This document shows positions 1-64,000 of a stretch of DNA of 64,000 bases, one piece after another (the stretch's first letter is position 1; each line of letters opens with the position of its first letter). This DNA comes from Bolinopsis microptera (taxonomy: Eukaryota; Ctenophora; Tentaculata; Lobata; Bolinopsidae). The notes under the pieces were generated by a model. That model was not told the origin of the DNA and did not search any database. It saw only the letters and a program-made list of their open reading frames with translations. Location: positions 22,886,987-22,950,986 of the forward strand of contig NC_087073.1 in the NCBI RefSeq assembly GCF_026151205.1, read 5' to 3'. A program made the translations under genes and the position numbers.

Positions 1-3000
1 GTGACCTTAAGAAAATGACGAATATGGTGATCATTACTTAACGAAACAAAAATGTTGCAGATGATGTAAAATGTTGACAATGGTTACGAAAAGGTGTGGC
101 ATATGAACTACGGGTGTTCAAGACCAATTTCTACTCACGTACGGCTAATGTAGCAGTATTAACAATTAGAGGATGAATTATCGGAGGATTCCACTGAGGA
201 AGACGAATAAAGTGAGAGAAGAAAAAGTTGTGGCAGTATGGAACTACTTTGAGTACAAGACTCGTTTACCAATTTCAAGTGCAGCTCAAAAATTAAGAAC
301 TAGCAAACTGGTTTAAATTTTTTGCATCTTGCGTATACATTTAAAATAAGTATACATGAATACAGGCCTGAAAGTTGCTTCGGGTCGGAGGAAGCTCACA
401 GGAGAAATCTTAACAAAACGAAAAGTTTTATGTTTAAAACTCAGTCCCATTTTCAGATATGAAAATTCTGAACACACATTTTGTCAGATTATATGAAAAT
501 AATTGCCCACAAACCAATTAGTCAGTTAATTGAAGATGGGGAAACACAAATTGGGTACTGGAGTCTCAAAATCTCGAAAAAATTGCAAAATCATACGTCC
601 CATACTCTGTCCATTTTCAGTTTTGGTAGCTGAAATTTACCAGGCCGAAAATTTTAACATATTCGGCCGATTTCTGACACTGCAACCAATTAGTCAGTCA
701 ACTATAGATGGCAAAAGACACGAATCGAGGTGAAAACTATGATATTGGTCGGAGGAAGCACACAGAGAAATCTTAACAAACGAAAAGTTGTATTTTATAA
801 AACTCCTGTATTGAATATGGTATTAAACAAATTGGGGAACAGGAAGTCAAAATCTCGAAAAAAATTGGAAATCAATGAACTGACCCATACTCAGACCCCA
901 TATTCAGTTTTTGGAGGCTGAAACATCAGGGCCGAAATTTTACAGTTTTCGGCCGAATTTCTGACCTGCAACCATAAGTAAGTCAACTATATGGCAAATG
1001 ACACGATCGAGGTGCTGACATTTGATTTGGTCGTGATGAAGATCACAGGAGTATCATAAAACAAAACGAAAAGTGTATTTTTAAAACTCTGTCCATTCAT
1101 AAATTAAAATTTCAGAACGCACCTTTGACAGAATGGTGAAGAATTTTTTGCCCACATCCCAAATTATTCCAGTAATTGATGATGGTAAGAAACCAAAGAT
1201 GGGATACTGGAATTCAAATTCTCGAAAAAATTGGAAAATCATACTGAATCATACTCTGTCCCATTTTCAAGTTTTTGACCTAAAATAATCCAGGCCGAAA
1301 ATTTAACAGTTTACGACCGAATTTCTTACCCTGGCACCACAATTAGTCATCAAACTTATAGATGCCAAATGACACTATCGAGGTGCTGGAAATTTGATTT
1401 GGGTCGGAGGAAAAGCTTCACAGAGAAATCTTACAAAACGAAAAGTTGTATTTTTAAAACTCAGTCCCATTTTCAGATATGAAAATTTCTGAAGTCCACA
1501 TTTGACATATTGGTATGAAATTTTTGCCCACAAACTAATTAGTCCTTAAATTAATGATGGTATGAAACCGAATTGTGGGTACTTGAAAATCAAAATCTCG
1601 AAAAAATTGTTAAAATCATACTGTCCCATACTCTGTCCCCATTTTCAGTTTTTTGGAGCGAATTTTTTCCCACCCTGTTCCAGTCCGAAATTTAACAGTT
1701 TTTTCGTCCGAATTTCTACCTGCAAACCAATTAATCATTCAACTATGATGCCAAATGAAACGATCGAGGTGCTGGAAATTTGATTTGGGTCGATGAAGCT
1801 CACAGGAGAAATCTACAAAACGAAAAGTTTTATTTTAAAAACTCTGTCCCATTTTCAATATGAACATTTCTGAACGCAATTTTGACAGATTTGGATTAAT
1901 TTTAGCCCACAAATCAAATAGTTCCCATTTAATTGATGATGGTATGAAACCAAATTGTGGTATGGAATTCAAAATCCTCGAATAAAAATGAAAATCAACT
2001 GTCCATACTCTTGTCCCATTTTCAGTTTTTGATGCATAAATATCCATGTCAGATATTTTACAGTTTCGGCCGAATTTTTCCTGACCTGCTACCAAATAGT
2101 CATTCAACTATAGATTCCAAGATGACACGATCGAGGTTCCAGAAAAATTTTGATTGGGTCGAGGAAGCTCACAGTGATAAATCTTAACAAAACGAAAAGT
2201 TGTATTTTTAATCCACTCAGTATTGAGTGAAGGTATGAAACCAATTTGTGTGTACAGGAAGTCAAAATCTCGAAATAAATTGGAAAATCATACTGTCCCC
2301 ATACTCTGTCCCATTTTCAAGTTTTTGGAGCTGAAAATTTCTCAATGGTCCGAAATATTAGAGTTTTCGGCCGAATTTCTGACCTGCAACCAATTAACAG
2401 TCAAATATTATATGCGAAATACACATCTGAGGTGCTGGAGTTTGATTTGGGTCGAAGAAGCCTCACAGTATAAATCTAACAAAACGAAAGTTGTATTTTT
2501 AAAACACTGTCCCATTTTCAGATATGAAAATTTCTGAACGCACATAGCCAGATTGGATGAGATCATTGCAACAACCAATTAGTCATTAATTGATGATGGT
2601 ATGAAACCAATTGTGGGTAATGGAAGTCAAAATCACGAAGTAAAATTGGTAAAATCAACTGTCCCATACTCTTCCCAATTTTCAGTTTCTGTAGGCTGAA
2701 ATTCCCCAGGGCCTGAAATTTTACAGTTTCGGACCGAATTTCTGACCTGCACCATTAGTAAGCAACTATAGATGCCAAATGACACGATCGAGGATGCTGG
2801 GGAAGTTGATTTTGGTCGGAGGAAGCTCACAGTAGAAAATCCCCCCATAACAAAACGAAAAGTTGTATAATTAAAAACTCCGTATTGATTGATGGTATGA
2901 TAACCAAATATGGGGTAACTGGAAGTCAAAAATATCAAAAAAATTGGAATCACACTGTCCCCATACCTGTCCCATTTTCAGTTTTTGAGCTGAAATTCCA

Positions 3001-5446
3001 GGGCCGAAATTTTACAGTTTTCGGCCGAAATTCTGACCTGCAACCAATTAGTTCAGTCAATATCATATGCCAAATGACACGATCGAGTTGCTGGAAGTTT
3101 GTTTGGTGTCGGAGGAAGCTCACAGAGAAATCATAACAAAACGAAAAGTTTTATTTTAAAACTCTGTCCCAATTTCAGATAATAAAATATCTGAACGCAC
3201 ATTTTGACAGATTGGATGAGATTTATTGCCCAAAAACCAATTAGTCCATTTAATTTATGATGGTATGAAACCAAATTGGTGTACTGGAAGTCAAAAACCA
3301 ACGAATAAAAATTGGAAGATCATACTGTCCATACTCTGTCCCATTTTCAGTTATTGGAGCTGAAATTTCCAGGGCCGATATTTTACAGTTTCGGCCGAAT
3401 TTCTGACCTCAACCAATTAGTCAGTCAAATATAGATGCCAAATGACACGATCGAGGTCTGGAAGTTGATTTTGGGTCGAGAAGCTCACAGAGAAAATCTT
3501 ACAAAACGAAAAGTCATGAATTTTTAAAACTCTGTCCCCTTTTCATATATGAAAATTCTGTAACGCACATTTGACAGATAGGATGAGATTTTGCCCAAAA
3601 ACCAATTAGTCATTAATTGATATGTATGAAACCAAATTGTGGGTACTGGAAGTCAAAATCTCGAATAAAATTGGAAATCACACTGTCCTTCATACTCTGT
3701 CCAAATTTCAGTTTTGATCTGGAAATTCCAGGGCCGAAATTTTACAGTTATATCGCCGAATTTCTGACCTGCAACCAATTAGGTCAGTTCAAAAAAAATG
3801 CCAAAAGACACATCGAGTGCCTGGAAGTTTGATTTGGGTCGGAGAAGCTCCACAGGAGAAATCTTAACAAACGAAAAGTTGATATTTTTAAAACTCTGCC
3901 CCATTTTCAAATATGAAAATTCTGAACGCCACTTTGACATATTGGATGAGATTTTAGCCCAAAAACCATTAGACTTAAATTGATGAATGGAAAGGAAACC
4001 AAATAGTGGTACTGAATACAAAAATCTCGAAATAAAATTGAAAATCAAACTTTCCCATACTCTGTCCATTTTCATTTTTTTGGAGCTGAAAGATTCAGGG
4101 CCGAAATTTTACAGTTTCGGCCGAAATTACTGACGCTGCAACCAATTAGTTCAGTCAATAAATATGCCAACTGACACGATCGAGGTTCAGTAAGTTTGAT
4201 TTGGGTCGCGGGAATCTCACAGAGAAATCGAAACAAAACGAAAAGTGTATTTTTAAAGCTCTGTCCCATTTTCCAGATAAGAAAATTTCTGAACGCACAT
4301 TTGGACTTATTGGATGAGATACTTTTCCAAAAACCAATATAATCCAGTAATTGATGATGGTATTAAACCGAATTGGTGTACTGTAAGTCAAAATCCTCGA
4401 ATAAAATTGGTAAATCATACTGACCCATACTCTGTCCCTCCCATTTTTCAGAATTTGAGCTGAAATTCCAGGGCCGAAATTTACAGTTTTCGGCGAATAT
4501 CTGACCTGCAACCATTATTAAGTCAAATAATAGATGCCAAATGACACATCGAGTTGCTGGAATTTGATTTGGGCTACTCGTGAGGAAAGCTCACAATTAG
4601 AAATCGCTAACAAAACGAAAGTTGTATTTTTTAAAAACTCTGTCCCATTTTCAGATATGAAAATTTCTGAACGCACATTAGACAGATTGGATGAAATTTT
4701 GTCCACAAACCAAATAGTCGTAATTGTTGAGATGATATGAAACCAAATTGGGGTGACTGGATGTCAAAATCTCGAAAAAAAATTGGAAAATCTTACTGCA
4801 ACCATACTCTGTCCCATTTTCAGTTATTTGGATGCTTAAATTTCCAAGGAGGGCCGAAATTTACAGTTTCGGCCGAATTTCTGACCTGCAACCAATTTAA
4901 TCAGTCAACTATAGATGCCAAATGAACACTAATCGAGGTGCTAAAAGTTTTGATTTGGGTCGAGGAAGCTCACAGTAGAAATCTTAACAAACCGAAAAGT
5001 TTATTTTTTAAAACCTTCCATTATTCAGATAAGAAAATTTTCTGAACTCACATTTTTTTTTTTTTTTTTTTTATTATTTTATTTTTTTGGACAGATTGTA
5101 TGAAATTTTTTGTCCACAAAACCAATATACGGATAATTATGATGGTATGAAACCAAAATTGGGGTAACTGGAAGTCAAAATCTCGAAAAAAATGGAAAAT
5201 CTTACTGCAACCATACTCTGTCCCATTTTCAGTATTTTGGATCTGAAATTTCCAGGGCAGAAAAAGTTAACAGTTACGCCGAATTTCCTGACCTTCAAAC
5301 CAATTTAATCATTCAACTATAGATGCCAAATGACAACTATCGAGGTTCCAAAAAGTTTTGATTTGGTTGAGGAAGCTCACAGGGAAAACATAAAAAACTA
5401 CAAGTTGTATTTTTAAACTCTGACCATATTCAGATATGAAAATTTC
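1..5446. repeat. Satellite-like tandem array, about 370-bp unit
   Basis: About 14 copies of a unit of roughly 350-390 bp fill this stretch. Landmarks recurring in order are CCATACTCTGTCCCATTTTC, GGCCGAATTTCTGACCTGCA, CCAAATGACACGATCGAGG and AACAAAACGAAAAGTTGTA. The CCAAATGACACGATCG landmark recurs near 986, 1365, 1749, 2120, 2775, 3070, 4165 and 4530. Some units are about 295 bp and lack a 70-bp part. Copies differ mainly by one-base insertions and deletions, so part of the divergence may be sequencing error. A poly-T run lies at 5052-5090. The short open frames here are chance frames in the repeat. If the sema gene extends leftwards, this is intronic. Confidence 0.9.
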
Positions 5447-5984
5447 TTTCCCCCCCCCCGCAAATTTGTTCCCCCCCGCTACATTGTTAACCCCCCCGCT
5501 ACAGGGTTAAACCCCCCGACATTTTTTAAAAAACCCTCCCCCCCCTTTTTTTTCCCCCCTTTCCCCCCCTACTTTTTAAACCCCGCTTAAGGGTTTTTAA
5601 CCCCCCCCCCCCGCACTTGTTACCCCCGCTACATGTTACCCCCAATTAACCCCCTCCCCCCGCTACATTGTTACCCCCGCTACATTGTTAACCCCCCGCT
5701 ACATGGTTAACCCCCCGCTACATTGTTAAACCCTCCCCCCGCTACATTGTTACCCCCTCCCCCCGCTACATGGTTAACCCCCCGCTACATTGTTAACCCC
5801 CCCGCTACATTGTTACCCCCCTCCCCCCCGCTACATTGTTACCCCCTCCCCCCCGGCTACATTGTTACCCCCTCCCCCCGCTACATTGTTAACCCCCGCT
5901 AAATTGTTAACCCCGCTACATTGTTACCCCCCCCCCGCTACATTGTTAACCCCCACTACATGGTTACCCCCTCCCCCCGCTACA
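5447..5984. repeat. C-rich minisatellite, CCCCCGCTACATTGTTAA unit
   Basis: Tandem copies of an approximately 18-25 bp unit, CCCCCGCTACATTGTTA with variable C-run length, directly abut the 370-bp array. The length variation is concentrated in the C runs, as expected from slippage or homopolymer miscalling. Confidence 0.9.
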
Positions 5985-6529
5985 ACCTATTTAACATACC
6001 CTATTATAAAAATGGGGTGCCAACAAATTCCATTCGTCTGCATTATTATAATTAATAAACCGCAAAATATCCGTCACAAGTTGACAGTGCTAATAAGATC
6101 AGTAGGTTACTGGGGGATATAGTGTATAGTATTCGCCATTTGCTGTGCAGAATCAGGCTCAAACGTGTCATACTGGAGCGAGTACTTGTTAAAATGTAGT
6201 ACGTAGTACGTAGCATTTCAAGCAAACGTATTTGTCGCCGAAAATTCGCGTATTTCGATTTCCACTGTAGAGTAAGAATTTTTATTTATTTATTTAACGC
6301 TCAGAAAATTCAACGGATTCAAAATGCGCGGCGATAATTCGATCTGCGCACGTATTTCGGACAAATTTTAGACGTACTCCGGACAAAATTTAACAGGGTC
6401 TAAATTCAATTTTTTTCGGGCTTATTGATTGGAAACTTCACGAATTCTTACGTATTTCTCTCGAACATTGAATACGCCGTATTTTGAGCCGATTTTTTGA
6501 CGTATTTAACAACGATGAGTAGTATACCT
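5985..6529. other. Unique AT-rich sequence, no gene recognised
   Basis: No coding exon, RNA gene or repeat family was recognised here. It separates the C-rich minisatellite from the hAT-like element at 6538. Confidence 0.5.
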
Positions 6530-6537
6530 AGCACCCA

Positions 6538-7940
6538 CATGGGCACATATTAGGTGCGATGGGTGCGGGATCGCACAATTTACCGTTTTCCGCACACTTT
6601 CGCATAATTTATTGTTTTCCGCACATTTTCGCACATTTTGTAATTATCTGCATATTTCCGCATAATCTAGCATTTTCCGCGTAATTTCGCATAATTTTGA
6701 AATTTTCGCGTTAAGATTTTCGAGTGTAAAAACCAAAATATGTTAAAAGTCGGGCCCTTTTAGGACCGTGACTCAGGCCCTTTCGGGACCCTGACCCAGG
6801 CCCTTTCGGGACCGTGACCCAGGCCCTTTTGGAACTCATATTTAGGCCACGTGACCCAGTTACCACGTGACTCAGGCCCTTTCGGGACCATGACCCAGGC
6901 CCTTTCGGGACCCTGACCCAGGCTCTTTCGGGACCGTGATCCAGGCCCTTTTGGAACTCATGCTTAGGTCACGTGACCCGGTTACCACGTGACCCAGGCC
7001 CTTTCGGGACCCTGACCCAGGCCCTTTCGGGACCGTGACCCAGGCCCTTTTGGAACTCATGCTTAGGTCACGTGACCCGGTTACCACGTGACCGAGGCCC
7101 TTTCGGGACCCTGACCCAGGCCCTTTCGGGACCTTGACCCAGGCCCTTTCGGGACCCTGACCCAGGCCCTTTCGGGACCCTGACCCAGGCCCTTTCGGGA
7201 CCGTGACCCAGGCCCTTTTGGAACTCATGCTTAGGCCACGTGACTCAGGCCCTTTCGGGACCGTGACCCAGGCCCTTTCGGGACCGTTACCCAGGCCCTT
7301 TCGGGACCGTGATCCATGAGGCCTTTTCGGGACCGTGACCCAGGCCATTATGGAACCCTCGTCGTTACTGTACTTCGATTATAGTGTATCAGTTATCATT
7401 CGTAGGTGATAATAGAAGAAGTAGGTGTAAAGGGTAATGAGCTTTATTCGTTGTAGCGTTGGCTTTATAGTGGGCTTAATGGATCTTGGATTAAATGGTT
7501 CACAAGTACTGACGATCAATGCCAACTTGAAGCGTGTCACATATTTGCGATCACGCATGGGATCTGATCGACTCTATCAAGAGGCGTCTTCAAATAACTG
7601 TATCCTGATTCCTGATCTCTACCAGATCAAGTAACTGTTCTCAGATAACTGAATCTCGATATAGGTTCAATCATGGTCTTAGTAAAGAACTACACCCTCA
7701 GTAACACATAAACAGACCTATTTTTGATAATAGCGGCGGTTATACGTTTAGAATTTCCAAAGTCCTTGAGAAAATGCAAAAAAAACCCGCACAATTCCCG
7801 CACAAATTTCGAAAAAATCGCCGCACATTTGCCGCATAATTGGTAAAAAATTACCGCACCTTACCGCACATTTTACCTTTATAGTCGGGTGCGGTACCGC
7901 ATAATTCCGATTTTTTTACCGCACCTAATATGTGCCTCTG
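6538..7940. mobile_element. Non-autonomous hAT-type element (MITE) with 8-bp target duplication
   Basis: The right end, read inwards, is CAGAGGCACATATTAGGTGC and the left end is CATGGGCACATATTAGGTGC, giving about 20-bp terminal inverted repeats. The CAGRG start is typical of hAT elements. Both ends are flanked by AGCACCCA (6530-6537 and 7941-7948), a perfect 8-bp target-site duplication, the length hAT transposases produce. The sub-terminal regions are rich in CCGCACATTT/TTTCGCATAA motifs in inverted orientation, which could be transposase-binding clusters. No transposase is encoded; the interior is a 23-bp minisatellite plus a short unique part (7350-7740). Mobilisation would need a hAT transposase supplied in trans. 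Confidence 0.75.
6745..7345. repeat. 23-bp minisatellite inside the hAT-type element
   Basis: Tandem copies of CCCTTTCGGGACCCTGACCC-type units (23 bp) are interrupted by a longer block containing TCACGTGACCCGGTTACCACG, giving a higher-order pattern. The 158-codon minus-strand open frame at 6872-7348 is translated repeat, not a gene. Confidence 0.85.
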
Positions 7941-7948
7941 AGCACCCA

Positions 7949-8349
7949 ACCCCACGGCTATGGGTATTGGGTAGTAGTATACCTAGCACCCCCCCCCCCG
8001 GCTATTAACATTGTTAAACATCTCCCTCCGATAAGCTGATACTGATAAGCGGAAGAGAGGGCCTGTGTGTGCCCCTCTGTTTCACAACAATAGGGTACAC
8101 TCCCAGTTACACACCGATACAAAGCAGTAGTAACTAGTAGTTAAGGTAGTGTAACTAGTAGTATTAGGGTAGTGTAACTATACTACTAGTAACACAGTAG
8201 TAACACTCAGGTCCTGGGACAGCGGAAACCTTGTAGTAGCCTTCTAACAACTCTAGTAGCCTTGCAAATACTCACTTTTTGTGGAAAATTCCAGATTTTA
8301 TAGAGAAAATAACAACTGACTAGTAGGATTACTGAGTCGCTATGTTTAG
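7949..8349. other. Flank with partial duplication of the hAT target region
   Basis: The string AGTAGTATACCTAGCACCC upstream of the hAT-type element (about 6519) recurs at about 7973, so the element inserted into, or was followed by, a short local duplication. The remainder holds repeated GTAACTAGTAGT-like strings; no gene was recognised. Confidence 0.5.
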
Positions 8350-8351
8350 TA

Positions 8352-8427
<76 letters not shown>
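8350..8427. repeat. (TAC)n microsatellite
   Basis: About 25 copies of the trinucleotide TAC, with one interruption near 8400. Confidence 0.95.
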
Positions 8428-8451
8428 GTTTGTGTTTAGTAGGGTATACTA

Positions 8452-9349
8452 TACCTTATCGGACCTTATTTGGACGGACATTACTTGAACGCTGGAGGCC
8501 CTAGCGTTCATCTTAATGTCCGTTCAAATAAAGTCCGTTCAATTAATGTCCGTCCAAGTTAAAGTCCGTTGAAATTTTTTCAAAAATTTTTCCATTTCGA
8601 ACTTTTTGTCCAGAATATGACAACTTTGAGAACTTGATTGTGCCGTAAGTTAACGATGGAAAGGTTCTCCTTGGTCTGCCGGAGGCACAGAAAATTCTAC
8701 TAGTATATGATGTTTTCAAGGGTTACTTGGCGGAAAAAAGTCAACGAAATTATGGCACTCAACAATATAGTTCATGAACTAGTCCCCGCCAACATGACAA
8801 ACTTGTTCCAGCCTCTAGATATTACGGTAAAATCGTGTTTCCAAGGACATTGTCCGACGTTGTTATATTATAGTTCATATTACTCAGGGGAGGTAATGGA
8901 ACAGTGCTAGGAAAGCTCCACGTGATGTTAAGGTTAACCTTAAGTTGTCTAAGATAAAACCACTTCACGCCGAATGGTTTGTAAAAGTTAACACTGAAAT
9001 GCAAGACCGGGGTAGTTTGATAAAAAAGGTTTCCATATAGCTAGAAATCACTGATGCTTTAAGCATGGACTATTTCATGCACGAAAACCCATTTGATGAA
9101 GATGATATGTGATATTAGACACTGATCATGTACACATATTTTAACATTTTTACTGCTCAATGACTGCTTTTCTTACTTACTGTAGAAAAAATGGATTTAA
9201 AAATCATTTGCTGAAATTTAAAAACGTCAAAAAATTGAAAAAAATTCGGATTTTTGATGGTTTTGAATGCCTTCGAGCGTTCATATTAATGTCCGTTCAT
9301 AATTATGTCCGTTCATGTAATGTCCGTCCAAATAAGGTCCGATAAGGTA
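8452..9349. mobile_element. Degenerate pogo/Tigger-like DNA transposon with terminal inverted repeats
   Basis: The left end TACCTTATCGGACCTTATTT continuing GGACGGACATTAC is matched in inverse at the right end (9317-9349), giving about 32-bp terminal inverted repeats beginning with TA, as expected for a Tc1/mariner/pogo TA target. Further inverted copies of AATGTCCGTCCA-like strings lie just inside. The interior contains a decayed transposase fragment (8640-9110). At about 0.9 kb it is internally deleted relative to autonomous pogo-like elements. Confidence 0.65.
8640..9110 (+). pseudogene. Broken pogo-like (DDE_1) transposase fragment
   Basis: Reading across frames gives LLGLPEAQKILLVYDVFKG, then VHELVPANMTNLFQPLDITV, then YYSGEVMEQ. 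This order (LLIFDxFxG, PANxTxxxQPLD, EEVMxQ) is that of the C-terminal half of the DDE_1 catalytic domain of Tigger/pogo/jerky-type transposases. Frameshifts and a stop break it near 8830-8910 and after 8910, so it is not functional. The aspartate of VYDVF is the only catalytic candidate in view; the N-terminal DNA-binding part is absent. Identification rests on motif recall. Confidence 0.55.
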
Positions 9350-10403
9350 TCTACTATATAATTCGAAAGATTATTTCTGTGACCTGTATGTACGACCTCC
9401 CACGTGCAAATTAGGTAAACAAATTAGGTAAAAAGCAAGGGTTGCATAATATTAACAACCATGGTAACGGTGATGAACGCGCACGTGCACGACGCACGTG
9501 CAAAGATTTTCGAGCGACGTTGAATATATTCCTTTTGTAACATCCTCAATAAATGTAATAGATTTGCAGTGTTGCAATTTTTTACAACTTTATAGTATGA
9601 GAATTAGTGTTTTAGGTGATTTGATGTATGTGCGTATGTTTTGCCATAATGAAACTGAATTGTGGAAGTATAACCAAAGTGAACAGAAGATGAAAGTGAA
9701 ACCAAGAGATAACTTGAAACGGAAAGTGAAAGTAAAACTAACCGATCGGACGGAGCAGCTAGGTTTGAAAGCTTCAGTACCGCAGATAAAGAGATCCTGG
9801 TTTCTCAGTTTTAAAATAACCTTAAAATAGTTCTGGCAGTCGTCCTGAAAATAACTAAGCTAGTTCATTTTAGTGTTACAGTACTGTTATTAATGTGACA
9901 GTACTGTTATTAATGTGACAGTACTGTTATTAATGTTACAGTACCCCCACAGTTACTCACTACCTTGCTAGCTGTCTTGTTCCTGGCACTACGATTAGCA
10001 GGGCAGGAATTACACAGGTTGTGTTTTGAGTTTTATAAATTTACAGAACGGATTACCTGCCCTGCTAATTATTCAGTGGGAATAATTCAGAAGTATATAA
10101 AGGAGGACATGGCAATATAAATTAGAGAAATAGAGTACCTACTACGTAGCTAGCAGTATATATACCTAATATAAATTAGAGATGGTCAGTAATTTGGTGG
10201 GGGGAGCATTAGCCTCCTCAGGTCCATGCTGACTACATTAGCCTCCTCAGGTCCATGCTGACTATATATTAAACTATATATTCAATATAATATTATATAT
10301 TTAATATATTGCTAATTTAATCCTTGCTAATTTAATCGCAGAATGGTTCATATCCTAATGTAAGTAGTGTAAAATTATAGTATTATAGTGTATAAGGTTT
10401 TAC
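9350..10403. other. Intronic or intergenic sequence with small duplications
   Basis: Holds three copies of a 20-bp unit, GTTATTAATGTGACAGTACT (about 9880-9947), and a tandem duplication of CATTAGCCTCCTCAGGTCCA (10208-10263). The open frame at 9498-9830 has no recognisable family and no splice context, so it is not called. If the sema gene continues past exon 4, this is intron. Confidence 0.5.
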
Positions 10404-10457
10404 CTGATTCTGTCCGTACGAGTTGGTACACACATCGAAATTAGCGGGTGGAACGGT
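10404..10457 (-). CDS. Sema-domain gene, exon 4
   Basis: A 54-nt exon in phase 0, preceded on the minus strand by the acceptor TTATTATTTTCAG and followed by the donor GTAAAACC. It encodes TVPPANFDVCTNSYGQNQ, joining directly to exon 3. The Cys within this stretch fits the first conserved cysteine region of the sema domain, before the expected C-x-N-(Y/F) motif that would open the next exon. That next exon was not found between here and position 1, so the rest of the gene is presumably outside the window. Confidence 0.65.
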
Positions 10458-11790
10458 CTGAAAATAATAACAAATTAGATAATTAGGTAATTGGATGGAA
10501 CTTTACTGGTAATCACTCAAAACCACATAATTACACTTAAAACCGGGTATCAATGTGTCACGTGATATTGACTACTAGTAATATTACCAGTGTATAATTG
10601 TGTATAATTATGTTTAATTTGCTATGTGTAACAATTACAAGTCGGAATGGCGAAAAACCTGCTGTTTCTAAATTTAAACGCTAAGGATTAGTGCCCCTAA
10701 ACGGATTTAAACGGATTTGTGAATATATAATAATGGGTATTGAGTTAATCACATCAGTAGGGCGAATATTACCCAGTATCAGGTTACTATGGTTACCGGC
10801 TTTGTAATTACCACGCTTCATTGTAATCACGATAATATCAATAATATCTTCTGATTGGTCTGTGTCATCTGGACCTTATCCAGTTTGCACGCTGCTTTAC
10901 CAAAACACAACAGTAACTAACTAGTAACTAACTAGTAACTAACTAGTAACTAACTAGTAACGAACTAGTAACTAACTAGTAACTAACTAGTAATAATTTC
11001 ACAGTAACCATATTCCACTTGCGAAGTAAGGCTTGCCACAATGGCTAAATGACGTTATCACCAGCTAAACAACGTCATCACTAATAAGCAGACTGTCATA
11101 ACTGAGTTCCCGGTTGTGTGTTGCTACTAAAATAATGGTTCTAGTAAAACTGGAACTTTGATTAGTTTATATAACTCCCTACTTTATAACTCCCTGGTTT
11201 TAAGTGGTTCCTCACACAATTATATAGATATCTGGTATAGTGATTTTTTATTCGTCTCAGTTCTCAAATTATGAGGTTAGTAATTTTTTAAATTGTTAAA
11301 TTTGGATAAGGTGATGTTAGAAATGTTTTAACTGTGGAGTGATGTTAGAAATGTTGTGGTACACTCTGGTGCTGTCATAGTGCTCACGTGATGCCCATAT
11401 AAGGGCATATAAGGTAGTACTCACATTAAACAAGCCATATTATTCCTTATACGGTAAAACCATCAAAATATTAACTTTAAGCTTTCAGACGGTGCAGTTT
11501 ACAGTGGGAGCATTTCATTGGTTGTCATAGTCACGCGACAAAGGTAATCTAACGTGATTGGTTACACGGAAACTTGGATAAGTATATATAGTGTATAACT
11601 CTATAAAGTATAACTCTATAAAGTATAACTCTATAAAAACAATCGTTGAAAAGTTTCTTTTTCTTCGTCGCTCCTAATCTGACAATTTAAAAATTATCTC
11701 ATTACAAAAAGGTCCTCTTAGTATTATACTCCTTCATAAAGATGATCAGATTGTGATGAGTACTGATGGTTACATGATTAGAAAAGTATA
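10458..11790. repeat. Sema intron 3, left part, with short tandem repeats
   Basis: Contains seven copies of an 11-bp unit, TAACTAACTAG (10919-10992), three copies of AGTATAACTCTATAA (11587-11637) and the 20-mer CACGTGATGCCCATATAAGG (11385-11404), the reverse complement of a motif found on the other side of the 16-bp array. No exon was recognised. Confidence 0.7.
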
Positions 11791-14700
11791 GGTCTACAGT
11801 GGTGCAGGTCTACAGTGGTGCAGGTCTACAGTGGTACAGGTCTACAGTGGTGCAGGTCTACAGTGGTGCAGGTACAGGTCTACAGTGGTGCAGGTCTACA
11901 GTGGTGCAGGTCTACAGTGGTACAGTTCTACAGTGGTGCAGGTCTACAGTGGTGCAGGTCAACAGTGGTGCAGGTCTACAGTGGTGCAGGTCTACAGTGG
12001 TACAGGTCTACAGTGGTGCAGGTCTACAGTGGTGCAGGTCTACAGTGGTGCAGGTCTACAGTGGTGCAGGTCTACAGTGGTGCAGGTCTACAGTGGTGCA
12101 GGTCTACAGTGGTGCAGGTCTACAGTGGTGCAGGGACAGGTCTACAGTGGTGCAGGTCTACAGTGGTGCAGGTCTACAGTGGTGCAGGGACAGTGGTGCA
12201 GGTCTACAGTGGTGCAGGTCTACAGTGGTGCAGGTCTACAGTGGTACAGGTCTACAGTGGTGCAGGTCTACAGTGGTGCAGGGACAGTGGTGCAGGTCTA
12301 CAGTGGTGCAGGTACAGTATAGGTCTACAGTGGTGCAGGTCTACAGTGGTACAGGTCTACAGTGGTGCAGGTCTACAGTGGTGCAGGTCTACAGTGGTGC
12401 AGGTCTACAGTGGTGCAGGTCTACAGTGGTGCAGGTCTACAGTGGTGCAGGTCTACAGTGGTGCAGGTCTACAGTGGTGCAGGTCTACAGTGGTGCAGGT
12501 CTACAGTGGTGCAGGTCTACAGTGGTGCAGGTCTACAGTGGTGCAGGTCTACAGTGGTGCAGGTCTACAGTGGTGCAGGTCTACAGTGGTGCAGGTCTAC
12601 AGTGGTGCAGGGACAGTGGTGCAGGTATACAGTGGTGCAGGTCTACAGTGGTGCAGGTCTACAGTGGTGCAGGTCTACAGTGGTGCAGGTCTACAGTGGA
12701 GCAGGTCTACAGTGGTGCAGGTCTACAGTGGTGCAGGTCTACAGTGGTGCAGGTCTACAGTGGTGCAGGTCTACAGTGGTGCAGGTCTACAGTGGTGCAG
12801 GTCTACAGTGGTGCAGGTCTACAGTGGTGCAGGTCTACAGTGGTGCAGGTCTACAGTGGTGCAGGTCTACAGTGGTGCAGGTCTACAGTGGTGCAGGTCT
12901 ACAGTGGTGCAGGTCTACAGTGGTGCAGGTCTACAGTGGTGCAGGTCTACAGTGGTGCAGGGACAGTGGTGCAGGTCTACAGTGGTGCAGGTCTACAGTG
13001 GTGCAGGTCTACAGTGGTGCAGGTCTACAGTGGTGCAGGTCTATAGTGGTGCAGGTCTACAGTGGTACAGGTCTACAGTGGTGCAGGTCTACAGTGGTGC
13101 AGGTCTATAGTGGTGCAGGTCTACAGTGGTGCAGGTCTACAGTGGTGCAGGTCTACAGTGGTGCAGGTCTACAGTGGTGCAGGTCTACAGTGGTGCAGGT
13201 CTACAGTGGTGCAGGTCTATAGTGGTGCAGGTCTACAGTGGTGCAGGTCTACAGTGGTGCAGGTCTATAGTGGTGCAGGTCTACAGTGGTGCAGGTCTAC
13301 AGTGGTGCAGGTCTACAGTGGTGCAGGTCTACAGTGGTGCAGGGACAGTGGTGCAGGTCTACAGTGGTGCAGGTCTACAGTGGTACAGGTCTACAGTGGT
13401 GCAGGTCTACAGTGGTGCAGGTCTATAGTGGTGCAGGTCTACAGTGGTGCAGGTCTATAGTGGTGCAGGTCTACAGTGGTGCAGGTCTACAGTGGTACAG
13501 GTCTACAGTGGTGCAGGTCTACAGTGGTGCAGGTCTACAGTGGTGCAGGGACAGTGGTGCAGGTATACAGTGGTGCAGGTCTACAGTGGTGCAGGTCTAC
13601 AGTGGTGCAGGTCTATAGTGGTGCAGGTCTACAGTGGTACAGGTCTACAGTGGTGCAGGTCTACAGTGGTGCAGGTCTACAGTGGTGCAGGGACAGTGGT
13701 GCAGGTATACAGTGGTGCAGGTCTACAGTGGTGCAGGTCTACAGTGGTGCAGGTCTACAGTGGTGCAGGTCTACAGTGGTGCAGGTCTACAGTGGTGCAG
13801 GTCTACAGTGGTGCAGGTCTACAGTGGTGCAGGTCTACAGTGGTGCAGGGACAGTGGTGCAGGGACAGTGGTGCAGGTCTACAGTGGTGCAGGTCTACAG
13901 TGGTGCAGGTCTACAGTGGTGCAGGTCTACAGTGGTGCAGGTCTACAGTGGTACAGGTCTACAGTGGTGCAGGTCTACAGTGGTGCAGGTCTACAGTGGT
14001 ACAGGTCTACAGTGGTGCAGGTCTACAGTGGTGCAGGGACAGTGGTGCAGGTATACAGTGGTGCAGGTCTACAGTGGTGCAGGTCTACAGTGGTGCAGGT
14101 CTACAGTGGTGCAGGTCTACAGTGGTGCAGGTCTACAGTGGTGCAGGTCTACAGTGGTGCAGGTCTACAGTGGTGCAGGTCTACAGTGGTGCAGGTCTAC
14201 AGTGGTGCAGGTCTACAGTGGTGCAGGTCTACAGTGGTACAGGTCTACAGTGGTGCAGGTCTACAGTGGTGCAGGTCTACAGTGGTGCAGGTCTACAGTG
14301 GTGCAGGTCTACAGTGGTGCAGGTCTACAGTGGTGCAGGGACAGTGGTGCAGGTCTACAGTGGTGCAGGTCTACAGTGGTGCAGGTCTACAGTGGTGCAG
14401 GTCTACAGTGGTGCAGGTCTACAGTGGTGCAGGTCTACAGTGGTGCAGGTCTACAGTGGTGCAGGTCTACAGTGGTGCAGGTCTACAGTGGTACAGGTCT
14501 ACAGTGGTGCAGGTCTACAGTGGTGCAGGTCTACAGTGGTGCAGGTCTACAGTGGTGCAGGTCTACAGTGGTGCAGGTCTACAGTGGTGCAGGGACAGTG
14601 GTGCAGGTCTACAGTGGTGCAGGTCTACAGTGGTGCAGGTCTACAGTGGTGCAGGTCTACAGTGGTGCAGGTCTACAGTGGTGCAGGTCTACAGTGGTGC

Positions 14701-15765
14701 AGGTCTACAGTGGTGCAGGTCTACAGTGGTGCAGGTCTACAGTGGTACAGGTCTACAGTGGTGCAGGTCTACAGTGGTGCAGGTCTACAGTGGTACAGGT
14801 CTACAGTGGTGCAGGTCTACAGTGGTGCAGGGACAGTGGTGCAGGTATACAGTGGTGCAGGTCTACAGTGGTGCAGGTCTACAGTGGTGCAGGTCTACAG
14901 TGGTGCAGGTCTACAGTGGTGCAGGTCTACAGTGGTGCAGGTCTACAGTGGTGCAGGTCTACAGTGGTGCAGGTCTACAGTGGTGCAGGTCTACAGTGGT
15001 GCAGGTCTACAGTGGTGCAGGTCTACAGTGGTACAGGTCTACAGTGGTGCAGGTCTACAGTGGTGCAGGTCTACAGTGGTGCAGGTCTACAGTGGTGCAG
15101 GTCTACAGTGGTGCAGGTCTACAGTGGTGCAGGGACAGTGGTGCAGGTCTACAGTGGTGCAGGTCTACAGTGGTGCAGGTCTACAGTGGTGCAGGTCTAC
15201 AGTGGTGCAGGTCTACAGTGGTGCAGGTCTACAGTGGTGCAGGTCTACAGTGGTGCAGGTCTACAGTGGTGCAGGTCTACAGTGGTGCAGGTCTACAGTG
15301 GTGCAGGGACAGTGGTGCAGGTCTACAGTGGTGCAGGTCTACAGTGGTACAGGTCTACAGTGGTGCAGGTCTACAGTGGTGCAGGTCTACAGTGGTGCAG
15401 GTCTACAGTGGTGCAGGTCTACAGTGGTGCAGGTCTACAGTGGTGCAGGGACAGTGGTGCAGGTCTACAGTGGTGCAGGTCTACAGTGGTGCAGGTCTAC
15501 AGTGGTGCAGGTCTACAGTGGTGCAGGTCTACAGTGGTGCAGGTCTACAGTGGTGCAGGTCTACAGTGGTGCAGGTCTACAGTGGTGCAGGTCTACAGTG
15601 GTGCAGGTCTACAGTGGTGCAGGTCTACAGTGGTGCAGGTCTACAGTGGTGCAGGTCTACAGTGGTGCAGGTCTACAGTGGTGCAGGTCTACAGTGGTGC
15701 AGGTCTACAGTGGTGCAGGTCTACAGTGGTGCAGGTCTACAGTGGTACAGGTCTACAGTGGTGCA
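11791..15765. repeat. Giant 16-bp minisatellite, about 248 copies
   Basis: The unit is GGTCTACAGTGGTGCA, repeated over nearly 4 kb with very few substitutions (GGTGCA to GGTACA, TCTACA to TCTATA) and a recurrent 14-bp short unit, GGGACAGTGGTGCA. The variant GGTATACAG recurs near 12624, 13561, 13704, 14050 and 14844, suggesting block duplication inside the array. Because 16 is not a multiple of 3, all forward frames stay open and produce artefactual frames of up to 807 codons rich in VYSGAGLQWC; these are not genes. It lies in sema intron 3. Confidence 0.97.
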
Positions 15766-16167
15766 AGTGCAGGGGTACTATACAGGGACAGGGGGCACGG
15801 GGGGCTAACTTTGTTACATACAGTAAATACAGGGTGTACGTCTGGACTCTGGAAACATTTCAAATAGAGTTAACCCCATGTAGCAGCTTGTTCACATAAA
15901 CCAGACTACCAAACCAGTTGTTTACTGACTACTACTACCTTATATGGGCATCACGTGCTAATTATTACATAACACAGTTTGGGGGGACTAATTTGACCAA
16001 AAGTTGTCGAATAAATGGGATTTTCATCATTTTTCGGCTAAATAGAAAAAAAACGAAAAACAAATGTTTCTCATAAAATTTTCATTTAGCTCTACTTACT
16101 AATTAAAGAACGGCAAACACAATGGTTATCTTTATTTTCATCATCACTCAAGTTCACTGTAGTAGTT
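15766..16167. other. Spacer between the 16-bp and 34-bp arrays
   Basis: Contains one direct copy of CCTTATATGGGCATCACGTG at 15938-15957 and otherwise nothing recognised. Confidence 0.6.
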
Positions 16168-16880
16168 ACGTTCTATGGGCATCACGTTACTACTACAGTT
16201 CACCTTATATGAGCATCACGTGACTACTACAGTTCACCTTGTATGGGCATCACGTGACTACTACAGTTCACCTTATATGGGCATCACGTGACTACTACAG
16301 TTCACCTTATATGGGCATCACGTGACTACTACAGTTCACCTTATATGAGCATCACGTGACTACTACAGTTCACCTTATATGAGCATCACGTGACTACTAC
16401 AGTTCACCTTATATGGGCATCACGTGACTACTACAGTTCACCTTATATGGGCATCACGTGACTACTACAGTTCACCTTATATGGGCATCACGTGACTACT
16501 ACAGTTCACCTTATATGGGCATCACGTGACTACTACAGTTCACCTTATATGGGCATCACGTGACTACTACAGTTCACCTTATATGAGCATCACGTGACTA
16601 CTACAGTTCACCTTATATGGGCATCACGTGACTACTACAGTTCACCTTATATGGGCATCACGTGACTACTACAGTTCACCTTATATGGGCATCACGTGAC
16701 TACTACAGTTCACCTTATATGGGCATCACGTGACTACTACAGTTCACCTTATATGGGCATCACGTGACTACTACAGTTCACCTTATATGGGCATCACGTG
16801 ACTACTACAGTTCACCTTATATGGGCATCACGTGACTACTACAGTTCACCTTATATGGGCATCACGTGACTACTACAGTT
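16168..16880. repeat. 34-bp minisatellite with CArG and E-box motifs, about 20 copies
   Basis: The unit contains CCTTATATGGGCATCACGTG followed by ACTACTACAGTTCA, period 34 bp. Each unit carries CCTTATATGG, which fits the SRF CArG consensus CC(A/T)6GG, and the E-box CACGTG four bases later. A few copies read ATGAGCAT and lose the last CArG base. Binding is inference only. Confidence 0.95.
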
Positions 16881-17160
16881 GTAGCTGTTATAGTTGTAGC
16901 TGTTATAGTTTGAGTAAGAATTAAACAATTTCCACCCTTAAATAAAATGGATAAACCTCTCAATTCCCGCTAAAATCAAAAGATATATTTTGTGGTGAAC
17001 TTGAGCCGTGTAAATGTGAGGACAGAAGAATTACGCAGCTTAATTAAGAGAGAGGGTACTAGAGAGGGAGCTGCTAGCTGGTTACATAAGGGAAGTTGGT
17101 CGTTTAGCTCCGGACAGCACGGTCCCTTTTTTGTAATAACAGCTCCTCAACTTCACATTA
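16881..17160. other. Intronic spacer
   Basis: A forward open frame (16992-17201) starts here, but it has no recognisable family and runs into a palindrome, so it is not called as a gene. Nothing else was recognised. Confidence 0.4.
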
Positions 17161-17371
17161 CCAAAACGGCTACTAACCGGCACTTAAAAAGTGGTCACTA
17201 GCCGGCTACTAACCGGCTACTAACCGGCTAGTAGCCACCAAGTGGCTACTAACTCAGCTAATAGCCGGCTAGTGACCGCCTAGTAGCCGGTTAGTAGCCA
17301 CTTGGTGGCTACTAGCCGGTTAGTAGCCGGCTAGTGACCGCTTTTCAAGTGCCGGCTAGTAGCCGGTTTGG
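17161..17371. repeat. Long imperfect palindrome (foldback)
   Basis: The left half starts CCAAAACGGCTACTAACCGG and the right half ends with its near reverse complement, CCGGCTAGTAGCCGGTTTGG. Inside, GGCTACTAACCGG and CTAGTAGCCACCAAGTGG occur in both orientations. The approximately 210-bp region could fold into a branched hairpin. No target duplication was identified. Confidence 0.8.
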
Positions 17372-17505
17372 GACCTAGAGAAAGTAGGTCTGCTTTAGAG
17401 CTCAGCTTATAGCCGGCTAGTGACCGCCTAGTATGTTCGCAGTATGTTAGTTACAACTTAAATCCGGTAATCAGAAGTCAGTGCAGTATACAATAAACAA
17501 TGTAT

Positions 17506-19433
17506 ATAAACCAATCAATCAGAGCACAATATTAACACCACGTGACATAAACCAATCAATCAGAGCACAATATTAACACCACGTGACATAAACCAACCAA
17601 TCAGAGCACAGTATTCACACCACGTGACACAAACCAACCAATCAGAGCACAGTATTCACACCACGTGACATAAACCAACCAATAAGAGCACAGTATTCAC
17701 ACCACGTGACACAAACCAACCAATCAGAACACAGTATTCACACCACGTGACACAAACCAACCAAAAAGAGCACAGTATTCACACCACGTGACACAAACCA
17801 ACCAATCAGAGCACAGTATTCACACCACGTGACACAAACCAACCAATCAGAACACAGTATTCACACCACGTGACACAAACCAACCAAAAAGAGCACAGTA
17901 TTCACACCACGTGACACAAACCAACCAATCAGAGCACAGTATTCACACCACGTGACACAAACCAACCAATCAGAACACAGTATTCACACCACGTGACACA
18001 AACCAACCAATCAGAGCACAGTATTCACACCACGTGACACAAACCAACCAATCAGAGCACAGTATTCACACCACGTGACACAAACCAACCAATCAGAGCA
18101 CAGTATCCACACCACGTGACACAAACCAACCAATCAGAACACAGTATCCACACCACGTGACACAAACCAACCAATCAGAACACAGTATCCACACCACGTG
18201 ACACAAACCAACCAATCAGAGCACAGTATCCACACCACGTGACACAAACCAACCAATCAGAGCACAGTATCCACACCACGTGACACAAACCAACCAATCA
18301 GAACACAGTATCCACACCACGTGACACAAACCAACCAATCAGAGCACAGTATCCACACCACGTGACACAAACCAACCAATCAGAGCACAGTATCCACACC
18401 ACGTGACACAAACCAACCAATCAGAGCACAGTATCCACACCACGTGACACAAACCAACCAATCAGAACACAGTATCCACACCACGTGACACAAACCAACC
18501 AATCAGAGCACAGTATCCACACCACGTGACACAAACCAACCAATCAGAACACAGTATCCACACCACGTGACACAAACCAACCAATCAGAACACAGTATCC
18601 ACACCACGTGACACAAACCAACCAATCAGAGCACAGTATCCACACCACGTGACACAAACCAACCAATCAGAACACAGTATCCACACCACGTGACACAAAC
18701 CAACCAATCAGAACACAGTATCCACACCACGTGACACAAACCAACCAATCAGAGCACAGTATCCACACCACGTGACACAAACCAACCAATCAGAACACAG
18801 TATCCACACCACGTGACACAAACCAACCAATCAGAACACAGTATCCACACCACGTGACACAAACCAACCAATCAGAACACAGTATCCACACCACGTGACA
18901 CAAACCAACCAATCAGAGCACAGTATCCACACCACGTGACACAAACCAACCAATCAGAGCACAGTATTCACACCACGTGACACAAACCAACCAATCAGAG
19001 CACAGTATCCACACCACGTGACATTAACCAACCAATCAGAGCACAGTATTCACACCACGTGACACAAACCAACCAATCAGAGCACAGTATCCACACCACG
19101 TGACACAAACCAACCAATCAGAACACAGTATCCACACCACGTGACACAAACCAACCAATCAGAACACAGTATCCACACCACGTGACACAAACCAACCAAT
19201 CAGAGCACAGTATCCACACCACGTGACACAAACCAACCAATCAGAACACAGTATCCACACCACGTGACACAAACCAACCAATCAGAACACAGTATCCACA
19301 CCACGTGACACAAACCAACCAATCAGAGCACAGTATCCACACCACGTGACACAAACCAACCAATCAGAACACAGTATCCACACCACGTGACACAAACCAA
19401 CCAATCAGAACACAGTATCCACACCACGTGACA
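17506..19433. repeat. 41-bp minisatellite with CCAAT box and E-box, about 47 copies
   Basis: The unit reads ACCAATCAGAGCACAGTATC continuing CACACCACGTGACACAAACCA. Every copy carries CCACGTGAC (E-box) and most carry CCAATCAG (NF-Y-type CCAAT box); a few have CCAAAAAG instead. Divergent copies cluster at the left end (17506-17700), and homogenised ones to the right. It lies in sema intron 3. Confidence 0.96.
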
Positions 19434-19455
19434 TTACCCGAGCCCCGTGCGTGAT

Positions 19456-19539
19456 CATCACGCAGCTTTCTGAGTGGTTAATATATTATAACTACTAACT
19501 ACTGTACTAATATATATTATATAAGAAAGCTGCGTGATG
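19456..19539. repeat. Perfect 16-bp inverted repeat with AT-rich loop
   Basis: CATCACGCAGCTTTCT (19456-19471) is repeated exactly in inverse as AGAAAGCTGCGTGATG (19524-19539), with a 52-bp loop made mostly of A and T. It could be a small foldback element end or a hairpin in the intron transcript; no further support for either. Confidence 0.7.
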
Positions 19540-19826
19540 TTATATATAATTATAACTTGGCAATGTTAAAATTGATAAAATTACAACCTGACACTCTTTT
19601 AGGAGACTATTAAATTGTTAAACGAAATCCTACAAATGTTGTTTAAGGGGGCCGGGGGGGGGGGGGCCTTAACTCACCCTGCAGGATTACACAGTACCTA
19701 GTAACTTAGCTAATTATTTCTAACAACTTCACTACTCCTGCTTCCACCCCCAGGGAGAAAGAGTGTTTAATTAGTGAATAATTAGTAGGTGATTCTAATG
19801 AACCAATGAGAGCTGAGTAAACCCAC

Positions 19827-19884
19827 CTCGTCTGGGAAATAGCCGACTGTTTCCTGCGTGAAGTCCAGGTAGTAGAGTGCGTTC
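19827..19884 (-). CDS. Sema-domain gene, exon 3
   Basis: A 58-nt exon bounded on the minus strand by the acceptor CACCATTTCAG and the donor GTGGGTTT. Its first base completes a Lys codon begun in exon 2, then reads NALYYLDFTQETVGYFPDE in phase 0 at the end. With exon 2 this makes KLVVGAKNALYYLDF, the characteristic first-blade signature of sema domains (x-L-(Y/F)-V-G-A-(K/R)-N-x-L-(Y/F)-x-L-D). The 13 bases around the acceptor recur in the adjacent poly-G array. Confidence 0.75.
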
Positions 19885-19931
19885 CTGAAATGGTGTTACT
19901 ATGGTAACTAGTTGTGTAACTATGGTAACTA

Positions 19932-20396
19932 GTTCCTGAAATGGGAACATATTACCTCACACCATACATTAGAAGGGGGGTCAAGGTTCCTGAAATGGGA
20001 ACATATTACCTCACACCATACACTAGTATAGAAGGGGGGGGGGGGGTCAAGGTTCCTGAAATGGGAACATATTACCTCACACCATACACTAGTATAGAAG
20101 GGGGGGGGGGGGGGGTCAAGGTCCCTGAAATGGGAACATATTACCTCACACCATACACTAGTATAGAAGGGGGGGGGGGGGGGGTCAAGGTCCCTGAAAT
20201 GGGAACATATTACCTCACACCATACACTAGTATAGAAGGGGGGGTCAAGGTTCCTGAAATGGGAACATATTACCTCACACCATACACTAGTATAGAAGGG
20301 GGGGTCAAGGTTCCTGAAATGGGAACATATTACCTCACACCATACACTAGTATAGAAGGGGGGGGGGGGGGGGGGGGGGGGGGGGTCAAGGTCCCT
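19932..20396. repeat. Tandem array with poly-G linkers carrying a copied splice acceptor
   Basis: Seven to eight units, GTTCCTGAAATGGGAACATA then TTACCTCACACCATACACTA plus a run of 6 to 29 G. On the minus strand each unit contains CCATTTCAGGAAC, or a close variant, the same 13-mer that spans the true exon 3 acceptor at 19884. The open frame with a GGGG-rich product is translated repeat. Confidence 0.9.
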
Positions 20397-22065
20397 GAAG
20401 GAGTTGTAATGTTATCCTGCATTTAGTATTGCTAGATAAGCTCCACACATTATAACAATGTATTGTAGAAATGTTACCCTCCACAAAACCCATTCATACG
20501 AAACTAGTGGGATTTAAAGAGGGAGCTGCATGGGATTTAATAAATGTGTTATAATGTGATATAATGTATTATATATACTGTGTTAATATACGTATCCAGT
20601 ATCTTATAGCGATGGATTTCACTTGAAATAAGAAAGGGGGAGCCAGTATTAGTAGTACGATAATATGTATAAGTTATTTCTAATAGTAGTAGTATATATT
20701 ATAGTTATTTGTAATAACTATTATACTGTAGATTATATTAATTGCCATTGCTTGCTACTGATAGCAAGTGATGTGTATTAAAGTAAGGTGTAATATATGA
20801 TCTACATGATCCTTTCCTGCACCTATTTCATGAAATATACCTCTATTAGAATTCAAGTCGATTAGAATACGATACGATGTTATTTTATCATTATAAAAAT
20901 GTCGATAAATAAACCTATGTGTATCAGTATTACATTATGTATTTTGCCAGTAAAGAGCAAAAAGAGTTATAATATTTGTTGTAACGAAATTAACCTAATT
21001 TTTACCATGCGATGTTTAAATTGTACCACTGTTAATATATTACTGGTGGGTGGTTGTAACAGTGCTTAAGCTGGTATTATTTGTTCAGATATCATCAAGA
21101 GTCTGTGACAAAGTAAACTTGTTTGCGCCTTCTGTGTTTTATTTGCTTATAACTATGTGATATGTTTACAATTCTCAACACATCCAAGTCATCAAATGAT
21201 GCTACACTACTCAGCATTCCTTGTCAGGGTGCCCTAAACATTCCTCATATATTTTTCTTAAATATGTGACAGAATTAACCAGGGGGCACCAGTTATATGT
21301 TATAATGTAAGTAATGGTATCCATTCCATCAGCCGGCAGCAAAGGATCCATATTCAATATTCACAGTGTCACATAGTGTCACATAGTGTCATATATTCCA
21401 TATTCACAGTGTCACGATGTAAACATTTCCATTATGACGTGACTAAATTTGCCTAGAGGATGAGATGAATATCCTAACAATCAAGGGTTTATACAATTTT
21501 TAGAGTGACAATTTTAGTGGTACACTGTACACTGTACAGTGGGGGGGGGGGGGGGGGGGTACAGTGTACCACTACTCACAGTGTACAGTGTACCACTACT
21601 CACTAAATATATATTTATTAAACCAAACAGTATATCATTACCAGTCTGCAAACAGGATGTCACATTGGCACCTTCTGCAGGTCTGGTGTTACCAAATAAC
21701 AGTAGCTAATAATAGTGAGGTATCACACATAACAAAGTAATGGGGTAGGAATACAAATCTAAAATCTTAAGTTACAACAGTAACTGTTAAAATAATAACA
21801 ATATCATAAGATTAATATAATTTACTAAAAAGAAAAAGAAAGATTTTGAGAATAATTATTTTGTTTACAGTCCCCTTGTTGAAGCTTGGGCCACTTTGCG
21901 CTCGTTGTTGCGCGAGAAGACTCGAAGAAACTAAAGTGTTACTGTTACTGTTAGCAAATACAAAATGAACTGGTACAAGATAGCGTCACATATTCAATAT
22001 TCGCAAGATAGCGCTAGTGAGGTAGCGAGATTATCAAATATTTATATAATATATAGAGTACTTAC
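20397..22065. other. Sema intron 2, unique AT-rich sequence
   Basis: No exon was recognised. A hairpin with 13-bp arms, GTGGTACACTGTA at 21517-21529 and its inverse at 21560-21572, encloses a loop with a 19-G run. CACATAGTGT repeats lie near 21366-21400. Confidence 0.5.
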
Positions 22066-22153
22066 TTAGCTCCTACAACCAGCTTCCCGTCCACCATGAT
22101 TACAGAACTGAAGTTAGCTCCAGGTTGGCTGAAGAACTTACACTGAGGGCAAT
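22066..22153 (-). CDS. Sema-domain gene, exon 2
   Basis: An 88-nt exon with the acceptor AATCACTTCAG and the consensus donor GTAAGTAC. It completes the Asp codon begun in exon 1, reads CPQCKFFSQPGANFSSVIMV then DGKLVVGA, and leaves two bases (AA) for exon 3. N-F-S is a possible N-glycosylation site, as expected for a secreted or membrane ectodomain. The two closely spaced cysteines precede the sema beta-propeller. Confidence 0.72.
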
Positions 22154-22214
22154 CTGAAGTGATTGGTGTTAGTCGTTAGAAATAGGAGCTTTATTATAAT
22201 CAATATCTAAAATA

Positions 22215-22383
22215 ATCCCTCCCCCCTCCCTCCCTCCCTCCCTCCCTCCCTCCCTCCCTCCCTCCCTCCCTCCCTCCCTCCCTCCCTCCCTCCCTCCCTC
22301 CCTCCCTCCCTCCCTCCCTCCCTCCCTCCCTCCCTCCCTCCCTCCCTCCCTCCCTCCCTCCCTTCCTCCCTCCCTCCCTCCCT
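22215..22383. repeat. (CCCT)n microsatellite
   Basis: About 170 bp of tetranucleotide repeat with rare interruptions, in sema intron 1; a homopyrimidine tract. Confidence 0.97.
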
Positions 22384-22540
22384 ATAAGTACTAACTATTT
22401 TGCAAATGTTGTTAATGTCTAGGTTCGAGGCTGAGTGAGGGATTAAATTAAACTAATTGAGACGTGATTATTACAAACTAGTGTGTGCCTACTTCACTTA
22501 TTGCAAATACCTAACACTGACTATATACACTCTGTTTATA

Positions 22541-22870
22541 ACACTACTACTAACACTACTACTAACACTACTACTAACACTACTACTAACACTACTACTA
22601 ACACTACTACTAACACTATGAGGGTGCAGTTGATGCATGAACCATGTCGACCATAAGGGGGGGGGGGGGCTATCCTCTCCGTCCCATTGGAGAGGGGGGG
22701 GGGGGCTTTCCTCTCCGTCCCACTGGTAACGCTATTCACTCCAGAATAGAGATTAAAGGTTTCACAGCTTGATACAAGGTGTGGGCCACTAATTAGGAGT
22801 CAATTAGCGGCCCACTCAGCTAGCTCTCTGTACAGTCCTCTCTTCCCAATCTTACTTGAACACCACTAAC
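22541..22870. repeat. 12-bp ACTACTACTAAC array and G-rich duplications
   Basis: Six to seven copies of ACTACTACTAAC (22541-22618) are followed by two copies of a G-run plus TTTCCTCTCCGTCCCA-like block (22657-22725). The minus-strand frame reading VVLVVVL is translated repeat. A C17 run follows at 22871-22887. Confidence 0.85.
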
Positions 22871-23110
22871 CCCCCCCCCCCCCCCCCATTAATGGGGCGA
22901 CATCTCTAGCCTTGAGGGCTGATTATTTTAATCTGGTGTGCCCTAATTGCAGTAGTAAACCCCCAACTGTGACTGTGTAAAAGCAATCCTATCAGTCGGT
23001 ACTGAGCACTGTATAATATAGTATATCCTCTCTCAATATTATACATGTTAATGGTAATGAATTTTGATTAATATACACTGGAGCTGGTAGAGTTGTGTGT
23101 ACAGTAAGAG

Positions 23111-23660
23111 CGGACGTTAAGGGGGGAGTGTAGTGAGGTACCTACTCTCTAGTCCCATCTCCCTCCCTCCCTCCCTCCCTCCCGGACGTTAAGGGGGGAG
23201 TGTAGTGAGGTACCTACTCTCTAGTTCCATCTTACTCCCTCCCTCCCTCCCTCCCTCCCTCCCTCCCTCCCTCCCTCCCTCCCTCCCTCCCTCCCTCCCT
23301 CCCTCCCTCCCTCCCTCCCTCCCTCCCTCCCTCCCTCCCTCCCTCCCTCCCTCCCTCCCTCCCTCCCTCCCTCCCTCCCTCCCTCCCTCCCTCCCTCCCT
23401 CCCTCCCTCCCTCCCTCCCTCCCTCCCTCCCTCCCTCCCTCCCTCCCTCCCTCCCTCCCTCCCTCCCTCCCTCCCTCCCTCCCTCCCTCCCTCCCTCCCT
23501 CCCTCCCTCCCTCCCTCCCTCCCTCCCTCCCTCCCTCCCTCCCTCCCTCCCTCCCTCCCTCCCTCCCTCCCTCCCTCCCTCCCTCCCTCCCTCCCTCCCT
23601 CCCTCCCTCCCTCCCTCCCTCCCTCCCTCCCTCCCTCCCTCCCTCCCTCCCTCCCTCCCT
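23111..23660. repeat. Long (CCCT)n tract with duplicated flank
   Basis: A 425-bp uninterrupted CCCT tract (23236-23660) is preceded by two copies of a 56-bp flank that starts CGGACGTTAAGGGGGGAGTG (23112 and 23184), each followed by CCCT repeats. The flank was therefore duplicated together with the microsatellite. The open frames on both strands (REGG and LPPS) are artefacts. Confidence 0.96.
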
Positions 23661-24303
23661 CTCACAAATACAATTCAGCTCTCTTCTACCACACAATACT
23701 CCTTTATAAATACATTTCCTACCTCACTTCACCCTGTTCTCAGTAACAATATGCTTCCTTGAAACGACCAACTAATACAGTTAGAGAGCAGAACAAAATA
23801 AGAGTACTATAAATTTTACTGCCTCTCAATATTATATTGATTTCTTTCAGTGAGGAGGACACATTTGCTGCAACAAAATGCCCTAAAGGCAATACTATAA
23901 AGTTAAATAGTATACCCCGATAGTATATTACTATAATGCTTACAGCACACTTGACAGTGGGGTCTTTATAAATTCTCAACATCAAGAAATTTCAAGAGCA
24001 CCTGTTCTACTACTACTAGTTTATACAATTTTTCTTAACACTCACTACAGCTTTTTGCAACATTAACCAGGCAGAGGACTGAGGAGTCAGGTGTTTCCTA
24101 GTCGTCTGTCTGTCTGACAGTTAACAGCTATACATTTTATGAGTGAATACTGAATATATATATACTATATTAGATACCATTCAATTAAGTGATCTTTCAT
24201 CAGTTATAAAACGATAATAAAGTTCAAATGGTTAGGATTTTAAAATCTAACAAAATTTCGCTCTTATTAATCAACTATCTGCCAAAACATGAATGTTCAA
24301 ACT

Positions 24304-24304
<1 letters not shown>
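23661..24304. other. Sema intron 1, no gene recognised
   Basis: AT-rich unique sequence with no exon or repeat family recognised; short open frames such as 23740-23985 (minus) lack any family signature. Confidence 0.5.
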
Positions 24305-24346
<42 letters not shown>

Positions 24347-24369
24347 CCCCCCCCCCCCCCCCCCCCCCC
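24305..24369. repeat. 65-base poly-C run
   Basis: A homopolymer of C with a single G at 24346; an exceptional length, so the true number of bases is uncertain. Confidence 0.9.
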
Positions 24370-24656
24370 TATTTCAAGCAAGGTTTGAAATACCAGAACC
24401 TTCATAAGGTTAAGGTAAAATTGTTCTGTGCTATTGTGTGTTAGAAAATATGTGTAAGCTAATTATGGGACCTGATGATCAGCAGACGCCCTAATTAGAA
24501 AGTGATTTCTCACTTGTTGCTTTGTGTTCTATTAGAGGGTCAGTCAGGAAAACATACAATAAGCAGTTTTCCAAAGTGGTTACTCAGGTAGTTAATTAGG
24601 TAGATCAATTACTGTTTATTTTGAGATAAGGTGAGGTGTACATAACACGTGGTTAG

Positions 24657-24731
24657 TGTATAGTACTACCTGGGTACCTGGGTACTACTATAGTATCTCA
24701 CCTGGGTACTACTATAGTATCTCACCTGGGT
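24657..24731. repeat. Tandem copies of the sema exon 1 donor
   Basis: On the minus strand the true donor ACCCAG|GTGAG at 24726/24725 is followed by ATACTATAGTAGT and then a second ACCCAGGTGAG 24 bases downstream, with further partial copies (ACCCAGGTACCCAGGT). The unit is 24 bp. Confidence 0.8.
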
Positions 24732-24813
24732 TGTTTTCCGAAGTAGGCCAAACCAAATGCTCCGCTTTTGTGATGAAAAGCAAAGCACATAGAATCCATA
24801 ATGTTGAAATCAT
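24726..24813 (-). CDS. Sema-domain protein gene, exon 1 (signal peptide); gene-level entry
   Basis: The start codon at 24813-24811 opens MISTLWILCALLFITKA, a classical signal peptide likely cleaved near residue 17, then EHLVWPTSENNP and one base of the next Asp codon; the donor is GTGAGATA. Joining exons 1-4 gives 96 residues with no phase conflict: secretion signal, a short cysteine-bearing lead, then the start of a sema domain (VGAKNALYYLDF). This fits a semaphorin, a guidance ligand acting at the cell surface or extracellularly; plexin or MET relatives also begin with sema domains and are not excluded. An acceptor-like TTTTACAG sits three bases before the ATG, so a 5' UTR exon may lie upstream. 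Introns total about 14 kb, mostly minisatellite. The overlapping 62-codon minus-strand frame is in another frame and is rejected. Confidence 0.7.
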
Positions 24814-25025
24814 GAGCTGTAAAATATGATTGGTAGAATGATATTTCAAAATGAATTGTGTTAAGATTATATTTGATATTATTATAAGGTAATAATCGGG
24901 GAAGTTTCAAGACAAATTTGGGGCACTGTAAATGGTTGGTTTAAAACGATTTTAATGAAGGTTCAGAAAATGAAACATTGTATAAGAAAGGTCGTTTTGA
25001 AGTTGACATTCTAACAATGTTGTGT

Positions 25026-25380
25026 ACAGGGTGTTACAAGACTTGTGTCCAAATTTGAAATTATAATTTTTCTATTGAATGAGTAAGTTAACAGAAATCG
25101 GTTGGGAATGCTTGTTACATTTTAGTTATTTCTTGCAAAATCGTATCAAAACCCGTTTTTTCACAATTTGGTGAAAAGCTAGACATTTTCAAGGTTCTCT
25201 GTGTCAACGGAAGCAGTTGGACGGCTGCTAGGAGTGCACTTTCGAGGAAATACGGAAAATCAGGCAGGACAATTCATCCTAAGACTATTCAACGACAGAC
25301 CGTGATGAAATTTGAGACTGTGGAAGGTCCAAAGACCAGGGAAAAGGAGACTGTTTGGATGGGCCAGAGTAACCATGGTG
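25026..25380 (+). mobile_element. Mariner-like transposon remnant, 5' part
   Basis: Starts with ACAGGGTGTTACAAGAC, resembling the CAGGGTG ends of many mariner-type elements. About 180 bp in, a frame reads NGSSWTAARSALSRKYGKSG then RTIHPKTIQR and VMKFET, resembling the N-terminal helix-turn-helix of mariner-type transposases. The frame then shifts and meets stops, and no catalytic DDE/D block is visible. The remnant stops where the long inverted repeat begins at 25381. The family call is from motif memory. Confidence 0.45.
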
Positions 25381-25636
25381 TCTTCGGATCACACTTTTTC
25401 GAGAATGAAGATGAGAAGGCAGACATGATAAGGAAAGCAAATTATATCGCTTTGTTGCGTGGGAATGGCCGATAAATCTTCAAAATATGCGTGCAAATTT
25501 CAAACCTCTCTATACCAAGCTTCCCCGAGGAAACAAAAAGTGCCCGGTAGAGAAAAGGCCATAGAGAGGTTCACATGATCCCAATTTCTAGTATCTAAGG
25601 CCTCTCAAATAACCTGTCAAATGTCTCATATACTCC
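25381..25636. repeat. Left arm of a long inverted repeat
   Basis: This 256-bp arm, starting TCTTCGGATCACACTTTTTC, matches 27811-28077 in inverse orientation with scattered substitutions and small gaps. The two arms enclose 2.2 kb. Confidence 0.85.
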
Positions 25637-27810
25637 ATTAGTATGCAAAACCCATTGTTAGGTGAATTGTATACAGATAATTTCAGCAATGGTAATTGTC
25701 TAGCTATAAGGATAGACACCCTCTAAAAAAACCCAGATATAAAAGAAGAAAGCCCAAATATCCAGTAGCCCAGTATATCGAAACCCAAATTATGTATTGA
25801 AAGACGAGTCACCAAAACACGGAAGTATGCAGTATTGAATACTGCACCCGCGATAACATTGGCCCCTTGCAAAAAACTAATTAATCAATGAATCAAAACA
25901 TATAATATTGTATTTATAGAAACTATAAAACTCTCAAGGCTCCTTCTCCAAGCTAACGACTCTAAAGTTCCTGATTATACAGTTCCTGATGGTACAAATT
26001 TTTAAAACCGGGGTAAAAAATAAAACCCTTCGTAATATATAAATGGTCAACTAAAACTAAAATGCACAAATTCACATCATAAGCATTTATACCCTCACCT
26101 AACAAGCACTCCATGACTTTTTAGGATCTAGGAGTGTTGATCAGGTTAAGGTCCAAATCACTTATCGCTGTGGGTGGAAGAGTTCTGGTACCTCTGTAAA
26201 CCCTGATAGAGATTAAATCAAAACGCAGTCTGCATCTGACAGCACCATTGGCCTTTCTTAAGGCTTATCTTTTCAGCGAGATGTTTTAGGAACTGTGAAG
26301 CCTCAAACGCCATTCCTCCTGTAGTACTGAACATCTAATCAGTGGCGTGAAGGTAGCCTTTTTACGTTGAGGACTCTGTCATTGTACTCACGTTTTTTGT
26401 TTTTCTCGTGAGATTGGGACTGCGAGATGCTCTTGTCACTGTTGGACTGGGATTGAGGGTGAAGTACCCTTACATCTGTTAGGTGAATTGATTTATTATG
26501 CTATTGCTTTGTTGTTATATTGTGTAAGTCTGTGGAGTAGTAGCGAGAAGGTATTGTATATATTTTAATTTGTTCTCCTATTTGTAAATGATTTAAATTC
26601 TGTATTTTATGTAGGGTCGGCACCAATGTAATTATGGTTCACAACCGTGTTTCGGGTTATCCGAAATGGATTTTCCAGTGATGTTTCATATAATGTTTCT
26701 CACTCCAGCTGCAGTCTGGTAGTGCTAAGTATCACAATAATTTGTCTAGCTCTCATATTCCATGTTCTTTGCCTCATAGTATATATATAAAATAATATAT
26801 TTTGGTATTTTGTAGATGTAACTGTAATATATTGATATATATGATGTAAATATGAAATATGATGTAAATATATGATGTAAATTTTATTTGAATTTTGAAA
26901 TAAAATTATGGACCTTGAATTAACAAATTTTGTTACCTGGAGACCCCAGGCTATTATGTTAATAAACAAATAAAGATTCGGCGGAATAAAATATTTGCTT
27001 CAAATAGGACCGTCGACGAGTCCAATTCGGCGCGCGTCCTGGTAGGTTATAAATTTGGTTGACGATGTCAGAATGCTAGTTCGCGCGGCGCGTCAAAGCG
27101 GCGAAGTCCTCCAAGTTATAAACCTACAAAAAAACTACGCGCAAAATCAAATATTTAGCTCTATTATATTATCCATAAAATTTTTGAGTTCAACATTACA
27201 TAGTTTACTTTGGTAACTGTAATACTCAATACGCCAAAATTTTAAAAATTCTTGTGAAAAGGCCCTTTGGGCATATAATAAAAGTGATCCTATAAACATA
27301 AACAATGTATTTTTGGACGCTGATTCCGAATCACCCCCAATGACGTAGGGTTAAAATGCTTCCCTGGAGAGTTATGGGCGAAAAACCCTTTTCGTCACGT
27401 AACAGGATAGTAAAATAATAATTCGATTGTTTAGAGCTCGGGTTAGGGTTAGGTGTTTGGGTTGTGGTAAGGGTTATGGTTAACTTCGGGGTTATGGTTA
27501 GGGTTTATGTGAAACCGTTTTGTACGGCTGCAAAACCATAAAAACCTTATATCACATGGTGACCCCCACGGTCGCTTCACTATAAAGTTTCACTGTAGAG
27601 TTGCTTCACTGTAGAGTTTCGCTTCACTGTTGACTGTAGAGTTTCGACTATACAGGGGGAGCCGCGCACTCGTGCGCGGCGGGTCATACAACGTATGACA
27701 ATAAAAACCAAAGTCACGTGAAATGTTTTGGCGAGCGAATTAGTAAAAGCCATTTTATTTATACTATAGTATTCATTTTTTTGAATATTTGCTAAATTTA
27801 AATAACAGTA
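25637..27810. other. Interior between long inverted repeats
   Basis: No intact coding region was found. Notable parts are a GC-rich stretch with GGCGCGCGTCC and CGCGCGGCGCGTC (27020-27110) and a degenerate telomere-like stretch with GGTTAGGGTTAGG and GGTTATGGTTAGGGTTT (27439-27508). It may be the body of a decayed DNA transposon bounded by the arms. Confidence 0.5.
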
Positions 27811-28077
27811 GGAGTAGTAATATGAAACATTTGACAGGTTATTTGAGAGGCCTTAGATACTAGAAATTGGGATCATGTGAACCTCTTTATGGCTTTTTCT
27901 CCATCGGGCACTTTTTGTTTCCTCGGGGAAGCGTGGTATAGAGAGGTTTGAACTAGCAAATTAGCACGTTTATTTTGAAGATTTATCGGCCATTCCCATG
28001 CAACATAGCGATATAATTTGCTTTCCTTATCGTGTCTGCCTTCTCATCTTCATGCTCGAAAAAGTGTGATCCGAAGA
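27811..28077. repeat. Right arm of a long inverted repeat
   Basis: Reverse complement of 25381-25636; ends with GTGTGATCCGAAGA. The bases just outside the two arms do not match, so the boundary is sharp, but no target duplication is evident. Confidence 0.85.
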
Positions 28078-28234
28078 GTTGCTGCTAGGTCGTGCTGTTG
28101 GATTGGCACATTCTCTCCTAATTTTAAAATATCTTTTATTGGCACAATTTCATTTCATTAGGAAATGTTCATTTAACATTCATCAAGTTAAAACGTTTAT
28201 TGGAAATTAATATATACGGCAAAGCACTTCATTT

Positions 28235-30965
28235 AATATAGTAAAGTAAAAGTAAAGTAAAATTTATGACATCACATCATCACACATGTCTACAAACTAT
28301 CATCGCACTGTGTGAAAAAATATATAATAAATATTTCCCCACCCACATTAATTAATTATCAAATACAATATTTAAAAACAATTTCATCAAAAACATTATC
28401 CTATTTTAAAAACTTCCCAGTGGAATAAAGATTTATAAAACGCTTCTTTGCCACATAAGGATGGAACCAAAGATAATTGTTATGTTTCTCTTTATTACTG
28501 ACATAACTGGCTCCCTCAATTCTCACTAAAACTTCATTAGAAACATTCCAAAAAAAGCAATCATTTGTGATACTTTTAGAAATCATATCTATCTTATATC
28601 CTTCTAATTTAATTTTAAAACCTAAAACTGTCACAGAGTTCTTGACGTCCGGAGGGAGTTTGTTCCAATATGGAATAACTCGCTCCGGGAGAAAAGACTT
28701 CTGGATATTCTTGACCTTTGTCACACTTTTACTACATCTATTGGATGAAACCAGATTAAGACCTGATCTGCTTGGTCTGAACAAGTCTGTACCATAATCA
28801 GTCATACCATTAATAACCTTAAAAGCTTCAATAAGGTCCCCACGTATTCGCCGCTCTGCCAGCGTTGTCAAATTGAGGATTTCCAGTCTACGGCTGTAAG
28901 GAAGAGTACCCACCTCATCAATCAGACGGGTAAACCGCCTCTGGACGCTCTCCAGCTCCAAAACAGTCCCCCAACTTCCATGAGCCGCAGGTGGATTCCA
29001 CAATTGGACACAATACTCAAGATGAGGTCTTATTAAAGCTTTATATATAGCAATCATAACAGCCTTTTCTCTAATAACTAAATTCCTTACAATCCAACAA
29101 ATCATACGATTTGCCTTAGCGATACATGCTTTGATCTGTTCGTTCCAAAGCAGGGAGCTATGGGTAATAACCCCCAAATCTTTTTCCTGTGCAGATACTT
29201 CAAGTTCTATACCATTTACCTTATAATTTAAATTAGGATTGTTGTTAAAATTAATGTGCACTACTTTGCACTTGGCAGGATTAAATTGTAAAAGCCAAAT
29301 ACTTTCCCAAACTTCTAATTCTTCGATATCTTCAGCAACACTACCGTGGTTAGCTGCATTACCAATTAATTTAAGATCATCAGCAAATAACTTTATGTTA
29401 TTTTTTACAAGGTCAGGCAAATCATTAATATACAGAATGAATAGGAGAGGGCCTAGAACTGACCCCTGAGGAACACCAGATAAAACATGTTTAACCTCGG
29501 ACCATTGTCCTTCTACAGAAACCCTCATAGTCCTGTCTGTCAGAAAATCTTTAATAACATCTAAAACCTTTCCTTTGACACCAAAGCCTTCCAATTTAGA
29601 CAGAAGTCTAAAGTGGGGGACTGTGTCGAATGCCTTACTAAAATCAAAGTATAGAAGATCAACCGGGGCACCTTCATCTAAAATGTCAAGAATGTCATCA
29701 AATGTCTCTAAAAGATTAGATAAACACGATTTACCCTTAACAAATCCATGCTGATGCTTCGAAATTCGATGTTCTAGAAAATGTAATACATGTGCTCTCA
29801 CCAACTTTTCATACACTTTGCACAAAATACAAGTTAATGAAACTGGTCTATAATTTAAGGGGTCTGATTTAATACCCTTTTTAAACAATGCTACAACAGA
29901 TGCAGATTTCCACACTGCAGGTAAAGATCCTGTATCTGAACACTTTTGAAATAATTTAGTCAATGCTTCAACAAAATTGTTGTCATAAGCTAGCGATTTC
30001 AACAACTTCGGATGAACACCATCCGGACCAGAACTCTTAAAAATGTTAAGCTTTAAAAGTTGCTTTTTTATATCAGAACTACTGACTTCCATATCATCAA
30101 TATCATCAATACTCTCATTGTCAGGTCTTAAATTCTCAGTTTTAGGGAGAGGGCCAGGTGGTTCACGCACAAAAACAGAGCTAAAGGCACTTGCGAGTAC
30201 CTCAGCTGACTCAGTCGAACTATCTGTGCGTGTACCATCTCCTCTATCTAAAGAAACCACACTAGATTTAATTTGACGTTTATTTCGTAAATAAGAGTAA
30301 AAAGACTTACAATTCTGCTTCAGATTAGATGTAATTTTCTTTTCATAGCTAACTTTAGCTTTAATCTCTGCTACTTCATAAGTATGTTGTTTGCTACTTG
30401 CATAACTAAAATTAACATCAGATGGATTAATATCAAACTCAGCCCATGCTTTATCTTTATTCTTTCTCATTCGTTTAAGTGCAGATGTACTCCATGGCAA
30501 CTTGACAGGTCTGTTGTCGAGATAAACCGAAGCAGTCGGAACAGCTGCAGCAACAGTCTCCAGTTTACCATGTAATTCAGCCCACATATCTTGAACATCA
30601 TTGGTAGAACTATAATCCCAGTCGATATTTTTCAAACTAAAATTTAATAACTCTTCAGAGGAAATCTTACCCAATATAGGTTTGATAATCTTCTCTTTTA
30701 AACATTTGCTAGTATCCGGCGAAACAACTAGTTCGACAAGTATCCCAACATGATCACTCTTACCAAGCGGAGAAACGATCTTACAACCGTTGACAAGAGC
30801 ATCATTTGTATACAGGACCTGATCAAGAAGACTCTCCTGGAGAGTATCCTTCACAAGCCGTCTTCTAGTTGTCTCGTTGGTGAAATACCAAGTTAAACCA
30901 CTGTCATTGAAAACATCCATGAATTTCTGTTGAGTAACTAAAAACTGGTTCTTGCTAGCAATATT
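28235..30965 (-). mobile_element. 5'-truncated CR1/jockey-like LINE insertion
   Basis: Runs from the last recognisable endonuclease residues (about 30950 on the minus strand) through the reverse transcriptase to a 3' UTR that ends in a short TTTAC-type repeat (about 28238-28262). ORF1 and most of the endonuclease are missing, the usual outcome of incomplete target-primed reverse transcription. The intact reading frame suggests a recent insertion. Confidence 0.75.
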
Positions 30966-31004
30966 ACTATTTATATATATTACTATTAATATACTGAAAA
31001 ACAA
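28401..31004 (-). CDS. LINE endonuclease (C-terminal end)-reverse transcriptase, truncated
   Basis: An 867-codon open frame with no credible start: the first codon is TTG and the first 15 or so residues come from flanking DNA. It begins in the endonuclease end (LDQVLYTNDAL at about residues 60-70, then SDHVGI at 83-88), followed by a reverse transcriptase with YRPVSLTCILCKVYEKLV, YFDFSKAFDTVPH (452-464), GVPQGSVLGPLLFILYINDL and the catalytic FADD (540-543). The C-terminal RRFTRLIDEV and LAERRIRGDLIEAF strings are typical of CR1/jockey-group LINEs. The enzyme would copy LINE RNA into DNA at a nicked target, but without a full endonuclease this copy is probably immobile. No internal stops or frameshifts. 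Confidence 0.88.
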   Translation of the reverse strand: MFFSILIVIYINSNIASKNQFLVTQQKFMDVFNDSGLTWYFTNETTRRRLVKDTLQESLLDQVLYTNDALVNGCKIVSPLGKSDHVGILVELVVSPDTSKCLKEKIIKPILGKISSEELLNFSLKNIDWDYSSTNDVQDMWAELHGKLETVAAAVPTASVYLDNRPVKLPWSTSALKRMRKNKDKAWAEFDINPSDVNFSYASSKQHTYEVAEIKAKVSYEKKITSNLKQNCKSFYSYLRNKRQIKSSVVSLDRGDGTRTDSSTESAEVLASAFSSVFVREPPGPLPKTENLRPDNESIDDIDDMEVSSSDIKKQLLKLNIFKSSGPDGVHPKLLKSLAYDNNFVEALTKLFQKCSDTGSLPAVWKSASVVALFKKGIKSDPLNYRPVSLTCILCKVYEKLVRAHVLHFLEHRISKHQHGFVKGKSCLSNLLETFDDILDILDEGAPVDLLYFDFSKAFDTVPHFRLLSKLEGFGVKGKVLDVIKDFLTDRTMRVSVEGQWSEVKHVLSGVPQGSVLGPLLFILYINDLPDLVKNNIKLFADDLKLIGNAANHGSVAEDIEELEVWESIWLLQFNPAKCKVVHINFNNNPNLNYKVNGIELEVSAQEKDLGVITHSSLLWNEQIKACIAKANRMICWIVRNLVIREKAVMIAIYKALIRPHLEYCVQLWNPPAAHGSWGTVLELESVQRRFTRLIDEVGTLPYSRRLEILNLTTLAERRIRGDLIEAFKVINGMTDYGTDLFRPSRSGLNLVSSNRCSKSVTKVKNIQKSFLPERVIPYWNKLPPDVKNSVTVLGFKIKLEGYKIDMISKSITNDCFFWNVSNEVLVRIEGASYVSNKEKHNNYLWFHPYVAKKRFINLYSTGKFLK

Positions 31005-31838
31005 ATTAGGAATTTACCGCATCCGATTTTCCGCAAACCCCGATTCACTGCAGTCATCTCTTTTCCCCCAAATAGAGCTTAACATGTATAATGTAAAAAA
31101 CAAAACACAAATTTACCCTGAACCCTGATTTACCGCGGATGTTTCCTTCCCCCAACTAGGGTTTAACATACATAATGTATGTTTTAATACTTTCAACACT
31201 ACTATATAACAAATAATTTGAGGATGTACCATGGAAGTCTAGAGTACCCGCAACAAGATATGCAGCTGTAAACGACTTGGTAATGGGGTGCATGTGAGCT
31301 CTGGGGGCCAGTGGCATCAGAAGACTGGCTATCAGCCTTGAAAATAAGATGAGTTCTCTTTAGATCCATGTCACATCTGCACAGTATCTCCATCACCATG
31401 ACACAAACACTCTTACACTCTTCTCACTACCCTGCCCCACCCTAACCCAGCCCCTCCCTCCCTCTACCTGTTGCGGGTACTCTGGACTGCATGGACATCC
31501 TTGAATGGAGGTATTTTATATAGTAGTGTTGTATCTATATTCTATATCAATAATTTGCTATAGACACCCTATCTAGCCCAACCCTTCCCTTAACCCTCCA
31601 CTCCCCTTCCTTTATACATTGTACTCTTATCCCATGCCCAACCTGCTATAGACATATTAAATAACCTCTATTCTTCCCCTTTGGGACACTGCAGTCCACC
31701 CCGCTCCCCTGCCTCTTCCCCTCCCTCCCAGTCACCCAAAACATCACTACAACATACTCACTATACACTCATATATTTAGGTTTTTTGCTTTCGAAAATT
31801 CTCTCTGTTTATTCTTCTTGATCAATCTATCTTTCCCC
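31005..31838. other. Presumed 5' UTR region of the two-ORF LINE plus flank
   Basis: Holds an imperfect inverted repeat: GGATGTACCATGGAAGTCTA at 31222 continuing to CCCGCAACA, and its near-inverse ending at about 31502, about 34 bp per arm, enclosing some 210 bp. A C-rich, CCTCCC-containing stretch (31430-31740) follows. The exact 5' end of the LINE was not determined. Confidence 0.5.
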
Positions 31839-34196
31839 ATGATACCACTCATTCACGTCAAAACTGTGTTACTCTCATCATCTTACTTTCAGGCTGTTGG
31901 TTGGTTCGATGGTGTCCTGGCCCCAATCTCATCATGTGCTCCCTACCATTTTCTCTTCATGCAAGACACAACTATTACTGAAGACAACCCTCGATCTACC
32001 AGATCGAGAAACAATTCCTCTCCTTCTGCTGGAAATGTCATTGACTTCACGAGACCTATTACCATCACAACCCCTGGACGCTACTTGCTTAGCAACCCTG
32101 ACTCTGGCTGTAGTATCAGTCTCTTCCAGGATGTTTTCGCAAGTCAATTGTGTGATCAGTTCTCTTGTGAAATCGAAAACACTGGTGCCCTCAAACAGTA
32201 CACCACAATCCACAAGCAGGCTCAAGTGCATCTCCCACGACTGTCATCATGGTACGGCCCTGTTGACTATGCATTCTCAGGAATCGTGATGAAAGCCAAC
32301 TCCGTGTCAGAATGTCCTCGTCTTGTTGCAGCATATCAGCACATGGTGGAAAATCTCTTTGAACCCAACAACATCGATTGTTCCTCTGACTGCTTTCTGA
32401 TCAACCAGTACAGAACAGGTCGGGATTCTTGCGGAGAACATAGCGATAATGAGCCAGAGGTCGACCTCTCAAAACCTGTTGTTACTCTGTCACTCGGACA
32501 ACAACGCTGTATGCTCATCAGAGAGGCTAAGAACTCTGGAAATGCCATCACAATTAAACTTGACCAAGGTTCAGTTCTTGTTATGCATGGTACTGATTTC
32601 CAGAAAAAGTACACTCACCAAATACCCAAAGACAATGCAATCACTGCTGCACGCACATCAGTGACCTATAGGACCTGCAGCTCCAGCTTCCTGCGTGAAA
32701 GAAACGCCTTATCTACACCTCTTACTGAGATGCCTATCACTCCTGTACTTGCGAACCTGTACTCACGAACTGTACTTGCCCCCAAGTCTACAGCTGAACC
32801 AGTAAGCTCCCCGTCGCTGCACAACAGACGTAGATCTTCTCTGTCACTATCTGGCCTCTCGCAAATCAACAGCATGGACAGCTCCCCAGTTGGATCTCCT
32901 CTGGCATCAAGCTCTCCCTCCGTGACCAGCAGTAAAACTTCAGTGTCTAATAGTGAGACATTCCCTCTCAGTTTGGAAGCCATGTTAGAAGCCATTGACT
33001 CATTGAAAGAAAAAACGGTGAAAAACGAACTTTCTCGTCATGGCAGCTCAAACTCAGGGTCCCTCATTGACTGTAAGAAACGACTCAAGAAAGCTGTGAA
33101 AGCATGCCACAAACGCCTTAGCGTGCTTCTTCTTGAGCCTCCTTCCACCTCAGCTGAGCCTGATTGCGTCACCCATTCCCTCCAAACCATGGAAAACTCT
33201 GTTATTGATCTTCAAGCTAAAATTAGTCTGCAACACACCACCCTGCAAACTCTTGTATTGTGTTCTGACGATAAATCCAGTCAAAAAGGTAGCACCAGCT
33301 CCCCTAATTTGTCCAACGAACTGAACACTGTGGACAAGAGACTCGAGAAGCTTGAAGAAATCATGAGCAGCATCAACTCAAAACAACAAGACACTGCTAC
33401 CTCCCTCAAAGCCTTTGAAGTTAATATCACTGCTATTAAGAGCGAGGTTGAGGACTCTAAGGCCTGCCTGCAGTCTCTCCAGCTCAAAGACCATACAAAT
33501 CCCTCAAACAAAAGGCCCTTGCCCCACTCTGCTCAAAACCAGAACCGTGGAAGGTCAAATGGCACATTCCCTGACTCTCATAGAAAAACCAGAAAACCAA
33601 GAAAAGTTCTCCTCCTTCATGACTCCCAGATGAACGGATTTATAGCAGAGTCTTTCTCCTCTGGGTTTAAGGTTGAAAAAATGAAAGTAGGTTCCTATTC
33701 TGACCTAAACGGAAAACACATGAGAGATGTGATTAAACAACCAGAGGTTGACTGTTACATTCTTCAGCTTGGAGTAAATGATTACAGATATAAAGACCGT
33801 CCTGTAAATAAAGCAGTCGAGGATGCAAAAAAAGCCATTGACACACTCCTCTCTAGCTCCAGTGCTAAGATTGTCGTCTCCCTGCCCACTCCAACTCCTG
33901 GCCCATTAAGTGATTTAACAAAACAATTTGTCTCGGAAATCACCCAATTTGTCTCCACGCAAAGAGAACTAAGTGACTTACACCGGCGCCTCTTCACTGT
34001 AAACAACACTGGAAACTTTTCCCGTGCCATCTCTGCTGCCGGGTCATCCCAAGACTCTCCTAACCCACTGAAGGAAGACCAACTTCATGTCTCAGAGTAT
34101 GGTCTAAAAAAACTTTGTGTTAACATAAAACTTGGCCTTTATCGTGCCTTTGGTATGAGATCCCATAGAATGCAGCCCTCTACTGCAGAGCGCTAG
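31839..34196 (+). CDS. LINE ORF1: AlkB-like dioxygenase, SAP-like, coiled coil, SGNH/esterase-like
   Basis: A 785-residue protein from the first ATG at 31839; an ATG at about 31959 is an alternative. Domains by position: an AlkB-type 2OG-Fe(II) oxygenase (about 32220-32690) with FLINQYRTGRDSCGEHSDNE, iron ligands H-S-D at 32439-32447 and a distal His at 32616 (KKYTHQIP), then R-T-S-V-T-Y-R, where AlkB proteins have the 2-oxoglutarate-binding Arg; a SAP-like helix pair (33003-33107, VKNELSRHGSSNSGSLIDCK); a coiled coil (33320-33490, NTVDKRLEKLEEI); and an SGNH-like domain (33606-34142) with HDS (Ser at 33624), LGVND (33768-33782) and DQLH (34077-34088). Esterase-like domains are known from CR1 ORF1 proteins; AlkB domains reverse alkylation of nucleic acids. 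A role in binding or repairing element RNA is inference. Confidence 0.85.
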   Translation: MIPLIHVKTVLLSSSYFQAVGWFDGVLAPISSCAPYHFLFMQDTTITEDNPRSTRSRNNSSPSAGNVIDFTRPITITTPGRYLLSNPDSGCSISLFQDVFASQLCDQFSCEIENTGALKQYTTIHKQAQVHLPRLSSWYGPVDYAFSGIVMKANSVSECPRLVAAYQHMVENLFEPNNIDCSSDCFLINQYRTGRDSCGEHSDNEPEVDLSKPVVTLSLGQQRCMLIREAKNSGNAITIKLDQGSVLVMHGTDFQKKYTHQIPKDNAITAARTSVTYRTCSSSFLRERNALSTPLTEMPITPVLANLYSRTVLAPKSTAEPVSSPSLHNRRRSSLSLSGLSQINSMDSSPVGSPLASSSPSVTSSKTSVSNSETFPLSLEAMLEAIDSLKEKTVKNELSRHGSSNSGSLIDCKKRLKKAVKACHKRLSVLLLEPPSTSAEPDCVTHSLQTMENSVIDLQAKISLQHTTLQTLVLCSDDKSSQKGSTSSPNLSNELNTVDKRLEKLEEIMSSINSKQQDTATSLKAFEVNITAIKSEVEDSKACLQSLQLKDHTNPSNKRPLPHSAQNQNRGRSNGTFPDSHRKTRKPRKVLLLHDSQMNGFIAESFSSGFKVEKMKVGSYSDLNGKHMRDVIKQPEVDCYILQLGVNDYRYKDRPVNKAVEDAKKAIDTLLSSSSAKIVVSLPTPTPGPLSDLTKQFVSEITQFVSTQRELSDLHRRLFTVNNTGNFSRAISAAGSSQDSPNPLKEDQLHVSEYGLKKLCVNIKLGLYRAFGMRSHRMQPSTAER

Positions 34197-34248
34197 AATA
34201 ACTCTAAAATTCAAAAACAAACAAGCCTCACGAGATCAAGTCGCTGTA

Positions 34249-37200
34249 ATGTCCTGGAACATTCAGGACAGTACAGGAGACGGATCTAACAAATTTGAAA
34301 ATAACGAATTTCTGACAATCCTCAAACAAGCAAACATTCTATGTCTCCAAGAAACTAAGAAGCAGGTTAAAATCGAAGGATACCTTTCCTTTAATAGCAA
34401 CCGCAAAAATTCTCGCTCAGGAGGGGTCTGCATTCTTGCTGAAAATGATTTAAGAAAAGGTGTTTCCTGTGTTCCTTGTAGTGAATCTGAAGATATTATT
34501 GTTGTTAAACTTGACAAAAACTTTTTTAAGCTTGATTTTGATCTATTTTTAGTATGTTATTATATTAGCCCTGCATATTCGTCCTATGTCAAGAAATATC
34601 CAGACTATACTGCTAAGACCTTCTCTGCTCTTGACACCCTCTGTATTAGACTACGTCAAAAAGGAGAAGTTATCATGTGTGGCGATGCAAATGCAAGAAC
34701 TGGAAAACTCCCAGACTATATCCTCTCTTGTAATGCACCTGCCATGCATGACATCTATAATGATATTGGACTTGAACATGACATTGAAGAACCCAGAAAC
34801 AACTCTGACCTGACTATATCTGAACCCCACTGCCAACATTTTCTTGACATGGTTATTAATAACCAACTGAAAATTCTTAATGGGCGTACCCTCGGGGACA
34901 CCACTGGAAAAATGACCTGTCACAAATATAATGGAAGCAGTGTGGTCGATTATTTTGTAATCACCTCGTGGGCAAGAGATCATGTAAACTCTCTTCAAGT
35001 TAAAGAGTTTACATCATACTCTGACCACTGTCCCTTAGTCTTGAAACTCACCACATTCGAACCATTTGTTGCCAACTTCCAGCTCCCAGACTTTTCTAAT
35101 TTACCGTGTGGCTATAAGTGGGACAACAACAACTCCCACTTACTATTTAAAGCAGCCCTCAACTCACCCGAAATTGTCCATAATCTGGAATACATTGTAG
35201 CAAACGAATTTAGCGGCACCTTGGAGGGCAATAATGAACTGAACGATGCAATTACTAACTGTCTCCACAGTGCTGCTGATATAGCATTAAAAGTGAAAAA
35301 ACCTCCTAAAAATTCTGCCCAAAAGAAATGGTTTGATCCACAAGTCAACTCCTCGAGACGCAACCTAAATAGGCTAGCAAACCGGCTAGGTAGTAAACAC
35401 TGCAACAACATTCTCAGACGAGAATATTATAAGCAACGCAATAAGCACAGCAATCTTGTTAACAGTAAGAAATTATCCTTTCTTAGGAAGCTAAATGAAG
35501 CTATTGAAGAGGGTCATATTCTTGACTGGAAAAAATTTAAAAGGCTAAAACAAGAACATGACACTAGTCCCCTACTAGACAAATTCGATCTGGCTAGCTT
35601 TCATGATTTCTTTGCTTCCCTCTATAATAAACCAGACCAGGAACCAGATCTCACTCACCACAATCACAGACATTACCCTGAACCACCAGATCTGGACATC
35701 CTAAACAAGCCCATATCTGATTCTGAACTTACTTCCGCAATCAAAAAGCTCAAAAAGGGTAAAAGTTGCTCAAATGACTTGATCTCAAACGAGATGCTTC
35801 AGAGCCTAACTCCGCTTTGTTTCCAAGTCATCCTCAAAACATTCAACCACTCTCTGGTCTCAGGCTACTATCCATGGCATACCAGTATTATCACTCCTAT
35901 CTATAAATCAGGCAACCCCTTCAGCCCAGACAATTACAGAGCAATAGCAGTTGGCAGTTGTATGGGTAAGCTGTTCTCTAGCATCTTACTTGAACGTCTG
36001 TTACACTTCAAAAAGCTCTACTGTCCTGACCCAAAAGAACAGCTTGGATTTTCGAAAGGTGCCCAAACTAACGATCACGTTTTCACCCTCAAGACAGTAA
36101 TTGACAAATACACAAAAGCTAAAAAGGCTCGTCTTTATGCATGCTTTGTTGATCTAAGAAAGGCCTTTGACACTGTATGTAGGGACCTCCTTCTGCACAA
36201 AATTACATGCCTTGGAATAACCGGTAACTTCTTCAACTGCCTAAGTGATATGTACAAAAACTCTATTGCCCATATAAAAATTTCCAAACTCTTGTCGCCT
36301 AAAATTGATATTGGCAAAGGAACGGAGCAAGGACACCCCCTATCGCCAGACCTCTTTAAAATCTACATTAATGACTTTTCATCTCTCCTGAAATCTGTTG
36401 GTGACTATCCAGTTCTTGCTGACGTTCTGATATCACATCTGCTGTGGGCTGACGATCTTGTCCTTCTTGCTCTAAGTCCCGAGGCCTTGCAAGTCAATAT
36501 CAACATTCTATTTGATTTCTGTAACTCCATGGGCCTTGAAGTAAATATTAAGAAAACTAAGATTGTAATATTCAGCCCTCCCAAACGAAAGCAGTCCTAT
36601 GAAACATTCACATTGGGAGGTCAGCCCATCCAGCACACCGATAAATACTGCTATCTTGGCATAATATTCCACAGAAATGGATCGTTTACAGCAGCAAATA
36701 CTGAGCTGAGGGCCAAGGCTCTCCGTGCTCTCTATGGCCTCAAAGGCAAAATAGTTAAGGATGCCCTCTCACACCGTGCCCTTAATATTCTATTTGACTC
36801 CTTAATAAAACCAATCCTGCTTTATGGCTGTCAAGTCTTATGCCCCCACTCAAAAACCATGAGATACCTTTCAAAAATAGATGACAAAGCCAACCCCCAG
36901 CATACCTTGAAGTACATTGCACAAGACCACTATGAAAAATTCCACCTAAAGTTTATCAAGTGGTCTTTGTCTGTACATTCAAAAGCATCAAATATAGGTT
37001 GCTGGGGCGAAAGCGGGCGCCACCCTCTATTCTTTGAAGCCTGCAAACTTGCAATAGATTACTATAGTCGCCTTGAAAACACTGAAAACGAACTACTCTG
37101 TGCTGCATTTCACGAACAAATCATGTTGGGACTTCCTTGGTATACCAACATCTCAAAGCTTCTCACCAAATACAACTTCACCCCCTCATCTTCCTCAAAA

Positions 37201-37737
37201 TCTAAGCTCTCCACCCAAATCAGTCATAACATGAGGGAAGAATTCGTGAATACCTGGAAAGCTGCCAAGGCCTCCTCGCCAAAACTAGAATTCTATAACT
37301 TAATTAAACATGATTTCGAACCAGAGGCATACCTACGAATTATCAAAATACCGGATGTTCGAAAAAGTCTGACAAGGTTTCGTATCAGCTGCCACAACCT
37401 CTACATCGAAAGGGGCAGATACGAAACCCCCCTTGTACCAAGAGAAGAACGTTGGTGCACCTACTGCTTTTTCCGCAAAGGGCTCAAGCCTATTGAGGAC
37501 GAAAGTCACGTATTGATTGACTGTTTGCTCTACTCCTCAGTTAGGGAAAAATTCAATTTCCATCCCCTAAACATTACTGACCTAGTCGGTTTGCTCTCCA
37601 ACAAAACTCTAGATCCTACCACACTCACTGCCACAGCAAGAGCAATCCATTCAATTCTCTCTGTGAACGAAAATTATACAGCCTACTATAAGAGCCCAGA
37701 TTTCCACTCAAATACTGGCAAGTGCATAATGCTATAG
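34249..37737 (+). CDS. LINE ORF2: endonuclease-reverse transcriptase with zinc knuckle
   Basis: 1162 residues from ATG 34249. An N-terminal endonuclease/exonuclease/phosphatase domain shows SWNIQ (2-6), LQET (33-36), GDANAR (145-150), VVDYFVITS (232-240) and SDH (258-260), the full set of catalytic positions. Reverse transcriptase motifs are ITPIYKSG, NYRAIAVGS, CFVDLRKAFDTV (Asp 635), GTEQGHPLSPDLFKIYIND and LLWADDLVLL (DD 735-736). The C-terminal zinc knuckle is C-x2-C-x13-H-x4-C (C1070, C1073, H1087, C1092). The protein would nick the target and prime reverse transcription. No frameshift or stop is present. The LINE clade cannot be fixed by eye; the 3' tail favours CR1/L2. Confidence 0.92.
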   Translation: MSWNIQDSTGDGSNKFENNEFLTILKQANILCLQETKKQVKIEGYLSFNSNRKNSRSGGVCILAENDLRKGVSCVPCSESEDIIVVKLDKNFFKLDFDLFLVCYYISPAYSSYVKKYPDYTAKTFSALDTLCIRLRQKGEVIMCGDANARTGKLPDYILSCNAPAMHDIYNDIGLEHDIEEPRNNSDLTISEPHCQHFLDMVINNQLKILNGRTLGDTTGKMTCHKYNGSSVVDYFVITSWARDHVNSLQVKEFTSYSDHCPLVLKLTTFEPFVANFQLPDFSNLPCGYKWDNNNSHLLFKAALNSPEIVHNLEYIVANEFSGTLEGNNELNDAITNCLHSAADIALKVKKPPKNSAQKKWFDPQVNSSRRNLNRLANRLGSKHCNNILRREYYKQRNKHSNLVNSKKLSFLRKLNEAIEEGHILDWKKFKRLKQEHDTSPLLDKFDLASFHDFFASLYNKPDQEPDLTHHNHRHYPEPPDLDILNKPISDSELTSAIKKLKKGKSCSNDLISNEMLQSLTPLCFQVILKTFNHSLVSGYYPWHTSIITPIYKSGNPFSPDNYRAIAVGSCMGKLFSSILLERLLHFKKLYCPDPKEQLGFSKGAQTNDHVFTLKTVIDKYTKAKKARLYACFVDLRKAFDTVCRDLLLHKITCLGITGNFFNCLSDMYKNSIAHIKISKLLSPKIDIGKGTEQGHPLSPDLFKIYINDFSSLLKSVGDYPVLADVLISHLLWADDLVLLALSPEALQVNINILFDFCNSMGLEVNIKKTKIVIFSPPKRKQSYETFTLGGQPIQHTDKYCYLGIIFHRNGSFTAANTELRAKALRALYGLKGKIVKDALSHRALNILFDSLIKPILLYGCQVLCPHSKTMRYLSKIDDKANPQHTLKYIAQDHYEKFHLKFIKWSLSVHSKASNIGCWGESGRHPLFFEACKLAIDYYSRLENTENELLCAAFHEQIMLGLPWYTNISKLLTKYNFTPSSSSKSKLSTQISHNMREEFVNTWKAAKASSPKLEFYNLIKHDFEPEAYLRIIKIPDVRKSLTRFRISCHNLYIERGRYETPLVPREERWCTYCFFRKGLKPIEDESHVLIDCLLYSSVREKFNFHPLNITDLVGLLSNKTLDPTTLTATARAIHSILSVNENYTAYYKSPDFHSNTGKCIML

Positions 37738-37910
37738 GACCTTAAAATAAGATTGAACTATACAAACTCAATTTATCTATTTTTCTAAAACTAGCATTAT
37801 ATATAACATTTCTAAATTATCCCTACACACTTGTAAATAATTAGAATTGTGTAACTTAAATTATTTCAGAATTACAACTATTGTGTACTCAATAAAGTAA
37901 TTATCACTTT

Positions 37911-37942
37911 TGTATCCTTGTATCCTTGTATCCTTGTATCCT
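37911..37942. repeat. 8-bp 3' terminal microsatellite of the LINE
   Basis: Four copies of GTATCCTT at the 3' end of the element; used to place its downstream boundary. Confidence 0.8.
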
Positions 37943-38047
37943 AATGTAAACAATCAAAACAACGATTTACCTCAAACCAAGTCTTGAGAGCACCCATGTA
38001 ATTTCCAGTTTAACGGCACTGCTATGTAAGATCAGGGGTTTACTGTG

Positions 38048-38085
38048 AATGACAGTACTTTACTTGCTGGTGAAGTACTGTCATT
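38048..38085. repeat. Perfect 13-bp stem hairpin upstream of the mannosidase gene
   Basis: AATGACAGTACTT and AAGTACTGTCATT form a perfect stem with a 12-base loop, about 160 bp upstream of the start codon. A diverged third copy (GGAGTACCGTCC) follows at 38105. Function unknown. Confidence 0.6.
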
Positions 38086-38241
38086 GTTCTAGTAAATCGC
38101 TGGTGGAGTACCGTCCTTGTACCAGTAAATTGACCCAAAGGTTCATCGATATGCATTATGCATATTCATCTTTAATGTAGGTACTATGGTAATGGGTATT
38201 AAAAAAACTTTCAAAGTAACTTTTCATTCGCTCTAGCTGTG

Positions 38242-38325
38242 ATGATACGACGAACATACGGAAAATGGCTTTTTCTGATGGTAGTCTGCTTCACTGTTTT
38301 CCTCATGTTTCAATACACCTCACAG
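38242..38325 (+). CDS. Alpha-mannosidase II-like gene, exon 1 (signal anchor); gene-level entry
   Basis: ATG at 38242 opens MIRRTYGK, a short basic cytosolic tail, then WLFLMVVCFTVFLMFQY, a single membrane segment, and TSQ before the donor GTTTGTGA. This is the type II layout of Golgi alpha-mannosidase II, a GH38 enzyme trimming mannose from N-glycans in the Golgi lumen. Exons 1-11 join without phase conflict into 309 residues: anchor, stem of about 80 residues, then the catalytic domain with HSHCDPGW (116-123) and WAIDPFG with the nucleophile Asp at 233. The HxD-to-nucleophile spacing (113 residues) matches Drosophila Golgi mannosidase II (92 to 204). Exon 12 and the exons at 60927 and 61994 extend it; the C-terminal half is outside or lost in poor sequence. 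Substitutions HNDPGW to HCDPGW and DPFGHS to DPFGLS suggest a divergent paralogue. Confidence 0.75.
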
Positions 38326-39422
38326 GTTTGTGATCATAAATTGTTATTTCTTTATTGAACATTTCAAATACATATTTAGTATTCTAATGTTTTCTTTCAA
38401 CATAAAATATCTCAATTTTTTTGGTTTGAATTACAAAAGTTTCGTCTAAAGGCTAAAGTTTACTCAAACTCAGCTATCAAAATTATCTATAATTCTTACT
38501 TCTTTCACTAATAGACAAAGTTTAAAAAAATCGAAAATGATACTTGTATATTTTATTTATCATCTGCAGTTCCAGAAGATAAACACAAATAAAATTAAAA
38601 GCGAAAAATGTCGTCATTTTGACGTGTTAGTAACGTTTAAATTCAAATCTCAAACAGAAAAATATATATTTCAAAGCTTTGTGTTTTGATCATATGATTG
38701 TGGGTGTATAGTGATTTTGATTGCATAATTTTGATTGGGCAGTGATGGTGAGTGAGAAAATGATGGGAGTGCCAGCCAGGGACAGTATCTCTGTCAAATG
38801 AACAGCCCACTGAGGAGTGGCTGAGCGCAAACGCGAGAACAGCAGAGAGGGCGGCACAAAACGGCACACACGGCCACGGAAAAGACACAGAAACTAAACC
38901 GTGTGCGGTAAGTTAGCCAGTGTCTGAGAGCTAGTGCTGCCCGGCAGAAGGCCTCCAAAAGAGGTGTTGTGGTGAACTGTGGAGGCAAAGTTCGAATGCA
39001 AGGCAGCTCTAACTGATAATGAAGAGGTAGACTGAACGGGAAGTAAAAAAAGGGATAGGAAGGATCCAGCTGAGTCCGGCTCATGTCAGGAAGTGATGAA
39101 AAAATCACAGATTTTCTACCCCGTACGTAGGCAGTGTCCGAGATTTCAGGCATCAGGATACACTGAAACAGTGCAGAGCTGATTACGACCAGGGTCCTCA
39201 CGGATACCCCGCCTCGGAGGTCGAGCCAATGCCCTGCTTTCGAAAACCTTCATATTTTTTCTACTAGCAGTCACTGTAACCCTATCACTCGGAAGGCCCT
39301 GGGATGATGCATCTCCAAACCTGAGAGATTTATTCATGTGGGACATTCCCATGTAATTTGACTTTTGAATCGTTTAATCTGTTTATGTGATAAACCTATC
39401 TCTATATCTTATTCAATTTCAG
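38326..39422. other. Mannosidase intron 1
   Basis: No gene recognised. A GC-richer block (38750-39350) holds overlapping minus-strand open frames (38794-39201, 39146-39352) without family signature; its base composition differs from the surrounding intron, so it may be an insertion of unknown type. Confidence 0.45.
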
Positions 39423-39482
39423 GATATTGAGCACCTAGACACGCTACAGACAGATAACGCATTACCCAGATTACAACCATTT
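39423..39482 (+). CDS. Mannosidase II-like gene, exon 2
   Basis: 60 nt in phase 0: acceptor TTCAATTTCAG, donor GTATGTTT. It encodes DIEHLDTLQTDNALPRLQPF, part of the luminal stem, which is poorly conserved in the family; the call rests on splice sites and phase. Confidence 0.5.
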
Positions 39483-40658
39483 GTATGTTTTATTAAAATT
39501 TCAAGTTAATCCATAAGTTCTTTGAGCCTATTAGGGGGCAGTGGGGTCTTCGTGCAAATTTTCCCGAAATCGACTTTTTAGTTTTTTAAATAGAGTTATT
39601 AAATCTTCCTAGCTGAATTTATCGCCGGTCAAAGGTCAAAGTGGGTGGGGGTGTCATGTCATGTCGCCCCCAGTGTTGTTTCAAAGAAACAAAAACAATC
39701 GCACCCTCTGAAAATCGAGTCTAAAAAATCTTCCTTTACAGTTTTTGAGCAATCACCCTGAAACTATCAGGAAAATCAAAAAAAGTTTTGAAAAAAAGTT
39801 TTGAAAAAAAAAGAAGTTTTTATTTACTGTCACCAATATGAAACTAGGTCGAACGGAAAAATTAGGTCTCACGCAGGAAAAGCGTGTGAATGGAAAAATT
39901 TACAAATGACATTCAGACACAATTTTTACTTTGCAACACTAGTTCGGCGCACTGGTTTACATTTCCGAACTACAGCGTTCATCAAGAATTCTTGTTTAGT
40001 GTAAATTAATTTATTAATTTATCACTTGTAGTTGTACACTTATTAAAAATGGCTTTATTATAATAAAACCACTTCTGTGAAATGGTTATGTTGACTTTAA
40101 ATATTTGAACTAAATATGAATTGAATGTGGGTATAAAATAAAGTTTTGTTTTATTCTGTGAGCAAGATTGAAAATCGCTTGCACAATACAATTACTGACC
40201 TTTGACCGATGGGATCAAAAGCAGCTGATAGATATAACTCTCTTCTATTAGAAAAATTAAAAGGTCGATTTCGAGAGAATTTCCATGAAGACCCTGGCCT
40301 TGCCCTCTTAAACAGCTAAGAAATAACTTTTCAGTTTATAAATTCAAGATCCTAAATCTTACCGCTACCAGGCCATACTGTGAACCAGGCCATACTGTGA
40401 ACCAGGCCATACTGTGAACCAGGCCATACTGTGAACCAGGCCATACTGTGAACCAGGCCATACTGTGAACCAGGCCATACTGTGAACCAGGCCATACTGT
40501 GAACCAGGCCATACTGTGAACCAGGCCATACTGTGAACCAGGCCATACTGTGAACCAGGCCATACTGTGAACCAGGCCATACTGTGAACATTGAAATATA
40601 CATTTTTCCAGTTATCAACCACTGAAAGTTCACTAATTCGTTTTCATTATTTAAATAG
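39483..40658. repeat. Mannosidase intron 2 with a 17-bp array
   Basis: About 13 copies of ACCAGGCCATACTGTGA fill 40368-40588; the three minus-strand open frames across it are translated repeat. The remainder (39483-40367) is unique, with a conspicuous run of A-rich sequence near 39780-39810. Confidence 0.85.
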
Positions 40659-40739
40659 AAAACAGAAGCTTCACAAGTCAGTGTTATGGACTCGTGTATG
40701 GAGATAAAACTTGATAATAATAATAAAGCAGACATTCAG
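40659..40739 (+). CDS. Mannosidase II-like gene, exon 3
   Basis: 81 nt in phase 0: acceptor ATTTAAATAG, donor GTCAGGTT. It encodes KTEASQVSVMDSCMEIKLDN and then NNKADIQ, a hydrophilic stem segment. The acceptor lacks a strong polypyrimidine tract, so this exon is less certain than its neighbours. Confidence 0.45.
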
Positions 40740-40845
40740 GTCAGGTTTTTATCGTATATATTGTTGTATCAATAATAAGAAATTAATAAATAATCATTAA
40801 TGTATTAAAATTTGAGTCCCCAACTTGTGGTAACGTATATTATAA

Positions 40846-40876
<31 letters not shown>

Positions 40877-41041
40877 GTGGGTAGGGAATAAAACAACAAT
40901 GAACTTAAATTAAAACAATGGCTACAAAGATTGTTTAAAACCAGTAATATTCTCATTTATTTGATAGTTTGAATAATCGGATCTAGCCGTATTCAATTGT
41001 GTTATTATCTTTCTACATAAATTTAAAATTTAAATCCTCAG
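40740..41041. other. Mannosidase intron 3 with 30-base poly-G
   Basis: Contains a 30-base G run (40846-40875); nothing else recognised. Confidence 0.7.
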
Positions 41042-41087
41042 ATTTCCTCCTTGGTAGAAGAGTTAGATTTTCACCTTGACCACGGAG
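41042..41087 (+). CDS. Mannosidase II-like gene, exon 4
   Basis: 46 nt: acceptor TTAAATCCTCAG, donor GTAAAGTA. It encodes ISSLVEELDFHLDHG plus one base of the next codon, resembling the segment that leads into the catalytic domain of mannosidase II. A 27-base poly-C run lies in the short downstream intron (41117-41143). Confidence 0.6.
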
Positions 41088-41251
41088 GTAAAGTAGTAGT
41101 AAGTGGGGAGGTCAGACCCCCCCCCCCCCCCCCCCCCCCCCCCATGTAGTATTGGTATGGATTATTCACCAGAACTTTCACTGTAATCTTTCTTTCTTCT
41201 TTTAAATCCTGTTTAATCTATAGTATTGTTAACCTGCTGATATGATTTCAG

Positions 41252-41344
41252 GGCACAACCAGACCTCATTTCCAGACTTGCAGCCTTTACCAAACTCACA
41301 AAATTTGAGAGTATTTCTCATTCCGCATTCGCACTGCGACCCAG
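41252..41344 (+). CDS. Mannosidase II-like gene, exon 5 (HxD metal-binding motif)
   Basis: 93 nt: acceptor TATGATTTCAG, donor GTTTACTA. After completing a Gly codon it reads HNQTSFPDLQPLPNSQNLR then VFLIPHSHCDP and one base of Gly. PHSHxDPGW is the GH38 signature whose His and Asp bind the catalytic zinc (His 90 and Asp 92 in Drosophila Golgi mannosidase II). The residue between them is Cys here, where animal mannosidase II proteins have Asn. Confidence 0.85.
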
Positions 41345-41496
41345 GTTTACTATTATCTGGTAACACCTAGATCTCAGATCCAGTCTTACTTTTTGTAATC
41401 TTACGTCAAATTGATGTTTAATCTCAATAAAAATTAACAAAATATAGTATTTAACAGTTACTATTATTAACAGTGTCTCACTGTGTTCTCCTCCAG

Positions 41497-41606
41497 GCTG
41501 GCTGGAAACTTATACTAAATACTACGAGAATAAAGTGCGATATATATTATCTTGGTTGCACATATTTGCTATGGAGCATTCTGACTTTAAGTTCATTTAT
41601 GCAGAG
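41497..41606 (+). CDS. Mannosidase II-like gene, exon 6
   Basis: 110 nt: acceptor TTCTCCTCCAG, consensus donor GTAAGTTA. It completes PGW and encodes LETYTKYYENKVRYILSW then LHIFAMEHSDFKFIYAE, collinear with the human segment LKTFNDYF...RKFIWSE. It ends in phase 0 ahead of a 7-kb intron. Confidence 0.85.
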
Positions 41607-41693
41607 GTAAGTTAATACTACTAGTTAAATCTATCAGCTCTCGGAAAATTTTATAATTCTCAGGGGGCAGAAATTCACTATCAGCCACAGAGC

Positions 41694-44600
41694 TTATTAC
41701 CAAAGTCTCATTATGTATTGCAATATCTATCTTAGCTTCTCATTAAGTATTGCAATATCTATCTTAGCTTCTCATTAAGTATTGCAATATCTATCTTAGC
41801 TTCTCATTAAGTATTGCAATATCTATCTTAGCTTCTCATTAGGTATTGCAATATCTATCTTAGCTTCTCATTAGGTATTGCAATATCTATCTTAGCTTCT
41901 CATTAGGTATTGCAATATCTATCTTAGCTTCTCATTAAGTATTGCAATATCTATCTTAGCTTCTCATTAAGTATTGCAATATCTATCTTAGCTTCTCATT
42001 AGGTATTGCAATATCTATCTTAGCTTCTCATTAGGTATTGCAATATCTATCTTAGCTTCTCATTAAGTATTGCAATATCTATCTTAGCTTCTCATTAAGT
42101 ATTGCAATATCTATCTTAGCTTCTCATTAAGTATTGCAATATCTTTCTTAGCTTCTCATTAAGTATTGCAATATCTATCTTAGCTTCTCATTAGGTATTG
42201 CAATATCTATCTTAGCTTCTCATTAGGTATTGCAATATCTATCTTAGCTTCTCATTAAGTATTGCAATATCTATCTTAGCTTCTCATTAGGTATTGCAAT
42301 ATCTATCTTAGCTTCTCATTAAGTATTGCAATATCTATCTTAGCTTCTCATTAGGTATTGCAATATCTATCTTAGCTTCTCATTAAGTATTGCAATATCT
42401 ATCTTAGCTTCTCATTAGGTATTGCAATATCTATCTTAGCTTCTCATTAAGTATTGCAATATCTATCTTAGCTTCTCATTAGGTATTGCAATATCTATCT
42501 TAGCTTCTCATTAAGTATTGCAATATCTATCTTAGCTTCTCATTAGGTATTGCAATATCTATCTTAGCTTCTCATTAGGTATTGCAATATCTATCTTAGC
42601 TTCTCATTAAGTATTGCAATATCTATCTTAGCTTCTCATTAAGTATTGCAATATCTATCTTAGCTTCTCATTAAGTATTGCAATATCTATCTTAGCTTCT
42701 CATTAAGTATTGCAATATCTATCTTAGCTTCTCATTAGGTATTGCAATATCTATCTTAGCTTCTCATTAAGTATTGCAATATCTATCTTAGCTTCTCATT
42801 AAGTATTGCAATATCTATCTTAGCTTCTCATTAAGTATTGCAATATCTATCTTAGCTTCTCATTAAGTATTGCAATATCTATCTTAGCTTCTCATTAGGT
42901 ATTGCAATATCTATCTTAGCTTCTCATTAAGTATTGCAATATCTATCTTAGCTTCTCATTAAGTATTGCAATATCTATCTTAGCTTCTCATTAAGTATTG
43001 CAATATCTATCTTAGCTTCTCATTAGGTATTGCAATATCTATCTTAGCTTCTCATTAAGTATTGCAATATATATCTTAGCTTCTCATTAAGTATTGCAAT
43101 ATATATCTTAGCTTCTCATTAAGTATTGCAATATCTATCTTAGCTTCTCATTAATTATTGCAATATCTATCTTAGCTTCTCATTAAGTATTGCAATATCT
43201 TTCTTAGCTTCTCATTAATTATTGCAATATCTATCTTAGCTTCTCATTAGGTATTGCAATATCTATCTTAGCTTCTCATTAAGTATTGCAATATCTATCT
43301 TAGCTTCTCATTAAGTATTGCAATATCTATCTTAGCTTCTCATTAGGTATTGCAATATCTATCTTAGCTTCTCATTAAGTATTGCAATATCTATCTTAGC
43401 TTCTCATTAAGTATTGCAATATCTATCTTAGCTTCTCATTAAGTATTGCAATATCTATCTTAGCTTCTCATTAAGTATTGCAATATCTATCTTAGCTTCT
43501 CATTAAGTATTGCAATATCTATCTTAGCTTCTCATTAGGTATTGCAATATCTATCTTAGCTTCTCATTAAGTATTGCAATATCTATCTTAGCTTCTCATT
43601 AAGTATTGCAATATCTATCTTAGCTTCTCATTAAGTATTGCAATATCTATCTTAGCTTCTCATTAAGTATTGCAATATCTATCTTAGCTTCTCATTAAGT
43701 ATTGCAATATCTATCTTAGCTTCTCATTAGGTATTGCAATATCTATCTTAGCTTCTCATTAAGTATTGCAATATCTTTCTTAGCTTCTCATTAAGTATTG
43801 CAATATCTTTCTTAGCTTCTCATTAGGTATTGCAATATCTTTCTTAGCTTCTCATTAAGTATTGCAATATCTTTCTTAGCTTCTCATTAATTATTGCAAT
43901 ATCTATCTTAGCTTCTCATTAAGTATTGCAATATCTATCTTAGCTTCTCATTAGGTATTGCAATATCTATCTTAGCTTCTCATTAAGTATTGCAATATCT
44001 ATCTTAGCTTCTCATTAATTATTGCAATATCTATCTTAGCTTCTCATTAGGTATTGCAATATCTATCTTAGCTTCTCATTAAGTATTGCAATATCTTTCT
44101 TAGCTTCTCATTAAGTATTGCAATATCTATCTTAGCTTCTCATTAGGTATTGCAATATCTATCTTAGCTTCTCATTAAGTATTGCAATATCTATCTTAGC
44201 TTCTCATTAGGTATTGCAATATCTATCTTAGCTTCTCATTAGGTATTGCAATATCTATCTTAGCTTCTCATTAAGTATTGCAATATCTTTCTTAGCTTCT
44301 CATTAGGTATTGCAATATCTATCTTAGCTTCTCATTAGGTATTGCAATATCTATCTTAGCTTCTCATTAAGTATTGCAATATCTATCTTAGCTTCTCATT
44401 AAGTATTGCAATATCTATCTTAGCTTCTCATTAAGTATTGCAATATCTATCTTAGCTTCTCATTAGGTATTGCAATATCTATCTTAGCTTCTCATTAAGT
44501 ATTGCAATATATATCTTAGCTTCTCATTAAGTATTGCAATATATATCTTAGCTTCTCATTAAGTATTGCAATATCTATCTTAGCTTCTCATTAATTATTG

Positions 44601-47600
44601 CAATATCTATCTTAGCTTCTCATTAAGTATTGCAATATCTTTCTTAGCTTCTCATTAATTATTGCAATATCTATCTTAGCTTCTCATTAGGTATTGCAAT
44701 ATCTATCTTAGCTTCTCATTAAGTATTGCAATATCTATCTTAGCTTCTCATTAAGTATTGCAATATCTATCTTAGCTTCTCATTAGGTATTGCAATATCT
44801 ATCTTAGCTTCTCATTAAGTATTGCAATATCTATCTTAGCTTCTCATTAAGTATTGCAATATCTATCTTAGCTTCTCATTAAGTATTGCAATATCTATCT
44901 TAGCTTCTCATTAAGTATTGCAATATCTATCTTAGCTTCTCATTAAGTATTGCAATATCTATCTTAGCTTCTCATTAGGTATTGCAATATCTATCTTAGC
45001 TTCTCATTAAGTATTGCAATATCTATCTTAGCTTCTCATTAAGTATTGCAATATCTATCTTAGCTTCTCATTAGGTATTGCAATATCTATCTTAGCTTCT
45101 CATTAAGTATTGCAATATCTTTCTTAGCTTCTCATTAAGTATTGCAATATCTTTCTTAGCTTCTCATTAGGTATTGCAATATCTTTCTTAGCTTCTCATT
45201 AAGTATTGCAATATCTTTCTTAGCTTCTCATTAATTATTGCAATATCTATCTTAGCTTCTCATTAAGTATTGCAATATCTATCTTAGCTTCTCATTAGGT
45301 ATTGCAATATCTATCTTAGCTTCTCATTAAGTATTGCAATATCTATCTTAGCTTCTCATTAGGTATTGCAATATCTATCTTAGCTTCTCATTAAGTATTG
45401 CAATATCTTTCTTAGCTTCTCATTAAGTATTGCAATATCTATCTTAGCTTCTCATTAGGTATTGCAATATCTATCTTAGCTTCTCATTAAGTATTGCAAT
45501 ATCTATCTTAGCTTCTCATTAGGTATTGCAATATCTATCTTAGCTTCTCATTAGGTATTGCAATATCTATCTTAGCTTCTCATTAAGTATTGCAATATCT
45601 TTCTTAGCTTCTCATTAGGTATTGCAATATCTATCTTAGCTTCTCATTAGGTATTGCAATATCTATCTTAGCTTCTCATTAAGTATTGCAATATCTATCT
45701 TAGCTTCTCATTAAGTATTGCAATATCTATCTTAGCTTCTCATTAAGTATTGCAATATCTATCTTAGCTTCTCATTAAGTATTGCAATATCTATCTTAGC
45801 TTCTCATTAGGTATTGCAATATCTATCTTAGCTTCTCATTAGGTATTGCAATATCTATCTTAGCTTCTCATTAAGTATTGCAATATCTATCTTAGCTTCT
45901 CATTAAGTATTGCAATATCTATCTTAGCTTCTCATTAAGTATTGCAATATCTTTCTTAGCTTCTCATTAAGTATTGCAATATCTATCTTAGCTTCTCATT
46001 AGGTATTGCAATATCTATCTTAGCTTCTCATTAGGTATTGCAATATCTATCTTAGCTTCTCATTAAGTATTGCAATATCTTTCTTAGCTTCTCATTAAGT
46101 ATTGCAATATCTATCTTAGCTTCTCATTAGGTATTGCAATATCTATCTTAGCTTCTCATTAGGTATTGCAATATCTATCTTAGCTTCTCATTAAGTATTG
46201 CAATATCTTTCTTAGCTTCTCATTAAGTATTGCAATATCTTTCTTAGCTTCTCATTAAATATTGCAATATCTATCTTAGCTTCTCATTAAGTATTGCAAT
46301 ATCTATCTTAGCTTCTCATTAGGTATTGCAATATCTATCTTAGCTTCTCATTAAGTATTGCAATATCTATCTTAGCTTCTCATTAGGTATTGCAATATCT
46401 ATCTTAGCTTCTCATTAAGTATTGCAATATCTTTCTTAGCTTCTCATTAAGTATTGCAATATCTTTCTTAGCTTCTCATTAGGTATTGCAATATCTATCT
46501 TAGCTTCTCATTAAGTATTGCAATATCTATCTTAGCTTCTCATTAGGTATTGCAATATCTATCTTAGCTTCTCATTAGGTATTGCAATATCTATCTTAGC
46601 TTCTCATTAAGTATTGCAATATCTTTCTTAGCTTCTCATTAAGTATTGCAATATCTTTCTTAGCTTCTCATTAATTATTGCAATATCTATCTTAGCTTCT
46701 CATTAAGTATTGCAATATCTATCTTAGCTTCTCATTAGGTATTGCAATATCTATCTTAGCTTCTCATTAAGTATTGCAATATCTATCTTAGCTTCTCATT
46801 AGGTATTGCAATATCTATCTTAGCTTCTCATTAGGTATTGCAATATCTATCTTAGCTTCTCATTAAGTATTGCAATATCTATCTTAGCTTTTCATTAAGT
46901 ATTGCAATATCTATCTTAGCTTCTCATTAAGTATTGCAATATCTATCTTAGCTTCTCATTAAGTATTGCAATATCTATCTTAGCTTCTCATTAAGTATTG
47001 CAATATCTATCTTAGCTTCTCATTAAGTATTGCAATATCTATCTTAGCTTCTCATTAATTATTGCAATATCTTTCTTAGCTTCTCATTAAGTATTGCAAT
47101 ATCTATCTTAGCTTCTCATTAGGTATTGCAATATCTATCTTAGCTTCTCATTAAGTATTGCAATATCTATCTTAGCTTCTCATTAAGTATTGCAATATCT
47201 ATCTTAGCTTCTCATTAGGTATTGCAATATCTATCTTAGCTTCTCATTAAGTATTGCAATATCTTTCTTAGCTTCTCATTAATTATTGCAATATCTATCT
47301 TAGCTTCTCATTAAGTATTGCAATATCTTTCTTAGCTTCTCATTAATTATTGCAATATCTATCTTAGCTTCTCATTAAGTATTGCAATATCTATCTTAGC
47401 TTCTCATTAAGTATTGCAATATCTATCTTAGCTTCTCATTAAGTATTGCAATATCTATCTTAGCTTCTCATTAAGTATTGCAATATCTATCTTAGCTTCT
47501 CATTAAGTATTGCAATATCTATCTTAGCTTCTCATTAGGTATTGCAATATCTATCTTAGCTTCTCATTAGGTATTGCAATATCTATCTTAGCTTCTCATT

Positions 47601-48236
47601 AGGTATTGCAATATCTATCTTAGCTTCTCATTAAGTATTGCAATATCTATCTTAGCTTCTCATTAAGTATTGCAATATCTATCTTAGCTTCTCATTAAGT
47701 ATTGCAATATCTATCTTAGCTTCTCATTAGGTATTGCAATATCTATCTTAGCTTCTCATTAAGTATTGCAATATCTATCTTAGCTTCTCATTAGGTATTG
47801 CAATATCTATCTTAGCTTCTCATTAAGTATTGCAATATCTATCTTAGCTTCTCATTAAGTATTGCAATATCTATCTTAGCTTCTCATTAAGTATTGCAAT
47901 ATCTATCTTAGCTTCTCATTAAGTATTGCAATATCTATCTTAGCTTCTCATTAAGTATTGCAATATCTATCTTAGCTTCTCATTAATTATTGCAATATCT
48001 ATCTTAGCTTCTCATTAAGTATTGCAATATCTATCTTAGCTTCTCATTAAGTATTGCAATATCTATCTTAGCTTCTCATTAAGTATTGCAATATCTATCT
48101 TAGCTTCTCATTAAGTATTGCAATATCTATCTTAGCTTCTCATTAGGTATTGCAATATCTATCTTAGCTTCTCATTAGGTATTGCAATATCTATCTTAGC
48201 TTCTCATTAATTATTGCAATATCTATCTTAGCTTCT
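41694..48236. repeat. 32-bp minisatellite, about 204 copies, filling intron 6
   Basis: The unit GTATTGCAATATCTATCTTA plus GCTTCTCATTAA repeats for 6.5 kb with almost no indels. Variation is limited to a few sites (AAGT/AGGT/AATT, CTATC/CTTTC, ATATC). The block from 43021 to about 43620 is repeated identically from 44461, exactly 1440 bp or 45 units later. Each unit carries the palindrome TATTGCAATA. Stops in all frames explain the absence of long open frames. Confidence 0.97.
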
Positions 48237-48621
48237 CTAAATTGAGATCTCCAGACACTTGGTTGTGTCTAACATTGGATGAGCATTATATTAAGTTGAC
48301 CAAAAGGTATAAGCCCTTGAACATGTTGAAAGTAAATACTGAGTTTACCCGCATTCCCCACATTTGCACTTAGAGGAAGCGGTCCAGGGTTAACAATACC
48401 AGGATTTACTATTATTACCAAGATAAGATTCATCCCAAGCAGCCAGATTATGCATTCTGTAAAAGCTTTGCCCATTTTACCATTAAATGGACTATTCCTA
48501 TATGTTGAATTCCGACAGAACTTATGTAACCACAGGCAAACCTTAAATAACTTACGTAATTATTGCACATAAATTTCAAAGAATATAGATATTTCGTGGA
48601 TCTAAATATTAACTGTTTCAG
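48237..48621. other. End of mannosidase intron 6
   Basis: Unique sequence with no recognised feature; the minus-strand open frame 48269-48475 has no family signature. Confidence 0.5.
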
Positions 48622-48683
48622 GTGTCGTTCTTCAAGTTGTGGTGGGAGGAGCAGGATATGGACGTTAGACTGGACATGAGAAG
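48622..48683 (+). CDS. Mannosidase II-like gene, exon 7
   Basis: 62 nt: acceptor ATTAACTGTTTCAG, donor GTCGTTAA. It encodes VSFFKLWWEEQDMDVRLDMR plus two bases, collinear with human ISYLSKWWDII...KKDAVK, including the conserved WW. Confidence 0.82.
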
Positions 48684-48956
48684 GTCGTTAAATTTAAAAT
48701 TTGGGAATAGCTAGCTAGCCGTAGCTATGCGCCTGTTTCCACTCTAACAACTCTAATAGCGCATTAATATGATAATTTCAACTAAAGGCAACTTTAAATG
48801 TGCTCAGCTATGTTTTGTTCGACAAGCTCCATTTTAATCGTTTTAATAAGATCTAATCTTGTGTGAGTTTTGACTTTGAATTTATAACACTTATTATATA
48901 CATATATATTTTTTGAGTAAACATTGGCTGGTACTTCGGGCCGGTCCCCAACAAAA

Positions 48957-49205
48957 AAGGTATAGTAAGGTATAGTATGCTGCACCCTGTAAAGTAGGGT
49001 AACTATGCTGCACCCTATATAGTAAGGTATAGTATGCTGCACCCTATATAGTAAGGTATAGTATGCTGCACCCTGTAAAGTAGGGTAACTATGCTGCACC
49101 CTATATAGTAAGGTATAGTATGCTGCACCCTATATAGTAAGGTATAGTATGCTGCACCCTGTAAAGTAGGGTAACTATGCTGCACCCTATATAGTAAGGT
49201 ATTAG
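48957..49205. repeat. Minisatellite in intron 7, left of the Penelope-like insertion
   Basis: Alternating 26-27 bp half-units GGTATAGTATGCTGCACCCT and GGGTAACTATGCTGCACCCT. The same repeat resumes at 51024, so the retroelement at 49206-51023 lies inside one array. Confidence 0.9.
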
Positions 49206-51023
49206 TGCTTTTCATGCAACAAGTAAAACAAATCCTTTATGTCATGTTTCCAGGGTTTGGACTGGAATTGCCTGCTTAAAGAACCTCCATCGCATTACAT
49301 TACATAATTTTCTGAAACATATATTACATTTACAATAAATTATGCAATATCACAACATTACAATCAACAAAATAAATTTAATCGCAGAATCTCAAATGCA
49401 AATAATCGTAAATTAAACACAAAAAACAAACAACAGAAAACAACTTAAACATGCAATAAATGAATATACGAATGCGCATCTTTTGTCAACTTACTCCTTC
49501 ATAAAATTAATTTTTGACAAAAAAATTTTTTTAGACGGTAAAATAATGGTTACTAATTTATAAGTCACAAATAATAAATCAATACAAATTAATCACAAAT
49601 ACTAGAATAATTAATAGATATTAGGTAACTTATATAACTGAAAAACGATATATGTCGATACAAATTACAAAATAATATTAGGTGATTGAAACATTTCAAT
49701 AAATTCATCATAAATATCACTACCATATTTACCCCAAATATTTAATCTTGATTTATAAAACTTGACAAACTTGTTGCGCAAAGCAGCTAACTTAAATCCT
49801 TGCGCAACCAATTTACCTAAAAGTTCGGTAACACAATTTTTGAAACCCTTAAGTGTCGAATTAATTCTGGCTAATCGTACTAATTGAGAAATAAATATTC
49901 CATAAGACAAATTATTTGGAACGTTTCCATCCAAAAAAGGATAAGATATAACTTTAAAATTATAATCTTTTCTTTTATCATATAACGTCACTCTAAACTT
50001 TCCTTGATAAATACTAATGTTTAAGTCTAGATAGCAACATTTACGAGCCGAAATATTAGTATTATTTACTATCATTTCCTTAGGATAAATATCTTCTAAT
50101 ACATTCTGTAATAAATTGAAATCATTAAAAACTATCAAATCATCTTGATAACGAAAAGTGTCTTTTAATCTTTTTAGATTTTCTGTATCCCCTTGTTCTA
50201 TCAAAAGTTTAATATATTTATATTCGTAAACATGTAAATAAACATTAGCTATTTGTGGTGCTGCATTGGTACCCATTGGTATTCCAATAACTTGTCTATA
50301 AATTTGACCCTGATAAGTAACATAAGAATTATCAATCAAATAATTAAGACATTCCAAAAGTGTATCTTTAGAAAAATGAACTTTATTTTTACTAACATTA
50401 TCAGAGAAATAGGCCTTCTTAGTATAAAGATTAGGAATAATATAAGACTTATCTTTAAAATCAAATACTCTTTCTACAAACATACGAAGATTATCCTTCA
50501 ATTGAATATGAGGAATAGATGTATATAAAGTTGAAAAATCATAAGTACTGACAGACTTTAAACCTTTCTGGGTATTATCATAACTAAGAAAATCTAAGAT
50601 AGGCTCATTATTATCAATAACAAAATAATCATTTCTAACGTGAAATTTATTATCATATATAGATTTATTTTTAGCTGAGTGAAGCATAGATTTAATACAA
50701 ATGCTAAGATAGACTGATAATTGTTGTAAACTACTTCCACTACCAGACGTTATATATCTAACTCCGACTGGCTTTTTATGCTGTTTTGGTGTAATATATA
50801 AATAAGGTAATTTGCTATTATCTTCATCAAATTTAATACGATGTTTAAGTAAGAATGCTTTATGCTCATTAATTATATCATCTTCTGAACGATTAACTTT
50901 AGTAAATGTATTCGATGATAATTCCTTTTCAATCATACTAATATAGAACTTTTTACAAACAATAGTAATATTATTTTTGGCTTTATCGGTAGGAACCAAT
51001 ACAAAATCTTTATGAAGCTCATC
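49206..51023 (-). mobile_element. 5'-truncated Penelope-like retroelement inside a minisatellite
   Basis: The element is flanked on both sides by the same GCTGCACCC repeat. Its 5' end (minus strand) begins at GATGAGCTTCATAAAGATTT (about 51023) and its 3' flank ends at about 49206. The coding frame runs directly out of the repeat, so the N-terminal part of the element was lost at insertion. Confidence 0.7.
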
Positions 51024-51056
51024 TGCACCCTGTAAAGTAGAGTAACTATGCTGCAC
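49665..51056 (-). CDS. Penelope-like reverse transcriptase, N-terminally truncated
   Basis: A 463-codon frame whose first 11 residues are translated minisatellite (a GTG codon, no real start). Reverse transcriptase features in order: DFVLVPTDKAKNNITIVCKK, LPYLYITPKQHKKP, TYDFSTLYTSIPH (171-183), IGIPMGTNAAPQIANVYLH (257-275) and FRYQDDLIVFN (301-311) with the catalytic YxDD. This pattern is that of Penelope-like elements. No GIY-YIG endonuclease follows before the stop, so this belongs to an endonuclease-lacking or N-terminal-endonuclease class, or has lost it. Uninterrupted frame, so recent. It lies antisense in mannosidase intron 7. Confidence 0.8.
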   Translation of the reverse strand: MQHSYSTLQGADELHKDFVLVPTDKAKNNITIVCKKFYISMIEKELSSNTFTKVNRSEDDIINEHKAFLLKHRIKFDEDNSKLPYLYITPKQHKKPVGVRYITSGSGSSLQQLSVYLSICIKSMLHSAKNKSIYDNKFHVRNDYFVIDNNEPILDFLSYDNTQKGLKSVSTYDFSTLYTSIPHIQLKDNLRMFVERVFDFKDKSYIIPNLYTKKAYFSDNVSKNKVHFSKDTLLECLNYLIDNSYVTYQGQIYRQVIGIPMGTNAAPQIANVYLHVYEYKYIKLLIEQGDTENLKRLKDTFRYQDDLIVFNDFNLLQNVLEDIYPKEMIVNNTNISARKCCYLDLNISIYQGKFRVTLYDKRKDYNFKVISYPFLDGNVPNNLSYGIFISQLVRLARINSTLKGFKNCVTELLGKLVAQGFKLAALRNKFVKFYKSRLNIWGKYGSDIYDEFIEMFQSPNIIL

Positions 51057-51241
51057 CCTATATAGTAAGGTATACTATGCTGCACCCTCTCAGGTTGGCA
51101 CAGGAGGGTAGGTTTGAGTTGGGTAACTATGCTGCACCCTCTCAGGTTGGCACAGGAGGGTAGGTTTGAGTTGGGTAACTATGCTGCACCCTCTCAGGTT
51201 GGCACAGGAGGGTAACTACTAACTATGGTGCACCCTCTCAG
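51024..51241. repeat. Tandem copies of the exon 8 acceptor and exon start
   Basis: Three units, 52, 52 and 44 bp apart, each carry ACCCTCTCAGGTTGGCACAG and, in two of them, GGAGGGTAGGTTTGAGTT, identical to the true acceptor and first 28 bases of exon 8 at 51242. Copy starts lie at 51094, 51146 and 51198. Between them are the GGTAACTATGCTGCACCC repeats of intron 7. Confidence 0.9.
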
Positions 51242-51372
51242 GTTGGCACAGGAGGGTAGGTTTGAGTTTGTACAAGGAGGATGGGTGCAGAATGACGAAG
51301 CTAATACGCATTACTTTGCTATTTTCAATCAAATGTTGGACGGTCACGACTGGTTAAAGAAGAACATACCAG
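51242..51372 (+). CDS. Mannosidase II-like gene, exon 8
   Basis: 131 nt: acceptor ACCCTCTCAG, donor GTTTCTCT. It completes Arg and encodes LAQEGRFEFVQGGWV, then QNDEANTHYFAIFNQMLDG and HDWLKKNIP, collinear with human [20 protein letters not shown]. This acceptor is chosen because it fits the two-base phase left by exon 7 and the family spacing; three upstream copies of the same acceptor would lead to an in-frame stop. Confidence 0.87.
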
Positions 51373-51515
51373 GTTTCTCTCTTACTATAGTCACGCAACT
51401 GATCACATTAAAATAGTAATCCTTCATCACGGGATTTTACGAATTAATAAATGAAAGTAATACTTTTTTGCATTAATTATTTAATGTTAAGACCGAATCT
51501 AAACTCTTATTTCAG

Positions 51516-51616
51516 AGGCGATGCCAAAGTCGGGTTGGGCCATTGATCCGTTTGGTTTGTCTCCTACAATGGGCTATGTTAACAAACTGTTCGGACTTAC
51601 TGGAATGCACATCCAG
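51516..51616 (+). CDS. Mannosidase II-like gene, exon 9 (nucleophile)
   Basis: 101 nt: acceptor ACTCTTATTTCAG, donor GTTTAGTC. It completes Glu and encodes AMPKSGWAIDPFGLSPTMGY, then VNKLFGLTGMHIQ. The Asp of WAIDPFG corresponds to the GH38 nucleophile and zinc ligand (Asp 204 in the Drosophila enzyme). The family has His where this protein has Leu (DPFGHSPTM), so a normally invariant position is altered beside an intact nucleophile. Confidence 0.9.
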
Positions 51617-51892
51617 GTTTAGTCCCCACAAGGACTCTTAGTGTACTACTATACTAATTTACTACTATGCTAGTCCCCACAGTTCATCTACTCATATCTT
51701 GAAATGTGTTAATCAAATGTTCGCGTGAACAATTGTTCAACATTTTCTATTTTAACTCAATTGTACATCGACATTCGACAGGTGTTTGACAATTTCTACA
51801 AAACTCTACATTTACACGGACTGTGTCACGTGTTGCTGTGGTAACATGTGACACAGTGTTGCTGTGTTGCTGTGGTAACACGAGTATTTCAG

Positions 51893-51965
51893 AGGGTGCA
51901 CTATGCTGTTAAGAACCATCTGGCACAAACTAAGAATTTAGATTTCAGATGGAGGCAATCCTGGG
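51893..51965 (+). CDS. Mannosidase II-like gene, exon 10
   Basis: 73 nt: acceptor ACGAGTATTTCAG, donor GTGAGTCT. It encodes RVHYAVKNHLAQTKNLDFRW then RQSW plus one base of Asp, collinear with human [25 protein letters not shown]. Confidence 0.9.
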
Positions 51966-53237
51966 GTGAGTCTGTAGAGTTAGTAATTAGTTACACTATT
52001 TAGGTCTATTGGGGTCTATAGATAAAAAAGATGTGGGCGAAAATTGCCTGCATAAATGTGTCTTCGAGTCTGTAGTCACACCCTCATTTTGTTTGTTTGT
52101 GATTGTTGGAAACTAATGCTTCGCGATAAACGCCCGCTTGTGGATATAATACATATCATACTCGCCTCGCGGGCGAAAGTTTCATGGGTTTGTGAACAAC
52201 AATCTTCAGAAGATTGTTGTTCACACATCCAAGAAACTTTTAGTTCCTGACGAAAACATCGTTAACTTTGTCACGCTTCTATATACAGGGTGGCCCAAAA
52301 GTGACTACCCACACGCAACCTCTTAATAACTCACGTAATTCGTCTCCAAATTGCACCAAAATTTCAGAGATTATAGATATGGGTCAAACTTAGATTTCCT
52401 GAAAGTTTCGTAAGCCACGCCCAATTACATTGGGCGTGGCGTGACACTCCCTCTTTTTCACTATTGTCTTCATAAAATGAGAACGCTTTAAGCTAAGAAC
52501 TCAAAATTTTTTGCACACATTTGGCTTGATAATTGAAAACCTTTCCCAAAGTTGTAAGTTCATTGGTTAAATAATGGCTGAGTTATGACCATTTCAAAAC
52601 TCATCGGATACGTGATCCGAGCACTCAGTCAGTGATCTCTGCACTTGGTTAATGGCCTGTTTGGCTCACATGCACCGCTTGATTGGTATATATATATAAT
52701 TATGATATACAATATATTATTAAGAAACTGTTTACACCATTAAAATATTCAAAACCCCTAAAAGAAATCAAGTCATCCTAAAATGGTGATCAGTACAGAT
52801 CAAGACAGCTAGAGTTAAAATTTGTTCCTCCAAGCAACTCTATCATTCGGCTAATATCTTAAGCTTATTAAGATCATTCAAAGAGTAAGTTTTTAAACCT
52901 CTACAGGTCAAATCATTCACAATAATCTTGAACAAATTCTTACGATGCGCACCGACGCGCCCTTTACAGTTTGTTGTGACAGCAAACTTTAACGCTAATG
53001 CAGCGGGGGAGTCATCAGCACTACGCAAGATATGACCTAGGAGCTTCCACCTTGCTTTAGGGACACGATCTGATAGCTTAACTGAGTTACATCTTAGGTA
53101 TAAGTTTGCATTGGATATTGTTCCATGAGGCCAATAAATGTTCAGTAATATATAATATATACCTGTTTATATAAATAGCACTATCATATTATTATAATTT
53201 ACTAGAATATCACTCAATAAGACACACAATACTTCAG
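51966..53237. other. Mannosidase intron 10 with palindromes and a mariner-like end
   Basis: Holds a long imperfect palindrome (52173-52246) with a perfect core TGTGAACAACAATCTTC-A-GAAGATTGTTGTTCACA, a perfect 11-bp stem GCCACGCCCAA/TTGGGCGTGGC (52414-52440), and ATACAGGGTGGCCCAAAAGT at 52284-52303, resembling a mariner-type end. No partner end or transposase was found. Confidence 0.6.
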
Positions 53238-53323
53238 ATTCTGAAGGAACGACAGATATGCTAACTCACCTGGGCCCTTTCGTGTCGTACGGACAACAAC
53301 ACTCCTGCGGGCCTGACCCTGAC
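53238..53323 (+). CDS. Mannosidase II-like gene, exon 11
   Basis: 86 nt: acceptor ACAATACTTCAG, donor GTTAGTTC. It completes Asp and encodes SEGTTDMLTHLGPFVSYGQQ then HSCGPDPD, collinear with human [24 protein letters not shown]. The HxCGPDP motif is specific to the mannosidase II group; DIPHT is replaced by GQQHS. The downstream array starts seven bases after the donor. Confidence 0.87.
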
Positions 53324-53329
53324 GTTAGT

Positions 53330-54975
53330 TCCTTATTTGGGCATCACGTGGGGTAACACATTGTTAACATTACCTTATTTGGGCATCACGTGGGGTAACA
53401 CGTTGTTAACATTACCTTATTTGGGCATCACGTGGGGTAACACGTTGTTAACATTACCTTATTTGGGCATCACGTGGGTAACACGTGTTAACATTACCTT
53501 ATTTGGGCATCACGTGGGGTAACACGTTGTTAACATTACCTTATTGGGCATCACGTGGGGTAACACGTTGTTAACATTACCTTATTTGGGCATCACGTGG
53601 GGTAACACGTTGTTAACATTACCTTATTTGGGCATCACGTGGGGTAACACATTGTTAACATTACCTTATTTGGGCATCACGTGGGGTAACACGTTGTTAA
53701 CATTACCTTATTTGGGCATCATGTGGGGTAACACATTGTTAACATCACCTTATTTGGGCATCACGTGGGGTAACACGTTGTTAACATTACCTTATTTGGG
53801 CATCACGTGGGGTAACACATTGTTTAACATTACCTTATTTGGGCATCACGTGGGGTAACACGTTGTTAACATTACCTTATTTGGGCATCACGTGGGGTAA
53901 ACACATTGTTAACATCACCTTATTGGGCATCACGTGGGGTAACACGTTGTTAACATTACCTTCTTTGGGCATCACGTGGGGTAACACATTGTTAACATCA
54001 CCTTATTTGGGCATCACGTGGGGTAACACGTTGTTAACATTACCTTATTTGGGCATCACGTGGGGTAACACGTTGTTAACATTACCTTATTTGGCATCAC
54101 GTGGGTAACACGTTGTTAACATTACCTATTTGGGCATCACGTGGGGTAACACGTTGTTAACATACCTTATTTGGGCATCACGTGGGGTAAGACATTGTTA
54201 ACATTACCTTATTTGGGCATCACGTGGGGTAACACGTTGTTAACATTACCTTATTAGAGAATCACGTGGGGTAACACGTTGTTAACATTACCTTATTTGG
54301 GCATCACGTGGGGTAACACGTTGTTAACATTACCTTATTTGGGCATCACGTGGGGTAACACGTTGTTAACATTACCTTATTTGGGCATCACGTAGTGTAA
54401 CACATTGTTAACATTACCTTATTTGGGCATCACGTGGGGTAACACGTTGTTAACATTACCTTATTTGGGCATCACGTGGGGTAACACATTGTTAACATTA
54501 CCTTATTTGGGCATCACGTGGGGTAACATGTTGTAACATTACCTTATTTGGGCATCACGTGGGGTAACACGTTGTTAACATTACCTTATTTGGGCATCAC
54601 GTAGGGTAACACATGTTAACATTACCTTATTTGGGCATCACGTGGGGTAACACATTGTTAACATAATTACCTTATTTGGGCATCACGTGGGGTAACACGT
54701 TGTTAACATTACCTTATTTGGGCATCACGTGGGGTAACACGCTGTTAACATGACCTTATTTGGGCATCACGTGGGGTAACACATTGTTAACATTACCTTA
54801 TTTGGGCATCACGTGGGGTAACACATTGTTAACATAATTACCTTATTTGGGCATCACGTGGGGTAAACACGTTGTTAACATTACCTTATTTGGGCATCAC
54901 GTGGGTAACACGCTGTTAACATTACCTTATTTGGGCATCACGTGGGGTAACACGTTGTTAACATTACCTTATTGT
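53330..54975. repeat. 42-bp minisatellite with CArG and E-box motifs, about 39 copies
   Basis: Unit TTAACATTACCTTATTTGGG followed by CATCACGTGGGGTAACACGTTG. Each unit carries CCTTATTTGG, fitting the CArG consensus, four bases from CACGTG, the same arrangement as the 34-bp array at 16168. It fills intron 11; the open frames encoding GITWGNTLLTLPYL are translated repeat. Confidence 0.96.
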
Positions 54976-55045
54976 TAACCTAAGTGTTAACATATTACTT
55001 GAAGACTTTTTCTTTCTGTCACACTCACGGAGACTATACTTTCAG

Positions 55046-55154
55046 GTTTGCTGCATGTTTAACTTTATGGATAGAGGAACGGGGGATTCAGGGAATGATT
55101 TAAAGAGCGGCAGTTTACTTGTTCCATACTACAGAGGAGAACGTTGTAGAGAGC
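55046..55154 (+). CDS. Mannosidase II-like gene, probable exon 12
   Basis: Acceptor ACTATACTTTCAG, phase 0 after exon 11. It begins VCCMFNFMDRGTGDSGND, matching the family's (I/V)CCQFDF directly after GPDP. The 3' end is uncertain: the first GTTAGT donor, at 55155, would add LKSGSLLVPYYRGERCRE, which does not resemble the expected CPWG...PP segment, and those bases are also the first unit of the adjacent 44-bp array. The start is well supported; the end is a guess. Confidence 0.6.
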
Positions 55155-58100
55155 GTTAGTTTACTAGTCCCCTACTACAGAGGAGAACGTTGTAGAGAGG
55201 TTAGTTTACTGGTCCCTACTACGAGGAGAACGTTGAGAGAGAGTTAGTTTACTGGTCCCTACTACAGAGGAGAAACGTTGTAGAGAGGTTAGTTTACTGG
55301 TCCCTACTACAGAGGAAGAACGTTGTAGAGAGGTTAGTTTACTAGTCCCCTACTACAGAGGAGAACGTTGTAGAGAGGTTAGTTTTACTGGTCCCTACTA
55401 CAGAGGAGAACGTTGTAGAGAGGTTAGTTTACTGGTCCCTACTACAGAGGGAACGTTGTAGAGAGGTTAGTTTACTGGTCCCTACTACAGAGGAGAACGT
55501 TGTAGAGAGGTTAGTTTACTAGTCCCTACTACAGAGGAGAACGTTGTAGAGAGGTTAGTTTTACTAGTCCCTACTACAGCGGAGACGTTGTAGAGAGGTT
55601 AGTTTACTGGTCCCTACTACAGAGGAGAACGTTGTAGAGAGGGTTAGTTTACTGGTCCCTACTACAGAGGAGAACGTTGTACGAGAGGTTAGTTTACTAG
55701 GTCCCTACTACAGAGGAGAACGTTGTAGAGAGGTTAGTTTACTAGTCCCTACTACAGAGGAGAACGTTGTAGAGAGGTTAGTTTACAGGTCCTTACTACA
55801 GAGGAGAACGTTGTAGAGAGGTTAGTTTACTGGTCCCTACTACAGAGGAGAACGTTGTAGAGAGGTAGTTTACTAGTCCCTACTACAGAGGATAACGTTG
55901 TAGAGAGGTTAGTTTACTAGTCCCCTACTACAGAGGAGAACGTTGTAGAGAGGTTAGTTTACTTGGTCCCTACTACAGAGGAGAACGTTTAGAGAGGTTA
56001 GTTTGGGAACCCCCCTATTTAAGAGGGGGAACTTTGGTAGAGAGGTTAGTTTACTGGCCCCGTATTACAGAGGAGAAAATTTTTTGGAGGGGTTAGTTTA
56101 GGCCCATACTACAGGGGGAAAAACGTTTAGAGGGGGTTATTTTAACTAGTCCCTACTACAGAGGGGGAATACGTTTTTGGAGAGGTTGGGTTACGGGGCC
56201 CTAAAAAGAGGGAACCCCAAAGGTTTAGAGAGGTTATTTTTACGGGTCCCTACTACAGAGGAGAACTTTGGGTTAGAGGGTTTTTTTTAAATGGGGCCCT
56301 TTTCAGGGAGAAGGTTTTTAAAAGGGTTGGGGTTTTACTATCCCTACTACAGGGGGAAACTTTGGAGAGGGGTTTAGTTTACTGGCCCTCCCAACAGGGG
56401 AAAAAGGGTTTTAGAGGGGGTTAGTTTCTGGTCCCTATACGGGGGGGAAAACGTTGTAGAGAGGTTATTTTACTGGCCCCTTTCTACAGAGGAGAACGTT
56501 GTAGAAAAGGTTTTATTTACTAGTCCCCTACTCAAAAGGAGAACTTTTGTAAAAGGGGTTTTGTTTCCCTAGTCCCCCCACAGGGGGGAAAAATTTGTAA
56601 AAGGGTTAGTTTACGGGGCCCTTTACAACGGGGAACTTGTTGAGGGGTTTTGTTTTGGGTCCCTCCCAACAGAGGAGAACGTTGTAGAGGGGGTTGTTTA
56701 CTAGTCCCTACTACAGAGGAGAACGTTGTAAAAGGGGTTTTGGGTTTACTAGCCCCAAATAAAAGGGGAAAAAAAATTTTTGGTAGAGGGTTTTTTACTA
56801 GCCCCTATTTCAAGGAAAAACTTGAGAGGGGGTTTTAGTTTCGGTCCTTTTACAGGGGAAAAGAACTTTGGGTAAAAGGGGTTTATTTTAAATGGCCCCT
56901 ACTACAGAGGAGAACGTTGTAGAGAGGTTAGTTTACTAGTCCTTACTACAGAGAGAACGTTGTAGAGAGGTTAGTGTACTAGTCCCTACTACAGAGGAGA
57001 ACGTGTAGAGAGGTTAGTTTACTGGTCCCTACTACAGAGGAGAACGTTTAGAGAGGTTTAGTTTACTAGTCCCTACTACAGAGGAGAACGTTGTAGAGAG
57101 GTTAGTTTAACTGGTCCCTACTACAGAGGAGAACGTTGTAGAGAGGTTAGTTTAACTGGTCCCTACTACAGAGGAGAACTTTGTAGAGAGGTTAGTTTAC
57201 TGGTCCCTTCTACAGAGGAGAACGTTGTAGAGAGGTTAGTTTACTAGTCCCTACTACAGAGGAGAACGGAAAGAGGGTTTAGTTTACTGGTCCCTATTTA
57301 AAACGGAGAACTTTTAGAGGGGTTTGTTTCTGGTCCCTACTACGAGGGAAATTTGGAGGTTTTTTTTACGGGGCCCCTACTTCGAGGAGAACGTTGTAGA
57401 GGGGTTTATTTTACTAGTCCCTACTACAGGGGAGAACTTTTGAAAAAGGGGTTATTTTCTAGTCCTACTAAAAGGGGAGAACGTTGTAAAAGAGGTTTTT
57501 TTACAGGCCCTTACTCCCAGGGGGGGGGGGGAAACGTTGTAGAGGGGTTTTGTTTCCCGGTCCCATTTACAGAGGAAAACCTTTTTTTGAGGGGTTTAAA
57601 TTTTTAAATTGTCCCTACACAGAGGAAAAAACGTTGTAGAGGGTTATTTTAAATAGCCCAACTAAAGGGAAAGAACGTTGTAGAGGGTTATTTTAAAAGG
57701 CCCCCTTAACTACAAAAAGGTTGTAGAGGGGTTAGTTTCCTAGTCCCTACTAAAAGGGGGAAAACCCGTTGTAGAGAGGTTATTTACTGGTCCCTATTTC
57801 AGGGGAGAAGTTGTAGAGGGGAAATTTTTTCCAGTCCTTAAACAAGGGAACGTTGTAAAAGAGGTTAGTTTACGGGGCCCACTACAAGGTAACGTTTTTA
57901 GAGGGGGTTAGTTTACGGGACCCTACTACAAGGGTGAAACCCGTTTTTAAGAGGTTATTTTTACTGGCCCCTACTACAAGGAAACTTTGGTAGAGGGTTG
58001 TTTCCAAGACCCAAAACCAAAACAGAGGAGAACTTTTTAGAAAAGGTTAGTTTACGGGGTCCCAACTACAGAGGAAACGTTGTAGAGAGGTTAGTTTACT

Positions 58101-60910
58101 GGCCCCTTTACTACAGGGAAAGAACGTTGTGGGAGAGGTTAGTTTATGGCCGCTACAAACGGGGAAAAGAACGTTTTTGGGGTTTATTTTTATGGTCCCA
58201 ATACAGAGGAGAACGTTGGGGGAGTGGGAAATTTTTAAAGGTCCCACTTACAGAGGAGAACGTTAGAGGGGTTTTTTTCGGGGTCCCTAAACAGAGGGAA
58301 ACTTTGAGAGGGTTGGGGTTTTCTAGTCCCTACAAACAGGGGAAAGAACGTTTTTAAAGGGGGTTATTTTAAAGGGTCCCTACTCCCGGGGAAACTTTTG
58401 GGGGGAGATTTTTGGGGTTTCGGTCCCTACTACAGGGGGAAACGTTGTAGAGGGGTGTTTGTTTTATGTCCCTACTACAGGGGGGTTTTGTTTAGGGGGT
58501 TGGGTTAAACTATCCCCCTACTACAGGGAAAACGTTTTTAGAGAGGGTTTTATTTGTCCCAAATTTCAGAGGGGGAAGGGGTAGAGGGTTTTTTTTACAG
58601 GCCCTTTAACAACGGGAGAACGTTTTAGAGAGGTTTTTTAAAAGGCCCCTACACAGAGGAGAACGTTGTAGGGGAGGTAGTTTTTTAATTTTTGGCCAAC
58701 AGACAAGGGGAACGTTGTAAAAGGTTAGTTTACTAGTCCCTAACAGAGGAGAACGTTTTTTGGGGGGAATTTGTTTACGGGGTTCCCTACTACGGGAGGA
58801 GAGGGTTAAAAAGAGGGGTTTTATTTTAAATGTCCCTTTTCAGAGAGAACTTTTGTAGGGGGGTATTTTACGGGTTTCCCAAACCCGGGGGGGAAAAACG
58901 TTGTAAAAGGGGGTTTTTACTTTCCTTACTACAGAGGAGAACTTTGGGTGAGAGGTTGGGGGTTTACTGTCCCAAACTCCCAAGAGGAGAACGTTGTAGA
59001 GAGGTTAGTTTATTTGACCCGACTAAAAGGGGAACTTTTGTAGAGGGTTGGGTTTATGGTTTCCCTATTTACGAGGAGAAGGGTTGTTAGAGGTTAGTTT
59101 ATAGACCCTACTACAGAGGAGAACGTTGTAAAGGGTTATTTTTAAGGCCCCCTACCCCAAAAGGGGGGGTTTTTTAGAGAGGTTAGTTTTTAAAGTCCCA
59201 AATAAAGGGGAGAACTTTGGTAGGGGGGTTTAGTTTATGGGTCGCTACTAAAGGGGAGCGGGTTAAAGAGGTTATTTACGGGTCCCTACTACAGAGGAAA
59301 CGTTGTAGAGGGTTTGGGTTTTTAGCCCCTACTAAGAGGAGAACGTTGAAAGGGGAGGTTAGTTTTGGGCCCCTACGAAAAGAGGAGATTTTTTGCAGAG
59401 AGGTTATTTCAAACGGTCCCTACTACAGAGGGAGAACGTTGTAGAGAGGTTAGTTTATAGCCCCCCCCCTACAGGGGAAAAACAATGTAGAGAGGTTAGT
59501 TTTCGGTCCCTAAACAGGGGAAAAGTTGAAGGGGTTGGGTTTATTGGCCCCTACTCCCGAGGAGATTTTGGGAGAAGGTGGGTTTACTAGTCCCTACTAA
59601 AAGGGGAGAAGGGGAAAAGAAAGTTTTTTAATTGGGCCACTACAGAGGAAAAATTTGGTAGAGAGGTTTTTTAATATCCCTATTTCCATAGGAGAACTTT
59701 GGTAGAGAGGTTATTTTTCGTACCCCTAAAAAAGGGAAAAACGTTGTGGGAAAGGTTTTTTTAAACAAGTTTTAACTACAGGGGAAAGAACTTTTTGGGG
59801 GGAGGTTAGTTTACTAGTCCCATTTTTCAAGGAAAAAACTTTGGTAGAGGGGGTTAGTTTTCTGGTCCTACCCAGAGGGGGAAGGGTTGTAAAAGGGGTT
59901 AGTTTTACGGGGCCCCTACTGCAGTGGAGAACTTTGGGTGGGAAGGTTAGTTTTAATAGCCCCTTTAAACAGGGAAAAACGTTGTAGAGGGGTTAGTTTA
60001 AAGTCCCTATAAAAGAAGAACGGGGTTGGGGAGGTTGTTTACGGGTTTCCTACTACGGGAAGGGGGCCTTGTAGAAGGGGTTTAATTTCCCCTTCCCCCC
60101 CAAGGAGAACCTTGTAAAAAGGTTATTTTTACTGGTCCCTACTACAGGGAAAACCCGTTGAAGAGAGGGTTTATTTTTAAAATTTTTTTTAAGGTCTCTA
60201 CTAAAAGGAAAGGGTTTGTAGAGAGGTTAGTTTTTTAAGTCCCTACAACAGGGGGAGAACTTTTGGTTAAAGGGTTATTTAACTGGTCCCTCCCCCCCAA
60301 GGAGAACTTTGGGAAAAAAAAGGGTTATTTTTCTGGTCCCTACAACAGAGGAAAGGGTTGTAGAGGGGGGTTATTTTAAAACCTAGTCCCTCCAACAGGG
60401 AAAAAGTTTTTGAGAGGTTAGTTTACTATTTCCCCGCAGAGGAAAACGTTTTTAAAAAGGTTATTTTATGGCCCCTTTTACTACAGAGGAGAATCGTGTA
60501 AAAAGGGGTTTAGTTTCTGGCCCCTACTCCCGAGGGAACTTTTGTAGAGAGGTTAGTTTACGGCCCCCTACTACAGAGGAGAACGTTTTGTAGAGAGGTT
60601 GGTTTCTAATTTGGTCCCTATTTAACAGGGGAAAAAACGTTTTTGAGGGGGTTAGTTTACTGGCCCCTTCCTACAGAGGAAAACTTTGGGAAGAGGGGTT
60701 TTAGTTTACAGCCCTTTACTTCAGGGGGGAAACTTGTAAAAAAGGTTTTTTACCGGGTCCCTACAAACAGGGGGGAACGTTGTAAGAGGTTGGGGTTTTC
60801 CCTGGGGGCCCAAACAGGGGGAAAACGTTGTAAGGGGTTTATTTATGGGCCAGTATCGGGGGGAGAAGTTGTAGAAGGTTAGTTTACTTATCCAATACAG
60901 GGGAGAACGT
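55099..60910. repeat. 44-bp minisatellite, about 130 copies, increasingly corrupted
   Basis: Unit AGAGGAGAACGTTGTAGAGA followed by GGTTAGTTTACTGGTCCCTACTAC. Up to about 55.98 kb copies differ by single indels; beyond that, runs of G, T, A and C are stretched or collapsed in nearly every copy, except for a cleaner patch at 56.9-57.26 kb. This looks like unpolished long-read sequence. An exon of the mannosidase gene could be hidden here. All open frames within are artefacts. Confidence 0.93.
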
Positions 60911-60926
60911 AATTTAACTATTGCAG

Positions 60927-61061
60927 GGTCAAAAAAAAAAATTGGACAGTGGAACTAAAAGCCGCCCTTCACTCCACGAACGGCTGTGTTTAGGGTTTTT
61001 GGGGAACGATTTTTTTAAACCACAAAAGGAAGACGCAAACGGGTGTACGACAACTAAAAAG
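60927..61061 (+). CDS. Candidate mannosidase II-like exon (LGNDF)
   Basis: A 135-nt, fully open, phase 0 to phase 0 candidate between the acceptor AACTATTGCAG and the donor GTTAAT. It reads GQKKKLDSGTKSRPSLHERL then CLGFLGNDFFKPQKED. LDxxxKxSxLxxxxxLxxxLGNDF is collinear with human [24 protein letters not shown], with the GDDF loop read as GNDF. Bases in homopolymers (an 11-A run) are doubtful, and a segment expected between exon 12 and this one was not found. Confidence 0.5.
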
Positions 61062-61899
61062 GTTAATTTTTTCTATTTTATTTTAAACTAATAAAAACGG
61101 GGACGATATATTTATTTATATATTTATATTTATTTTCTGTACTCCTAAACATTAAAAATCGGTGTTGAAAATATATTTAATATATCCTTTCCCTTTTAAC
61201 GGGAAAAACCCCGAACATCAACTTTAACAAAAACTTTCCGCAAAAACCGTGGAGTTTAATCTCCCCCTTTAAAAATTTTGATATTACACATATTTTCCCA
61301 ACTGTTGTTACCCTAGTTTACCCATTACCTGCTATTTTTAACCCTGGGCAAACCTGCAGTTACCAAATTTATACTATCACAAATATACTGTATTATGGGG
61401 GCTTCTTATCTATTGCAGGATATATTTGCGTTAAGTTTAAATTTCCTTCACCAAAAAATAAACTAAAAAAACAGTCCCCTTTTTTGGGAACCCCAAAGGG
61501 GTAAGATTTGGTTCGCCCCATTGAAAATTTCCCTGTGACTTTTTCCCCCCCGGGCCCCCCCTACCCTTTAAGTTCACCCCCCCCGGGCCCCCCCCTGAAG
61601 TTCCCCCCTCCCCTTTTTGTTCACCCCCCCTTTAGCGGGGAAAAAAGGGGATTTCGGGGCCCTTGTACGAAATCGCAAAATTTTCCCATTCCCGCGACAA
61701 ATTTTTTGTAATGTTTAATGTAAAAGGCCTTTTTTAAATTTCGGGGTTTTCCCGCTTTTTTGGGCCCAAAATAATCGCTAAACCCTTTTTTGTCCCCCCC
61801 GCTGTGGGGTTTTTGGGGTAGTGTTTGTTTTACGGGGGGGGGGGGGGGGGGGTGGGGGGGGGGGGGGGGGGTTGGGGGGTTCCCCCCCCCCTTTTTTCA
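61062..61899. other. Poor-quality intronic stretch
   Basis: Homopolymer-rich sequence with C/G runs (61545-61635, 61834-61871). An acceptor-like TCTATTGCAG lies at about 61402-61411, followed by a short open stretch that could be another exon; I could not align it to the family. Confidence 0.4.
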
Positions 61900-61994
61900 A
61901 AAGCTGGGGGGGAGTATTTTTGAACCGTGAGAAAATCCGGTACACAGAAACTGGCTGCTTTGGGTCTGGCGACTTCTTCACTTTACTCCGACAG
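61900..61994 (+). CDS. Candidate mannosidase II-like exon (GDFFTYSDR), one-base error
   Basis: The bases at 61968-61982 encode GDFFT; allowing one surplus T in the TTT at 61982-61984, the frame continues YSD plus two bases (AG) before a GTAAAA donor, giving GDFFTYSDR once the next exon adds A or G. GDFFTY(A/S)DR is a near-invariant mannosidase II motif. As written, the frame reads GDFFTLLRQ. The exon start is unknown; 61900 is nominal. The downstream 29-bp array appears to copy this donor. Confidence 0.42.
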
Positions 61995-61999
61995 GTAAA

Positions 62000-63204
62000 A
62001 ACCTTCCCTTAAAAAACCCCCCTTAAAACTTTAAAAAGAGAAAAACGGGTATTATAACACCCCCTTAAATTAGAAAATAACAGGTAAAAACCCCCTTTAT
62101 TTTAGTGGTAAACAGGTAACACCCTTTTATATTAGTGAAAACAGGAAACACCTTCTTATATTAGAGGTAACAGGAAAACCCCTTTCTTATATGATGGGGA
62201 ATTAACAGGTAACACCTTTTAATATTAGGGGTTTAACGGAAACCCCTCCTTATTTTAAGTGGTAACAGGAAACACCTCTTTAATTAGTGGAAAACCCAGG
62301 TAACCCCCTTCTTAAAAAAGAGATAAAAGGAAACCCCTTTCTTATTTTAAGGGGAAAAAACAGGAAACCCTTTCCCTTATTTTAAGTGGAAAAACCGGTT
62401 TACAAATTCTTTTTATTAGGGAACGGGTAACCCCCCCAAAAATTAGTGGAACAGGTAACACCCTTTAAAAATTGGGGGGAACGGGTAACACCCCTTTTAA
62501 AATGGGAGAAAAACCCGGAAACGACCTAAATTTTTTTGAGATAACGGGTTTAACACCCCCTTTTATTAGGGGTTTAAAGGAAAACACCTTTTTATTTAGT
62601 GAAAACAGGAAACCACCTTTTATATTAGAGGAAACCAGGTAAAAAACCTCTTTAATTAGGGGAAAACGGGTTAACCCCTTTTTTTATATTTAAGGATAAC
62701 AGGAAACCCACCTCCTTATTTCGGGAAAAGGGGGGAACACCCCCAAAAATTTTGAGAGGTAACAGGTAACACCCTTCGTATTTTATGGAAAAACCGGAAA
62801 ACACCTCCAAAAATTAGGGGGGAAACCCGGGTAACCCCGCCTTATTTTTAGGGATTTTAAAGGTAACCCCTATTTTTTGGGTGAAGGGGGTAACCCTTTT
62901 TTTAAAAGGTGAAACAGGTAAAAACCTCCTTATATTAAAGTAACAGGTAAAAACCTCCTTATAAAAAAGATAAAAAGGGTTTGGCACCCCCTATTATATT
63001 AGTGGTAACAGGTAACACCCCCCTTATATTAGTATAACAGGAAAACACCCCTTATACCCAAGATAAGGGTAAAAACCTCCTTAAAATTAGAGATAAAAAG
63101 GAACCCCCTCCTTTATTAGGGGAAAACCCTGTAAACCTCCTTATTTTAGTGGTAACGGGAAAAACACTTCTAATATTAGTGGTAACAGGAAACCCTTCCT
63201 TTGT

Positions 63205-63247
<43 letters not shown>

Positions 63248-64000
63248 TGGTAACAGGTAACCCCCCTTTATATTGGGAAATAATAGGAACACCCCCCCCC
63301 TTTTTAAACCAGATAACATGTAACACCCTCCTTAAAATTAAAAGGTAACATGATTTTAACACCTTTTATAAAGGGGATAAAAAGGAAACCCCTTTTAAAT
63401 TAGAGGAAACCCGGAACACCTTCTTATTTTAGAGGAAAACAGGTAACCCCAATCATTTTATTAGGGGGGAACGGTAATCCCACCTTTAAAAAATTAGAGT
63501 TAACGGGTAACCCTCCTTTATTTTAAAGAGATAACAGGAAACCCCCTTTCTTTTTTTTGAGGTAAACAGGAAACCACCTTCTTTTATTAGGAAACCCGGG
63601 TAAACCCCTTTAATATTAGGGGTTTAACAGGTAACCCTTCTTATATTAGGGGGATAACAGGAAACCCACCTTTTAAAAAGTGGAAAGGGTACACCTTTTA
63701 TTTTAGAGGTAAAGGTTTAAACACCTCTTTATTTATGGTAACGGGTAACCCTTCTTATAATGGGAGATAACAGGAAAACCCCTTTCTTAAAATAAGGTAA
63801 CAGGAAACACCTTCTTAAAATTAGGGGAAAAGGGTTTAAAAAACTTTTTTTAAATTAGTGGTAACAGGTAACCCCCTCCTTAAAATTAGTGGAAACAGGT
63901 AACACCTTTAAAAATTTAGTGGTAACAGGTAACCCCTCCTTATATTAGGGGAAAACAGGTAAAAACCTCCCTTATATTAGGGGTTAACAGGAAAACCCCT
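62000..64000. repeat. 29-bp minisatellite, corrupted, to window end
   Basis: Best copies read AACAGGTAACACCTCCTTAT followed by ATTAGTGGT. Nearly every copy has altered homopolymer lengths, as in 56-61 kb. A 41-base C run lies at 63206-63246. The repeat includes ACAGGTAA, the same bases as the exon-donor junction at 61991-61998. Confidence 0.9.

Follow-up and report, generated by a model that had tools for sequence, protein, structure and literature searches.

An ALKBH2/3-like dioxygenase domain and a candidate esterase domain in ORF1 of a Bolinopsis microptera LINE, with relatives in other LINEs and Helitrons

The element and its reading frames

The window, a 64,000-nucleotide stretch of Bolinopsis microptera DNA (contig NC_087073.1), contains a LINE with two open reading frames. 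The features discussed here are as follows.

31173..31179, no strand: candidate target-site duplication TAATGTA, left copy
31180..37941, + strand: LINE element of ~6.76 kb, its 5' end placed from copy alignments and its 3' end from the TTGTATCC tail and flanking duplication
31839..34196, + strand: ORF1, 785 open codons, with Met42 (31962) the likelier start
32115..32681, + strand: AlkB-type 2OG-Fe(II) dioxygenase domain, residues 93-281 (PF13532, structure matches, motif, model and dN/dS)
32682..32963, + strand: Ser-rich variable linker, residues 282-375 (dN/dS 0.25-0.48 between diverged copies)
32964..33134, + strand: region called SAP-like in the first-pass annotation, residues 376-432 (dN/dS 0.10-0.34 between diverged copies)
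33306..33482, + strand: predicted coiled coil, residues 490-548 (heptad test; dN/dS about 0.10)
33603..34133, + strand: SGNH/GDSL-type hydrolase domain, residues 589-765 (sub-cut-off profile, catalytic blocks, dN/dS 0.12-0.14)
34249..37737, + strand: ORF2, endonuclease and reverse transcriptase, 1162 residues (Pfam matches)
35911..36666, + strand: reverse transcriptase core of ORF2 (RVT_1, E 2.2e-28, residues 555-806)
37910..37941, + strand: 3' tail of four TTGTATCC units, read directly from the sequence
37942..37948, no strand: candidate target-site duplication TAATGTA, right copy

The element has the organization of a LINE: ORF1 lies upstream of an endonuclease-reverse transcriptase ORF2, copies are dispersed (59 ORF1 matches in the genome, many of them partial), and there is one candidate 7-bp target-site duplication, searched for at the window copy only. 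The 7.1 kb searched holds three occurrences of TAATGTA (31089, 31173 and 37942), two of them at the element ends; 0.43 would be expected at equal base frequencies, and more in AT-rich DNA. Alignments of 10 of the 14 other copies compared place the 5' start at 31169-31194. CR1/L2 LINEs have short 3' repeats, as does this element. The solved structures nearest to ORF2 are R2 (1.4e-28) and LINE-1 ORF2p (2.1e-22), and the reverse transcriptase shares 24-26% identity with each of six other LINE ORF2s compared. A distant ORF1 relative on contig C32 (40% identity) is decayed over its whole length, with 35 stops.

ORF1 is an uninterrupted frame separated from ORF2 by 52 bases, just as the first-pass annotation described it. 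Translation probably begins at Met42, which would give a protein of 744 residues; residues 1-41 are under weak constraint, and ORF1 copies, the near-identical L002 excepted, can be aligned only from residue 2 onward. The same annotation divided ORF1 into four parts. AlkB, coiled coil and SGNH stand, the last with a weak profile, while SAP is absent among Pfam matches to the window ORF1 at E up to 1 and is therefore left unsupported.

The heptad periodicity of residues 490-550 is equalled in 0 of 2000 shuffles. Lipase_GDSL_2 matches ORF1 at E 0.0068 with the whole protein and at 7.2e-4 with the SGNH piece alone, both below the curated cut-off, and this piece is modelled poorly in isolation (pLDDT 53.4). 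Across five sequences from four families, the invariant columns include the catalytic-block residues Ser, Gly, Asn and Asp/His, and the domain resembles its counterpart in LINE family F707 (E 3e-5). With SGNH catalytic blocks C-terminal to a coiled coil, and with a profile score below cut-off, the protein agrees with a Type IV (esterase) ORF1.

The AlkB domain and its conservation

PF13532 matches residues 102-278 of ORF1 at E 1.3e-22, exceeding its curated cut-off, and the AlphaFold model of the domain is strand-rich and confident (pLDDT 91.5, pTM 0.88). The expected iron ligands are H201, D203 and H260, and the arginines of the RxxxxxR motif are Arg272 and Arg278. All five residues are unchanged across 13 domains, whose columns are on average 33% identical and which come from LINEs, Helitrons and three ALKBH-like host ORFs. 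The motif is also present in 30 of the 30 loci excised for Pfam search, which are the best-scoring ones and in many cases near copies of each other. The AlkB fingerprint recognized at first pass is borne out by profile and catalytic residues.

The best solved-structure matches of the window ORF1 are ALKBH3 (8.5e-15) and ALKBH2 (7e-8), and their nearness, as against ALKBH5 and FTO, is judged from sequence alone. ALKBH5 and FTO are absent from the 38 solved-structure sequences that match the window ORF1 at E up to 1, and the F707 AlkB domain also has no match to either among solved structures at that threshold. A profile search yields 42 matches at E up to 0.001, with ALKBH3 and ALKBH2 first and no ALKBH5 or FTO, from an alignment that included three ALKBH-like host ORFs and is thereby biased toward this result. 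Collectively, these comparisons show that ORF1 encodes a predicted ALKBH2/3-like 2OG-Fe(II) dioxygenase whose catalytic residues are all present. Its identity as an AlkB enzyme and the purifying selection acting on it are well supported; its activity and substrate we infer. Families vary at the position that we take to be equivalent to D135 of E. coli AlkB, with N in the window family and also in F646 and F611, and with R in F1128; substrate preference may therefore differ.

Between diverged copies, AlkB has a dN/dS of 0.047-0.063, with upper 95% bounds no higher than 0.133, compared with 0.12-0.14 for SGNH and 0.28-0.57 for the linkers. No other region of ORF1 is under such tight constraint, and the initial part of ORF2 is similarly low (0.065-0.081). 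Hence the pattern named beforehand as telling against the domain, an AlkB absent or decaying while the rest of ORF1 is conserved, is not what the copies display. The AlkB ratio of 3.67 in the near-identical LINE pair L005/L015 comes from a dS of 0.004 and is uninformative. Of ten Helitron pairs, nine have an AlkB dN/dS of 0.15-0.26, against 0.46-0.78 for the low-complexity linker; the pair L052/L054 has 0.87, but so few changes (dS 0.008) that it is likewise uninformative. Purifying selection appears to keep the AlkB and SGNH pair working. The earlier suggestion of a recently active element carrying its own demethylase gains support from the intact catalytic residues, the model, this selection and the copies with the same domain order.

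Distribution and nearest known systems

The order AlkB then SGNH occurs in nine LINE families sampled, in one of which just half of AlkB is seen. An AlkB ORF1 lies directly upstream of at least 58 of the 150 reverse transcriptase matches scored, a count made over all 141 rows with AlkB-covering rows only and two SGNH-only loci excluded; wrong-side controls give 2, 0 and 0, and for 92 of the 150 an upstream AlkB was not found among the matches listed. Families F707 and F586 have an N-terminal PHD match in ORF1, below cut-off. Some Helitrons carry AlkB and SGNH in reverse order, with SGNH and AlkB within a single 3388-codon Rep-helicase reading frame. LINEs and Helitrons transpose by unrelated mechanisms, and their common feature is a single-stranded intermediate.

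The AlkBs of the other LINEs and the Helitrons form one supported clade, and that of the window family falls outside it. A single origin of all LINE AlkBs is not rejected with 46 rows (p-AU 0.072) and is rejected with 37 (p-AU 0.006), a set that lacks ten of those rows, the long F592 and F586 among them, gains F1128 and still contains other long rows; both trees flag long branches. AlkB plus SGNH recurs in several LINE lineages and in some Helitrons of this genome and is no oddity of a single element, which leaves the single-element picture of the first-pass annotation incomplete. The viral contigs contain no confirmed relatives of the window or F707 ORF1. Twelve phage records have AlkB genes, with 26-42% identity to the window domain. 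A search for COX1 gave no match, and a glutamate-receptor reading frame resembles animal receptors in a general way only.

Plant RNA viruses, in work that van den Born is said to have presented in 2008, have an AlkB that is also parasite-encoded and belongs to an RNA-copying element; it differs in replication machinery. No report of AlkB in LINEs or Helitrons was found in the literature searched, and the closest published case found is that of Ty3/Gypsy elements in the orchid Phalaenopsis (PMC9289625). These are likewise retroelements with their own AlkB-type demethylase, but they are LTR elements of one plant lineage with an ALKBH5-like domain in an additional ORF, whereas here animal LINEs and Helitrons have an ALKBH2/3-like domain that shares ORF1, or the Helitron protein, with a fused esterase.

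The esterase (Type IV) ORF1s of CR1/L2 LINEs, such as ZfL2-1, share the coiled coil and the SGNH-type esterase upstream of an endonuclease-reverse transcriptase ORF2; unlike here, AlkB is mentioned in neither of the two papers on them, and Metcalf and Casane confine the esterase type to two vertebrate subgroups (PMC3905857, PMC4120745). The PHD-bearing Type III CR1/L2 ORF1s (PMC4120745) have their counterpart in the sub-cut-off N-terminal match of F707 and F586, but the ORF1s here run on into AlkB and SGNH. Helitrons with RPA, OTU or AP endonuclease (PMC6431247) likewise combine a Rep-helicase protein with an accessory domain, and texim SGNH genes adjoin fish Helitrons (PMC4021074); in contrast, SGNH and AlkB here lie inside one reading frame. 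Bdelloid rotifer retroelements likewise have one accessory enzyme across unrelated element types of one genome, with GDSL and DEDDy exonuclease ORF3s and no mention of AlkB (PMC5408684).

A possible role in template copying

AlkB is best read as a single-strand demethylase that would clear the element's own template of methyl groups that stop polymerases, an interpretation that we hold with slightly better than even confidence. LINEs and Helitrons both copy single-stranded nucleic acid, the kind of substrate on which AlkB and ALKBH3 act. ORF1p would be a particle protein carrying a working AlkB demethylase, oligomerizing on the element RNA through its coiled coil and basic linkers. AlkB would strip the single-stranded template of Watson-Crick-face methyls, namely m1A, m3C and perhaps m1G, and thereby keep the reverse transcriptase of the element from being stopped; in Helitrons, the same removal would spare whatever copies the single strand. 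SGNH may perform a lipid or membrane step, as proposed for other LINE esterases. AlkB serves as a laboratory tool for removing methyl groups that block reverse transcription (PMC7968990, PMC8053708). More tentatively, and at less than even confidence, AlkB and SGNH could form a mobility kit, a module exchanged among LINE lineages and between LINEs and Helitrons, whose AlkB repairs or demethylates the strand being copied.

It is rather unlikely that the domain instead removes host m6A from element RNA or 6mA from DNA and thereby avoids silencing or decay. The variable residue at the presumed D135 position would suit such a role. An engineered D135 change in E. coli AlkB confers m6A activity (PMC7968990), the ALKBH5-like AlkB of orchid Ty3/Gypsy elements has in vitro m6A demethylase activity (PMC9289625), and loss of mouse Alkbh1 leads to more 6mA on young L1s, along with silencing (PMC4982230). 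For human L1, however, the m6A writer is described as a help and the eraser ALKBH5 as a hindrance (PMC7873242). The first-pass proposal that the enzyme counters m1A/m6A marking is weaker in its m6A part because the nearest relatives are ALKBH3 and ALKBH2, of the m1A/m3C repair type, and neither ALKBH5 nor FTO matches among solved structures at E up to 1.

Action on tRNA, rRNA or cut target-site DNA, in place of the element template, seems improbable. ALKBH-type enzymes are known to act on several RNAs, and element proteins are thought to meet single strands exposed at the target site; yet no pointer to a host target is seen in the sequence, and fusion within ORF1, with no separate ORF, argues for action inside the particle. 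The scanned ORF1s have no Pfam match to RRM or CCHC (E up to 1 for the window, 0.1 for the others), so another part must bind RNA, and AlkB could be a single-strand nucleic-acid binding fold whose catalysis is dispensable. We consider this improbable as well, since the invariance of all five catalytic residues across domains this diverged would exceed the needs of binding. Gene capture is a known Helitron trait (PMC6431247, PMC4021074), and a host ALKBH gene might have hitch-hiked once and persisted without function, but AlkB is retained in several deeply diverged LINE families and in Helitrons. Functionless chance capture is rejected because AlkB dN/dS is far below 1, and it keeps almost no probability.

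LINE ORF1 proteins are poorly understood. A strongly selected ALKBH2/3-like enzyme that occurs in both LINEs and Helitrons of one genome, transposons of unrelated classes, makes it directly testable whether template damage or methylation limits mobile elements. If AlkB does demethylate the element's template, RNA or single-stranded DNA methylation would be a real obstacle to transposition, and these elements would provide natural demethylases already paired with a reverse transcriptase, possibly useful for sequencing modified RNA. If AlkB and SGNH are indeed a shared module, the ORF1 would count as a type of its own, new to LINEs, and both Class I and Class II elements would encode template repair.

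Organization and conservation of the window element

The LINE at 31180-37941 carries two open reading frames separated by a gap of 52 bases:

31839-34196, + strand, ORF1, 785 codons
34249-37737, + strand, ORF2, 1162 codons

ORF2 matches the Pfam reverse transcriptase (RT) family RVT_1 (E 2.2e-28) and endonuclease families, and these matches and coordinates confirm the reading of ORF1 as lying directly 5' of an endonuclease-RT frame. The 5' end near 31180 (31169-31194) is common to 10 of the 14 other copies compared, the 3' end consists of four TTGTATCC units, and TAATGTA on both sides of the element forms a candidate 7-bp duplication. ORF1 is open over all 785 codons originally assigned to it, but Met42 appears the likelier start, because copies other than the near-identical L002 align only from residue 2 onward and constraint is weak over residues 1-41 (dN/dS 0.32-0.41 with wide intervals, versus 0.14-0.16 for residues 42-92).

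The first-pass annotation had described ORF1 as an AlkB domain joined to a SAP-like motif, a coiled coil and an SGNH esterase-type domain. The AlkB domain is well supported: Pfam 2OG-FeII_Oxy_2 covers residues 102-278 (E 1.3e-22), the best sequence matches in the Protein Data Bank are ALKBH3 (8.5e-15) and ALKBH2 (7e-8), and an AlphaFold2 model built from an alignment with 62 bacterial and viral AlkBs reaches a pLDDT of 91.5 and a pTM of 0.88. The coiled coil is borne out by a heptad periodicity at residues 490-550, as high in none of 2000 shuffles, whereas the SAP-like motif is dropped, since Pfam gave no SAP match in ORF1 at E up to 1. The SGNH domain stands in part: its GDSL match is below threshold (E 0.0068), but its catalytic residues are invariant in five sequences of four families.

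At least 59 matches to the ORF1 protein, counted in pieces, occur in the 264.65-Mb genome (232 contigs), and at least 10 of them span at least 722 query residues and are stop-free inside. On contig C32, a distant relative of 40% identity has decayed along its whole length and carries 35 stops. L002, the closest copy (C1:21678270-21683624), has an ORF1 protein 99.7% identical over 778 residues; its ORF2 lacks the stretch equal to window 34608-35818. Comparing the window copy with each of L003, L005 and L006 (NG86) gave AlkB dN/dS values of 0.063, 0.050 and 0.047 (95% limits over the three together, 0.022-0.133), alongside 0.065-0.081 for the first part of ORF2, 0.103-0.108 for the coiled coil, 0.116-0.144 for SGNH and 0.276-0.569 for the linkers. 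AlkB dN was below SGNH dN in 964, 995 and 996 of 1000 bootstrap replicates. A wider set comprised 16 pairs of window-family copies, in which near-identical pairs are uninformative (L005/L015, AlkB dN/dS 3.67 on a dS of 0.004). By dN/dS, the window-family copies compared do not show an AlkB part absent or decaying beside an otherwise conserved ORF1.

Elsewhere in the window, 49665-51056 (- strand) holds a 463-codon ORF that looks like a Penelope-type reverse transcriptase, and 11799-15899 is a long tandem array in which a short peptide repeat reads open in several frames.

AlkB and SGNH in other LINEs and in Helitrons

The genome contains at least 151 matches to PF13532, with 150 of 587 candidates scored. 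Six stretches around different matches proved to be five LINEs with an AlkB ORF1 and one Helitron. The five ORF1s are 24-28% identical to that of the window, and each has an RT ORF downstream. Pfam places AlkB above cut-off in all five and a GDSL match below cut-off in four; in the exception, family F707, the SGNH blocks were seen by eye and the SGNH is similar to that of the window family, F592, F586 and F1128. In a further family, F586 (L044), PHD, AlkB and GDSL matches lie in ORF1, with the RT 2.5 kb downstream by coordinates. PHD-finger matches below cut-off occur in ORF1 of F707 (L063) and F586 (L044), and near the ORF2 start of F592 (L065). At window 28401-31004 (- strand) lie the remnants of a different LINE; its RT frame is open over 867 codons, and the RT is 35% identical to that of F592.

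The AlkB-SGNH pair also appears in both abundant families picked by RT alone, without AlkB among the matches listed nearby. F1128 (L297) has both domains in an open frame; in F1181 (L296) the frame is broken, so that of AlkB the distal half alone could be read, along with SGNH. In other F1181 copies this region is open over up to 680 residues. In all, nine LINE families, the window's included, carry the pair, eight with a whole AlkB and F1181 with half.

Coordinates were also compared for 150 scored RVT_1 matches of 6502 candidates. For 26 of them, a listed AlkB match lies on the same strand no more than 5 kb upstream; 17 more have an F1128-like ORF1 within 4 kb (82 rows), and another 15 have an F1181-like match covering the AlkB half (141 rows). 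The sum is at least 58 of 150, with two SGNH-only cases left out. Wrong-side controls gave 2 (listed AlkB, either strand), 0 and 0, respectively. The figure is a lower bound because the matches listed are incomplete and many RT copies may be 5'-truncated; the other 92 RVT_1 matches, with no upstream AlkB among the matches listed, may still carry one.

In the Helitron, loci L062 and L067 together form one 3388-codon frame, with the following Pfam matches:

residues 10-177, SGNH (GDSL E 9.4e-6, below cut-off)
residues 488-620, AlkB (E 5.3e-21)
after AlkB, DUF6570
after DUF6570, Helitron_like_N (E 3.7e-22)
after Helitron_like_N, PIF1 helicase (E 1.9e-22)

Of the 150 AlkB matches listed, 8 are followed on their own strand by Helitron_like_N at a distance of 3.2-3.9 kb (upstream control, 0). 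The genome has 41 Helitron_like_N matches, nine of them in AlkB pairs, and AlkB was not seen beside most. Seven copies were compared in ten pairs. For AlkB, nine pairs have a dN/dS of 0.15-0.26, and the tenth, with a dS of 0.008, has 0.87. SGNH gives 0.12-0.45 in nine computable pairs (0.45 based on 13 codons), the low-complexity linker 0.46-0.78, and the stretch after AlkB 0.29-1.06.

Module exchange and history

Maximum-likelihood AlkB trees (46 and 37 rows) unite the domains of the other LINE families and Helitrons in one supported clade (99/98 and 99/95, respectively), with F707/F586 (88/83) or F707/F1128 (99/84) nearest to the Helitrons. The window family falls outside this clade, and the branch setting apart all transposon AlkBs is without strong support (85/71; 91/67). 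A single clade of all LINE AlkBs has p-AU 0.072 (46 rows) and 0.006 (37 rows); a group of the window AlkB, ALKBH3 and host-like relatives was not rejected, whether with one such relative (0.078, 46 rows) or with two (0.174, 37 rows). Given the long branches, the window lineage may, at most, have captured its AlkB independently.

Modularity is clearer in one pair of LINEs:

C5:18132565-18140500 and C3:20034600-20042500, loci L061 and L066, ORF1-swapped pair of families F646/F611

Their ORF2s share 98% DNA identity (dS 0.049), but their ORF1s only 72% (dS about 1.6 where measurable), which shows that ORF1 was swapped as a unit, up to its junction with ORF2, and is direct evidence of modularity. 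On C5, about 22265392-22271500 (L033 with L295), an ALKBH3-like 296-residue ORF is followed 0.7 kb downstream, on the same strand, by an SGNH ORF resembling the Helitron SGNH (E 4e-5); the two may be host genes or a domesticated element, or may hint at where the AlkB-SGNH pair came from.

Catalytic residues and proposed role

H116, D118, H175, R187 and R193 (aligned-piece numbering) are among the columns invariant over 13 AlkB domains from LINEs, Helitrons and three ALKBH-like ORFs assigned to no element. All 30 loci extracted for the Pfam search, the best-scoring 30 of the 151 AlkB matches listed and many of them near copies, contain the motif; a set of 54 domains was picked by the same motif and adds no independent weight. 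The domain, its catalytic residues, the selection on it and its association with elements that copy single strands are read from the sequences themselves, and AlkB is very probably a functional enzyme.

Evasion of m6A or 6mA marking by AlkB seems unlikely. A profile of the 13 domains matched ALKBH3 (4e-43), ALKBH2 (8e-40), AlkB (4e-14) and ALKBH8, gave weak matches to ALKBH1 and to a DNA 6mA demethylase, and had neither ALKBH5 nor FTO among the 42 sequences matched at E up to 0.001. This profile includes the three ALKBH-like host ORFs, which bias it toward ALKBH2/ALKBH3, but the same two enzymes lead for the window ORF1 protein alone (38 sequences, E up to 1) and the F707 domain alone (31 sequences), which argues against the m6A reading. 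The residue after HxD, presumably equivalent to E. coli AlkB D135, varies: the window family, F646 and F611 have N, F1128 has R, and the other transposon families read have D. Mutating D135 of the E. coli enzyme to S, T or R raises m1G activity, and mutating it to I gives m6A activity (PMC7968990).

For the esterase, the role proposed here would follow by analogy from ZfL2-1, whose ORF1 esterase is described as an acetylesterase with affinity for lipids and liposomes and none for oligo-A RNA (PMC3905857). Orchid Ty3/Gypsy elements with AlkB are the one related case in the literature found (PMC9289625). No AlkB in LINEs or Helitrons appeared in that mostly open-access literature, and an unremarked Repbase entry may exist; none of the ORF1 types read in PMC4120745 has AlkB. 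The AlkB-bearing ORF1 is classed here as a new ORF1 type within LINEs, a known kind of element. We infer its activity, its substrate and its benefit to the element: somewhat favored is that the AlkB an element carries acts on that element's own single strands, which would amount to self-carried template clearing.
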